Part shown: positions 1-64,000 of the stretch, piece by piece | Layout of the letters: each line of letters opens with the position of its first letter | Numbering within the stretch: the first letter of the stretch is position 1 | Origin: Hydra vulgaris | Lineage: Eukaryota; Cnidaria; Hydrozoa; Anthoathecata; Hydridae | NCBI RefSeq assembly: GCF_038396675.1 | Contig: NC_088920.1 | Coordinates: forward strand, 63,757,001 to 63,821,000 | DNA length: 64,000 bases | Direction of reading: 5' to 3' | Notes under the pieces: generated by a model | Told to the model about the DNA's origin: nothing | Seen by the model: only the letters and a program-made list of their open reading frames with translations | The model's database searches: none | Translations under genes and position numbers: made by a program

Positions 1-1394
1 TAAATGAGCTACTGTTTGAACAACTGCAAACAGTTTTACATAAACTGTGAACTTGCCAAGCATTGTTTCTTGTATGTTAAATGGTTGAGCAATTCTGTTA
101 ATTAAAAAAATTACCACTTTGTACTTTAACAACTGCAAGCATGACTTGTTCTTCGGTATATGCTCTTTTTTTTTTTTTTCAAAGTTTTTTCTAAAATTTT
201 TTATCAAGGCATATTCTATGTTAGAATAGATTTAATGTGAATCTATTAAAAACTTATATGAAAACTTTATAGAGGTTTATTTGTCAGTTAACTGTTAGTG
301 TCGTGCAATCCAATAAACCACTGTTCTTGTTTTAAACTCATATATTTGGAAAACTCTTGACCGGCGTAATATACAAGGATACGTTTTATGTTAACTGATG
401 GCAATTTTCACAATTCACAATTTTATGCCCATTTTTTGCAAAAAGAAAAATATTATTGCACGGTCAAAATTTACAAGTGTGTTGCAAAAATTTATTCCAT
501 TTCTTTTTTAATTTTATTTTATCTTATTCCGAAATTCTAGAACACGATCCGAAAACATTTGCAAAATATTTATTCAATAATTAAAAACAAATCAATAAAC
601 AATGTCAATTTTTGCATAACCTTCGTTTTATTTGACTATTTTTTATAAAAGTTTTTATAAAAGTTTTTAAAACTTTAATAAAGGTAAAATATTTGACTGT
701 TTAAACTTAAGGTGGCTTCTTGAAATTTAAATTTAATGTATTGCTTTATTTTTGCTATAAGAACGCTGAATCCAAGCATAATTGGGGCAAAGATAATTGT
801 GGCAAAAGTTTTGATTTGGAAATGTTATCACATACCCTATTTGATTATAATAGTGTCAAGAGATTTTTATATCCTCTGGTCACTAAGCAGCATTTAAAAC
901 GATGAAAGATTTGACGAAAAGAAGGTACTTGGACAGCATCTCAATCACTTTATTGATTGAGAGATTGAAAAATTTAAAAACAAATGCCAACAGCATTTAA
1001 TTTGTTTCATATATTATTATAAAATGCAATAAACATTTATCAAACAACCATGGTAACAAATTTGTAAATTTTATCTACAATAATAATTCAATGCTCTTTG
1101 AAAAAATTTATTAAAAAAAAAAACTCTAACTAATTATAACACGATAAACGAGATTAAATACAAGATTATTTATACTACTTGACTAATAACTAAACTATGA
1201 TTGTAAAAAAAATGTATTCGTTTTTATTTTCTTACAATCAAAACACTAGTGTAGTGATAGGATCATGAAATAATGGCATGCTAGAACTGGTGGCATAATT
1301 TGATCCAGTTTTTTACTGTCTAAACCCATTTGTGAAAAGTCTAAACCCATTTCTCAAAATAATAAATATAAAAATGAGTTGGAAATAGTTGTCT
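1..1394. other. AT-rich DNA upstream of the Ig exons; nothing recognised
   Basis: No domain, RNA gene or element end is recognisable here. A 61-residue open frame at 720-905 (+) has no ATG start and matches no family I know; it may be a decayed element. The earlier exons of the Ig gene, including any signal peptide, were looked for and not found, so they probably lie before the window. Confidence 0.5.
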
Positions 1395-1449
1395 CACACA
1401 ACTTGACTCGCACACAACTCGACTCGCACACAACTTGACTCGCACACAA
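1395..1449. repeat. 16-bp tandem repeat, about 3.5 copies
   Basis: The unit CACACAACTTGACTCG repeats at 1395, 1411 and 1427, with a partial copy at 1443; the second copy has one T-to-C change. It lies about 200 bp before the first visible Ig exon, in non-coding DNA. Confidence 0.9.
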
Positions 1450-1652
1450 TAATGCAACAATGGTAGATATGCATCTAATGGCTGAGAATTCAGAAGAAAA
1501 GTCAACTCAACACTCAGCTTTTCATATTTCTTAAATATAATAACTAAGATTATGTTTGCATTCATGGCTGTGTTTTGATGTTACATACTTTTTACGTTTA
1601 ATACATTTAGTAAATTTACACAAAAAGTTAATCAAAACATGTGTCTTTATAG

Positions 1653-1919
1653 ATTCTCCTTCAAATTCGACTTTGTTTTTCAAAAATGTAACATCAAATA
1701 TTATCAGTGACGGGTTGTCAGTGACTTTGGTTTGCACCTCTGAAGCGTACCCTCCTTCAACTTATACAATAAAACACGATTTCAACGTAATCGCAAATAG
1801 TTCTTCAGGAATTTTAAACATTGTTTCTTTTTCATTTCAAGATGAAGGAGTATATGAATGTACTCCTAGTAATGAAATTGGTGTGGGAGCCAAAAGAAAA
1901 ATTGAACTTTTTTACGGAG
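1653..1919 (+). CDS. Ig domain 1 exon
   Basis: The acceptor is ctttatag and the donor gtaatt. The domain has a B-strand cysteine (SVTLVC) and the F-strand motif DEGVYEC. The tryptophan usual after the first cysteine is not evident, so the fold is a shortened or divergent set. Several Asn-x-Ser/Thr sites (NSST, NVTS) would be glycosylated if extracellular. Both ends are phase 1. Confidence 0.8.
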
Positions 1920-4900
1920 GTAATTAAGTTAAACTTTTATTTAATAAATTTTATTTTATGCAAAATCTATTTTTAATATTAAAAAAATTATTTTAGTGGC
2001 TCCTGTGTTCCTTAACGAATCGGAAACAATCAATGTCAACGCCGGTAAATCATTGGATTTGTATTTTGTATTCATCTCGAACCCTAATGCTAGTTATCAA
2101 TTATATTTTAAAAACAACGAACTTACCAGCTTAAGCAGTTCATATTATGTTACGGTGCAAAGTATATTCTCAAAAGCGAAATATACGAATGTTGTCAAAA
2201 TATCAATTAGAAATGTGCTACCAGAAAATTATGGGAATTTTAGTTGCAAAGCAAAAAATGTCATTGGAGAAAAAGTTTCTGCCATTTTTTTGAACGTGTC
2301 TTGTTAGAATTAATTTTATTATTTTAGATTATTTTTTTTGTTTTATAAATTCCCGCATACAAGTATGATATCACCTGAGTATTATTTTTAGATCCTTTAC
2401 AGTTTCCGAGCAACTTAAAGCTTAAAAACACTACAATCAATGTTGGAGCAATGTTTTCTCTGGAATGTTATGCCTTTGTCAACCCAGGATTTGTTGATTT
2501 TGCATGGCTTAAAAATGACCAACCGTTTAAAAATAAATCACTTTTAGCATTCTACAATGCAACATTACAAGATGCAGGAATGTATACTTGTGTTGCCACA
2601 GATGGAGTACAATCCATTAACAGGACAATATATCTAGGTGTTGCTTGTAAGATTATTGTGTTTATCTTTTAAAACAAAAGAGATGTAAGTTTATATCCAA
2701 CAGCTTACATACATAATTCTATAATTTATAAATTTTATGTAGTTTTTATAGATTCTCCATTTATTTACTCTTATTCTAAAGATCAGACGCTCACAGTTGG
2801 AGAGACTGGTAAATTATTTTGTTTCGCCCGTGGTTATCCTCAACCGATTGTACAGTGGTATAAAACAGGGATTTTTCGCGCGTTGTTTACGGGGCAAAAT
2901 ATAACGATTGGCGCAACAGTTAGCGGTTTGTTCACTTATATTTGCGTTTGCAAAAACGTTGTCGGTGAAAACAGGATTGAAGTTACAATCAAAGTTGTAG
3001 GTATTTTTTAGATTATTATTTAAAAAATTTTAAAATTAATTATTAGTGTCAATGGTTAAATGATATAGGCGTTTTTTATTTTAATTCTTTCATTAAATTT
3101 TTTTTGTGGCGTTTTTTATTCATTGACAACATTGTGTGCATTATGTTAAATAATGTAGTTAAAATGATTAATTTAATTTTAAGAAAAAATTACGAAATCT
3201 AAAAACACATGGATAGTGCCAGTTTTTGTGACCACCATACTAGCAATCCTGATTTTGATTGTTTTCTTTATAATCCTTAGATACAGCAAATGGTGCACGT
3301 GAGTTGTATTATTTTAAATTTTTGTTTCGATTTTAAATTATAAATTTTTAACACTGTTTTTCTAAATACTTTTTATATTTCAAATACTGTAAACTATGTT
3401 TACAGATACAGCGAAAAGACTTTAGATGCTCAGTCTCTAAATGACTCAAGAAATAAGAGTTTAATTTTAAACCCTATGTATGCAGAGGAGGCTCGTAGTT
3501 ATCCTGTATTTCAACCAAATTATACGCACTCTAGCGTGCATCAAACACTTGGCATTGATACCTTCAATTCTAGAAAGTCATGGGATGTGCAAGTCATGGT
3601 CAGCGGAATAAGTAAAGTTATAGTTCTTTTATATTTTAAATAATTTAATGCGTAATTGCGAATACGTCTACTAATCCTAATGTTTAATAATAGATGCAGG
3701 ATTAAGATGTTTAAAAGTTAACTGAGCAGGTAGTTGTTTGGCATCTTACTTTCTCTTCCATTTTATAAATAGATTTTTTTTATGCGTGTTCAACTTTTAA
3801 AGTAAATAAAAATAAGCGCAAATAAAAATGTGCTCAGTATTTCTATCCATCTTTATTGCAACTTTTTCCTCATTATTTCAAAGTCATTGATATCTTCTAA
3901 TGTCAAAAAATGTATCTAATGTAAGACTTTTATTACATTTATAAATACTTTGTTTTTTTAAGTTAGAAGATCATAAACCATCTAAGTTGTCATCCTTAAA
4001 CTAATTGTATTTTTATGTTTCGTAGTCCTTAACTTAATATTTAAAAACCTTTTTTCAAATTTAGCACTTTATAATTGATACCTTACCAATGATAAATGAC
4101 TTTGATAACTTATTAATGATAAATAACTCCTTATAATTGACAATTTAAATAGACTGAAAAAAATAATGAATTTTCAGTGCAAGAATTGTATTAATATTGA
4201 AAAAATTTTTTATTTTTATTTTTTTTTAAGTATCTTTGCTTCCACCAAGGCTGTAAGCAACCACAAATTAGAGTTGGAAGTTACTGGAAGAGATATGTTG
4301 AAGATTGTAGAGCAAGATAACGATTGACAGGTTGACTTAAGGAATTGCAAATTATATGAATCAGGAAAGCAAGATGAAGGAAGCGAATTCAAAAGAATTG
4401 AAGTTCGAGGAAAGAAACCAGAGGAATAGGAGTTTTTGGAGCACTTAGGAACAGTCACAGAAAAGGGATGAGACTTAATTGAATAACGAATAACAAAAGA
4501 ATAAATTTTAGTAGATGGTACAAGAGACGCTAGCTCTTTAGAGCAGTGTCCATTATAGTATTTGTAGAAAAGAGAAAGAGAAGTAAAATTATGTTGATAT
4601 AATAATGGATGGAGGTTGGCTGCTTGAGCAGGTCTAACTATGTTTACAATGTGTTTTTGCACCTTGTCTAAAAGAGAAAGGGTATCATTAGAAGATCTGC
4701 CCCAGGTATGGCAACAGTATTCCATTCAAGGCCGGATTTGAGATTTATAGAGATAGAGAATAGAATCCGGAGTAAGAAAGTGTCGAGCTCAATAAAGAGA
4801 TGCAAGCTTATCAGATGCTAATTTTGCAACGGGTTTGATACATGGTTTCCAAGAAACATCTGAAGTATGAGTTAATCCTAGTAGATGAAGGGTAGATGAC

Positions 4901-7900
4901 TCATTGAGTACATTACCATTCATTAATATAGAAAGATCTAAATTATTGCGATAAGGATTGGCTGAAAAAAATTGAGCTTTTATCTGAATTAAAAATCACC
5001 AGCCACTGTGAGCCCCATGCTGTAGCAGAAGTGAGATCCTTTTCAAGCTCAAATGCCCCCTCCAAGCAATCAGAGAGTGTTGGCTTCTTATCATGACAAG
5101 AATAAATAGTAGTATCAGCAAACAATGCCACCTTAGGTGTGAGAATGTTTGAATCGTTTATGTAAATTAAAAGGAGTATAGGGCCAAGGATAGAACCTTG
5201 AGGAACCTCTGAAATTACAGAATAAGAAGAAGAGTGCTGTCCATCGAGGATAACTTTTATACAACGATTAAAAAGGAAGGATTCAACAATCTTAAAGATG
5301 TTATCAGATACATCTTAAGAAGAAAGTTAAGGAGAAGACCAGCATGCCAAACTTTATCAAAAGCTTTAGAAATGTTAATAGCAATAGCCTTAACCTCTCC
5401 ACCTCTGTCTAATGCACGATAAAATGTATCGGTTACTACTGTTAGCAAATCGGCAGTAGAACGAGAAGATAGGAATCCATATTGATGATCAGAAAGTAAG
5501 TTATTAGATTCAAGATAAGAAATTAAGTGTTTGTTAATTAAAGATTCAAAAACCTTGCTTATGATAGGATGAAGACTAATGGGACGGTAGTTAGACAAAT
5601 CAGATCGCTCTCCAGAATTTTTGAAAATACTGATAACAGATGCCGCTTTCCAGCAGGCTGGAAAACAAGACTCTGATAAGCACTTGTTGAATAGTTTTGA
5701 AAGTATAGACGACAGCCCCAGAGAGCACTTTAGCAAGACTATAACAAGTATGTTGTCTGGGCCACAGGCTGTAGAAGAGTCTAAGCAGGAAATCACTATA
5801 GATACAGAAGCTACAATTAGAATGTTGATTGCTTGACATGCTAATCAGAAGATACGAATGTCAAACAATGGATCAACCTGTTTGATGGCTAAATCAGGTA
5901 GAACGCAACTAGTGGAATCAAGAGATGATATTGATGAAAAGTTCTTAGAAAACAGTTCAGCTTTATCTTTAGGTGAAGTGATAAAGTCTGAACCATACAA
6001 GTGAGGTGGAATAACAGATTTGCCCTTATTATTGAAACTATTGAAGATTCTCCAGAAATCATGAGAGCCTAATTTTTGTGATGAAATACAAGATTTCATG
6101 ACCTGAGTATGGCGGGCTTTGGCGTTAGACAAAACCTTTTTACAATGGTTTCTTGCAGTAATAAACAGACGTCTGTTTTCTGGAGAATTGTTTTGCTAAG
6201 GAAAGTGAGTGGAAATTGCTGAGGAAAGTAAGTGGAAATTACAGTAGCACAATGTGAGGAAAACCATGGAAAAGTGTGAGGCTGGACCTGAAATCGTCAA
6301 GAGGGAATAAAAGATTCCATGCCACCCTAAATCCACTAAGTTATGTAAGAAGCGCATTTGTCAGCAGGAAGATGAAGGATTTCTACTTAAGGGCCATCAT
6401 GAAGATAATCATGGAAAGAGTACTCTTGGCGGATGTGACAGCTCCGATTTGCTTCACTCCCTTTCCGGCAATACTCTTTTGTGGCTTTTGTACAGTTGTA
6501 CAACCTGTCTCATCCACATTGCAAATATCTGTTGCAGTAAACCTGTGTTTTATTAGTACCGAATTCAGATTGTCGAAAAATAAATTCACATTATATCTCT
6601 TAAATCTAGTGGCATGACTCATCGATGTAGTTTCGGGCGTTTTTATTGAAAGCTCTTGTTTTCTTTATAAAAACTAAGAAAACCATTCTGCACCAGCATG
6701 CTCGTTCTTATCCCATGAAAGAGGAATTTTGCATTTAGTTTTTTTCGCATAACTGTAAACAAACTTTTGCACTTATGCATGAGTGAGGCCATAGTTAAAT
6801 TTAAACCACAAACCTCTTTGAATAACTAAATAAAAGAACTTTTAAAATGTTTAAGTTTTAAACGCACAACATTTTAAATATAGATTTGCAAAGAGTTGAA
6901 AACCATTTTTTTAAGAATTGTTCTTGGCTTGTGTTCAAAATAATAAAGAACAAACTACCGTCAACGAAGTGCGGTAGTAAGATTTAAATAAATGAAAACA
7001 CATACTAAGTAATAAGATCTTTGATTTAAACTCTAATTAAGTATGCCAGTATGGATAATTATAAAATAACAAAAATAATACATGAGCGATAATAGAAGGA
7101 ATATAATTGATGCCTTTAAACAGTGCATTCTTAAACAATTTAGTTAAGGTATCCCATGCATAAAACCCTATAAAAAGCACATTAAAAGAAAGCCCACAAA
7201 AAAAAATTACTTAGATGTTATCAAACTATTTTATTATCTTTTATGATACAAGATTACAATTAATAATACAAAAATCACAAAAAGTTACTTTCATGTGTAA
7301 AATTCTCTAAAATCTTTAGCAGCAACTTAATTTTTGCAATTTATTTTATCCAACAGCAAAGTAGTATGTATTTTAGTGCTTGAAACCTTCATTTCTTGTT
7401 TGTAATAATAAACTGCTCGCTAGTCAGCGCAAAAGTTCAATGTTTCAACTAACCCTGTGTTCCGACCTCGGTCTCCCTGACTAAAAGTGCCATATGAGAT
7501 ATGCATAAAATTGGTCGAATCAATTTAGAGATGAGTTCTTCTTTGCTATCAAACCAAAGGAGGACACTTAAAATATTAAATTTGTATTTTTTTATTTATT
7601 TTTTGTGTTCTAAATCTTAACTTGATCGAACTTTTATGTAGCTCATTTTATGATTATATAGTCATTTATTTATATCTTATCTTATTAATGTTGATTGTAT
7701 AGTAGGGTGCAGTGAATTTTAGTTTTTTTTACAATACATTTAGCCTGGGTGTGCAAAAGTTGTCTATTCATTTCAGAAATACTCTAGAAATATACCAATG
7801 CTCTAGGAAATTATCTTAAGGTGCCCCAAGACCTTTAAAATTTTAATGGGTCCCTAATATTATATTAAAAAAAGTTTTTCAAAAGTATGTCATGTTGGGT

Positions 7901-10900
7901 CTCAAAAGAAGCAAAATTTTATAAAAATTTCAAAAATAATAAATATTTTATAAAAAAACAATTATTTTTAAAAAAAAATTGTTATTTTATAGTTTATTGC
8001 AGCAAAAATGACCTGGAGTGATACGAACGTCAAGCAGTGGATCAACCTGTTTGACGGCTTTGTCAGGTAGAACGCAACTAATGGAATCAAGAGATGATAT
8101 TGATGAAAAGTTCTTAGAAAACAATTCAGCTTTGTTTTTAAGAGAGGTGATAAAGTCTGAACCATACAAGTGAGGTGGAATAACAGATTTGCTTTTATTA
8201 TTGATACAATTAAAGATTCTCCAGAAGTCACTAGAGCCTAATTTTTGTGATGAAATACAAGATTTCATGACCTGAGAATAGCGGGCTTTGGCGTTGGGCA
8301 AAACCTATTTACGATAATTTCTAACAATAATAAACAGACGTCTGTTTTCTGGAGAACCTTTTTGCAGATAGATATGAAAGTAATGGTTTCGATTGGCAAT
8401 TGCAGCAGCACAATGTGAGGAAAACCATGGAGAAGAGTGAGGCTTGACCTGGAATTTTTGATTGGGAGTAAAAGATTCCATGCCAGCCTGAATCCACAAA
8501 GTTATGTAAGAAGCATATTTGTCAGCAGGAAGACGAAATACTTTTACCCAAGCTTCATCACGAAGACAATCATGGAAAGAGTTCCAGACAGCTTTAAGGT
8601 AGTTGTAAGAGGTACGATGATAGGGGGATTCAGATGATGAAGAAGAATAAGATAATAGTTTTAAAGAAATCAAACTGTGATCAGAAGCAACTAAGGTTGA
8701 ATGTGGAGAAACGAAGCACTGACTAGGATCAGAAACAAGACATAAGTCGAGTATAGAAGGGAAATCATTCGGGTTGTCTGCAAAGCGAGTTGGAAAGTTG
8801 ACTATTTGAGTTAGGGTTTGAGAAAGACAAAATTTTTGGGCAGAGTCACTGACACTAGAGCCAAGCCATTCAGTGTAATGAGCATTAAATTCACTAACTA
8901 CAACAATATTGGCTGAAGGATGGAGAGAATTGGCTTGGTCAATTTGATCAGAAATAATATCAAAAAGAGTGCAGTCTTGAGATGAAGGAGAGCGATATAG
9001 AACAAAGAGAAAGGCAATTGAGTAAAGTGGTGCTAAACAAAAGCACATAAAAGAATAGGCTGTGGATTCAAACTTAGTTTCCCGTTAAATGAGTGAATTC
9101 TTACGAATGTAAATGATCAGACCAAGCATGTGATTATTGGAGTCTTTACGAATTAAAGGAAGATAACCATCAATTCTAAGATCTCAAGATGAGACAGCTG
9201 AAATCAAATTAGTCTCACAAAGAGCAAGTAGGTCTGGTGAACTTTGAAAAAGATAAGACTCAACAGTAGAAAAGTAACTTCGAAGACCACGAATATTAGT
9301 GAATTATAGGTTTAGAGAGCTTGGTGATGGTTTTTTGTGTTTTATAGTTTTTGGTACTTTATTCATTTTTAAATTTGTTAAAGAACTTGACTCAAAGCTT
9401 AGATAGTACTCAGTACACTGTTTTATAGCCATAGCAATTGCCTCATTACTATTAATAAAGCCTAAGCCGTAACAAAGGGCTCCAATTTTGGCCTTGGCAA
9501 TGCACACCAAAATTACAAACAGGGATACCATCCAACCTCAACATGGCACTGTTAATTTTTCAGTGTAAATTTTTCTCTCTGAGAGCTACCACAGAGTTCG
9601 GGAAACCTGACTACCAGTCGGCCTCAGAACCATAAAACTGAGTTTTAGAGCTCTACCCTCATTAGGTAATAGAATGAGTTACCAAGTCATTAAAGCAGAA
9701 ACACAAGCGAAACCCATGAATTTAGTCCTATATTGGAAGCAATGCATTATAAATACATCTGTGCCAGCCTAATAGATGAAGAAGGGGTGCGAGGCTGGTC
9801 AACAGATAGAATCTGTTTAACTCCTTAAATCTTTTCCTTAGAGGCCTTCTACAAGACAGTAGCCGGATGCATTTAAAATCTGTCCAAGATGCGTTTTTTT
9901 ATCGAGACATCATCTCTAGCTTCTACTCAACCAAGAGCCCCAAGGCACGGGGTGTTTTAAGTCGGAGTTAGCATTTCCTAGCCTTTGCCTAGAAAGACGT
10001 ATTCTACAAAGCAGCAGAATATGAAGCAGATTGTACTGGGTTACATGTTACCAATAGCAGGATAACCTGATCTGACATTTAACACCTGGAGCTCTAAAGG
10101 GAAACTGTCACTTGGATGTAAACTATACAGTTTTTTACTCATATCACTATGTTCCCTACATTCTTCATGTGCTAGTAAAAAAACTAAGAAACTGGGATCC
10201 AGATACCAACTATGTCTGAGAATAGAACTTGCCACAGCTCGAGAGTCAAGTAGATTTGATTCCTCCAAAATTTTTCATTTGCCAGTAAACTTTCATGTTC
10301 TAATAAATAGTACTAATTAACATTTTGAATCACTTTAATCAATAAAGAGCTTTCTAACTTATTAATAACAGACAAATGATTAAAGCCATAACAGTTATTT
10401 CTTACTGGTCTTTGTCAGTCAGGTTATAGATCTTCAAAAAAAGTTAGAAAAAGAATTTACTCAGGTTTTAGAACTTTAAAAAACTCAGGTTTTAGAACTT
10501 CAAAAGAAGTTAGAAAAAGAATAGAACTTAGAAAATTCAAGATAAAGCAATGTACAAAAGACCTGGTTGTGTTCCAATTTCTGATTCGCTAAATCGGCCT
10601 CTGCCAACTCAGCGCATTTCGTGTCTTGTTTAGACAAAGTCAATTAAAAAGGTCATTTAAAAGAGAAAAGACTTTTGTCTTTTGTTTTTAATACAAATAA
10701 TTTGTCCTAATGTCTTTTCTCTTTTAGAAAATATTCAAAAAGATGCATCTCTTTCTCTTTTTTACAAACACTACCATGGTCGCTTCTTAAGCAAATCATC
10801 ATTCCTTTTTTTTTTTAAATTTAAAACCCAATCTTGAGTTACTTTTAGTCGAGCTACATCATTTTAATATAACTGTTCCTTTATGTTCCAAAAACTTTAA

Positions 10901-12094
10901 CTCATCTAGTTTTTTTTCTCGGGCTTTCTTCACGGGTGCTTTGCAATCCTTTCTTGTCATCGTGTTTACATGGTTCATTCAATTTAAAGTTTTTCAAGTC
11001 TTTTGTCAAACACGTTCTTGTTTTTAAACATTAATCTTCGTTTTCTATTACCTCTCAACTTAAATGATGGTTGGCTGCAGCTTTGTTGAAAGTAAACTAA
11101 CAATAAAAAAAAAGTTGTTTTTGAGTATAAAACGTATTATACAAATACATTTATGTTATATTACCAAATAATTTTTTTTTATCATCAAGTTAATTATCAA
11201 AAGTAATAGATTTATTAAAATAAAAATAAAAAAAAGCAAAAAATTAATATTTACATAGCTAAGGTAGATATATGGATATTAAATCTGTTATGACTCCTTT
11301 TAGTGAACATCTATGACGTAGAAGACCTGGCGCAGGATACATTCCAAGATGCTACAGATTGCGATCTGATACCTATTTTATTTGACTCAAAAATGAATAA
11401 TGACAATGATATTTTTTTTAAAAGTAAATTAATTATAAACCAAGGGTTTGAATCAGAACTTAACGAATGGATTGAACAAAATAATTTTACTGATAGTTTA
11501 CACGTTGAAACGAGATCTCCAGATAGTTTACATGTTGAAACGAGATCTCCAGATAGTTTACACGTTGAAACGAGATCTCCAGAATCAAATCTGGATTCTA
11601 CAAAAAAAATATCTTACGAATGCTCTGGTTCTCTTAAAGATATATCAGACTTTGATTATAACAGAAAGGTTTCGGAAATAAGTTCTTATTCTATACAGAA
11701 AACGACGAATAGCAATTTAGAATTCACCAGAAAGGTATCGGACAGCAACTTGGATTTCTTAAAAAAAACATTAGACAGTGATTCAAATTCATTTGAAAAA
11801 GTATTAAGCGATAAAGAAAGCTTAATTAGTAAAAATACATCAACCGACATTATTAAACCGCTTGATAAAATAGGAAACAAAGATATTCGTGTAAGGTTTT
11901 CGTCTTTTGTTGAAGAAATTGGTAATGATATCTCGGAAAAAGAAGAAGATTACAATGAACATGATTTTGATACCTTTCAAGAGATAGAAGATGAATTTAA
12001 TCAACTTGATTCTGATAGAAAAACAGATATAAATGAAGAATTTAATATTGATGAAGTAGAAAAATTTGTAGATGATTTATTTGATTTTAAATAA
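1653..12094 (+). CDS. Immunoglobulin-superfamily single-pass membrane protein, 3' part (7 exons)
   Basis: This gene codes a cell-surface protein with at least four extracellular Ig-like domains, one membrane helix and a cytoplasmic tail of about 330 residues. Exons: 1653-1919, 1997-2302, 2392-2646, 2752-3000, 3184-3298, 3406-3611 and 11304-12094. Every joint has AG acceptors and GT donors, and phases match: phase 1 for all except the phase-2 joint between exons 5 and 6. The last joint makes an ATG codon from the A ending exon 6 and the TG opening exon 7. One Ig domain per exon with phase-1 introns is typical of the superfamily. The signal peptide and any further Ig domains must lie upstream of the window. 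Ligand and role are unknown; adhesion, receptor or self-recognition functions are all possible. Transcript data would settle the last joint, which spans 7.7 kb. Confidence 0.85.
1997..2302 (+). CDS. Ig domain 2 exon, first cysteine missing
   Basis: The acceptor is tattttag and the donor gttaga. The F-strand motif ENYGNFSC and the G strand (KNVIGEKVSAIFLNVS) are clear, but the B strand reads SLDLYFVFIS with no cysteine, so the standard intradomain disulfide cannot form. Both ends are phase 1. Confidence 0.8.
2392..2646 (+). CDS. Ig domain 3 exon, canonical
   Basis: The acceptor is atttttag and the donor gtaaga. The domain shows the full I-set pattern: cysteine in FSLECYAF, tryptophan in FAWLKND and DAGMYTC on the F strand. 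Asn-linked sites occur at NKS, NAT and NRT. Both ends are phase 1. Confidence 0.85.
2752..3000 (+). CDS. Ig domain 4 exon, membrane-proximal
   Basis: The acceptor is tttttatag and the donor gtattt. The domain has KLFCFARGYPQP, the tryptophan in VQWYKTG, and FTYICVCKNVVGEN on the F and G strands. GYPQP followed by a tryptophan is typical of I-set domains of adhesion receptors. Both ends are phase 1. Confidence 0.85.
3184..3298 (+). CDS. Transmembrane exon
   Basis: The exon is 115 bp, from acceptor ttttaag to donor gtgagt. It codes a short Lys-rich stalk, then a hydrophobic helix starting TWIVPVFVTTILAILILIVF and continuing to about 23 residues, followed by Arg, Lys and Trp-Cys. This is a type I stop-transfer pattern. 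It begins in phase 1 and ends in phase 2. Confidence 0.85.
3406..3611 (+). CDS. Juxtamembrane cytoplasmic exon with NPMY and YPVF motifs
   Basis: The acceptor is gtttacag and the donor gtaaag. The 69 residues hold NPMY, which fits the NPxY motif bound by PTB domains, and YPVF, which fits the YxxPhi endocytosis signal. More tyrosines follow (PNYTHSS). The frame continues from the transmembrane exon with no stop, and the last nucleotide (A) joins the TG at 11304. Confidence 0.8.
4210..6421 (-). mobile_element. Jockey-like LINE, copy A: 3' part with reverse transcriptase
   Basis: Read on the - strand, this piece starts inside the linker after the endonuclease, passes through a segment with SSQKLGSHDFWRIFN (5845-6132) and the reverse transcriptase, and ends with the C-terminal region (4216-4725) and an A-rich tail near 4210. 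The best RT frame is 5257-5796, with NYRPISLHP and KAFDKVWHAG. Several frameshifts break it. It joins a pogo piece at about 6421. A nearly identical inverted copy lies at 60259-62505. Confidence 0.85.
4216..5796 (-). pseudogene. Broken reverse transcriptase of LINE copy A
   Basis: RT fingers and palm are readable in order: CGPDN and SKLFNKCL at the N side, NYRPISLHP, HQYGF, KAIAINISKAFDKVWHAG, then a broken stretch, a PQGS-type box around 5195, the active-site box, and the C-terminal MEYCCHTWG region. Frames change at about 5290, 5130 and 4940. The catalytic FADD box reads FAD then TTIY, one aspartate short. The enzyme copies element RNA at a nicked target in intact relatives; this copy is dead. 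Confidence 0.8.
6422..6840 (-). pseudogene. pogo/Tigger-type transposase, N-terminal half piece
   Basis: On the - strand the frame reads NYGLTHA, KIPLSWDKNEHAGAEWFS, then SHATRF, and the first catalytic region DICNVDETGCTTVQKPQK with IAGKGVKQIGAVTSA. NVDETG carries the first catalytic aspartate of the DDE_1 superfamily that includes Tigger, Jerky and CENP-B. Two in-frame stops lie just before MSHATRF. The frame runs straight into LINE copy A at about 6421. The copy at 59846-60258 differs by three residues over 79. Confidence 0.8.
6841..7694. other. Non-coding part of the pogo composite
   Basis: No coding frame is seen. The stretch matches the reverse complement of 58986-59845 almost base for base, so it belongs to the same duplicated block. 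The string AACCCTGTGTTCCGACC near 7452 is of the kind seen in 5' ends of pogo-like elements. Confidence 0.6.
7695..8015. repeat. Single arm of a foldback element
   Basis: This 320-bp arm starts GTATAGTAGGGTGCAGTGAA and ends GCAGCAAAAATGACC. At 58355-58985 the same sequence occurs as a two-armed palindrome. Here only one arm is present and it stops at what is the apex in the other copy, where LINE copy B begins. Confidence 0.8.
8305..9048 (-). pseudogene. LINE apurinic-type (EEP) endonuclease, C-terminal half
   Basis: The 247-residue frame shows YRSPSSQDCTLFD, the middle box VVVSEFNAHYTEW (usually GDFN/H with a catalytic aspartate; here SEFN), DLCLVSDPSQ, and the closing box ASDHSLISLKL whose DH pair is catalytic. 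After that comes the region before the RT. The N-terminal catalytic part is in other frames upstream with stops at about 9187 and 9086. In intact relatives this enzyme nicks the target DNA. Confidence 0.8.
9304..9531 (-). pseudogene. LINE N-terminal frame before the endonuclease
   Basis: The 75-residue frame ends in Lys/Pro/Ser-rich sequence (KTIKHKKPSPSSLNL) and then, across a stop at about 9305, continues as FTNIRGLRSYFSTVES, the usual opening of a LINE endonuclease. So it is the protein part just upstream of that domain. It is not recognisable as a separate ORF1. Confidence 0.45.
9532..10300 (-). other. Probable LINE 5' leader
   Basis: This stretch is richer in G and C than its surroundings and lies directly upstream of the LINE protein frames in the same orientation. 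No convincing frame is seen; an open frame at 10041-10268 (-) has no known relative. Assignment to the LINE is by position only. Confidence 0.4.
10301..10734. other. Unassigned intron DNA with a hairpin
   Basis: No gene is seen. A hairpin pairs AAAAGAGAAAAGAC near 10660 with GTCTTTTCTCTTTT near 10713, and ACTCAGGTTTTAGAACTT is repeated near 10458 and 10483. Confidence 0.4.
10735..11115 (+). mobile_element. Decayed LINE 3' end
   Basis: The + strand resembles the 3' end of the Jockey-like LINE: GCATCTCTTTCTC with TTTACAAACACTACCATGG (compare 47121-47155), then TCAAGTCTTTTGTCAAACACG and GGTTGGCTGCAGCTTTGTTG before an A-rich tail. It is opposite in orientation to copies A and B and much more diverged. 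Confidence 0.65.
11304..12094 (+). CDS. Last exon of the Ig gene: acidic cytoplasmic tail with triplicated unit
   Basis: The exon starts after ccttttag at 11303 and ends at TAA 12092-12094. It codes about 263 residues, very rich in Asp, Glu, Ser and Lys. Three exact copies of DSLHVETRSP lie near its start, and repeats of a KxS/xKVS type follow (NRKVSE, TRKVSDS). The C-terminus is acidic and ends DDLFDFK. There is no hydrophobic segment. The first codon is completed by the last base of exon 6. Read alone it would start only at a GTG, which supports its being an internal exon continuation. Confidence 0.8.
11492..11581 (+). repeat. Three exact-frame 30-bp repeats coding DSLHVETRSP
   Basis: The 30-bp unit GATAGTTTACACGTTGAAAC... 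repeats three times in frame; the middle copy has one silent C-to-T change. Such near-identity suggests recent expansion, and copy number may vary between individuals. Confidence 0.95.
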
Positions 12095-12146
12095 AAATAA
12101 AAATTTTTTTAATACTATTTTAAACAATTTTATAATAACACAAAAG

Positions 12147-12330
12147 CAGTGGCGTAAATTAGGGTTACAAAAGGGTTACTGGGCTGACACAGCTCCCGCG
12201 AAAACCGGGGCCCCAGCTTGAAATGCAAACTAAACTTATGAAGAATCATTTTTAATACAAGTTTGCGTTCTGAAAACCATTGTGTAATAAACGATTTCAT
12301 ACGTATTTAAAGTAATTTGCATTTATTTCG
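12147..12330 (+). mobile_element. Possible hAT end (CAGTGGCGTAA...)
   Basis: The sequence CAGTGGCGTAAATTAGGGTT resembles the terminal repeat of a large group of animal hAT elements. No matching opposite end was found, so this may be a solo remnant. It lies just 50 bp past the stop codon of the Ig gene. Confidence 0.4.
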
Positions 12331-12385
12331 ATTTTAAATATTTTGCATGGAATTCAAAAGTTTCTATTGTTAAACTTAATGCTTC

Positions 12386-12448
12386 GTTGCTTAACTTAAT
12401 TTACATTTAAAAACTGTAAGTTTTTAAATGTACATTAAGTTAAGCAAC
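12386..12448. repeat. Hairpin 1 downstream of the Ig gene
   Basis: GTTGCTTAACTTAATTTACA pairs with TGTACATTAAGTTAAGCAAC over nearly 30 bp around a short loop (CTGTAAG). Confidence 0.9.
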
Positions 12449-12452
12449 TAAA

Positions 12453-12540
12453 GTTACATCTTTTTAAAACAATATTCAAACAAATGTAAAAGCTGGAAAG
12501 CTTTTACATTTGTTTGGATATTGTTTTAAAAAGATATAAC
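12453..12540. repeat. Hairpin 2 downstream of the Ig gene
   Basis: An 88-bp near-perfect palindrome: GTTACATCTTTTTAAAACAA at one end, TTGTTTTAAAAAGATATAAC at the other, with the apex at AGCTGGAAAGCT. It sits 4 bp from hairpin 1. Confidence 0.9.
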
Positions 12541-12699
12541 TTTATGTAATTTTCGCATATGAAAGTTCAACCAAAGCATTTGTCTAAAAATGGCAAAACT
12601 ATTTATGGGTTAAATATAAACATATAATACATGGTTATAGAGGTTTATGGGGCCAAAGATTTCATTTTCGAGGTCCATTTTAATTTTGGAGAGGTCTTG

Positions 12700-12800
12700 A
12701 CTAAGGTTTAAAAAAGCGTGAGGCGTATTGAGGCGGTTTCCCTATATGTGAGGCGAGGCGTAAGTCTCAATGCACTTGAGGCGTAAGCCTCAATTTGTTT
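12700..12800. repeat. GC-rich GAGGCG motif cluster
   Basis: GAGGCG or close variants occur at least five times within 90 bp (12719-12793). Clusters of short motifs are common near hAT ends, and a decayed hAT frame starts about 160 bp further on. The link is inference. Confidence 0.45.
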
Positions 12801-12954
12801 TAGAAAAACTCTTTTTTTTTTTAGAAAAAGATTAAAAACAATAAAAATAACACTTAAGTAAATCATTCTTTCATTAGAAGTTCCAAAAAAAATCATAGAA
12901 GTTCCAAAACTCCACAGATTCGAAATAAACATGGTCTAATCTCATAAGTCATAA

Positions 12955-14810
12955 CCCATCAATCATCGTCATTGTCACTAGAACTAGTGCTACTATTAGG
13001 ATCCTCGAGGGGATCATAAATAAAATTCAATTCAACCTCTTCATCTTCGCTTTCCTCCTCGGCATGTGGAAAATCCTCATCATCATCAATTAGAATTTTT
13101 TGTTATCTAAAGGAAATATATATTTTTCAGTTAAGTAGAAATAAAAAAATAAAAAAACTTATTCAAATTAATATCCTATACCTTTGTTTTTTTTCTTTAA
13201 CTTCTTTGTAAGTTGAGATACTTCACCTTCTTCGACTTCAAGTGGGTCATCAAGAGCTATACTTGCATCAAGATCTTCATAGACCACCACCTTAGAATCT
13301 TGGAGCTCTGAGATCCATTCATCACCAGAGTCTACATCATCCAAACAAAGGGGATCTTCAATTGTTTTCTTCTTTAACTGTCTGTGTTTTAGTTTCAAAT
13401 TAAACATAGTGTAAACCAAATCATTGAGTTTCACTTGCTTCAAGCGATTTCTTCTCTTTGTATGCACCTATTAAATAAAATATTAAAACTCAGTAACATA
13501 AAAATTGGAAACATATAAAAACTAAAATACTTTATATTATTACTTGATTGAAGGAGCTCTAATTCCGTTCACATCCAGAAGCACTGCAAGTCAAGCTAAA
13601 GATTTTAATGAGAAATTTTGCTAGTTTAGGTGTTTGGTTCGTAAATAAATCCCATTAGTGGATATATTTCGAAATCTACCATTCAAAGAACTATAACCAA
13701 AAACTTTGTTGTGCAGGTCACATAAGCAACACCAGGCCAAAACAACTTGCTTTTTAAAATTATGTTCCGCACACTTTTCCTCAATGATCAAGATGTGTAA
13801 GCACTGGTTTTCTATTTTTTTGAACTAAAAAAGGATTCAAGTCCATAACTTGCTCCAAATAAGTTTTGCAAAGTAAGAAATGCAGAGGCAAATTGAGTAA
13901 CAGCAGGTTTCACCAAATCTCCAATAGTAATCTAAAAAGCAACTTTGCATCTTTTACTTTATCCGATGCATCAATGAACTTTAAAAAGAAGTACCTTTCG
14001 GGTTATTAACTAAAAAGTTCATCAATGTACGCCCCTTTGTGTCAGTCCAACCGTCAGACATAATACTACAGCTAGTCTCAATCAATGAAGGTTTCGCTTC
14101 ATCAATAGTGGCAGAAACAGCATTTTATCTCTACTTCTAGAATCCATGTTTACAACTCATGCATAGTTAAGGGTTTAAATCCCCTTCCAAATCCAAATAC
14201 ATTATTCATCATACCCCAATATGAAGGGCTTGTTGCAACATTGAACGGTATTGAATCCTTATAAAAGAAACGTCCAATAAACCTGAAAATCTGTCTTTAT
14301 TCGTTTTTCTTTCAACCCTCATTCAAGGTAACTTGGTGCATTTGATAACCCGTGGAACATTCAGCGCTCTCACTACCAGTATTTGCTTGTTGTATAAAAA
14401 AATAAATGGGTCCATGAACTTGTTTGTTTAACTTGACTGCACTTGAGCCATTGGTGTTTTATGTAAATTTGGATTGCCTTCAGTAGCAAATGGCTCTTGC
14501 ATTCCCACTCGACAAATCTCCTCCATTTCTTCGAATGCTCTTCTTTTACCCTTGGTTTCTTTCAATATAAACGACTTCATTTCTTCTTGAACCTTAATGG
14601 GAACTCGTCAACAACCTGCAACATTCTTATGAGTCTTTGCAAGATGCCCCTTTAGCCTCTTAATTCCACCAGTGATCTTCTTCTGACAAAAGTTGCACTC
14701 AACATATATATAAGTTTTGCCTTTCTGTGACCTGATTGGAGGAAGTTCAACACAATACTTCCAACTAGGATCAGTCCTCCCACTTATTTTTGACAACTTT
14801 TCCATAACTT
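12955..14810 (-). pseudogene. Decayed hAT transposase with BED finger and DUF659-like core
   Basis: On the - strand the order is: BED-type zinc finger (14608-14805, with VECNFCQKKITGGIKRLKGH and a closing HKN), a linker, a core with IMSDGWTDTKGRTLMNFLVN near 14010-14070 that matches the DUF659 block of plant-like hAT transposases, the C-terminal piece RRNRLKQVKLNDLVY (13168-13467) and an acidic end (12958-13105) after an apparent intron. Many frameshifts and stops make it non-functional. The terminal repeats were not identified; a second hAT sits just beyond its 5' end at 14952. Confidence 0.8.
14608..14805 (-). pseudogene. BED zinc finger exon-size frame of the hAT
   Basis: The 65-residue frame starts MEKLSKISGRTDPSWKYC and contains the C-x2-C ... 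H-x4-H pattern of a BED finger (CNFCQKK ... HLAKTH). This domain binds element ends in hAT transposases. A stop follows at HKNVAGC, with further homology beyond it. Confidence 0.8.
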
Positions 14811-14951
14811 TAGAGCTTCAAATTTGTGAAATAGTCAAAAAAAAAAATAAAAAATTTAACAACCATAGTGAGCTGCAATTGATTATACAATTCCATGTAA
14901 TGAATTTTATGATTAGTTAATACAATTATACGGGCATATGAGTATAATATA

Positions 14952-16590
14952 CAGGGCCGTACCGAGCCAATTTTGCGCTTTGGGCAAGATTATATTATAG
15001 CCAAACTAGACAAACGTCTTTGGTCCATTGTTGACCTTATATAGTTTTTTATGAGCTTAAGTTTACTGAAACTTCTTTCACACGTAGCAACTGAGACTGG
15101 TATGGTGAAGAAGATGCGAATAGCAATTGCCGTGTTGAGATAAACATCGGTCAAAGAATATTTATGAATGAGCTGCAAAATGTAGATCGGGCTAGATTTT
15201 TCAAAGTTGTTCACCATTGCGGCAGCTTGATATTTAAAGCTTGTCATTTCTGACTGGAAATCGGAAGAATCTAAATCTGCCTTGTAAATTTGAGATAAGT
15301 TTGCAGCTTTTTTCTTGAATTTATCCACTGAAATTTTAGAGAGTGAATGCCCACTGAGGAAGTCAAAATCAGAGGATACAACAGACATAGCCTCAAACCG
15401 CTAGTCAATTTGTGTAATAATGCTGTCAAACACAAGGTTGCTCTGAGATCCGAATTCTGTTTTTGCTGTGAGAAGGTGAGAGTCATCTTCAGCTTTATAA
15501 ACTGCCATCCACTTCACTTTGCGCTTCCTCTTGATTGGAAAGCAACCATCAATTCCGCTCTGGTTAGCTTTTTCTGTGGCATCTTTGATAATGTTGTCTA
15601 CCCCAATATCTCGAAGATTTTGAATTGAAGCCTTCAATCCTTTCATTTTTTTTTGCGGCAATGTGAATTGAAATGGTTTTTGACTAAAGCAGTTTGTTTT
15701 CCCGATCAATTAGAAAAAGAATTTGACACCAGAAATCCAACAAACACAAAAAACTGACATCAATTTGAATGAAAAGTTCTTTTGCACTGCTAACTGTGAC
15801 AGCATTTGTCATGGGATTGCGGATAATGGATTCCAAAACTTGAAGAACGTCTTTGATTTGCTGTGAAACGGTGTGATTGCTTCTTTTTTGGCAGACCATC
15901 TTGTGTCACTGTTTCTCTTTAATGAGATGGTCAACGTTTTCATCAGTTTTTCCCATTTTGACGTGAAGCATGAAAAAAAGTTAAAGATGGCTTGAACCTT
16001 TTCAAAAAACGTAATCATGAGTGGGGAAATCTCAGCAGCATGAACACCAACAAGATTTAAAGTGTGAGTTGCGCATGGAACAAATCTTGCTGACTCATTA
16101 AAAAAATGGATGTGAGCTTTGACGCCATTGTATTTTCCAGACATATTGGCTCCATTGTAATAGCCTTGGCCCCGGCAATCGGAAATGTTAAGATCATCCT
16201 TCTCCAATTTTTCAGTTATCTCTGTTGCAAGGCCTTTTCCGGTTTTTCGGTGAGATTCAATGAAGTCCACAAAGCTTTCCTTAATTGTGTAGGTTTCATC
16301 ACTGATGTAGACATACCTGATGATCTGAGTCATCTGCTCTTTGTGGGAGGCATCTGGAGTGCATCAAACAGAAAAGAGTAGTATTTAGCTTCTTTGATGT
16401 TTGACAAAATTTCGTTCCTGACTGTGTCATGAGGCGGATTTTTAATTAATATTCTTATCAACAGCAGCGACGCCGTGAAAACTTGTTTCATAGACTGATT
16501 ATTGTTTTTTTAATTTATTAAAATTTGTGCCCTCCCTATTTCGGCGCCTAAGGCCGCGGGCTGGCCGGCCCCGCCCTTGGTACGGCCCTG
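14952..16590 (-). mobile_element. Complete 1.64 kb hAT with terminal repeats and 8-bp target duplication
   Basis: The element starts CAGGGCCGTACC (14952) and ends GGTACGGCCCTG (16590), a 12-bp perfect terminal inverted repeat. It is flanked by ATAATATA at 14944-14951 and 16591-16598, the 8-bp target duplication expected of hAT. The inside codes a shortened transposase on the - strand. Boundaries are therefore firm. Confidence 0.95.
14990..16440 (-). pseudogene. hAT transposase (TTF/ZMYM-like group), N-terminally truncated and frameshifted
   Basis: Frames in order on the - strand: a segment ending near 16320 that reads MTQIIRYVYISDE after a DALQMPP/CTPDASHKEQ-like block; the core ISDCRGQGYYNGANMSGKYN with ATHTLNLVGVHAAE (15809-16333); middle frames at 15401-15899; and the C-terminal dimerisation region (14990-15388) with TIPVSVATCERSFSKLKLIK and RRLSSLAII. 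The pattern CRGQGYDGA and the CERSFSKLKLIKN block define this hAT group. Three or four frameshifts and the missing N-terminus make it inactive; it may have been moved by a related active element. Confidence 0.85.
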
Positions 16591-16932
16591 ATAATATATG
16601 GTTTAATTATACAATTTCAGAATGTATAAGTTAGATATATATTTATAAATTTATTTAATGCATTCATTTTCTTAGTTAAACTAAAAATATACCAACTAAA
16701 CTGTATTTTATTTATAATAATATATGTATATAGTAAAATATTATTAAAGTCTAAAAACGAACTCTACAAATTAAAATCTCTTTCAAAATCACTTTTTAAC
16801 TTTCAATTTATCGGTTTTTATAATGTGTTCCATATGAACGCACTCATTCAAATCGAATGTCATTATATTACCTGTTTCGTAATTATCAACTCTAAACGCA
16901 AAAATTAAAAACAAGTCAATATGCACCAATCT

Positions 16933-17130
16933 TTATGCAGTACCGTCCGTAAAACCGGCCTTGGCCACTGTCAAATACCAGCCCCGGTCGTTTACTACAT
17001 GTTGCATGTCTAAATATAGGTAATTGGTATCAGGAAAATCAAGTCTGGTCATATTTGCTCTCAAGGAATAGTTATGATCGAACTGGTAAATGTAGTCATG
17101 AGTTCTCAAGATACTTCCGTGACATGACAT
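16933..17130 (-). CDS. Orphan 65-residue ORF, unrecognised
   Basis: An ATG-started frame (MSCHGSILRTHDYIYQFD...) ends GFTDGTA and stops. Its base composition is clearly richer in G and C than the flanking DNA, and its residue mix looks like real protein. I recognise no family. It could be a host exon, a small gene or a capture by an element. No splice partner was found. Just upstream on the - strand is a (TA)n array. Confidence 0.4.
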   Translation of the reverse strand: MSCHGSILRTHDYIYQFDHNYSLRANMTRLDFPDTNYLYLDMQHVVNDRGWYLTVAKAGFTDGTA

Positions 17131-17174
17131 TTTATTTCAAGACATTTTTATTTATTTTATGTAATTAATTGTAT

Positions 17175-17175
17175 G

Positions 17176-17266
<91 letters not shown>
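17175..17266. repeat. (TA)n microsatellite
   Basis: About 45 TA units with one early interruption. Confidence 0.95.
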
Positions 17267-17269
<3 letters not shown>

Positions 17270-17717
17270 CTAGGTGATGCCATGCATCATACATTAGTAC
17301 ATCAAAAGCCCATTGGCCTCCTCAGGTTAATTGGAGTCTTTGTGTTTTCTCTGACTCCTTCTCATTCTGGACATTTAAAGTACAATATTCTAAATGAAAA
17401 TTACATTTTAGAAATGTTATTTAGACGGCATTAAAACTAAAAGTACTAGATGATGTAATTTTCTTGCTTTCAACACAACGAGAAATTAATTTTTTTTTTC
17501 TTTCTCGTAAACAATTTAATTTCTCTTTACTGAACTCTTCTTTTTGCACAAATAAAAACATTTTTCTTAGATAAATACAAATAATAAATATTCTCTTCAG
17601 TGACGGATCCAGTATTTTTTGGTGTTTTAGATAACTAACTTCCAGACATGTATCAAACTCCGTACGTTTGTATGTTTTTACTTATGTCAAATAATGATGC
17701 TTTGCAAAAAATTGCGA

Positions 17718-18112
17718 TGATTGGAGGCTGGAAAAAAATTAGCCCCAAAAAATCCTTCATCCACCTCCTCACCTCTAACGTGAGAGCAACAAATTAAAGA
17801 AATATTTTTGTACTATTCTCAACTAGACTTATGTTCACCAATAAATTTCAATTTTCATAGTATTATCTCTAAGTGTTCAAAAATTATGACCATATAAAGT
17901 TTAAACCCCCTCAATTTGAGGGGTTTACAAACTTTATCTGATCATAATTTTTGAACTCTGAGAGATAATACTAAGAAATTTAAAGTTTATTGATGATTAT
18001 AAGTCTAGTTGAGAATAGCACAAAAAATATTTCATCAAGTTGTTGCCCTCACGTTTGAGGTGAGGGAATGAATGATATTTTAGGGCTTATTTTTTCCCAG
18101 TCTCCAAATCCT
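17718..18112. mobile_element. Foldback / long-inverted-repeat MITE
   Basis: Two arms of about 190 bp face each other around CCCCCTCAATTTGAGGGG (near 17910). Matched pieces include TTCTCAACTAGACTTAT with ATAAGTCTAGTTGAGAA, and CAAAAATTATGA with TCATAATTTTTGAA. There is no coding frame. A GACGGATCCAG string at 17604 outside the left arm resembles a hAT end. A diverged arm of the same family lies at 32040-32120. Confidence 0.8.
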
Positions 18113-18489
18113 TATTTGTTACGAACCCTCTTTCATAAAATGTTTCATAACTTTTCAAAATAACACTACAAGTGCTATTTAAATAAGACTACAATAAGAT
18201 TTAAATGATTAAAACTGTTCCTTATGCGCCTTTTTTTTAATTCATTTTTTTAAAGCAAAATCTACAATTGGGTATCATTATTTGAATGGTAAAATATTGC
18301 CATTTTTGTGGTAAAGTTAATATACAGAGCTCAAAAATTACAGTAGGAAAAAAATTATATTAGATTTAGCGTGCTGAGGGTCTCTATATTACATTTACAA
18401 AAAGAAAGTACTAACATAAAGTTGGTTTTGAACCTAACCTCTTGCCCACTGTGCACTGTTGGTTGATCTGAGAAGGTTACTCATTTTAT

Positions 18490-18960
18490 TTTAAAATTTT
18501 TAGAATTAGCTTTGTCATTAAAAAAATTCAGAAATTTTATAAATGCCTCTAAAGCACTTAAATGCCTTAAAACTGTTGAAAATTTGTACAGCAGAATTGG
18601 AAAAGTATCCACATAAATTTTTACAAATTTTAAAAAGGAAGTAAATAATGTAGTCAATAAATTGGCCGCCAAATCTGAACTTTCTAAAAACTGGTCAGAG
18701 AAAAATCAAACATTATTTTGACAAACTTCGGGAAAATGAGAGTCTTTGCGAAAGTCTTCAAGGACTTTAAACAAGTAAAACTTGTTTAAAGTGAACATTT
18801 TTTATCAAGTGTTGGACATCATATTAATAAGCTGAAATCGTGTTTCCTTTCAATAAATGGTATTGTTTCCCATTTCAGTGTATTAAAACCTGCCACTTTA
18901 CAAAATTTAAATGACTCTAAACTCTTAAAAAGTATCCAAAAAAATAAAGTTATATAAAAA
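18490..18960 (+). pseudogene. hAT transposase scrap (decayed)
   Basis: The + strand in several frames resembles a segment of TTF/ZMYM-like hAT transposases: HYFDKLRENESLCESLQ, then FKVNIFYQVLDI and a FPF-type block before LKPATLQNLNDS-like text near 18880. Stops and frameshifts are frequent. No ends were found. Confidence 0.55.
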
Positions 18961-19488
18961 AAGACATATATGAATCATTTGCCTGGGGATATTCTCAGTT
19001 TTTGGTCCACCTTCTGAGACGAAATAAAATATGCTTTGCGTCTCAGAGAAACTGCTGATTTATTAATTATAAATAATGTCATATTAATAATAAATAATGT
19101 CATTTTATGTCGTGTAGCATACATCCATAAAGTACGTACATGTAAAACCATATATTTAAGACGCCCCCTTGAACGCACCTGAATACTTTCAAGGAAACCC
19201 CTTCCCCCTCCTCTGGGTACATACGCATTTTTTCTTTACAAAATTATTTACTCATAACTTGGAAAACATTAAAAACAAAATTTTTTTAGTTAACTCGATA
19301 TTTTTCTGTTACAGAACAGAAACGATGATATAATTAGTCATGCATTATTATTGCGCTAAACATCCGTGCAAAGTACAACGCAGAACTTCCATTATCATCA
19401 CTTTCTTTATTAAATAAGTTCTATAGAACTTATTTCATAAAGAAAGTTACTTTCATAATTAATTTATAGTATAATCAGGGGCGGATCT

Positions 19489-20105
19489 AGGGTACGTCTA
19501 ATACGTCTTAAGACGTACCCAAAAATATCAAAAATATAAATTATACTATATTCGATTATTAATTGAATTTTAAAAAAGTATATATCTTTTTTACTGAACT
19601 GTCAACTCAATAAGATTTAAGTACTACGCTTGCGTTTTACATTTACGGGCAATTGTGAAATAAAAATACCAATGGTTCTTGTTTAAAGCGATTTTTAAAA
19701 CGTATATAAAAATATCTTAACCGGAGGTTTAAGCAATTCTTGAAAAATAATATTTACCTAAACAGATTAATAGACGTACCCAATTTTATTTTAATATATA
19801 ATTAAAAATCTTTTTAAATTTTTATTTAGCTTGTTAAAAAAATAATTGAAAATTTTCTTTACTTATAACAATTTTTGGACGTACCTTAAACATAACACCC
19901 TTAATAAATTTTTGACGAAATCTATTGTTTTGCAATCATCAGGAGGTAAAAATAATAATAATTTTCTATAAGTGATAAAATACATCAAAAGATGTACCCA
20001 GTATTATTTCATTATATTATTTATCTTTATATTTAATTTAGTTTTCATTATTTATTTTTTAAATATTCTGTTTTTTTATAAAAAAAACACTGTCGGACGT
20101 ACCCT
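19489..20105. promoter_or_regulatory. Subterminal GACGTACCC motif array of the 5.1 kb hAT
   Basis: GACGTACC(C), in either orientation, occurs at about 19490, 19512, 19773, 19878 and 20097, and variants GATGTACCC at 19993 and at 24583 near the right end. Repeated short subterminal motifs are typical transposase binding sites in hAT elements. Binding itself is inference. Confidence 0.6.
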
Positions 20106-20208
20106 TGCACATACACCCTAATATACATACGAATAATTCAAAATATTCAAAATTTGTTTAATTTTAAATATTCAAGCATTAATTTGTCTGTCCGAGTATT
20201 AATTTAAA

Positions 20209-21076
20209 ATGTCAATCAATCAAGAAATTAAAAACATTATGTTACAAAATGATAAAACAAAATTGATTTCTTTGAAAGATATGTTAGAAAAAAATATTAG
20301 TTCTTGTAAAGATATTATTATTGTCGACTCTTGCAAAGCAGAAAAAACTCTTAAAATTTTTGAAATCTATCTTCCAAAAAGTTTTAAAGAAAAACATAAT
20401 GGCAATTTTGTTGTTTTAAGGTAAAGATGTTTGTTCAGGTTCCATAATTTTCTAAATAACTATTTGGTTAATTGTAATGTTATATTGACTGCTAGCTAGT
20501 TAAAAATATTTATAAATTTTTCATATAAATACATTAATTATTATATTTTATGTATATCTCAGGTCTCAATCAACTGGAAACTGTCTGTACAGTTCTATCT
20601 CCTTGTGTCTAACTGGAAATAACTGTATGGCTAATGATTTAAGATTACAGACCTCAATTGAATTATTCTTAAATGCCGAATTTTATTCTAATCATCCAAC
20701 TTTTCATAATGCTTTTGTTAATAATACTAGCTCTTTTCTATGCTTTGATAACATTCTTCCTTTATCAGTATCACTAAATTCTTTGGATTCAGGAAAAAAA
20801 ATTTTTAGATTTAGTTCAAGAAGAAGCTATTAATAATTGTAACAATGAAAACTGGTCTTCTTTCCTTTGTATTCTCGCATTATCAAGTGTTTGCAATAAG
20901 AAAATAGAATGTTTATATCCAGATTTTGGTCTACATAAGTTTAAAACTCATTCAGCTCTACTATTGTACCTCGTATAACCTCTTTAAACAATATTGAGTC
21001 TTTTTATCTCCTTTTTTGTTATGAAGGTGTTTTATATGATTTTTCTGCTCCTTTCCAACACAACCATTATACCCCT
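20209..21076 (+). pseudogene. OTU-like cysteine protease domain, N-terminal part of the hAT protein
   Basis: The frame starts at ATG 20209 (MSINQEIKNIMLQND). An apparent intron at 20421-20563 (gtaaag ... ctcag) keeps the frame and leads into TGNCLYSSISLCLTGNN, the catalytic-cysteine box of OTU proteases (usually D-G-N-C). The domain runs on through LRLQTSIELFLN and ends with NHYTPVI, which fits the closing catalytic His strand. OTU enzymes cleave ubiquitin chains. Frameshifts lie in an A-run near 20802 and near 20977. The usual Asp before GNC is Thr. After HYTPV the frame continues without a stop into the transposase, so both are one polypeptide. Confidence 0.75.
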
Positions 21077-23556
21077 GTGATAGTAAAAGAAAACTTAAAA
21101 CGAAAAATTTCAAATGAAAGCACCAAAATGTCGCAGACTAAAATAAAATTTTATTTCGAGGCCAAACATCAAGATAGTAGTCTTTTATTGGATAATATAA
21201 AAAGGAAACCAATGGAAGTCTCTACTCAACCACCATTATCATTATCAAAATTTAGTAAAATTACATGTTGTGAATCATTTTCTTTACCGTCCAATAATTA
21301 TGATATTGGTTATTTGGTTTCTAACTATACTAGTTATTCAAATGTTGCAAAAACCTTAAGTAATTCTGAACTTCAACATTTAGTTAAATCTGTTTTTGTA
21401 CCTTGTAAAACATATTCTTTTCCTAAAAATCTTAATGGGTGAAGTTTTCAATTTATGTGGATGGAAAAATTTCCATGGCTCACATATTCGAAAATATTTG
21501 ATGGAGCCTTCTGTTTGCCATGTGTACTTTTTGGGTGCAATTTTCCATCTGAATGTAGTTTAGTCAAAAGATTATTTAGTAAGCCTTTTGATCGCTGGAA
21601 TGAAGCTTCTCGTTACTTTCAGATACATGCATTTGGCAAAACCAATGATAGGTCTGTCTGCAGAAATAAAAGCTTACATGTAAAAACTGCTGAAGTTTTA
21701 TTTTCAATGTCGTCCATTTGGTCTTGTAAAACAGAATCAATAGATATTACATCTCAAAAAATAGTTCAATCACAGATTTCTAAAAACCGACAGTTATTAC
21801 AACCTATTATTGAAACAATTATTCTCTGTGGACGTCTTGGTCTTTCTTTACGAGGCCATAGAGATGATTCGGAGTTTCATCCTGAAAATGGTGAGTTTTC
21901 TATCATACTGTAGGTAATTTTATTGAATTGTTACATTTTCGTGTTAAAGCTGGTGATAAAGTTCTTGAAGATCATCTTAAATATCATCAACAAAATACAT
22001 CTTATATATCTAAGACATCACAAAATCAGTTAGTAAGGTGTTGTGGAGAAGTTATTACTGACACAATAATAGCAGAAATTAAAAATTCTAAATATTTTTC
22101 TATTATTGCTGATGAAGCTTCTGACAGTTCAAATAAAGAACAGCTATCATTAGTTATACGATTTGTTGATTCGAAGTTTAATATAAGAGAAGAATTTATC
22201 AGTTTTTTACATTGCACAAATGGTGTTACTGGTGAAGGATTATTTGATATTTTGTTAAAAAGTATTTCAGATTTTTCTTTAGATATCATGAATTGCCGAG
22301 GACAATATGATGGTGCTTGTCATATGATGGTGCTGGAGCAATGGCTGGTCATACCAAAGGATTGTCCTCTCGCATTTTAAATCTAAATGAAAAAGCTTCA
22401 TTTGTTCATTGCTATAGCCATAGGCTAAATTTAGCTATTTGTGCCTCGTGCAACGTACAATATGTTAAGAATCTTCTGACACATGTTAAAGAAGTATCAT
22501 ATTTTTTTAATCTTTCACCTACGAGACAACAAAAGTTAGAGGAGCATATCGAAAGTACTGTTCCATCGGCTGTTAAAAAAAAGTTTAAAGATGTTTGCAG
22601 GACACGTTGGGTGGAAAAAGTAAATGGATTAGACACTTTTCAAGAACTTTTTATTCCTTTGGTCTCTTGTCTTGAAGAGATGTCTTTAAATGTCAGTAAG
22701 AGTTTTAATCACTCAACATCTTCAAGTGCATCGTCTCTTCTGAAACTAATTACAGGTTTTGATTTTATTGTTGCTATGTGCATAACAAGAAATGTGTTTG
22801 ACTTAACTCTTCCCATAACGCGAATGTTGCAGTCAAAGAGTAATGATATTTCTGATGGTTTAAATCTTATTCAGGCGTTGAAAGATGTTGTATCTTCACT
22901 TAGAAATGTAGTTGATCAGCACCATCAAATGTGTTATGAACAGGCTTTAAAAATTGCACAAAATATTAATGTAGCCGAAACAAAGCCAAGAACTTCCTTT
23001 ATTTCCAAAAACAGAGATAATACACCTTCTGAATCTATTTCGGATTATTTTAAGTTTGTTATCACGGTTTGATGATACTACCTTAAAATGTTATAAAGCA
23101 CTTGTGCTAGTTCCTAGAAAAATGATTTCAGTAGTGCAATGTTCTCGTGACACCAGTTGGAAAGACTCCATCATATCTTTCAGTGACTTTTATGGAACAG
23201 ATTTACCGAATCCGCTTGCTTTGTCTGGTGAGCTTGATTTATGGGAAGCCTTCTGGTTAAATTTTAAAGGAGATATCCCTTCTAATATTTCTAAGACTTT
23301 AAAAGCGATAAATTTTCCTGGTTTTGAAAACATAAAAGTTTGTCTAAAGTTACTTGCTACCTTTCCATTAACTTCATGTGAATGTGAGCGGTCATTTTCT
23401 TCGCTTCGGCGCCTTAAAAATTACATGCGAAGCACCATGGTTCAGGACCGCCTAAATGGTTTAGCATTAATGAATATTCATACAGAGATAGTTATAGATA
23501 TAAAAAAAGTCATTGATAAGTTTGCTACTATTAATCGTAGATTAACTTTTAAATAA
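21077..23556 (+). pseudogene. hAT transposase (P52rIPK/ZMYM-like: DUF4371 core and hAT dimerisation end)
   Basis: Order: a basic start (KENLKRKISNESTKM, TKIKFYF), a TTF-type zinc-binding block (FPWLTYSKIFDGAFCLPCVLF), the DUF4371 region (SIIADEASDSSNKEQLSLVI), CRGQ-YDGAGAMAG with FVHCYSHRLNLA, RTRWVEKVNGLDTF, and the C-terminal dimerisation block (TSCECERSFSSLRRLKNYMR, RLNGLALMNIH). Breaks: a Trp-to-stop at about 21440, a 23-bp interruption at 21891-21913, a short duplication near 22310-22330 and a frameshift near 23065. The few breaks suggest recent loss of function. Confidence 0.9.
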
Positions 23557-25176
23557 AATTGAAATAAATATAAAATATATTTAAAAAAAATTTAAAAATA
23601 TAAAGTTTAAAAAAATACAAATTACTAAAAATAAAAACAGAACAAAAAAAGTCATCTTTATTTGCGACTGGTAAAAAAAAAACGGCTTTTTTCATAGCCA
23701 CAAATCTTTTTAAAACATTATTTGGCATAAAGAAATTATTGGCATACATCGCGTTACATACGTTGGTTTCAGATATATCGTTGTTGCTGTTATCATTCTT
23801 TGTAAATGCTATGTTGTTCTTTGTAAATGCTATGTTGTAATAATTATAGTGTAAACGTTTTTATTTTTTGAAGTTTTATGTATTATGCAAGTTTAAATAG
23901 AATAAAGATTTTAAAACTTACTTTTGCTATGCAAAATGTGAAACTAAGATTGCGGCATCTAATTTCTTTATATAAAATTCAATATTTATTATTATAATAA
24001 GTAATTATTTTGTTATATTTATATTTTTTATGTTTGTTACAATATAAACATAATATATAATTATTTATGATAAAAATATAAGATGTGTAAAATGTGTAAG
24101 ATTATAATTTAAAAATGGAATGTGAAAATATTAAGCTAATTTGTGAGTATAAATAAATCTAACTTGTCAAAATAAACAAATTTCTAAATTTTATGTAAAT
24201 ATACGATTTTACTATGGTAAGATGTCCTAGTAATATCCTTGCGTATTTTTTTTATAAATACAGAGTTGTCACTAGGGAAGAGCGGTGTCTAACCCCCCAC
24301 CCCCTACAAAAACTTTATTGAAAAATTAGTCAGCAAATTTAGACTTTTATTAGGCAAGTTTTTAACTATAGTCAGCAAATGTCAGTAAATGATGACTTTT
24401 TTTTTTTAGAAGTAACTCGGCAAAAACATACGTTATTCCCTCCCCCCCCCCTCCCTCCTTCTCCTTGAAGATCTTTTCGGAATGGCCCTGTGTATATATA
24501 TGGTGTATTAATCCTTCCCCTCCAACTCCGGAATTGTGTGTGTGTGGGGGGGGGGGGAGAAAAATTGCTCGTGGAAAAATCAGATGTACCCAAAAAATTT
24601 CCTGGATCCGCCCCTGGTATAATTATATATAGTCTAATTTTAGTAATTTTCATTATTAATGTAATCAAATTCATAGTTCAGGTAGATGCAGCAAAATCTG
24701 GAAAATTGTTACTTAAAAATGGCAAAATGTCACAAGTCATGCTGATATAGTATTTGATGAATGAGTTTACAGAAATGTGCAGAACACTTTAATGGAACTA
24801 TAATAGGTGTAAATAGTATTGGTGAACTTTAGAATGTGTTGTTTGCTTTATGATATATAATTTCAAAGAAAACATTCCATACATTATGAAAGCTGTTCCG
24901 TTATAAAAATTAATAGCAATTGGTCAGTAAAATGTGGTAAAAATTGGTAAAATGTGGTAAAATGTGGTAAGAATTAATAGCAATTGGTGAATAAAATGAC
25001 ATTATTTATTATTAATACGACAATGAGATTATTGAAACTTTAAATCTTTTTTTTAATAGTGGTTTCGTTGTGTGATGATTTATTATTACATGCATTAATC
25101 TATTGTGTGTCATAATCATGCAAGTAATATTTCTGTGTTAAATAAACTGTTACCATGATATAAAAATGGCTTTAAT

Positions 25177-25259
25177 AGCCATTTTTCTAATAGCCTCTTT
25201 TCTAATAGCCTTTTTTCTAATAGCCTCTTTTCTAATAGCCTCTTTTCTAATAGCCTCTC
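25177..25259. repeat. 15-bp tandem repeat, 5 copies
   Basis: TCTAATAGCCTCTTT repeats in tandem, with minor changes (one copy has CCTTTTT). Confidence 0.9.
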
Positions 25260-26083
25260 AGTTTTATTTAACTGCGGAAAGTTTTATTTGTTCTGCGATT
25301 CTGAGAATTTAATCAAAAATTTGAGAAATAACTTGCTGAATCAAAAGTGATTTTCCGCGTTTAAGTTCATTGGATTTAAATATAACATTATAGTTAAAGG
25401 TGGAGAAGTATCCTGAACACTATTTCAAGATGTCTAAGAAAAGATCTGGCTTAAAAATAAAAATTTACGTAAAGTTCCAAAACTTTCATGTAAAGTGTTA
25501 AACCCAAGAAAGTTTAAACAAAGTGTTCAGTTTACTCTTAAATTGTTTTATAAAAGAACCACAGCCAGTTTGAAATCATACTTTTTTTTACGTGAGAATA
25601 CTGTTAGCTTTTTAGGTTTGCTTCGGAGATTACATTGCAAATTCAAAAAGGTTTCGTAAATGCTGTCATAAACTAGTTATTAGAGAAGATAAATATTATA
25701 ATCGAGATTAACAATAGGTCAAAATTTTATTTAGGGAAGGATTAACCATACCAAATGCTAATCTGGGTAATTATGTTTGTCATGTTTTTGCAATACTAGA
25801 CTTTTTTGATACTGTTTGAAACATTCATTTGTCATTTAGAAAACTTCTTAGTTCATTTTGAAAACATTTTTATTTATTTTTAATTACTGCAGCTCATTCT
25901 ACTTGAAAAGTAGAATGAACTCAGAAAATCAAATGTGGAAAAATTTAAAATGTGGATGTTGTTTAAAAGTTAACCATCGGTTTAATATCTTAACTTTACT
26001 TTTCTCACACATAGAAAATAACTGTGTCCAATATAAAAATTTTAAACTAAATACTTTTATACTTGATACCATTTATTGACCAT

Positions 26084-26144
26084 GACCAGTAAATGGATTA
26101 AATAACCGACCAGTAAATGGATTAAATAACCGACCAGTAAATGG
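26084..26144. repeat. 24-bp tandem repeat, 2.5 copies
   Basis: GACCAGTAAATGGATTAAAT plus AACC repeats at 26084 and 26108 and partly at 26132. Confidence 0.9.
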
Positions 26145-26502
26145 TGTATTATGGAAGGTTTAATCTAGTTCACTTAAAACATTATATGTAAGGCACTAAC
26201 TAAATAATTTTGTTTAAAAATGTACATAAGATATTAATCTTTTCTTACTTTCCTGAATGGACTGCCACAAATACTAGCAATGCATAAAAAATGACAATAA
26301 AATATGAATTTTCGAAAACGAAGCGTAAAATTGTTACAATTAATTGATGTTTTTGACATTCAGTTTTAGCAACTAAAACCTTCTAGAATTTTTTTGAAAC
26401 TGTGGTATTTAGCAAGTTTTAATGGAGTCATTGAGTTTAAATAATAATTTAGGACAATTTGCGCCATTGATTTTTGTTAGAAAAGCTTTCAAAAGTGGCC
26501 AG

Positions 26503-27312
26503 TAGGGGAGCCTGTTGTACCTTTGACCACGTTGTACCTTTGGTCACTCTACTCTGTCAACTTACTACTACTTTATTGAAAAAACGTGAAGTGCCATTTA
26601 AAATAATAGTCCATGATGACTCTTCTTACCGTAAAACATCATACTTGGGATATATGGTATGGATCCACAGGTAATTATAAGTTTTGGCTCTTAAAAAGTA
26701 AATATTTGCGTTAATCTTATTCTGATTTTAAAAATGTGATAAACTGTTGTTTGATTCATCTACGACATTATAAACATTACCCAACATCATTTTTTTGTAA
26801 TGAAAAAGTTTTGATGATTATGTGTAGCCGTAAATGGAGATTAAGACGATAAATTTTAAAGAAACCCATCTCGTGTACCTTTGACCAGAGTAGGATGTTA
26901 TACCTTTGACCAACAAAAACTAAAGAAAATATGTGGCTTCTTCTAAATAATCATAATAGCTGATTTTATTTAAAAAAATTAGTAATACTGTTAGTAATAC
27001 TGAGTATTGTAACTTCGATACACAAGTCTTTGCAAGATTGTAAGGATTGATTTTTCTAATTTTTTTTAGAGAATTAAGATTGATTACAAAATAGTTAGAT
27101 TTGTTTTTTTATTGATAAAATGTAGGCCGGAAAAAGGTAAAAGGTAGGCCAGAAGTTGCTCTACAATATATAACAAGCTGAACTATTAAAGAGGTTCATT
27201 GCATGATTTTTTAATAAGAAGATTTTGCTTGAATGGTTTACATTTACTCAATAGACTACGCAAAAAACGCCTTAATGAAAAAAATGGTCAAAGGTACAAC
27301 AGGTTCCACTCA
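26503..27312. mobile_element. Non-autonomous element with 25-bp terminal inverted repeats
   Basis: The left end AGGGGAGCCTGTTGTACCTT (continuing TGACCA) mirrors the right end TGGTCAAAGGTACAACAGGT (continuing TCCACT) with two mismatches. The phrase GTACCTTTGACC or a close variant recurs inside, near 26531, 26875 and 26901. There is no coding frame. The pattern is like pogo/mariner-derived MITEs; the family is not certain. Confidence 0.75.
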
Positions 27313-30300
27313 ATAGTTAATGGCCGGCAATTGGCGTAATTACCCTAAATATTTTTAAAACAGTTTTGATTTAATAACGTTTTATACTCCATAATTTTTT
27401 AATATTATATCTGCTATTATACCGTCAAGAATTACACATAAAAACATTTGCATGTGCTTTCTTTTTATGTTCGAGTTGTTAAAACAAAGATTGAAAAGGT
27501 TTAACGGACTAATTTTTTTTTTCGTATCTTTAAAACAAAGTATATTTAATTTTATTTATATTTAAGGATAGTTTATTAAACTTAAATTATTCTGTTAAAT
27601 TCAAGAGTTCCTTATTGTTTTTTGATGTGTTCCTAATTGACTGTTTTAAACAATGATTTACTTAACTGCTCAAACAAAACTTGTATTGTTTAGCAGGATT
27701 TTTTGCAGAGGAAATCACTAGGGTCACAATTTTTTTTGGATATCAGTTCATGACCTATTTGCAAAACGTACCAATCTCCAATAAATAAAAAAAATAATTG
27801 ATAAAGTTCTAATTTTTATTAGTTATGGTAACATAAATGTTACATAAATGCAGTGTTATAAGTGTTACATAAATGTTAAACTAAAACACAGTTTTTAGGA
27901 GTTTTATATATAGTGTCATTAACAGAATAAGGTTTATTGTTTGTTGTCAAATATTGTAATTGATTGCAAATTTCCTTAGATTTTTTTTAAAAATAGAAAT
28001 GCTTTTGCACTTCACAGAGCGTCGTGTTTCACACAACAATGGCACATTGGATAATATTGACCTCCGCTTTCCAGGGTGTGTCTAGTAGTGGTAGCTTTGA
28101 TTGTACCAGTTAAGTAAATTAAAATTGAATTGATCATTAAAGAATGGACTGAGAGAATGCGTGAAACAGTAAAAAGAATCTGCGTTGGAAAAAAATATTA
28201 CGTATTTTAGCCTGAACTCCGTTTTCCTAACCAACCATCGCTGAACAGCCACCGTATCATTTTAAGAGTAGTTTTGTCATGTCCAGTCCACATTTATTGC
28301 AGTGATTCGAAAAATTATCAATAAACCTTCATTTATTTCATTGGATAAAAACTAAATGTTCAGAATTTGAAGTTATGAGCTGTTTCGTAAACTATAATTA
28401 AAAATCTATAGATTTGTATAATGATTCAACAATTTGTGTCTATATCAGCTTCTTTTAAATCTTTACCAGCTTGTTAGGAGTCCTATTTTATGCATAACAC
28501 GCCAAAGTCTGTAGATGCTTATTTTTGTTACCAGCTTTTACTCATTTTCACTGTCATTATATCGACTTACCTCGAAAAACGATATGTGCCACAAAAGATG
28601 TCGCCTCAAAGAGCTGTATGTGCCACAAAAGATTATTAATAATAATATTGGCTAAACTTCTTTCAATTCTTGAAAATTTTATTGTGTATAGAATTGATTA
28701 TTTTACTAAATATATGTATATCTGGATTTTGCATGACATTTAAAAATAATGCTGCATCCTGCTCCTCATCTTTGTGCGACATACTCGCCTTATGGTTTCA
28801 GACGTTTTGAGGAATGTTATTATACTTGGTGAATGCTGATGAATGTATGAATATACCTTGGTATTCACGATAAACGGTCAATGGCAAAAAACAGATACGT
28901 CACTTCCCCTCCCCAATAAAATCTCTTCGGGACGGCCCTGCTCGAAGCTGAGTAAATAAATACTGAGCCCTTCAAAACATACAGGGCCCTGCTAATATAC
29001 GGTCCTTCACACATCTGAGCACTTTAAAAGACGTAAATAGACAAGCCATTGTACATTCTACACGATAATCATTGCTATTTTCATCAAGTGACTTTTTTCT
29101 GACTTAGTCGTTTTTCTTAGCACTGATAGCCCATGAACTAACTGACGTTTGATACAGTTTAAGATTATGATCTTTGTTCACGTTTTTAAGTTTACTTCTT
29201 TTAAAAACAAAAGTGATGAGACTGACTGAGTTTGAGTAGAGAACAGAGTTAGTGGAATTATTTTGCTTGTGAGATACCATGTACATCTTTTCATGACAGT
29301 CAATGGGTTTTACTTTTTAAATGTTTGATTTTTTAAGATGGCGAGATCTTTAATCAGATTCAAGTAATTTATTTTAGCATCTGCTGACTTTGAACAACAA
29401 GTCAAGTGATTTTTTTTACATTAACTACTGAATGTTTTTTGAAGCAGTGCTACAGGTATCATTTTAGAAGACCTTTTTTTAAATTTTGCAACGGCAAATG
29501 GAACTGTAAAGATTGAAATCCACTTCTTTTGTACGTCTTTCTTGTTTAGAATTCACATCTTTTTTTTCTTGATCTTCATAGATTTTTTTAATTCATTATT
29601 TTTCTGAATTTAAAACTATTATTTTATAATAATATTTTTTCTGTAGACCAAGGAAATACCTTTTATCTGTTTCTGTTTCAAAGCACATTTTGCATGCTGG
29701 TAAATTAAGAAGGTTGCATGGTCTTAGATTCCAGAGCATTCAAGAAAGTTCCAGAACGGAGAATTATTATATATTTTAAAATTTCCAGCTAATCAAACAG
29801 TTATTTAGAAAGTTCTATTTATACAAAAACATTTTATTAAAACAATAAAGTTTTAAGTGAGTTTCTACCAATTAGACATTTCGAGGTGCAAGATACATAA
29901 GCTTTAGCTGGGGGACTGGGCTGAGCTGTTGAACCAGATGTCAAGATAGTGCTTAAAAAAAAAGTTTGCCACGTGTTATCACCGAGATTCAATCTACCAG
30001 TAAAGTAATAACACTTGAGTATAAAAATTTTTCTTTTGATTATAGATTAGTTACTGATCTTAACATACTTTTAAAATTTGTATTTATTTTTTATATGGTA
30101 CAAAGTAATTTTATGTTTACATTTTAATGATTGTTCACGCTTGCTGATGAAAGCACGTCGGGGCGTAGTGATAAGGCAAATATTGTCTTCTTTTAGCCCT
30201 GGTCATGTAAATTTTATTTATATAAAAGCACTTTCACCTAAAGAATAAGCACTTTCACAACACTAGATATCATTTTTGTCATCATTTTTTTTTATTAGTT

Positions 30301-31700
30301 TAATTTGTTAATTAGTTAGTAGTAGAATCTCTAATAATTGCACTTTGATTATGACTTCATAATTTTAGACAAAAATAGAAACTTTTAGATTTTAAGATCG
30401 AGATTAGTCATGAGAGAAAGAAAGTTCTAAAAACGTCTAAGACGCACTTCATACCTTAATTTTGTAACAATAGGTTTTGAAATCAAAAAGTTAAAAATTT
30501 TATTTCAACCTGAGACTTTTCAAGGTAACTTTTTCATCACAAGGTTTTTAATTCTATTTATTTGTTATATTGCTAGAGCATATGTAAATAATAAAGTAAA
30601 CATAAACAAAACGTAAGTAAAAAAAAAAAGCACAAATTAATTTATTAACTTATTATTATTACGCTTCTTGTTTGTCGCTCTATATATACAAATGAGTTTA
30701 AAAACAGTTTTGATTTAAATGAGCCAAGCACTCATAAAAATTATAGATGATTTTTTATAAATACGAAACATTCGTGTTGGCAACACCCTAAACGATTAGT
30801 AGTTCTGTGGATGATTGCAGAATTACCAACCATTAAAAAAATATTTAAAATGCTCTATATAAAATAAAGTCATGTTTTTTCAGTCATTTGACTTTTGAAC
30901 GTTTAAAGATACCTAAGACAACTATCATCCTTTAGCGCATCAAGTCAACAGATGGCATCAATCCAGAAAAATTCTGGAGAACAAAAAGATTACCATTCCA
31001 AAAACTGACAACATAATACTTTGTTCGGCTGTAAAAGTACAAAGATTTCAAGCTACAATATTTTGCTTAACTGTCTTTAAGTGTGAATGTATATGCCCAC
31101 ACAGTTTAAAGACAATTTGCTTAGGATTTTTTTTTGGTCGTACCTTACTGCATTAAAACCACTTTTTTCTCAAATGTACGAGTGACACCATTCTTATGAA
31201 TTGTCAGCCTAATGGAATTCCTATATTTGAATTCTATTAAAGCGTTATCAAGAAAATGCAGTAAACTTTCTTTCAATTTTAAATTTGGAATTGCAAATAT
31301 ACCCACAGAACAATAAAAATACTTGCGCAGAAAGTATTATGGGTCTTACGCGTGAAACAGTGCGTGTAAGTTTGGCTACAAACACCCACTAATCGCAAAA
31401 CAAAGTTGCCAAGTTCAGGTTAAAGAGCAATGACAATAAACTAGAGATATTATTTTAAATAAGACCTGACTTGAATTGTCTTTTCCTAATAGCTTGATTA
31501 AAATGAAAAACTACTCTCTGCTGAGAAGGATATAGATTGCCAGTCCACGGTTTAAATGTAATTAAGTACTACGACAACTTTTTTTTTTCTTTTCTGTTTA
31601 TTATAGTATAAATATTATTTTTACAATTTTTGCATACATATAGATAACATAAAATAAAATATAAAAGTATATACTGAAAATACAACAAATAAAAAGTTAA
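27313..31700. other. 4.4 kb of AT-rich DNA, nothing firmly identified
   Basis: No frame with a known domain is seen on either strand. GACGGCCCTG near 28931 and CAGGGCCCTG near 28984 resemble hAT ends but do not form a pair with a coding interior. Small repeated strings occur (TGTTACATAAATG near 27835-27870). A hairpin lies near 31070-31120. Confidence 0.5.
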
Positions 31701-31714
31701 AACAGATAGGGGCT

Positions 31715-31892
31715 TAGGGGTCGTCCTTATAGTTCGTACGCCAAAAATTTAGAAATTTAACCCCCCCTCCCCATGTTGCCATGCGTACTTTTAAGTCCCC
31801 ACTTCCCTTAAAAAGTACGTACCTTTTTCAAACACCCTCCCCCAACTTTTTTTTTTCAATAAAAAAGTTTATTGAAAAAAAAAAAAAAGGTG
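31715..31892. mobile_element. MITE-like sequence (GGGTCGTCC... family)
   Basis: It starts GGGGTCGTCCTTATAGTTCG and contains C-rich and G-poor tracts, then a palindrome TTCAATAAAAAAGTTTATTG near 31855. A second relative occurs at 34651-34790 (GTCAATAAAGTACGTTCGC). Ends are uncertain. Confidence 0.4.
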
Positions 31893-32039
31893 GAGGAGGT
31901 ACCTTAGATACTTTAAACGAACCTAAAGGCCTTTAATTGTGGCACAGTATCCCAATTTGAGAAACGTCTTTAAATATATATACAAATATTAATCTTAATA
32001 AAGTTAAATTTTAGAAAGTAAACTTGAAAATTTTACTAC

Positions 32040-32120
32040 ATTAGTGCCCTCACATTTGGGCAGAAAGGGCTAACGTTTTAGGGTTTTTTTGTTCCCAGAC
32101 TTCCGCCATCCCAATTTTTT
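32040..32120. repeat. Diverged arm related to the 17.7-18.1 kb foldback
   Basis: GTGCCCTCACATTTGGGCAG then a TAACGTTTTAGGG string and a TTCCCAGACTTCC string follow the order of the right arm at 18045-18105 (GCCCTCACGTTTGAGG, ATATTTTAGGG, TTCCCAGTCTCC). No second arm is seen. Confidence 0.5.
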
Positions 32121-32199
32121 GCAAGGCCTCCTCATTTGGCTTAGGTATAAACATACTTAAGTTTGGAGTTTGCACAATGTGAGAAAGTGGCCGAACTCG

Positions 32200-32460
32200 A
32201 TACTTTGTCAATATGTCGATATTATGTCAATATTTTTGGTAGCTTTTGATTGTATATAAGTTTTATGGGAAAACCAAGATAAATTTTCATTTACAAGAAT
32301 TTTATACTTGCTTGATTTAATTAATGTATCATTTAAATCAAGCTCACGCAACTTAAGAGGAATGTTTAACTCATGTGTTTTTTTTATGGAATAGAGAATA
32401 ACTCGTTTTCTCAACATTGAGAGTTTGTTTGCCCTAAACGTTTTTTATTAATAACTTGCT
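32200..32460 (-). pseudogene. CR1-like LINE reverse transcriptase C-terminal scrap
   Basis: On the - strand TFRANKLSMLRKRVILYSIK, then IPLKLRELDLNDT, KYKILVNENLSWFSHKTYIQ and TKNIDII follow the order NKLS-N-KT ... LGV-DENLSW-HI, which lies just after the active site in CR1-type RTs. It is a short relic. Confidence 0.65.
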
Positions 32461-33875
32461 CATTCAACTTGTATTTTTTTTATTACTAACTTGCTCAAAC
32501 AACTTGTAACATTCTCCACACAAGGTTTTAACACTCGTTATTATCGTCAATATATATCGCTGAGTGAAATACTAGCAACGGCAATAGCAACTTCAAAGCG
32601 TTACTTGGCATTAAAAAATTTAATTAAGTTTTGGGACCAAAAAAAAAAAAAATCTAGACAAAAAGGGAATACTTTTAACGATATTATTAAGAGACGTCAA
32701 CAAATTAAAAATTTTACTCTATTGAAATTCATTTAAATAAATATCTTTGCACAGGTATTGGAGTCATAGGATGTAGCCAAAAAAAATGTTGCGTCAGAAT
32801 GTCGGTCATTCATCGCATGGCATTATATAGTATTCCTGTTGACCTTATAGGAAAAGCTTGTTTTTAACTTACTTTTTTCGCTTGGCCTGTGTTTTATGTT
32901 ATTTCTCGTATTCAACGTATGAAACTGTATAAACTCGCGGCAATTATATGTAACAAACGCTCATGCTCTAGTCAACCTGCTGTACGTCTTGAAGAAATTT
33001 GTCCCATGTTCTAGTCAACCTGCAGTACGTCTTGAAGGAGTTTGTCTCAGATTAATCAAAAGAATCGCTACATCAATTGTTCACCTTCTTGGAGCTTTGT
33101 TTTTAGTTGGAAGTTCTGTCCGATGTCTTAGAAATTCGAGTAAGCTGTAACTTTTACACCCAAAATCAACATGGCTAAAGAGACTTTTGCGGGCTTTGGT
33201 AAATTTTCATAAAATACCTAGATATTGTACTTAGTTCTGAAGGAAATAATAATAAGAATGATAATAATAATAAAAAAATAGTAAATTATAATATTACTAG
33301 TAATAACAAAATAAAATTATAATTTTAATTATTATAGTAATTGTTATATAGTTAATATTTTTAATTTTCTTTTTTAAATAATTTATAATTATTAAAAAAC
33401 AATAATTATTCAGTTAACTCATTAGTGTTTATCAATGGTTTATTACTTGTAATGCTATTATTAATAATAACTAATAGTAACTAATGCTATAATTAATAAT
33501 AACTAGTAGTAATTAATGCAATTATTAATAATAACTAATAGTAATTAATGCTATTATTAATAGTAATTACTATATTAATCTTATTACTACTCTTAATAAT
33601 TTTATCTGATTACATTACACGTTATGTTTTTACAATTATTGTAAATGATTCTGAAAGGAAAATTAATAGCTTGTTGTTGTTGTTGTCATGTAAAAAATTT
33701 ATATCAAAAATTATACACATAAGTACAAATCTAATCTTTATTTACAAAGTAAAACTAAAAAAATCTTATTGTAATTATACAAATAAGTAATTTTAAAAAT
33801 AAATAATTTGCATTTTTATTGTTCTATTACCTATGTAATTTTAGAACGTTAAAAAGGCTTTTAACTAACTTTGTA
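32461..33875. other. AT-rich DNA with simple repeats, no gene recognised
   Basis: It holds a 43-bp direct duplication at 32962-33047 (CTAGTCAACCTGC...GTACGTCTTGAAG) and TAATAATAA-type low-complexity DNA from 33245 to 33570. Open frames in it are low complexity and not supported as genes. Confidence 0.55.
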
Positions 33876-33876
33876 G

Positions 33877-34075
33877 AAAATTATAAAAATATTGTTCGAT
33901 ATAGTTAACAGTGTAGAAATTATAAAAATATAGTTCAATATAGCTACCCGTGTAAAATGTTATAACAATATAGTCCAATACAGCAAACGATGTGAATAAT
34001 TAAATACTTATAGTTTTTTTCAATAATAAAAATATAGTTAACAGTGTAGAACATTGTAAAACAGTGTAAAAAACT
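33877..34075. repeat. Degenerate tandem repeat of about 55 bp
   Basis: ATTATAAAAATATAGTTCAA-type text followed by a (A/G)GTGTAGAA-type string recurs near 33880, 33918, 33960 and 34025. It lies just past the stop codon of the - strand host gene, on its 3' side. Confidence 0.55.
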
Positions 34076-34116
34076 TCAATTATTTTAAACCATATTAAAC
34101 GTAGAATTCTTCCTTC

Positions 34117-34625
34117 TCATTGGTTGTTATTTAAGATGGACAAAGAGTTTTCATTAGCAATATCCTTTTTTGTGTCGCTGTTTCTTTTTATTGGTTTAGG
34201 TTTTAGCGTTGGGGGAGCATTCTGAGAACATTTTGGTGAAGTATCTGGCGTGAGCCTTAGAGGAAGTTTTGGTGTTAGATTAGGTGAATGTTTTGGCGAA
34301 GGACTTGGCGTGCGCTTTAGCGGAAGTTTTGAATTTTCAATATCAGAAGATGGTTCAAATTTATCGCGAGACTCATCCATGTCAGCAGGGAAAAATACTT
34401 GAACGAGATCTTTTGATTCTTCTATTGAATTTAAAGGATCAGTGGTATTTTTTGATTCAATTTCATTAATCGAAGAATCATAGGAACTATCATCACTAGA
34501 TTCACTAGACCAATGATTTGATTGATTTTCATCATAACCATCATCATCATTTAAAGGAAGATAGTAGTCGAATTCACTATCACTGGATTGGCAGTATTTT
34601 GATAGTTTCTGTTTCATTTCAGTAA
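34117..34625 (-). CDS. Exon f: last exon, Ser-rich acidic then Ser/Thr-Pro tail
   Basis: The acceptor is atatctag (phase 1), giving VTEMKQKLSKYCQ after exon e. It holds an Asp/Ser-rich block (SSESSDDSSYDSS), then a Pro block of TPSPSPKHSPNLTPK type with several TP/SP sites, and ends at TGA 34117-34119. The frame stays open upstream of the acceptor only through a MITE, so that part is not coding. Confidence 0.65.
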
Positions 34626-37600
34626 CTAGATATAAATATTTATTTATATAAGGGAGCGTCAATAAAGTACGTTCGCAGACATAAGGAAAAGGTAAGGGAT
34701 GGGGGAGGGGGGGAGGGGTTACCCAAAACCGTATAACTGCGTACAAAGGTAGGGATTGTTCAAGACAGCGAGTACGTTCGCGGTTTGACCGTCTTTTCAA
34801 GAACTTTTCTTAAAAATCGATTTCTATTTTTTTAACAAAAAGCAACGAATTTCTCGAGTTAAAAGAATATTTTGTTTTTTTTCTGACTTCAGTAAATGAA
34901 TAATTAGGGAAGAAAAGAAAAAGCCTTTTTTTTTTTGAATTATAGTTTGATTTGTCCTAATCGAACTAACGTCAACCTCTAACAGTTTAAGGTTTTCGCT
35001 TTAACGAAATTGAATCGTTTGCATAAATCATTATTTTCTAAACAAACAAAAACTTTTTTTCCATTCGAAAACGGATACATTATATTTCAAAAAAAACTTA
35101 TTTGGTTAATTAATTTTGGTTTGTGGCTCACTCTTTTTTTTGTATGTCGTATGGTTTTGAAGGTAACAAGAAAAATACCTTTAATTAATTGTTAACATAC
35201 ACAACACAACAAAATCAGTATCAGCACGCACAGTTTTCGAAAAAAAAAAAAGATTCGCACTTGTATGAAAAATTCTAGAAAAATGCAAAAAGAAAAATAA
35301 ACATTCAGCGCCGTCTTTGTCGGCGAAATGAAACTCAATTGTATTTTATTTGACTCAGTTCGAAAGGATTGAACCTAATGAGCCAATTTTTGTAAAAGTT
35401 TACAAACTTTTTCGCTCACGCAATTTTCTATACATTGAGTTTAATTGACTAGTAAAACAAATCGCCCTGTACGACTAGTACAGTGCAGTTTGATTTACCA
35501 GTCAATTAAATTCAATGTATTTAAATAATGTAATTAAGATTTGATTTACTAAGAACAGTCACATAAATTTATTGATCATCATTGGACGATTTGATTTCTT
35601 TATATCCAAATTGATCAGTTTTAAATGTCAAGAATTTAGAACAGCTCATTTTTTGATATTTCTTAATTAGATATAACACCTGACAAGAAGGATGAACAAA
35701 TCCGGCGTAAGTTAAGAGTTTGGCATGTTAGTCTTTTCGATAAGCTTGCTTCATATGGTGTATATGGAAAGTTTCGAGGATTATCAAATCATTTTTTTCT
35801 AATCGCAAAATCATTCTAGATATTCTAATACTCTTCTTCATTTTCAGTAATTTCTGGGGTACCTCAAAATTTTATACTTGGTCCTGTTTTTTTTCTAATC
35901 TACGTTAATGATCATCTTGACAACCTTACATCTATTTGCTGACGACTCAACTTAGAACAAGCAGCCTATGTTGAATCTGATTTCACTTCTGTAACAGGTT
36001 GCAGCTTACAGTGTCTCGTTAACTTTAACTTAAACTTTAACGTTAACTTTCAACTCCAACAAAACTGAGTTATTTACTGCAAACGAATATTACAATACTG
36101 TTAGCATTCCTATATTAATGAATGGCAATCCTCTCACCGAGTTCTCTTCTTCAGGGGAGAATGGGGTATTGGCGAACACCTAAGCGGGAATACGAATTAA
36201 AGACACCAGTTAAACAATATTGATCATACTTATTGCTTATTATTTCGTCTAACTACTCAGTCACAAACCCCCAAAAGCAATTTTTATATCTTATTATAAA
36301 ATAAAAATTTAGGCCAAAAACAAAACCATTTGTATTCGGAATTACCCTACATACGTGGAATAATTCCGAATGCATCTTGGTATAATTACAAACACTGTTG
36401 TGCAATAACGAAAAAAATGCTTGTTGTAATAACTAAGTGCAAAAATCACAGACAAAATCTCAGGATATGCTCACCTCCATCTCGCAGATTATGAAACTAT
36501 CCATCGCAACTAAATACAACTCTTTTAAAATTAATATTTAATTTTTTAGTTATTAAAATTTTCAAAAATAAATACAAAAATCACAAACAAAATCCAGGGA
36601 CGTACTTTCACCAATTGTGCACATTTGTGCAACCAGGACTGGCATTTATGACACATGTTCCAGTCTTCTATGGGTGGATCCTTATACTTTTCTTTGCAAA
36701 TTAAACAAAAAAGTTCTGTATCACCTCAGGCATCTCTTTTTTTCTTTACATGATGGTACATAATCAGCCTCTAATAGATGTGTTTAATAAAAGTGTTTCT
36801 TTCTCTTTTTACTTTTATCAGTAGTATTTTTACTTCTTCCTTCTTACTTTTATTTTGCTCTAAAATATTTTTCATCGGCGAACTAGTAATAATAGTGGAA
36901 TGTTTCTTTCTTAAACATTCTCTGTTTTTTTTCACTCTATTAAATGAAATTCTAACAATTTATCTTTTAAAATCTAACATTTTAATAATATAATCTAACT
37001 ATTTATCTGTTAAAATTAAATGTGATAAAAGTAAGAAACACTAAAGTTCTAGCCGCCTGACGTCCGTGTGTTATGAATGACACTTTAGACGTTCGAAATC
37101 ACCCCACTAAGATTGTTCGTTATTTCCCCGCAGACACAAACAAATGAAATACGATTAATTAGATATTGAGGTTGTATTGACATACCGAAAATATAATACG
37201 TGTTAAAAACTCCTTGATTATGGTACTTTGCAACAACAACAACAAAAGGAGTGATTTTATATCCATAGAAGCTACAGCAGGAAGGTTTCTCAAGCAAAAA
37301 ATTACATGAAATTATCAGGAAAAATTAGAAATTAGAATTGGGAACAACAAGCGCAGCTTTACTACATACTGCACGTCTGGAACTGAGTTTGGAACCCCCT
37401 CTAAGCAGGCAAAAAATTTTTTTCAACTATCTTCTTCTATTACCAGCAATTGCAATACTGCCAAAAATAGTTAAATGCTACAAGTTATGTTGCTCACCAT
37501 TTAATGCAAATTGGCTGAAAACCATCCCACAACATTTCATTCCATTTCCGGGCATCTACGAATACTGCAAGAATGATTACAATTCAATGAAAGGATATTT

Positions 37601-40600
37601 TACTTTTAAAAAGATGTATCAAACCGATCAAGGCTTGCAACACTGGTGCATTGCTTTTTGCTACAATATATAACTAAAGAATCCCTTAAGTAGAAAACTA
37701 TACCATTTGATGAGTTTTGTCATTTGTTGAAAATGAAAGCTTTTAAATAAAATTTGCGACAAGTGCAATAAATACGAACCCAACAAGGCTGCAAATAAAT
37801 GACACAAGCAAGCACACAATAAAACAAATGATTGAAATAGAGAACAAGAAGATCTAAGTGAAAGTGAATATAGAAATAAATTTTTTAATTAAGTACAAAA
37901 AAATTTTAAAATAACTAAAAGTAAAAGTCTTTTTTGTTTTTAATGTTTTGAAACTTTTTAGGGGAAAAAGGGGTTTCCATTTTGTAATAAATGACGGAAA
38001 AAAATACATACTAAAACTTTTTAGCCCCTGTGTAATAAGTTAATAAACTCACAACAAGAGGAAATCCACTGTTATTCCAAATGGTAGCCCTCTCAGCTAT
38101 CAATTTTAAATTCACGACAGGAGGTAATTCACTGTTATTGAGATGGTAACCCTCTAATCAAGAGAGTAGACAATATGAATTAAGGAATGAATTTAAATTT
38201 TCTTTAACAGCGTGTAATAAGTTAATAAACTCACAGCAAAAGGTAACCCACTGTTTTTCAGGTTAGAAGCACTCCCAGCTATCAATTTTAAGTAGACAAA
38301 ATAAATTAAGGAATGAATTTAAATTTTCTTTAACTTTCTTAAATTAGTGTAGCAAGCTTTCTAACACTTTTTGGAACTCTTTGAATGAGTGATAAAAACA
38401 GAATAACAAAAACTAAAAATAACGAAAACATTAAAAATTTGAAGACAGAAATCAATAAAGCAGCTGAGTGAAGCAAGCCTATCGGTGACTGGCCTCTTAT
38501 TGTCAAACAGGCTATACAAAAAAAGAAATCTAGAGCAGAGCAGCTGATGGTAATAAATGTAGCCACCAATGATTTAGACAAGAGAAAGAGAAGAGTAAAA
38601 ATTGTCATTATTTATGGAGTAGCTGAATCAACTAAAAAAAGCATAGAAATGAAATCAAAAGAAGATGAGTCAAAAGTAAATAAAATTTTTAGGCTCATAA
38701 ATCAAGAGAATGTAATACCAAAGTTTGTTAGACGGCTGCAATCTAATACCAATCAACCAGGTCCAATTCTTGTTGAATTAGCTGAGGATATTCTTCACAA
38801 CACAATATTAGCATCAGCTCAAAAATTGAGAAGCTAAAGTAAAGATATTTACCTTTGTCCAAATTTGATTGAGGCTCAGAGACTTCAAAACTTTAACCTG
38901 AGAACTGAAAGAAGTAAAATGAATCAAGCAAGAACAGACAATGATTCTTTTTGGTATAACATCTGTTACAATAAGATTGTCAAATTAAAAAAAATCAGAT
39001 CAACATAATTTATTTACATAATTGATAGTCAGATGGCAATGAAATTAAAAAGCTGTAATGTTTATACCTAAATGCTATCTCTCTCAATCTCTCTCAATAA
39101 CAAATTAAATGACTTTAAAGCGGTAATTGAGCAATAAAACCAATTTTTGTGTTTTAAAGTGAATTTATTTTGATAATGACAAGTATTTACTTTGATGATG
39201 TAGAAAGGCCAAATGATTTTTTAGATATGGCAGAAGCTAATGTTGTTTTCAGTCTTGCATCCAAATATAAAGACAAAAATAAATTCAAAGACTTGCTGAT
39301 CATAGGCAATTTAAATTTCCCATTAATTAGCTGGTCAAATGGGTGTGTTGATGCAATTTCGATTGAGAATGGAATTGAATATAAATATACAGATATTTTA
39401 AATGATAATTTTTTTATCAGCAAATTAACATACCAACTTTCCAGATGTCAGATAAACAACTTGTGAATACCTTAGATTTGGTCTTTACAACTTAGTCAGA
39501 AAGTGTTTATGAAATAAATTAAAAATTTGTTTTGGGAAATATAAATAGAGGTTATTTAAAAATATGTTTCAGTTTCATCTTGTCTGATAAAACAATCTGT
39601 GACAATAAAAGCAAGCAAAGATTTATGTTTGCTAATTCCAATTTTGAATTCATATCTTATCTAATTTCAAATGTTGACTGGATACAATGCTTCAGTAATA
39701 AGAATGCACAAATGTTTGAAGGACTGATTTTTTACACCAAGTTTCACACCAAAAATCAGCCTGGGTTAATGCTAGGTTAAAGTTTCTCATTAGAAGGAAA
39801 CAAAATTTAAGATATAAAAACTGCTCATGTAAATCGAAAGACCTGGTGTTGAAATCTTAATACAAAAGGATTTGCCAAAAAGTAGCAGACAAGATTAAAA
39901 AAGTGCGACAAAATTTTGAGTTTAATTTGGTAAAAACAGGCACCAAGTATTCTAAGCTTCTCTACAGCTACACAACAAGCAAAAAAAGTCAAAGATTCTA
40001 AAAAACATAAAAAGGGAGCAAATGGTGAAACTTCTCAAAATTCAATAGATATTACTGATATCTTAAACAAATATTTTCAAGCTGCATTTGTGAAAGAAGA
40101 TAATGGTTTTTTGCCTTCTTTTGATTTAAGAACTACTGAAACATTCATTATGACAATTTAAGATTTTACATATGAAGATGTCCATCTAAGGTTAAAAAAC
40201 TTGAAAGAAAACAAACCAAATGGTGTTGATAATTTACATTAAGCTATTTTAAAGAATTGTGCATCAGCCTTCGCCGTTCCACTTACAAATATTTTCAAAG
40301 AGTTGTTTGAAACCAGCAAACTGCCAGTGCATTTAGAAAACTGCCAGTGCATTTAGATCGGCAAATATTACTCCTCTGTACAAAAAAGGCAAATAAAAAC
40401 ATAGCAGGGAAATTACCAACCGCTATCACTCACTTCAATTGCATGAAAAAAATCAACTATGAGAAGTGTCTAAAAGCTCTAAACTTGACTACCTTGACAA
40501 AAAGAAGACAAAGAGGAGACATGATTCAACATTTAATTTTTTTATTAGGTGCCCCAAGAAGTCCTTACAGTCTTATCACAGAGCACCGCGGTTAAACATT

Positions 40601-43600
40601 TAATGGAAGTTCACGCCTCCTTCCAAACTGATGTCGCAAATCTTACCCAGAGGTGGGGCAACTTTTTGAATTCTTTAGCAGTTTCAACGATTTGGAACTC
40701 AAACGAGAGGTCACCGCTTTAAATTTGTCAAAAAAATCACTAAACAAGGGTGTCAAGAAAACTCTATATTAGATCCAATTTATGGACCAATGACATGTCG
40801 AAAGTTGCAGTGATCAAGGAAAAAGTCTAGGAAAGTTAGAGTCATTAATTGTTGCGCTACTAAACTGTTGTTAGTGTCAAGTATAAATGTGATGAATAGA
40901 CAGTATCATCGATGGAGCAGAACTATTCGTTTTATAAGTAGTTGCCATGTGGTCTGTATTATAAGGGTAATAAACATACATTATAGATATAAGTGTGTTA
41001 TGAACGTCTCAAGTATGGTATGGATTCGCGCCTTATAGTACAGTATGAACATCAGAAGACCTCCAGCTTTCATTCGAGACTGGTATCCCAAGTATGCCCA
41101 ATGAGTTGGTTAATTCACAATCAACAGTTTTAAAGCTGATCTTGATTGCTGAATGAGCAATTAAGACCAACCAAGAGCAATAATTAAGATTATTGCAATA
41201 GAGCAAATCAGCTGTGTGTTGTGAATCATGCTCACTAACTCCCACAATTTATGGCAATTACTAATATTAATACTAAATAATGCATATGTAAGCAGACAGG
41301 GTGTAGTTAAAAGCATACAGGTGCATACGTGGAAAGCATCTTACATCAGTGTTTTTACTGAGTATGTACTTTAAAGACACCATAAATAAAATTTTAATTT
41401 TATTGTATTTTAGAAGTAGTAAAATTTTTATAAGTATTAAACTTTTTTTATTGCCAATTCCCATAGATAATATAAAAAATGCTGTGGTGAGGGGTTAACA
41501 AATATTAAAAAATTTAAAATTTAATTTTGAAAAAGATAAAAAGACTAATTAAAATCATACCAACATCATCAGACTGTATAGGAACATATGTTTTAATTTC
41601 TGGAGCAGAAATTGTGCGTGGCTTGATTGGTTTAATGTAACCATCAGACATATTTTTGGTTAAAAATTTAGTTTGAAAAGCTGGCAAGGTTGAAGAATAT
41701 CTTTTTTTCTCTTAAAGCAAAAAGTTTATAAATAAATTAACAATATATTTTGTGCTTTTAAATATTCAACAGTGAAAAAGTAGTTATAACACTTAATTTT
41801 TTTCCAGTAAAATAACTCTATTGCACCGAAACGGGTTGTTAACAACCTCATAGTAGTAAATCAACTAATAAAGGATTTAAAAATCAAAGCTATTAATAAA
41901 AACTACTTGCATTTATGTTTTAAATAATAACTTAATGTTTGGTTTCTAAAGTAGCTGGGATTATCTAATTTTTGATTCCGGAATAGTCAAATAAAAGACA
42001 AAATTCCTAATTAATATTTGTTTTCAAAATTTTAACATTTTCAAAGTGTATAAAAAGAATAACAAAAGACATATCTAATACTTTTTTTAAACAACGTAAT
42101 AATGCTTACCGTGATTTGGTACAAAATATACAGGAAAGCCTTCTTTAGAATTAAAATAAGGAACTTTTTTTGATTTCTGCTTCTGATTTGGTATAACAAC
42201 TTGTATTTCATTCATTAGATCCTTGATTTGTTCAGCATTTGTATGGAGTCCTTGAAGAATAAGTTTTATTGTATCAACTTTTATATAACATAAAATAACA
42301 TTACAGCTATTAATTTAAAAATTTTGATTTCCTTTTTGCAGAGGTCACAGGCACAGGTCTGAGGGGGAAGTGCAAACTATTCCTTCAGACCATAAACTTA
42401 GTGAGAAGTGGAGTTTAAGCAATAAATCAGAAATTTTTAAAAGATCCTCTTCCAAATTTTTTGTTAATATGTGTCTTTTTATGCAACGCAATGCATTGAT
42501 ATGCATTAATATATATATAAATACATATATATTTATATATCAATTTTTAAGAAACAGTAATCAAATGTTTTTAAAATTACTGGTCTTATACGTATAAATG
42601 TTTTACAAAGTTAAGAGAACTTTAAATATTTATGTTCTTGCATATAGTGGGGGTATATTTAGAAAATATCATATCTTCAATACTGCTTACATTAGTGAAC
42701 TGCATTTGAAACTTTTTAAAATATTTGAAAATTTGTTGAAACTCCAAAAGCAGTGTTTTAAAAATATTAATGTTTTATATTGTGGTGGTATATATAGAAG
42801 ATATCACATTTTTACATATATGTAAAATTTAATTACATTTATATGGTTAATTACATCTCTATGGTTAATTACATCTATGAGGTTTATAACATCTTTATGG
42901 TAAAAATTACATCTATATAGTAAATTTGTAATAAATACTATACAATATATTTAAGATATATATATACTTACATACTTTGATATAAGTATATATATATAAT
43001 ATACTTTACATAAAACTGTCTTGGGACTGGGTAGTATCAAAGAAAAACCTGTTTGTTGCGATTCAATTATATTTTCTGAATCGTTAAAATGGACTGGGAA
43101 ATCTGATAACTTTTTAATGATGTCCATTGCAGTTGAGAAGATGGATTCTGATTTGTGAATCAACTTCAAATGTGAGTTCATTACAGATAGAAGTGAATTT
43201 CTTAACACAGTATTCTAAAAAAAAATGGTTTTCAAAATATATAAATATAAAACTTCAAAAATTTTAAATTAAAATTTTAAAAGAATAATAAAAAAAACAT
43301 AATGTGGATTAAAACCCCAAATATTATCTTTCATTAACCATTCTTTAAATAGTAAGGATAACTATTTTTGTCATTGTAAAGTATTCAAAGTGAAGGTTGT
43401 ATTTTCTTAGTTTCTTGTGTAAAACTACTATTTTTTAAAATTTCATATTAATTCAACAAAATAGTTAACTACAGTAGTATAAGATATGAAGTAGTAAACT
43501 GCAGCAGTATAAATATGAAGTAGTCTGTAAAAATTCTTTTAACTGTACATAAATAATTTACATGTTGTACATCATGTGCACAAACTTTGACATTACATAA

Positions 43601-44244
43601 ATAATAGGAAAACTGTTAATAACAAGGTCTACTGTCTTATTTTGAATTTTTGTCACAAGATGCAGATATTTTATATTCTAATGGTTTAATTAAATGAAAA
43701 AAAAATAAAAAAAATTATTTTTATGTAATTTTTTCTTTTTACAAATGACCATGTAGTTTGTAAACAAAAAATTTACAAAAAATAAAAAAATAAAATCAAA
43801 GGCAATTTAACATAAAAAAATTACCTTATGAATCTCAGCTTGAAATTTTTTTGATTTTAAAGCAGACTTTCCTTCAACGATATTTTCTTCAAGCTCAAGA
43901 TAAATTTTTTATAAAAAAATATCTTTAGAAGAAAAAATATCTGAATAATAAAATTCTTCTGAAGAAAAAATAATTTGATATAAAAATTTGAATTTTTTTA
44001 ATATTGTTATTATATATTACATGTAATCTGCAAAAAGATAATTAAAAAAAAAATTATAACAAGATAATGTAATTTATTATGATAATTATAAGTATTTTGA
44101 AAATAGATATTAAATTAACGAAACTTTGCAAACTTTATAAATAATGAAATACGGTTTTAACACGTAATAAAAAAAAAAACAAACCTTTTTAAGGTAGTTT
44201 TCAGTACTTTTGTCGAATTTCTTGATATCTTCAGAACCAATTAT
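34117..44244 (-). CDS. Host gene, 3' part: helical (possibly BAR-like) region and Ser/Pro-rich tail (6 exons)
   Basis: Exons on the - strand, 5' to 3': 44185-44244, 43825-43893, 43010-43214, 42110-42277, 41561-41710 and 34117-34625. Joints are phase 0, 0, 1, 1, 1 and all agree, with GT donors and AG acceptors. The first part is predicted helical; SEDIKKFDKSTENYLKK fits the KKxFDKxxxxY pattern common in BAR domains of GRAF/ASAP-type proteins. The later part is basic, then acidic and Ser-rich, then Ser/Thr-Pro rich. If BAR-like it would bind curved membranes as a dimer. The N-terminus lies upstream (higher coordinates) and was not found. The joint to the last exon spans a 6.9 kb element-filled intron and is the least certain. 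Confidence 0.65.
34651..34795. mobile_element. MITE remnant at the acceptor side of the last intron
   Basis: GGGAGCGTCAATAAAGTACG (continuing TTCGC) and GAGTACGTTCGCGGTTTGAC with a G-rich core are typical of small invertebrate MITEs that read GTCG/CGTC...AAGTACGT. It ends about 25 bp before the acceptor of exon f. Confidence 0.45.
35431..35519. repeat. 89-bp hairpin
   Basis: TACATTGAGTTTAATTGACT pairs with AGTCAATTAAATTCAATGTA around a loop containing CTGTACGACTAGTACAG, itself a small palindrome. Confidence 0.85.
35700..36150 (+). mobile_element. LINE RT scrap
   Basis: The + strand resembles the RT of the LINE at 45.8-47.5 kb: WHVSLFDKLASYGVYGKF, then SGVPQNFILGPVFFLIYVND (PQGS box) and DNLTS, with stops and a deletion around the catalytic box. 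It stops where a pogo-like end begins at 36155. Confidence 0.7.
36155..36960 (-). pseudogene. pogo/Tigger element 3' part with C-terminal zinc finger
   Basis: On the - strand a Lys-rich segment (HSTIITSSPMKNILEQNKSK) is followed by ELFCLICKEKYKDPPIEDW, then MCHKCQSWLHKC, the C-terminal C-x2-C ... C-x2-C-x4-H-x2-C finger found in many pogo/Tigger-like transposases. The element end near 36160 reads GGGGTATTGGCGAACACC. Only the 3' part is seen. Confidence 0.65.
37320..37676 (+). pseudogene. Possible LINE scrap (region between RT and RNase H)
   Basis: The frame with GTTSAALLHTARLELSLEPP and SRQKIFFNYLLLLP resembles the leucine-rich stretch after the RT in I/Jockey elements (stable Ala-Leu helix, then PPL-x2-R). 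The rest (FPGIYEYCKNDYNSM) is not recognised. Weak. Confidence 0.3.
38031..38335. repeat. 182-bp direct repeat, about 1.7 copies, ahead of a LINE
   Basis: The string TGTAATAAGTTAATAAACTC occurs at 38031 and 38213 and is followed in both copies by (A/G)AGGTAA-CCACTGTT-like, CAGCTATCAATTTTAA and GAATTAAGGAATGAATTTAA-type text. It lies right before ORF1 of a CR1-like LINE, where tandem 5' UTR units are known in LINEs. Confidence 0.7.
38340..40545 (+). mobile_element. CR1-like LINE, decayed and internally deleted
   Basis: In order: an ORF1-like frame (38547-38837) with VKIVIIYGVAEST and PKFVRRLQSNTNQPGPILVE; endonuclease pieces (39170-39780) with LLIIGNLNFPLISW and LVNTLDLVFTT; the RT start (40040-40260) with LKNLKENKPNGVDNLH; then a jump to the last residues of the protein (KALNLTTLTKRRQRGDMIQ, 40440-40540). 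The RT palm is missing. It lies in the last intron of the - strand host gene, antisense to it. Confidence 0.75.
40319..40357. repeat. 20-bp direct duplication inside the LINE
   Basis: AAACTGCCAGTGCATTTAGA occurs twice in tandem, breaking the RT frame. Confidence 0.85.
40547..40659 (-). mobile_element. tRNA-SINE, antisense fragment
   Basis: It is the reverse complement of the SINE at 51017-51215: on the - strand it reads GCCCCACCTCTGGG, then AGGAGGCGTGAACTTCC, GGTGCTCTGTGATAAGACTG and GACTTCTTGGGGCACCT. It lacks the tRNA-like A box; the break is in the T arm. Confidence 0.8.
40660..41560. other. Intron DNA, no recognised feature
   Basis: Part of the 6.9 kb last intron of the - strand host gene. 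Open frames at 41033-41245 and 41273-41464 have no known domain. Confidence 0.45.
41561..41710 (-). CDS. Exon e: basic linker
   Basis: The acceptor is tgctttaag and the donor gtatga. It codes KKRYSSTLPAFQTKFLTK, then GYIKPIKPRTISAPEIK and ends QSDDV. Both ends are phase 1. Confidence 0.7.
42110..42277 (-). CDS. Exon d: helix and basic linker
   Basis: The acceptor is tataaaag and the donor gtaagc. It codes DTIKLILQGLHTNAEQIKDL, then MNEIQVVIPNQ and a Lys-rich stretch. Both ends are phase 1. Confidence 0.7.
42836..42925. repeat. Degenerate 18-19 bp tandem repeat
   Basis: Variants of ATGGTTAATTACATCTCT occur four or five times in the intron between exons c and d. Confidence 0.6.
43010..43214 (-). 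CDS. Exon c: helical, then loop
   Basis: The acceptor is tttttttttag and the donor gtaaag. It codes RNSLLSVMNSHLKLIHKSES and a further helix (AMDIIKKLSDF), followed by a loop ending LPSPKTVL. It starts phase 0 and ends phase 1. Confidence 0.7.
43825..43893 (-). CDS. Exon b: helical
   Basis: The donor is gtaatt. The acceptor is read as atcttgag, which has a weak pyrimidine tract; it is the only AG that keeps the frame open. It codes 23 residues (LEENIVEGKSALKSKKF...), phase 0 at both ends. Confidence 0.55.
44185..44244 (-). CDS. Exon a: helical, FDK motif
   Basis: The acceptor is cttgtag and the donor gtttgt. It codes 20 residues, IIGSEDIKKFDKSTENYLKK, in phase 0 at both ends. Confidence 0.65.
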
Positions 44245-44300
44245 CTACAAGCGCAAAGCATTATTATTTAAATTTTAGTTAAATATAAGTAAATTATAAC

Positions 44301-44309
44301 ATGTATGTA

Positions 44310-44371
<62 letters not shown>

Positions 44372-44376
44372 CATGG
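44301..44376. repeat. (TA)n microsatellite with (ATGT)n edge
   Basis: ATGTATGTATGTACATA leads into about 25 TA units and ends ACACATACATG, an approximate mirror of the start. Confidence 0.9.
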
Positions 44377-44764
44377 TACAGGATTTAATATTGAAAAAAG
44401 ATTGGTTACACGATAAATTTTTATTGGATGAGAATAATTCTATAAACTAGGGAGTGTTAAAATGCAGGTTTCAAATGCTGGTCTACAGTAATTAGAAAAA
44501 TGAAATATGCCAATTACAGCCCTCGAAATTAGGAAAAAAAGTAAGCAATAAAACAGACCTAAAACCGCTTTAGATTGACATCAGGTTGACAAAATGTTTT
44601 TAAACAAGGTTTGATAAATAATGCAAAATATGGATGAGTTTGCAGACTTGGTTTTCAAATGTCGACGCTTGCTAAAAATTTATATAAATGAACGAAAGTT
44701 TTACCGATTTTATTTTAATTTCTTTTTTTATAGTTTAAATAAAAGATTAGTATTTAGATTTTAA

Positions 44765-45203
44765 ATTGAACGTTGGTTTGTCACTTTTAAATATTTTATT
44801 AGGACTTTAATGAAAAGTTTGTGAACGTTGATTTGTCATTTACTTTTAAATATTTTATTAGGACTTAAATTGAACGTTGGTTTGTCATTTACTTTTAAAT
44901 ATTTTATTAGGACTTAAATGAAAAGTTTGTGAACGTTGGTTTGTCATTTACTTTTAAATATTTTATTAGGACTTAAATGAAAAGTTTGTGAACGTTGGTT
45001 TGTCATTTACTTTTAAATATTTTATTAGGACTTAAATGAAAAGTTTGTGAACGTTGGTTTGTCATTTACTTTTAAATATTTTATTAGATTTTAAATTGAA
45101 CGTTGGTTTGTCATTTACTTTTAAATATTTTATTAGGACTTAAATTGAACGTTGGTTTGTCATTTACTTTTAAATATTTTATTAGGACTTAAATGAAAAG
45201 TTT
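44765..45203. repeat. Minisatellite with two unit lengths (about 49 and 59 bp)
   Basis: The core GAACGTTGGTTTGTCATTTA, then CTTTTAAATATTTTATTAGG and ACTTAAAT, repeats eight times. Units end either in a single T (about 49 bp) or in GAAAAGTTTGT (about 59 bp). The order is long, short, long, long, long, short, short, long. More decayed material continues to about 45600. Confidence 0.9.
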
Positions 45204-45780
45204 GCTTTTACATTATTTTTTTGTAATGTATTATTTAATTTAAAATTTAATTGAAATGTCAATTTTTTTGTTTTTATTTTAATTATTTTATTATTCGTTA
45301 AAATGTTTTTTTGTGTTTTTAAATTAATTTGATCAGAATTTAAATGAATGTTCATTTTACCTATATTAATTATTTTATATAAAATTTTCATTAAATTTTA
45401 TAGTTAATCCTTTTAATCATTTTACTTAGAATTTACATAAAACTTTTTTTTGTTTTTCATTTAATTATCTTATGTCGAATTTACTTAAAATGTTCTTTTT
45501 TTCTTTTTTCCTTATTTAAAATTTAAATAAAATGTTCAATTTGCCATTTTAAATTTATTTAAAATAGCAAATAAATTTAGGCAGAATGCTAAGTGCTGGA
45601 ATTATAATGTATGCACGATAGCAAAAAAAGACAACAAAAAATCAATAATGCATTTTAATGGCAAACATTAACTGAACTAAACAAATAAATGTCTAAGCCA
45701 CATAAGGACTGTTATGACTTTAGGTTAATTAACTCAATTTAAAAACTGCATAGTTTATTGCTTAGGAGGCCGTACTTTAT
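45204..45780. other. AT-rich DNA, possible decayed minisatellite units
   Basis: Repeated TTTAAAATTTAA- and ATTTAAATGAA-type strings suggest old units. No gene is seen. Confidence 0.4.
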
Positions 45781-47500
45781 CTATGAATGAGTCAAATTCT
45801 GTATAAACAGATAAGGCAGAACTATTTGCAAAGAACTTCTCTTCTAATTTGACTCTCGAATTTTATGGCCATTCACTTCCTTCCATTCCAATTAAACAGG
45901 TTAACTCATTGTTTGACATTTAAATCACTCCAGTTTCCATTGCTAAAGTCATATCTCAATTAAACTCTTCTATAGCTGGTCCAGACAACACTACTATCAT
46001 AGTCTTACAAAATTGTTATCCAGAAATCTTTTCAATTCTCTCTAAAGTATTTAATAAGTGCTGGACTGAATCATGTCTTCCTGCTAGCTGAAAAATGGCA
46101 TCTGTTAATCCAGTTTTCAAAATATCTAGAGAACCAACACCCCCTACAATTATCGTCTGATCGATCTTCTTTCTGTTATTAGCAAGGTTTTTGAGTCTTT
46201 GATAAAAAAATTTTTCACATCCCATCTTGAGCCAAATAACTTGCTGTCAGACAATCAATATGCTTTTTGATCCTCTCGCTCAATGGCTGACATGCTAACT
46301 GCTGTGACTGAAAGAACTTATTGTGAGTTAGATGGAGGTGGAGAGGCACGGGCTATTGCTGGACGTTTCTAAAGCACTCGACAAGTTTGGCATGCTGGTC
46401 TTTTACATAAACCTGTTTCATATGGTGTATATGGGAAAGTTTTTGAGATGATCAAATCGTTTTTTTCTAATTGCTTTATTAAAGTTATCATGGAAGGCCA
46501 ACACTATTCTCCATTACCAGAAACTTCTGGGGTACCTCAAGGTTCTATTATTGGTTCTGTTTTGTTTCTTATCTATATTAATGATATTCACAACAACCTT
46601 ACATCTAAAGTAGATCTTTTTGCTGATGACTAAACTTTATAATCCTGTCTTGACAAAAAGTCTTCTCTTTTTAATCGCTTAAAACAGGCAGCCAATCTTG
46701 AATCTGATCTCACTGTAACAGATTAAGGCTTACAGTGGCTTGTAAATTTTAACTCCAACAAAACTCAGTTATTTACTGCAAACAACTCAGTACTGTCGAC
46801 ATTCCTTTATTAATGAATGGCAACCCTCTCACTAAGTCCTCTTCTTTATGCTTCTTGAATTATCATTTACTACTGACCATTCATGGAAACCATACATACA
46901 ATCAATTGCTAAATTAGCATCTGGTAAGGTTGCTTTCTCTCTGCCTATTCAATTCTCTACTTCTACGAATCTCTTATTTTTTAATGTATGTTGTCATATT
47001 AGAGCTGGTTCTTCTAATGATGCTCTTTCTCTTCTAGTCAAGGTCCAAAAACGCATTGTAAACCTAGTAGGACCTGCTCTATCTGCTAAGCTTAAGCCTT
47101 TTTTCCATCGACATAAAGTTGCATCTCTTTCTCTTTTCTACAAATCTTATCATGGTTGCTGCAAAAGGAGCTATCATCTCTAGTTCTATTAACCAAAACT
47201 CATCTTTGCTTGACTCGTCTTTCAGCAAATCTTATCCTTTTACTGTATCTGACCCTGCATGCTCTAAAAATTTTTGTTTGTCTAGTTTTTTTCGCTGCAC
47301 TTTTATTTGTCTTGTTTTTTTTGCAACCCTTTGGAACTCCCATCTTCATGTTTATCTGAATAGTATAACCTATAACTTTTCAAGTCTTTTATCGACCATT
47401 TTGTTACTCTTTAACTCTATTCTTTGTTTCTAGTAACTCCTAACTTAATAGTGGCTGCTTGCAGTGTTGTTGGGAGTGAAACTAAGTTAAAAAAAAATAA
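45780..47500 (+). mobile_element. Jockey-like LINE, diverged subfamily, RT to 3' end
   Basis: The + strand reads KAELFAKNFSS-like text near 45815, CGPDN-like SIAGPDNTTI, SKVFNKCWTESCLPAS, DKFWHAGLLHKPVSYGVYGK, the PQGS box (SGVPQGSIIGSVLFLIYIND), LFADD directly followed by a stop (46616-46633), FNSNKTQLFTANNS and the C-terminal block VKVQKRIVNLVGPA. It ends in an A-rich tail near 47500. Many frameshifts; subfamily differs from copies A-C. Confidence 0.85.
46448..46633 (+). pseudogene. RT palm frame with intact FADD box
   Basis: The frame runs MIKSFFSNCFIKVIMEGQHY, then the GVPQGS box and LFADD. Both catalytic aspartates are kept, unlike in the other LINE copies, but the next codon is a stop. 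Confidence 0.8.
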
Positions 47501-48189
47501 AAAATAAAGGAAGCTATAGGTGATTTCCCAACATCAAAAATATTATCACTGCCAACTAATGCCGCAACCAACAAATTAATCATGTATTTGCCGAAGAATT
47601 TTGTAATGCCTTTTAGAAAGAAAATGTCTTCAAAACAACATAGTATACTGATATTGATATTTCATTAATCATTACTTTTACTCATTTCATTTTTTTAATG
47701 TTACATCTTTTTTTTTAATTACAAAAACTTCACCACAAAATAGCAGATTTAATTATAACACAATACTTTTAAAGAATGTTGGTGCAAACACAAAAACTTA
47801 TTCCAATACGAGAGTAAAGTAAATTCAACAGAGCTTTCCAAACTTTTGTGGGAAATTAAAAAAAGGGATATACAAACCTATTATAACATGGAAAATTGTT
47901 GATGAAGTGCAACTATTAAAATTTTGAGGAAAGTTTTGTGTAACTAAAAAGTACCACATAATAACGTCAAAATTAAAAGTATTAAACAAAAGAAATAAGC
48001 AGGTATCAAAATGTTGCCATAAAAACAAATGATTTAGCAACAACTTTAACATTATCCAAGCACTACATAGCTTTTGGTGAATAATTTTGTTGTTGTTGAG
48101 ATTGTTTGTAACATCTGATTATTGAAAAGTAAAGAAACTTGACATGTTTCTTTAATAACCAGGTATGACTATTTAATTTTAAAATAAAG
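47501..48189. other. AT-rich DNA, nothing recognised
   Basis: Open frames on the - strand (47825-48052, 48063-48320) have no domain match and overlap LINE-like + strand text at their edge. Confidence 0.45.
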
Positions 48190-48650
48190 ATAAAGAGATG
48201 CAACCTTAGCATCTGCAAAGGTTGCATCTCTTTATCGTGCTCTCCACTTTTATACTCTGGATTCTGTTCTTTATCTCTATTGTAAACATAGTTGGACTTG
48301 CTCTTGCAGCCAACCTCCAACCATTGTCACACTGTCATAATTTTGCTTCTCTTTTCTATAAATACTATGCTCTAAAGAGCTATCATCTCTTGTACCATTA
48401 ACTAAAATTCATTCTTGTGTTACTCAACATTCTATTAAGTCTCATCCTTTTACTATAACTGTTTCTAAGTGCTCCCAAAATTCTTATACATCTAGTTTTT
48501 TCTTTGAACATCAGTTCATTGAAATTATCTTCTTTTCCTGATTCATATAATTAGCAATCTTTCATGCCGTCTGCTAATAGTTACCATTTCATTAACTTTG
48601 TCAACTTTTCATTAATTTTGTTAACTTCATCTTTTCTCTTCCAGTAGGAA
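48190..48650 (+). mobile_element. LINE 3' scrap of the copy A subfamily
   Basis: The + strand follows the same order as 61930-62450: GGTTGCATCTCTTTATCG, TAAACATAGTTGGACTTGCT, AAATACTATGCTCTAAAGAG, AAGTCTCATCCTTTTACTAT and CTTTTCTCTTCCAGTA. Confidence 0.75.
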
Positions 48651-48984
48651 AAAAAAAAGGTGATATAAAATTTTCAGAATCAAAACTTTGGTTTTTTTCA
48701 AGCTTGCCCTTGTTCTATATGACAATAGTAATTATTGGGCGAAATTTGAAGCAAATTGGATAATGGTTAGGGGTTGCCATGTTTTGTCACATTTTTGGGT
48801 GAAAAAAAAAAAAAATTTATATTTATTTTTCATTTAGTTAATATTATGTGGACTGCTAATGTTTATTGTTTAAAAACAATACTACTTTATAAATATTTAG
48901 TACAATACTTTTGTGTACTACATATGTACTAGACTATTAAAATTCAATTATCTATCATTAACAGTCATCTTCAACTTAGATCCA

Positions 48985-50600
48985 ACTGGAAATTCCTTTG
49001 GGTGAAGATCAACCAATTGAAGAAAAAACTGCCAATTCAACTAAATGTTCAGAAAAATACTGAGGTGGTGATAAAAGGCTTTTGCTGTAGCAGTTGCGAT
49101 TGTACATGTTGAATATTCTTGAATCCATTAAAGAAGCTTGGCATCATTGAATGGTGCTTATTCAGCTTAATGGAGCTTCATTCCAAAACTGTCCATATAT
49201 AAATATTTTTCCACAAATAGACTTATCTCTGTTATTACTTTTTTTCCATTTTAATAATCTGTAATAATAAGTTGATCCTGAAACAAATACATTTTTAAAC
49301 AATATATATCATTGCCATCCAACATGCATTGTGTATCACACCCGGAGCCCTAAACTTTACATTTAACTCTGATATTGTAGTTGATCCACCTAGAAAAATA
49401 ATACACAAATTCAAAAGTAACCATCCCTAAGGTTGTTGACCTTTAATTGCTTCACAATAGTATACTAATGCTTCTTCACGGAGTTTGATAAGAAAATCAC
49501 AGTTAAAAATTTCCTTATTCCCTGTAGAGAACAGCTCTTTGTTGATTGCTGGTTGTTTCTGAAAACGGTTAAGAAGTCCCACTTGAGGTCCTCCACTGGC
49601 TTCAAATGCAGTTGTAAAAATGATGGAAAGCATAACTTCAACACATGGTGCCTGCATGCTATACATATATGATTATAGTTAAAATTTTGCTCCATTATTG
49701 TGCAAGCACCAATGTTCAACCCAGTGTTAAATGAAGTAATTTCAAAAATCAGTATCCGAAAATGTTCATTCAATTTCCAATCTTCAAGAGTTTTCATACC
49801 AGCATCAGCCTGTTGCTCACCTGTACCTTGATCAATCTTTGGAAAGGTCAGCAATTTTTCCATTCCACCACCAGACACAAGGATGGCAATTCTATCCACT
49901 TATTGTTGACCACCATTGATATCAGGTAAGAGCTTTCCATCCCAATGCAAAAGAAGTAGATCATTTGGAGAGAAATTTACCTTGTTAGTCATAGTCACCA
50001 CTTCACAAATCAATTGCCTTGTTCTGCAGATTTTTCTGTACAACAATGACAAATCTTTTACTGAGTGACCAAGAGCCTAAGCCAATGTTCCAACCACAAA
50101 GAGTGCATGGCTTTCAGAAATATTAACTCGATCAAGAGATGATACAAAATTATCTAATTTTTTTTTGAACCACTTGTGCTGGAAGTGGAAGGAATCTGAT
50201 TTCATCATCATCCAAGGAACTAGAGCTACTTGCACTCACTATGTCAACTGCTTATGAAGGAGCTCGTTCAGCTCTTTCTATTAATTCAGCTTTACTGCTT
50301 TGACGCCTCATTTCCATTTTAGTTTCTCAAACTCATTTCCGTGCTTCCTTAGCTATTTAATTCCAATCAATTCCTGCCATACTACAACTGAATGTATCTT
50401 CTTGTTGTTGGTGTAAGAATTCTTTATCTTTATCATTTTTTATAACTTCTGATGCATTTTAGTTGATATATCAAAAAGTTCTTCAAGGTCAGCCTGACAA
50501 ATTCCTTCTTTCAGTTAACACCAGTCCAATTTTGATCCTCTGTGTTTTTTAGCACCAGATAATTGTTATGAAGTTTTATTTTTATTTTATCTGCATTATT
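48985..50600 (-). pseudogene. Transposase-like RNase H-fold protein relic (abundant invertebrate family of unknown name)
   Basis: On the - strand: LDRVNISESHALFVVGTLA near 50110, KVNFSPNDLLLLHWDGKLLP near 49960, then VDRIAILVSGGGMEKLLTFP, IDQGTGEQQADAGMKTLEDW, NTGLNIGACTIMEQNF and CIACRHHVLKL (49465-49899). The order VDR--ILVS--G--KLL--PK---GTGE-QA, a (F/C)-x-TTSxNTG motif and CRHH is known to me from a repetitive family in Hydra and arthropods, probably a DNA-transposon product. Here FEITSFNTG replaces the usual FDTTxxNTG, so the presumed acidic residue is changed. Frameshifts are present. Confidence 0.6.
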
Positions 50601-50869
50601 AATTCTTTGATTTGGTATTTTTTCTCTCCCATATATTAAGAACTGCTTCAATTGTTGCCCGCATACTTTTTTTCACTTCTTGTTTTTCTTCTAAATGGTG
50701 GAAAAGCAATCTTTGAAGAACAGTTAATTATTATTTTAATATTCTTGTATAAACAATTTTAAAATGTATTCTACATAATAGAATACAATGTTCTTAAAAC
50801 AATGTTCTCACAAGAACAGTGCAAAAATAAATTAGTAGAAAATCACTTTTGTTAAACAATTCCCTACTA

Positions 50870-50872
<3 letters not shown>

Positions 50873-50962
<90 letters not shown>

Positions 50963-50984
50963 TATATATATATATATATATATT

Positions 50985-51014
<30 letters not shown>
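50873..51014. repeat. (TA)n microsatellite left of the SINE
   Basis: About 70 TA units with two short interruptions (ACACATA, TTTGTGTA). Confidence 0.95.
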
Positions 51015-51015
<1 letters not shown>

Positions 51016-51016
51016 T

Positions 51017-51215
51017 TAGAGCAGCCGTGGCGCAGTGGTAGCGCATTTGCCTCAGTAACATAAGATCTGTGGTTCAAACCCCACCTCTGGGCATGTTTTG
51101 CGAGATTGGTTAGGAAGGAGGATTGACCTTCCTATTAAATGCTCATCCACGGTGCTCTGTGATAAGACCGTAAGGACTTCTTAGGGCACCTAAAAGATAA
51201 ATAAATTAATAAATA
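51017..51215 (+). mobile_element. tRNA-derived SINE
   Basis: The head GCAGCCGTGGCGCAGTGGTA, then GCGCATTTGCC and the B box GGTTCAAACCCCAC, forms a tRNA-like unit with A and B boxes of an RNA polymerase III promoter. The body (TTTTGCGAGATTGG ... TTGACCTTCC) and a tail (GGTGCTCTGTGATAAGACCG ... TTAGGGCACC) follow, ending in AAATAAATTAATAAATA. A partial antisense copy is at 40547-40659, so this is a repeat family and not a tRNA gene. It is flanked on both sides by (TA)n. Confidence 0.85.
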
Positions 51216-51217
51216 AA

Positions 51218-51345
<128 letters not shown>

Positions 51346-51351
51346 TACACA

Positions 51352-52645
51352 CAGCTATGCACAAAAGTTTAATTGAGATTTTTTTATACCTATGTGCCAG
51401 TTTTTCTGACATTAAGTTTAACAGATATAGATTATGAGTTGTTATTTTTGTGTGTTTTGCTATTTATATTTGTATCGACAAAATAGACAAACAAAAATCA
51501 CACATACAACACTGTTTCTGTAAAACTGATTAAACGTTATACAATGTATACTACTGATGACATAAAAGTTTAATTGAGTTAATTAATTATACATTTTTCA
51601 CACTTGATAACTAATTATTATACTTAATTACCGCTATAAATTATAAATATAAAGAGTACTCATAATTCTTAAATAAAAAAATAATTTTAAAATTACAAAA
51701 AAATATTTTAATTTCTAAAGAATAACTGCAATATTTTAAATTTTAATTTGCTTGCAAATGGGTAGAAAAGCAGTGTCAGAGAACATCAAATGGCAAATTA
51801 TTGGACTTGTCCAATCAAAGAATCATAACAACATTGAAATTAGTAAACTTATATGTGTTTCTGAATTTTGTGTGAAAAAACCAGTGAAAACTTGGAGCTA
51901 ACGGATAACATCATTGACATGCCTTGTTCCTGAAGTCCACTGTAGCTTAGGCACAATGACAAAAGTAACATATTCAGAACCAGTAGAAAAAACCCTAGGC
52001 TCAGCAACAAATAGCTAGCTCAAACATTCAACCAATCCTTTTCTAATCAAAATGTAAGCAAAGAACTTGTTAGAAGAACATTAGCAAAAAAAGGTACTCG
52101 GTCTTACATTGCAATAAAATGGTGCAAAGAACGTATGGATTGGGCAGTTGGAGATTGGGCAAATGTGACTTGGAGTGATGAGTAAAATTTTCAGGATGTA
52201 AACCGCTAAGGAAGAATATATGTTAGAAGATTTGCAACCTAGAAATATTGCAAGCGCTATTTACAAGCAAGACGACAAGATGGTGGAGGCTCAGTAGGCA
52301 TATGGGGATGATTTTCCCACAAAGGCCTTGGTTTTTTTGAGTTGTATAACTGCTGTATCAACCAATATACCTACAAAAATACACTTGAAACAAGTTTGAT
52401 TTCATTGACAAGGCAATTGTACCGCAGAAGCAAGCAATATATCTTCCAGCAAGACGGGGCTCCAGAACACACAGCATATATTATAACAAACTGATTTACC
52501 ACAAAGAAGATCAATTTATTGCCTTGGTGTCCTAAATCACCAGATATCAACCCAATAAAAAATAATTGGTCATGGATCGACACTCAATTGGTAAACCATC
52601 AAATTCAATCAACTAAGCATTTGAAGCAACTTCTTAATGAGTAAA
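51352..52645 (+). mobile_element. Tc1-type element, 5' end present, 3' end lost
   Basis: The left end CAGCTATGCACAAAAGTTTA (continuing ATTGAG) resembles the repeat strings at 58197 and 58230. The matching right end is absent; pogo-like DNA follows at about 52645. Confidence 0.75.
51758..52640 (+). pseudogene. Tc1 transposase (DD34E), disabled
   Basis: It starts MGRKAVSENIKWQIIGLVQS (helix-turn-helix), breaks near 51900, then continues KELVRRTLAKKGTRSYIAIK, WCKERMDWAVGDWANVTWSDE (first catalytic Asp), IFQQDGAPEHTA (second Asp) and SPDINPIKNNW, where the third catalytic residue should be Glu (PIENxW) but is Lys. The spacing from the second Asp to that position has 34 residues between, the Tc1 signature. 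Stops occur at several places. Such enzymes cut and paste at TA sites. Confidence 0.85.
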
Positions 52646-52905
52646 GGAGACAGGGGTTAATTGGGACATTTTTTATTATTTGTGGACTTGTGGCCAAAAT
52701 GCAAATATTTTTTGAAATTTTTTTCATTGCCTTGATACTTCTTACTAAAGCACACAATATTCACAAATAATGATTAAATTTAGTTACGTAGTTTTTAATA
52801 TATCTTTGATTAGAGAACTGTAAAAAATGTTTCAACAAACCCCGCCATTGGGGCTAGTTGGAACAGACAATGGGGTTGGTTGAAACATAATATGTAAGTT
52901 TAAAT
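52645..52905. mobile_element. pogo-like 3' end with repeated TTGGGAC-type motifs
   Basis: GACAGGGGTTAATTGGGACA at 52649, GGGGCTAGTTGGAACAGAC at 52850 and GGGGTTGGTTGAAACATA at 52872 are variants of one motif. It lies downstream (3') of a pogo C-terminus on the - strand, so it is likely its non-coding end. Confidence 0.45.
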
Positions 52906-52956
52906 TACACCATATTTAATAATATAAAATGCACTTTAACATAACACAAGTATATT

Positions 52957-52969
52957 ATATCTATATATA

Positions 52970-53054
<85 letters not shown>
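52957..53054. repeat. (TA)n microsatellite
   Basis: About 48 TA units. Confidence 0.95.
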
Positions 53055-53056
<2 letters not shown>

Positions 53057-53209
53057 CCCTAGGAATTAGGAAAACTGAAGTCAGCAATAATTTGCTGACC
53101 TCAATCTTTTAGAGGTTGGCAAAATTAAATTTGATACAAAGGTCTTGCCATAAAACATCGAAACAAGGTTGGCAATTTTTTGCCAACCTCAAAATATATA
53201 TATATATAT

Positions 53210-53640
53210 TCTTATAAAAATCAGTCATCAACACAGTCAAGTCACAGATATATTCGGCACCATGTGAATCTGTACTTGAGCATGCCTTGTGAGCCTAAAG
53301 GTAACACACAGAGCACATAATTCACTTTTCTCCCGGATTGGACTCACCAAACAGTTCTCTGCAGTATATGCATGCTTCTTCTTGCTTGCTATTATTGGTT
53401 AATGAAGACTTTTTATGAATTTTAGGCTTTTTGTCTCGAGTTTCCTTTTAATAATCTAATCTTTTACAGAATAGACTTTTTTTGGTGTAATTTAAGTATT
53501 TTCTTTTCTGGCAATTTCTTTGCAGATTTTTTCTGTATTTTCATTTCTATTGCTACTTTGTCTCTGGCAATCCTGTCTTTCTCGAGTATATCTGTTAAAA
53601 TGCAAGTCCTTTCTTTTTTGGGAACTTTTTTTGAAACTTG
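53210..53640 (-). pseudogene. pogo/Tigger transposase C-terminus with zinc finger, joined to LINE copy C
   Basis: On the - strand LPQVSKKVPKKERTCILTDI follows directly on LINE RT sequence, then a basic segment, NNSKQEEACIYCRELFGESN, PGEK-stop-IMCSVCYL and AHKACSSTDSHG. ILTD and the C-x2-C ... C-x2-C-x4-H-x2-C finger with PGEKW-like text are typical of pogo/Tigger C-termini. One Trp position is a stop in two places. Confidence 0.7.
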
Positions 53641-54725
53641 TGGTAAAGTAAGATCCTTTTCAAGCCCAAATGCCCCCTCCAAGCAATCAGAGTGTTGGCT
53701 TCTTATCATGACAAGAATAAATGGAAGTAACATCAGCGAACAATGCCACCTAGAAAGTCAGAATATCTGACATATTGTTAATGTAAATTAAAAAGAGTAT
53801 AGGGCCAAGGATAGAACCTTGAGGAATCCCTGAAGTTACAGAATAAGAAGAAGAGTGCTGTCCATAGAGAACAACTTTTATACTATGATTGGAATAAAAG
53901 AATTCAACAATTTTAAAGATGTTACCAGATACACTGTAAGAAGAAAGCTTATGGAGAAGACCAGCATGCCAAATTTTATCAAAAGCTTTAGAAATGTCAA
54001 GACCTATAGCCTTAACCTCTCCACCTTTATCTAATGCACAATAAAACCTATCAGTTATTACTGTTAGCAAATCAGCTGTAGAACGAGAAGATCGAAATCC
54101 ATATTGATGGTCAGAAAGTAAGTTATTAGATTCAAGATGAGAGATTAAGTGTTTTATATTAAAAGATTTAAAAACCTTGCTTTTGATAGGATGAAGACTA
54201 ATGGGACGGTAGTTAGACAAATCAGATCGCTCTCCAGAATTTTTGAAAATACGATAACAGATGCCGCTTTCCAGCAGGCTGGAAAACAAGACTCTGATAA
54301 GCACTTGTTGAATAGTTTTGAAAGTATAGACGACAGCCCCAGAGAACACTTCAGCAAGACTATAACAGGTATGTTGTCTGGGCCACAGGCTGTAGAAGAG
54401 TCTAAGCAGAAAATCACTTTAGATACAGAAGCTACAATTAGAATGTTGATCCATTGCTTGACATGCGTATCAGAAGATACGAATGTCAAGCAATGGATCA
54501 ACCTGTTTGATGGCTAAATCAGGTAGAACGCAACTAGTGGAATCAAGAGATTATATTGATGAGAAGTTCTTAGAAAACAATTCAGCTTTGCCTTTAGGTA
54601 AGGTGATAAAGCCTGAACCATACAAGAGAGGTGGAATAACAGATTTCGCCCTTATTATTAATACTAATGAAGATTCTCCAGAAGTCACGAGAGCCTAATT
54701 TTTGTGATGAAATACGAGATTTCAT
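53641..54725 (-). mobile_element. Jockey-like LINE, copy C (linker to mid-RT)
   Basis: Same subfamily as copy A. Frames 54154-54501 and 53750-54349 cover CGPDNIPVIVLLKCSLGLSS, NYRPISLHP, HQYGFRSSRSTADLLTVITD, GLDISKAFDKIWHAGLLHKL and SGIPQGSILGPILFLIYIN. The catalytic box reads FADV. It is cut by pogo sequence at 53641 and by a (TA)n array at 54730. Confidence 0.85.
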
Positions 54726-54733
54726 TTATATTT

Positions 54734-55861
<1,128 letters not shown>

Positions 55862-57165
55862 ACGGGTGATGCGGAAGTTATCGGACAAATCCTAATTTCA
55901 TTATTTGAGCATAATAATTAGTTTTTGCGGTTTTATGCGTAGGCATAAACGTTCTATAAAATATAAACTTTATTATTTGAAACACAATTATTTAAAATGA
56001 GGTTAAATGCAGCTGAACGAGAATCTTTTCGAAAGCGACTAAAAATGTTTTTTGTAAATAAACCTAATATAAAAAAAAATAAATTGTAAATCATTTTGAA
56101 AAGGAAGGATTTGCTCGAAGTACAATATATGATAACCTAAAAAGACTTGAAACTGTTCAATCATTTTCTGATAGAAAGCACCCTGGTCATCAGACATCCT
56201 GGACTAGAAAAAAGAAAGCCAAATTAACGAGACTTGTCAACAATCGAAAAGGGGTCAGTCAGAAAATAATAGTTATTAAATTCGGTGTAAATCAATCGAC
56301 AATTGGTCGTCAGTTAAAAAAAATGAATATTAAATATAGAAAACGTGACAAGACTCCAAAATACACTATAGAACAACAAATAAAGGCAAAGAAAAGAAGC
56401 AGGAAACTAGTTAACCAACTCTATAACACAAAATCGCTTCTAGTCATCGATGACAAAAAATACTTTTGTTTTGCAGGGGACAACATACCTGGAAATTCTG
56501 GATACTACACAAACAACAAAAAGACATGCCCAGAAAGTGTTCGTTTTATAGGAAAAGAGAAGTTTCCAAAAAAATTATTAATGTGGATAGCCATATCTGA
56601 CCGTGGTATGTCCGAGCCATTGTTTCGCACTTCCAAGGCTGTAGCAATTAATTCATCAATCTATATTAATGAATGTTTAGAAAAATGACTTCTTCCATTT
56701 ATTCACAAGTATCATGGAGACTTTAACTACTTATTTTGGCCAGATTTAGCAAGTTCTCATTATTCTAAAGATTCTCTAAATTGGATGGACCAATATGTCT
56801 ATTACGTTGATAAAGAATCCAATCCCCCAAATGTGTCTCAAGCACGACCAATTGAAAATTTTTGGGGACATTTGGCACAAAAGGTTTACAAGGGAGATTG
56901 GCAAGCTTCAACAGAGCAAGTTTTGATTGATCGCATTAAACTAAAACTACAAGAAATTGATTTAAACTTTTTACAGTCGCATATGAAAGGCATCAGAGCA
57001 AAATTGAGATTAATTGCAGATGGTGGTGTTTTTCATATACAAAATAATATACTTTTATTAAAAGATAAATGCTTTATTTAAAAAAAATATAATAGTAGTT
57101 TGTTTTTTATTTATAAATAAGTTATTGACGTTTTTATTTTGTCCGATAACTTCCGCATCACCCGT
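55862..57165 (+). mobile_element. Complete mariner-like element, 1304 bp, 28-bp perfect terminal repeats, TA target
   Basis: The left end ACGGGTGATGCGGAAGTTAT (continuing CGGACAAA) is an exact inverted match of the right end at 57138-57165. TA flanks both sides (55860-55861 and 57166-57167). The interior holds one transposase gene on the + strand. Confidence 0.95.
55997..57081 (+). pseudogene. mariner-like transposase with only two visible breaks
   Basis: The ATG at 55997 starts MRLNAAERESFRKRLKMFFV. A frameshift in an A-run near 56070-56080 precedes IVNHFEKEGFARSTIYDNLK (helix-turn-helix). Then come GVNQSTIGRQLKKMNIKYRK, the first catalytic Asp in LLVIDDKKYF, the second in FWPDLASSHYS and the Glu in ARPIENFWGHL, with 36 residues between the last two. 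A TGA at 56686-56688 breaks the frame after INECLEK. The end is TAA 57079-57081. All catalytic residues are kept, so it died recently or may be read through two lesions. Confidence 0.9.
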
Positions 57166-58090
57166 TAAATGACTGTTACCTTTTTTCTCTCTTAAATTTT
57201 TGAATTTAGTAAAAGTTGATTTCAGAACAAAACATGGCTTAGTTTAGCTGAACTTGCAACTAAACCTGGTTTATTATTGTTTTTTTTCCATCATCTTCAT
57301 TTCTGTCAGGTAAAAATTCCTTTTCAGATTCAGGTATATCACAAATAGTTACATTAATTTTTTTTCTTTCTCTTTCATTCAATTCACTTATAGCTACTAT
57401 TGCAACAGCAACTAGTAGGCAGTTAGTTACCATTAAACAGTTTGTAAATAATTTTGAAGTTATAAATGATTGAAGTGGGCTATAAAACTAGTTCAGATAA
57501 AAAATTTATGTTTGTAGTTATGTTTTTACTACAAATGTCAATTACATACAAATGTCGTGAGCTAACTACTTTCAAATATATCAAGTATTTTTTAATAGGA
57601 ATTGATCAATCACACAATGAGGAAGCAAATCTAATTTGTATCTAATAAATATAAAAGCAAATATAAAATGTATGATTATGTAAATAAATTTTAGAAAAAA
57701 CATTATCAGAAATAATTAATATACATAGTTTTCAAAATTTTTCAACATATTAAGCATTTTATTAAACAGAATATAAATATAACACGATAATGCTTGAAAA
57801 ATGTATTTTTTTGAATTTTTTTGCTTATAATTCTTTTTACTAGATCAAACAACAACAAAAATTAAAAACAAAATTTGCATAATGGGAACATTTCCCTTGG
57901 TTTATCAAGAAAGGGGAAAAAAAATGATCTTTGGACCAATTAAGAGCAGTCATGGAAAAGTCCAATTATGAAAAATATTTTTAATAGCTTTATATAGAAA
58001 TTTTCTTTATTTTATAGCAATTCTATAGCAATTTATAGCAATAGAGGTTGGGACACTGTTTGGAAAGCACTGTTAGTTGAAATTTAAAAA
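57166..58090. other. AT-rich DNA with a LINE ORF1-like scrap
   Basis: Apart from the scrap listed next, only pogo-like strings (TTGGGACACTGTTTGG near 58048, GGGAACATTTCCCTTGG near 57882) are seen. These could be the far end of the broken pogo whose C-terminus is at 53.2-53.6 kb. Confidence 0.4.
57270..57440 (-). pseudogene. Possible CR1-like ORF1 scrap
   Basis: On the - strand VAIVAISELNERERKKINVT, then CDIPESEKEFLPDRNEDDGK resembles the coiled-coil end and start of the RNA-binding domain in CR1-type ORF1 (ERE-R-KNV-I-GLPES). Short and uncertain. Confidence 0.4.
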
Positions 58091-58192
<102 letters not shown>

Positions 58193-58196
58193 CACA

Positions 58197-58255
58197 CAGC
58201 TATGGACAAAAGTTTAATCTACTTATATACAGCTATGGACAAAAGTTTAATCGAG
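58197..58255. repeat. Two direct copies of a Tc1 terminal repeat
   Basis: CAGCTATGGACAAAAGTTTA occurs at 58197 and 58230 in the same orientation, each after TA-rich sequence. No transposase follows. They match the left end of the Tc1 at 51352. Confidence 0.8.
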
Positions 58256-58354
58256 ATGGTTATTTTAATCAAACTTTTTAGGGTTTTTTTTAACTAAAAA
58301 AAAATCAGGAAAATGAATTTAATTTTTTTTTATTTTTAAAAGTACAATCTATTA

Positions 58355-58985
58355 GCTATACAATAGGGTGCAGTTAATTTTAGTTTTTTTTAGAATTTAT
58401 TTAGCCTGGGTGTGCAAATGTTGTCTATTCATTTTAGAAATACTCTGGAAAAATACCAATGCTCTAGAAATTACCTTGAGGTGCCCTTTGAAATTTTAAT
58501 GGGTCTCTAATATTATATAAAATTTTCTTTTTTTAAAGTATGTTATGCTGGGTCTCAAAAGAAGCAAGATTTTATAAAAATTTAAAAAAATAACAATTAT
58601 TTTATAAAAAAATTATTATTTTTTTGAAATTATTATCAAAAAAATAAACTTTTTTTATTTTTAGTTTAAAAGGTCATTTTTGCTGCAATAAACTATAAAA
58701 TAACAATTTTTTTTAAAAAATAATTGTTTTTTTATAAAATATTTATTATTTTTGAAATTTTTATTAAATTTTGCTTCTTTTGAGACCCAACATGACATAC
58801 TTTTGAAAAACTTTTTTTAATATAATATTAGGGACCTATTAAAATTTTAAAGGTCTTGGGGCACCTCAAGATAATTTCCTATTGGTATATTTCCAGAGTA
58901 TTTCTGAAATGAATAGACAACTTTTGCACACCCAGGCTAAATGTATTGTAAAAAAAACTAAAATTCACTGCACCCTACTATACAA
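58355..58985. mobile_element. 630-bp foldback element
   Basis: Arms of about 300 bp: AGGGTGCAGTTAATTTTAGT ... at the left mirrors ACTAAAATTCACTGCACCCT at the right. Inside, AGCCTGGGTGTGCAAA, AATGGGTCTCTAATATTATA and GGGTCTCAAAAGAAGCA each pair with their complement. The apex is near 58670-58690 (AAAAGGTCATTTTTGC). The right arm is almost identical to 7695-8015, the left arm is more diverged. Confidence 0.9.
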
Positions 58986-59845
58986 TCAACATTAATAAGA
59001 TAAGATATAAATAAATGACTATATAATCATAAAATAAGCTACATAAAAGTTCGATCAAGTTAAGATTTAGAACACAAAAAATAAATAAAAAAATACAAAT
59101 TTAATATTTTAAGTGTCCTCCTTTGGCTTGATAGCAAAGAAGAACTCATTTCTAAATTGATTCGACCAATTTTATACATATCTCATATGGCACTTTTAGT
59201 CAGGGAGACCGAGGTCGGAACACAGGGTTAGTTGAAACATTGAACTTTTGCGCTGACTAGCGAGCAGTTTATTATTACAAACAAGAAATGAAGATTTCAA
59301 GCACTAAAATACATACTACTTTGCTGTTGGATAAAATAAATTGCAAAAATTAAGTTGCTGCTAAAGATTTTAGAGAATTTTACACATGAAAGTAACTTTT
59401 TGTGATTTTTGTATTATTAATTGTAATCTTGTATCATAAAAGATAATAAAATAGTTTGATAACATCTAAGTAATATTTTTTTGTGGGCTTTCTTTTAATG
59501 TGCTTTTTATAGGGTTTTATGCATGGGATACCTTAACTAAATTGTTTAAGAATGCACTGTTTAAAGGCATCAATTATATTCCTTCTATTATCGCTCATGT
59601 ATTATTTTTGTTATTTTATAATTATCCATACTGGCATACTTAATTAGAGTTTAAATCAAAGATCTTATTACTTAGTATGTGTTTTCATTTATTTAAATCT
59701 TACTACCGCACTTTGTTGACGGTAGTTTGTTCTTTATTATTTTGAACACAAGCCAAGAACAATTCTTAAAAAAATGGTTTTCAACTCTTTGCAAATCTAT
59801 ATTTAAAATGTTGTGCGTTTAAAACTTAAACATTTTAAAAGTTCT
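58986..59845. other. Inverted copy of 6841-7694
   Basis: Nearly base-for-base reverse complement of the left block (for example ACTACCGCACTTTGTTGACG at 59702 against its complement near 6957). No coding frame. Confidence 0.8.
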
Positions 59846-60258
59846 TTTATTTAGTTATTCAAAGAAGTTTGTGGTTTAGATTTAACTATGGCCTCACTCA
59901 TGCATAAGTGCAAAAGTTTGTTTACAGTTATGCGAAAAAAACTAAATGCAAAATTCCTCTTTCATGGGATAAGAACGAGCATGCTGGTGCAGAATGGTTT
60001 TCTTAGTTTTTATAAAGAAAACAAGAGCTTTCAATAAAAACGCCCGAAACTACATTGATGAGTCATGCCACTAGATTTGAGAGATATAATGTGAATTTAT
60101 TTTTCGACAATCTGAATTTGGTACTAATAAAACACAGGTTTACTGCAACAGATATTTGCAATGTGGATGAGACAGGTTGTACAACTGTACAAAAGCCACA
60201 AAAGAGTATTGCCGGAAAGGGAGTGAAGCAAATCGGAGCTGTCACATCCGCCAATAGT
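59846..60258 (+). pseudogene. pogo/Tigger transposase N-terminal half, inverted copy
   Basis: Same protein piece as at 6422-6840: NYGLTHA, KIPLSWDKNEHAGAEWFS, SHATRFERYNVNLFFDNLN, DICNVDETGCTTVQKPQK, IAGKGVKQIGAVTSA. Stops occur before FL*RKQELS. It joins LINE sequence at about 60258, at the same point as in the left copy. Confidence 0.85.
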
Positions 60259-62505
60259 ACTCTTTCCATGATTATCTTCATGATGGCCCTTAAGTAGAAA
60301 TCCTTCATCTTCCTGCTGACAAATGCGCTTCTTACATAACTTAATGGATTTAGGGTGGCATGGAATCTTTTATTCCCTCTTGACGATTTTAGGTCCAGCC
60401 TCACACTTCTCCATGGTTTTCCTCACATTGTGCTACTGTAATTTCCACTTACTTTCCTCAGCAATTTCCACTCACTTTCCTTAGCAAAACAATTCTCCAG
60501 AAAACAGACGTCTGTTTATTACTGCAAGAAATCATTGTAAAAAGGTTTTGTCTAACGCCAAAGCCCGCCATACTCAGGTCATGAAATCTTGTATTTCATC
60601 ACAAAAATTAGGCTCTCATGATTTCTGGAGAATCTTCAATAGTTTCAATAATAAGGGCAAATCTGTTATTCCACCTCTCTTGTATGGTTCAGACTTTATC
60701 ACTTCACCTAAAGATAAAGCTGAACTGTTTTCTAAGAATTTTTCATCAATATCATCTCTTGATTCCACTAGTCGCGTTCTACCTGATTTAGCCATCAAAC
60801 AGGTTGATCCATTGTTTGACATTCGTATCTTCTGATACGCATGTCAAGCAATCAACATTCTAATCGTAGCTACTGTATCTAAAGTGATTTCCTGCTTAGA
60901 CTCTTCTACAGCCTGTGGCCCAGACAACATACCTGTTATAGTCTTGCTAAAGTGCTCTCTGGGGCTGTCGTCTATACTTTCAAAACTATTCAACAAGTGC
61001 TTATCAGAGTCTTGTTTTCCAGCCTGCTGGAAAGCGGCATCTGTTATCAGTATTTTCAAAAATTCTGGAGAGCGATCTGATTCGTCTAACTACCATCCCA
61101 TTAGTCTTCATCCTATCAAAAGCAAGGTTTTTGAATCTTTTAATATAAAACACTTAATCTCACATCTTGAGTCTAATAACTTACTTTCTGATCATCAATA
61201 TGGATTTTGATCTTCTCGTTCTACAGCTGATTTGCTAACAGTAATAACTGATAAGTTTTATCATGCATTAGATAAAGGTGGAGAGGTTAAGGCTATAGGT
61301 CTTGACATTTCTAAAGCTTTTGATAAAGTTTGGCATGCTGGTCTTAAGCTTTGGTCCATAACCTTTCTTCTTACAGTGGTCCATAAGTCCTTTCTTCTTA
61401 CATAATGGTCCGTAAGCTTTCTTCTTACAGTGTATCTGGTAACATCTTTAAGATTATTACATCCTTTCTTTCCAATCGTACTATAAAAGTTGTCCTCCAT
61501 GGACAGCACTCTTCTTATTCTGTAACTTCAGGGATTCCTCAAGGTTCTATCCTTGGCCCTATACTCTTTTTAATTTACATTAACGGTCTGCCAGATATTC
61601 TGACATCTAAGGTGGCATTGTTCGCTGATGTTACTACCATTTATTCTTGTCATGATAGGAAGCCAACATTCTCTGATTGCTTGGAGGGGGCAATTGAGCT
61701 TGAAAAGGATCTCACTTCTGCTACAGCATGGGGCTCACAGTGGCTGGTGATTTTTAATTGAGATAAAAGCATAATTCTTTTCAGCCAATCCTTATCACAA
61801 TAATTTAGATCTTTCTATATTTATGAATGTACACGATGAGTCATCTACCCTTCATCTACTAGGATTAATTCATACTTCCGATGTTTCTTGGAAACCGTAA
61901 ATCAAATCCTTTGAAAATTAGCATCTGATAAGCTTGCATCTCTTTATTGAGCTTGACACTTTCTTACTCCGGATTCTATTTTCTATCTCTATAAATCTCA
62001 AATCCGGCCTTGAATGGAATACTGTTGCCATACCTGGGGCAGATCTTCTAATGATACCCTTTCTCTTTTAGACAAAGGCAAAAACACATTGTAAACATAG
62101 TTGGACCTGCTCAAGCAGCCAACCATTATCACATCAACATAATTTTACTTCTCTTTCTCTTTTCTACAAATACTATAATGGACACTGCTCTAAAGAGCTA
62201 GCGTCTCTTGTGCCATCTACTAAAATTTATTCTTTTGTTATTTGTTATTCGATTAAGTCTCATCCTTTTTCTGTGACTGTTCCTAAGTGCTCCAAAAAGT
62301 TTCATTTGTCTAGTTTTTTTTCTCTAACATCAGTTCCTTGGAATTCACTTCCTTCATCTTGCTTTCTTGATTCATATAATTTGCAATCTTTCAAGTCATC
62401 TGTCAATTGTTATCATTCTCTACAAAATTCATCTTTTCTCTTCCAGTAACTTTTAACTTTAATTTGTGGTTGCTTGCAGCCTTGTTGTAAGCTAATATGT
62501 TAAAA
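60259..62505 (+). mobile_element. Jockey-like LINE, copy A' (inverted twin of copy A)
   Basis: The order and breaks follow copy A: linker (60548-60835), RT (60884-61210, 61405-61761), C-terminal region (62010-62449) and an A-rich tail. The PQGS box is present (SGIPQGSILGPILFLIYING) and the catalytic box reads FADV. A local triplication (61340-61435) is private to this copy. Confidence 0.85.
61340..61435 (+). repeat. Local triplication inside the RT of copy A'
   Basis: GGTCCATAA(G/C)..CTTTCTTCTTACA occurs three times with period near 30 bp, where copies A and C have it once. Confidence 0.85.
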
Positions 62506-63412
62506 AAAAAGAAAATGCTCATAAAATTGAAACTCCCAATTTAAAGTTAAAAAAATCCCATTCTCCAAATTTGCCAAATTAAAGTTTAATAATAATAAGA
62601 ATTTTTGAAAAATTAATTATTATTAAATACTAATAAAAAAATAGCATAAGAAAATCTAATTTATTAATTGTGTGAAACTTGAAATAAAACACTGTTATTG
62701 GTATAACTACGCAATTGCATAATTGTGAAAAAGTCTCTTGGAAATTAGAATTTTCCCAGCCATTTTTGAGATTTTTTTGGCAACTTGCTTGTAAAATTCA
62801 GTTATCAATATTTGCAAATTCTTTGCAATACCTTGCAACATCAGCAAATATTATATTAAAAGTTAGTAAAAAATTAAGTACAATCTAAAAAATTAACGAA
62901 TTTGTTTGATTTAACACCTGCAAATGCTATTTCTTTAAAAGTTTCGCCTGTTTTGGCTGAAAATTCAAATAACTTATGAAGTCTTACTGCAAACTCTAAT
63001 TCAAGTAATATTCGTGCTTCGCCAACAAACTTAATTCAAAATATTGACATGCCATTTATATTAAGGTATATTAGGGTAAGTTCTTAGTTATTGTTGTATC
63101 TTTTTTTGTTTGGTATTTTATATCAACTGAATTAGGTGATTGCAACAACTATAGTCTTTTTTTACTTATCTACTATTAATTCACTAACTTTTTATTGTTT
63201 TTTTTTTTTTCTTCATATTTTTTCTATCAATCAGCATCAACTAAAATCTTTTTTTACCTCATTTCTTCATCATTTCTTGGCTAATATTTTTAAAAAGAAA
63301 TATATGTTAAATATAAAAAAAGTTTAATGAATATTACATACTGGTACTAGAAATTTATTTAATGACTCGGTGTAGTTAAAGCAATTTATAAAATATTTGA
63401 ATTCTTTTATTT
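62506..63412. other. AT-rich DNA with a short open segment
   Basis: Frame 62896-63072 (+) reads NLFDLTPANAISLKVSPVLA, one stop, then SNSSNIRASPTNLIQNIDMP, which looks more protein-like than its surroundings and is followed by a possible donor (ATTAGGGTAAGTTC at 63070). No family recognised. The rest shows nothing. Confidence 0.35.
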
Positions 63413-63530
63413 CCCAGTGGGCATGGGCCTTAAAAAAGACGCCTTTTGAACATTCAAAAGACCTCCAATATGTTCAAAAGACATTCAAAACATTTAAAAG
63501 GCGTCTTTTGTACGTCCTGTGCCCACTGGG
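63413..63530. mobile_element. 118-bp MITE with CCCAGTGGGCA ends
   Basis: The left end CCCAGTGGGCATGGGCC mirrors the right end CCTGTGCCCACTGGG, and AAAAGACGCCTTTTGAAC mirrors AAAAGGCGTCTTTTGTAC inside. CCCAGTGGG ends are common in marine-invertebrate and cnidarian MITEs. No clear target duplication was found. Confidence 0.85.
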
Positions 63531-64000
63531 TTGGAATTTGCCTAATTTTGTCAGTGTATTATGTCCAACAAGAGCTTTAAAGGTTATATTTTTTTTTGCT
63601 TTAAGTTTTTAAAAATGTATAAAAAAACTTTTCTTTTTTTTATACAATTTTCAAAACTTATTTATTACTCTATTTAAGTCTTTAGATCAACTCTGTTCAA
63701 CTGCGTTAACTTTATTTAATTAATTTTTAATGAAAAAGTTTTGAAAAAGTGCCTTAGATTAATATAGATCCTAGCTCAAGAATGAGTTTACAATTAAGAA
63801 AAATTGCCAATAAATGATCGAAACAGATCATATTATTAAACTATGATGTTTATTTCACCTAAAAAATGTTTTATTTAAAATCTTTGAAAAAAATTATTTA
63901 GTCAAGCAATCATGATTTTTGGAAAAAAAAAGAAAAGAATCTTCTGTCTGGTTTTTTTTTGATACGAACATTTTTATTTTGTGCTAATGCATAAATTGAA
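63531..64000. other. AT-rich DNA, nothing recognised
   Basis: No frame, repeat or element end is identifiable. Confidence 0.5.

Follow-up and report, generated by a model that had tools for sequence, protein, structure and literature searches.

OTU-like domains fused ahead of the transposase in divergent hAT transposon families of Hydra vulgaris

Fusions of an OTU-like domain to the N terminus of a hAT transposase are present in the divergent families A, A′, B, C, and D of the Hydra vulgaris genome. One copy lies in the window, by which the whole stretch of 64,000 nucleotides analysed here is meant (NC_088920.1, positions 63,757,001 to 63,821,000), and for which the original prediction had proposed an OTU-like cysteine protease domain passing directly into a hAT transposase within a single element with matching ends. 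These elements are read here as hAT transposons with an N-terminal domain of OTU ancestry that acts in cis as an atypical ubiquitin-cleaving enzyme, a reading to which a probability of roughly one half is given. The genome searched comprised 911.5 Mb in 15 contigs.

The single element with matching ends was found as predicted. It is bounded by the short terminal inverted repeats expected of the hAT superfamily, 16 bp long with 15 positions paired, and by GTATAAT on both sides (Table 1). Its left terminal inverted repeat could be recognised with two or fewer mismatches at 26 of 30 family-A loci (L009–L038, the window copy counted in). With gaps excluded, the element matches another genomic copy at 5,024 of 5,095 aligned bases (98.6%) and is therefore young. 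This copy of a cut-and-paste hAT transposon is no longer active. Flanking sequences were compared for the nine copies in which both ends are present: five have perfect abutting repeats of 5–7 bp (GTATAAT in the window, AGCTC at L011, GTTGGC at L053, ATATG at L055, and GTCCC at L057), one is placed inside an AT repeat (L056), and three show no flanking repeat (L013, L051, and L052). These candidate target-site duplications of 5–7 bp appear to differ from the classical 8-bp hAT duplication. Copies at L018, L023, L026, L041, L043, L044, L056, and L058 are located in AT-repeat tracts, and the position of these eight copies suggests that AT repeats are a target of the hAT elements carrying the OTU-like domain.

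Table 1. Features of the hAT element in the window; positions are counted from the first letter of the window
Feature	Position	Strand	Basis or remark
Left flanking direct repeat GTATAAT, candidate 7-bp target-site duplication	19469..19475	.	identical to 24617-24623
hAT element	19476-24616		5,141 bp
Left terminal inverted repeat CAGGGGCGGATCTAGG	19476..19491	+	15/16 bases pair with right end
Exon 1, 70 codons + 2 bases, ATG start	20209..20420	+	frame intact to its end in 16/26 family-A loci
Intron GT...AG, splits codon after second base	20421..20562	+	sequence
OTU-like domain	20563..21100	+	Pfam OTU E = 4.1e-5 for the copy at L018, and two alignments
Cys codon of TGNCLYSSIS box	20582-20584	+	within exon 2
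His codon of NHYTPV strand	21065-21067	+	within OTU-like domain
Variable linker, approximate borders	21101..21380	+	16-25% amino acid identity among families, against 33-44% in the domain
hAT transposase part, approximate left border	21381..23556	+	DUF4371, Dimer_Tnp_hAT, and comparison with another copy
In-frame TGA	21440-21442	+	window copy, in the transposase part, alongside further frameshifts
DUF4371 match	21910..22326	+	E = 5.5e-18
Dimer_Tnp_hAT (PF05699) match	23347..23487	+	E = 3.5e-7
Right terminal inverted repeat CCTGGATCCGCCCCTG	24601..24616	+	pairs with left end
Right flanking direct repeat GTATAAT	24617..24623	.	abuts right end of element

The gene layout first proposed has to be revised in that a first exon and an intron precede the OTU-like box. 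A comparable first exon was also seen upstream of the domain in the one copy each of families B, C, and D that was read, where it ends in Leu-Arg or Leu-Lys and is followed by an intron with a GT donor and an AG acceptor in the same phase as in family A. At L034, one of the 16 loci with an intact first exon among the 26 of family A, this exon remains in frame but the GT donor has been lost. From the sequence, splicing of the transposase transcript is predicted. The second exon is long and opens with the OTU-like domain, in which both the TGNCLYSSIS box and the NHYTPV strand named in the original prediction are present. The hAT transposase placed downstream of it was likewise recovered, through matches to DUF4371 and Dimer_Tnp_hAT that reach E = 7.3e-23 and E = 2.4e-9, respectively, at the family-C locus L040. 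In the window copy the OTU-like domain is interrupted by two frameshifts, and because the long exon contains several frameshifts and one TGA, this copy is unable to make the protein.

Further copies were gathered using the domain fragment of the window as a query, and the best 150 of 467 candidates were scored. Among the matches listed, some were near-identical to the window fragment and carried long open frames. The direct passage of one frame from the domain into the transposase, which is broken in the window, holds in copies of families A, B, and C, where both parts are covered by single open frames. Read from stop to stop, these comprise 1,016 and 1,022 codons in family A (L011 and L013), 1,046 codons in family B (L039, which stops about 40 residues short of the usual C terminus), and 1,094 and 1,092 codons in family C (L040 and L041). 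Since families A–C were found through the domain, as was A′, its presence in them cannot count as independent evidence. Family D was reached through the transposase region, and at both of its loci that were opened (L061 and L062) the domain is present, with the two parts in one frame as far as they were read, up to the transposase core.

When the best 150 matches to the DUF4371 region were examined, 89 had an OTU-like match 0.5–6 kb upstream on the same strand, against 0 of 750 shifted controls, and the spacing between domain and DUF4371 was similar across these 89 places (median, 1,481 bp). Such upstream matches accompanied 41 of 43 DUF4371 matches with at least 85% identity, 19 of 31 with 65–84%, 21 of 28 with 55–64%, and 8 of 48 with less than 55%. 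A missing upstream match at the remaining 61 places may reflect the limit of 150 matches on each of the two lists or the fragmentary state of many copies, and the two places that were opened, both of family D, make for a weak test of whether relatives carry the transposase without the domain. The idea that DUF4371 matches lacking an upstream OTU-like match represent families devoid of the domain is contradicted at both: L061 (C2:48695673) has a more diverged domain, and L062 has the domain too. A large domesticated gene was also considered at L062 and was dropped because the very long frame there proved to be the product of a run of N.

A profile search, one of the checks proposed with the original prediction, linked the N-terminal domain remotely to the OTU family. 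Intact copies were used because the window fragment taken alone gave only E = 0.16 with Pfam OTU and E = 0.12 with OTUD5. The family-A domain from L018 matched Pfam OTU (PF02338) with 24.5 bits (E = 4.1e-5), above the curated cut-off of 23.3. Matches below the cut-off were obtained for A′ (E = 8.9e-4) and for two C copies (E = 1.3e-3 and 3e-3), and marginal ones for D (E = 0.065, with a 637-amino acid stretch) and for a full-length C protein (E = 0.029); the weaker matches in A′, C, and D begin at the same box as that in family A. Neither of two family-B copies matched Pfam OTU, and neither did two roughly reversed decoy sequences match Pfam. PDB profile searches with two alignments returned OTUD1 and OTUD5 at E = 0.15–0.64 only, and the Ginger-like OTUs of the same genome gave a weak profile-profile match (E = 0.0033, probability 9.7%). 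With Pfam OTU as the query, a six-frame search through the entire genome listed 37 places, all of them different from those found with the domain fragment. A scan of viral contigs with the domain profile gave 35 pattern matches and no relative. A possible link to the vertebrate protein vertnin was also considered; the open-access literature search turned up nothing on it. On these profile matches, an OTU ancestry of the domain, within the papain-like cysteine proteases, is likely, and strongly so, though it would be a remote one.

The active site was compared across 30 non-identical sequences of the domain whose frame is open (17 from A, 1 from A′, 6 from B, 5 from C, and 1 from D), drawn from 34 of 62 loci, the rest being broken, partial, or of another kind; most of the 30 trace back to loci that the domain itself had retrieved, and only sequences with an open frame qualified. 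The two catalytic residues that had been proposed are conserved in this set: the Cys lies in a GNC or GSC box in all 30, and the His at the start of the late strand is present in 29, with a Tyr in its place in one A copy. Asn stands immediately ahead of this position in every sequence. Canonical OTU motifs have an Asp before GNC and an Asp or Asn two residues after the His. Here, T, A, N, or S but never D precedes GNC/GSC (0/30), and T or V but never D or N stands two residues after the His (0/30); with the Asp of DGNC and the residue after the His both replaced throughout, the standard acid is missing. The Ginger-like OTUs of the same genome, in contrast, keep DGNC and HYD, both of which the hAT domain is without (seven Ginger-like sequences compared). 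What the hAT families present is an OTU-like active site lacking the usual acids; a deubiquitinase function is a plausible hypothesis, of which the missing acids are the specific weak point.

Selection on the fusion was assessed by comparing family A with A′, and the claim made here is drawn solely from that pair. The domain gave dN/dS values of 0.32 (183 codons, L051; Fisher p = 1.6e-6) and 0.30 (169 codons, L056; Fisher p = 8.1e-7), both significantly below 1, the transposase core 0.17 and 0.16 in other A′ copies (L053 and L054), and the linker with its adjoining region 0.34. The domain is therefore under purifying selection between A and A′, and the transposase likewise, so that conservation of the fusion under selection, a check proposed with the original prediction, is supported. 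Within families the ratios were higher, ranging from 0.42 to 2.1 in B and C pairs and standing at 0.97 for a pair of A′ copies, values that would follow from the decay of young copies. Between the larger families dS is about 1.4–1.6, and these comparisons were left out of the selection claim. Amino acid identity among A, B, C, and D, with one copy taken per family, is 33–44% in the domain, 16–25% in the linker, and 43–50% in the transposase; the domain is somewhat less tightly conserved than the transposase. Given the purifying selection and the identity across families, the domain has been carried with the transposase since before the split of A to D.

Excision and insertion are carried out by the C-terminal two thirds of the transposase, as is established for the hAT superfamily. 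The N-terminal domain would work in cis on the transposase complex, built on its Cys-His pair, as an atypical enzyme that cleaves ubiquitin or a ubiquitin-like protein. It may trim ubiquitin off the transposase itself, or off repair or chromatin proteins where transposition takes place, with the third catalytic residue supplied from a non-standard place or dispensable. Because the acids are missing, it is nearly as likely that a domain of OTU ancestry persists which has lost its enzymatic activity and gives the transposase a module that binds ubiquitin or another protein or has a structural role. The loss of both canonical acidic positions in 30 of 30 sequences and the greater change tolerated in the domain (dN/dS of about 0.3 against 0.16–0.17 in the transposase core) speak for such a non-enzymatic role, whereas all sequences keep the Cys and nearly all keep the His even though the families are only 33–44% identical, and dead cysteine proteases usually lose their catalytic Cys or His.

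That the resemblance to OTU arose by chance, in a region with no relation to it at the N terminus of this hAT clade, is improbable. The two B copies without a Pfam match, the absence of these places from the genome-wide Pfam list, and the weakness of the PDB and profile-profile matches are what would be seen under a chance resemblance; against it stand the family-A match over the cut-off, the weaker matches of A′, C, and D from the same starting box, and the two rough reversed decoys without a match. Less credible still is an annotation artefact in which separate genes or nested elements lie side by side. Frames are indeed broken between the parts in the window copy, but single frames of more than 1,000 codons, similar spacing in 89 of 150 places, and the same layout from A to D oppose this, and for the copies that were read the open frames and shared layout refute it. 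A bolder version of cis-acting ubiquitin cleavage would make the domain a separate old OTU clade, with Cys and His kept and both acids gone, that is an obligatory ubiquitin protease of a whole hAT lineage and was captured separately from the Ginger1 and Helitron OTUs; this seems unlikely on present sequences. If it were true, transposons of three unrelated mechanisms would have converged on ubiquitin-cutting domains.

Ubiquitin-protease-type domains have been described on two other kinds of transposon. Ginger1 transposases, most diverse in Hydra, bear an OTU or Ulp1 domain at their C terminus for which a role in repair after transposition has been proposed, according to Bao, Kapitonov and Jurka 2010 (PMC2836005). 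As in the hAT families, a cut-and-paste transposase is fused there to a cysteine protease domain, but the Ginger1 transposase is of the Gypsy-integrase type and its OTU is C-terminal, whereas the fusion reported here joins a hAT transposase to an N-terminal domain. Eight loci of this genome (L001–L008) are repeated elements with a Gypsy-type integrase and a C-terminal OTU (DGNC, HYD), very like Hydra Ginger1; the OTU match lies at 1501-1815 of each, and they rank first to eighth among Pfam OTU matches in the genome, with E down to 3.1e-11. Helitrons and Helentrons carry OTU or VTD domains, of which VTD is reported to be active and the OTUs of viruses and transposons were yet to be assayed, as stated by Hermanns et al. 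2022 (PMC9741609). They resemble the hAT families as mobile elements with a ubiquitin-protease-type domain in the main protein and differ as rolling-circle Rep/helicase elements whose VTD belongs to another protease family. In the Giant Transposons paper, OTU is mentioned once, for Helentrons (PMC6431247).

Known Hydra hAT elements are built differently. In the paper describing it, from which the term OTU is absent, hATx-6 has an N-terminal BED finger, a 674-amino acid frame, and an 8-bp duplication, and a TATATATA duplication is depicted for hATm-3 (PMC8721813). The hAT dimerisation domain is shared with the present families, several of whose copies also sit in AT repeats; hATx-6 is unlike them in its 8-bp duplication, against clear repeats of 5–7 bp here, and in having a BED finger in place of an OTU-like domain. 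A search of open-access literature by title or abstract, in which the longer result lists were seen in part, found no OTU-hAT fusion; Repbase Reports, the expected place for Hydra hAT families, lay outside this search and may record it.

The OTU-hAT fusion extends the known theme of OTU-bearing transposons to a third transposon superfamily. OTU or Ulp1 on Ginger1 and OTU or VTD on Helitrons had already suggested a role of ubiquitin in transposition, and this idea is strengthened because a third, mechanistically unrelated superfamily shares the habit. The families with open frames in the Hydra vulgaris genome offer a system in which the effect of losing the Cys could be tested directly.

Two further observations concern other repeats. 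On the minus strand at L043, a 275-codon frame inside a family-C copy resembles a mariner-type transposase by eye and is probably a nested insertion. On contig C8, near 12.9, 52.2–54.2, and 57.9 Mb, seven partial matches to the domain were seen with 78–81% identity and short open frames, all beginning at query residue 38 or 39, which looks like local amplification of one piece of the domain within a different repeat.
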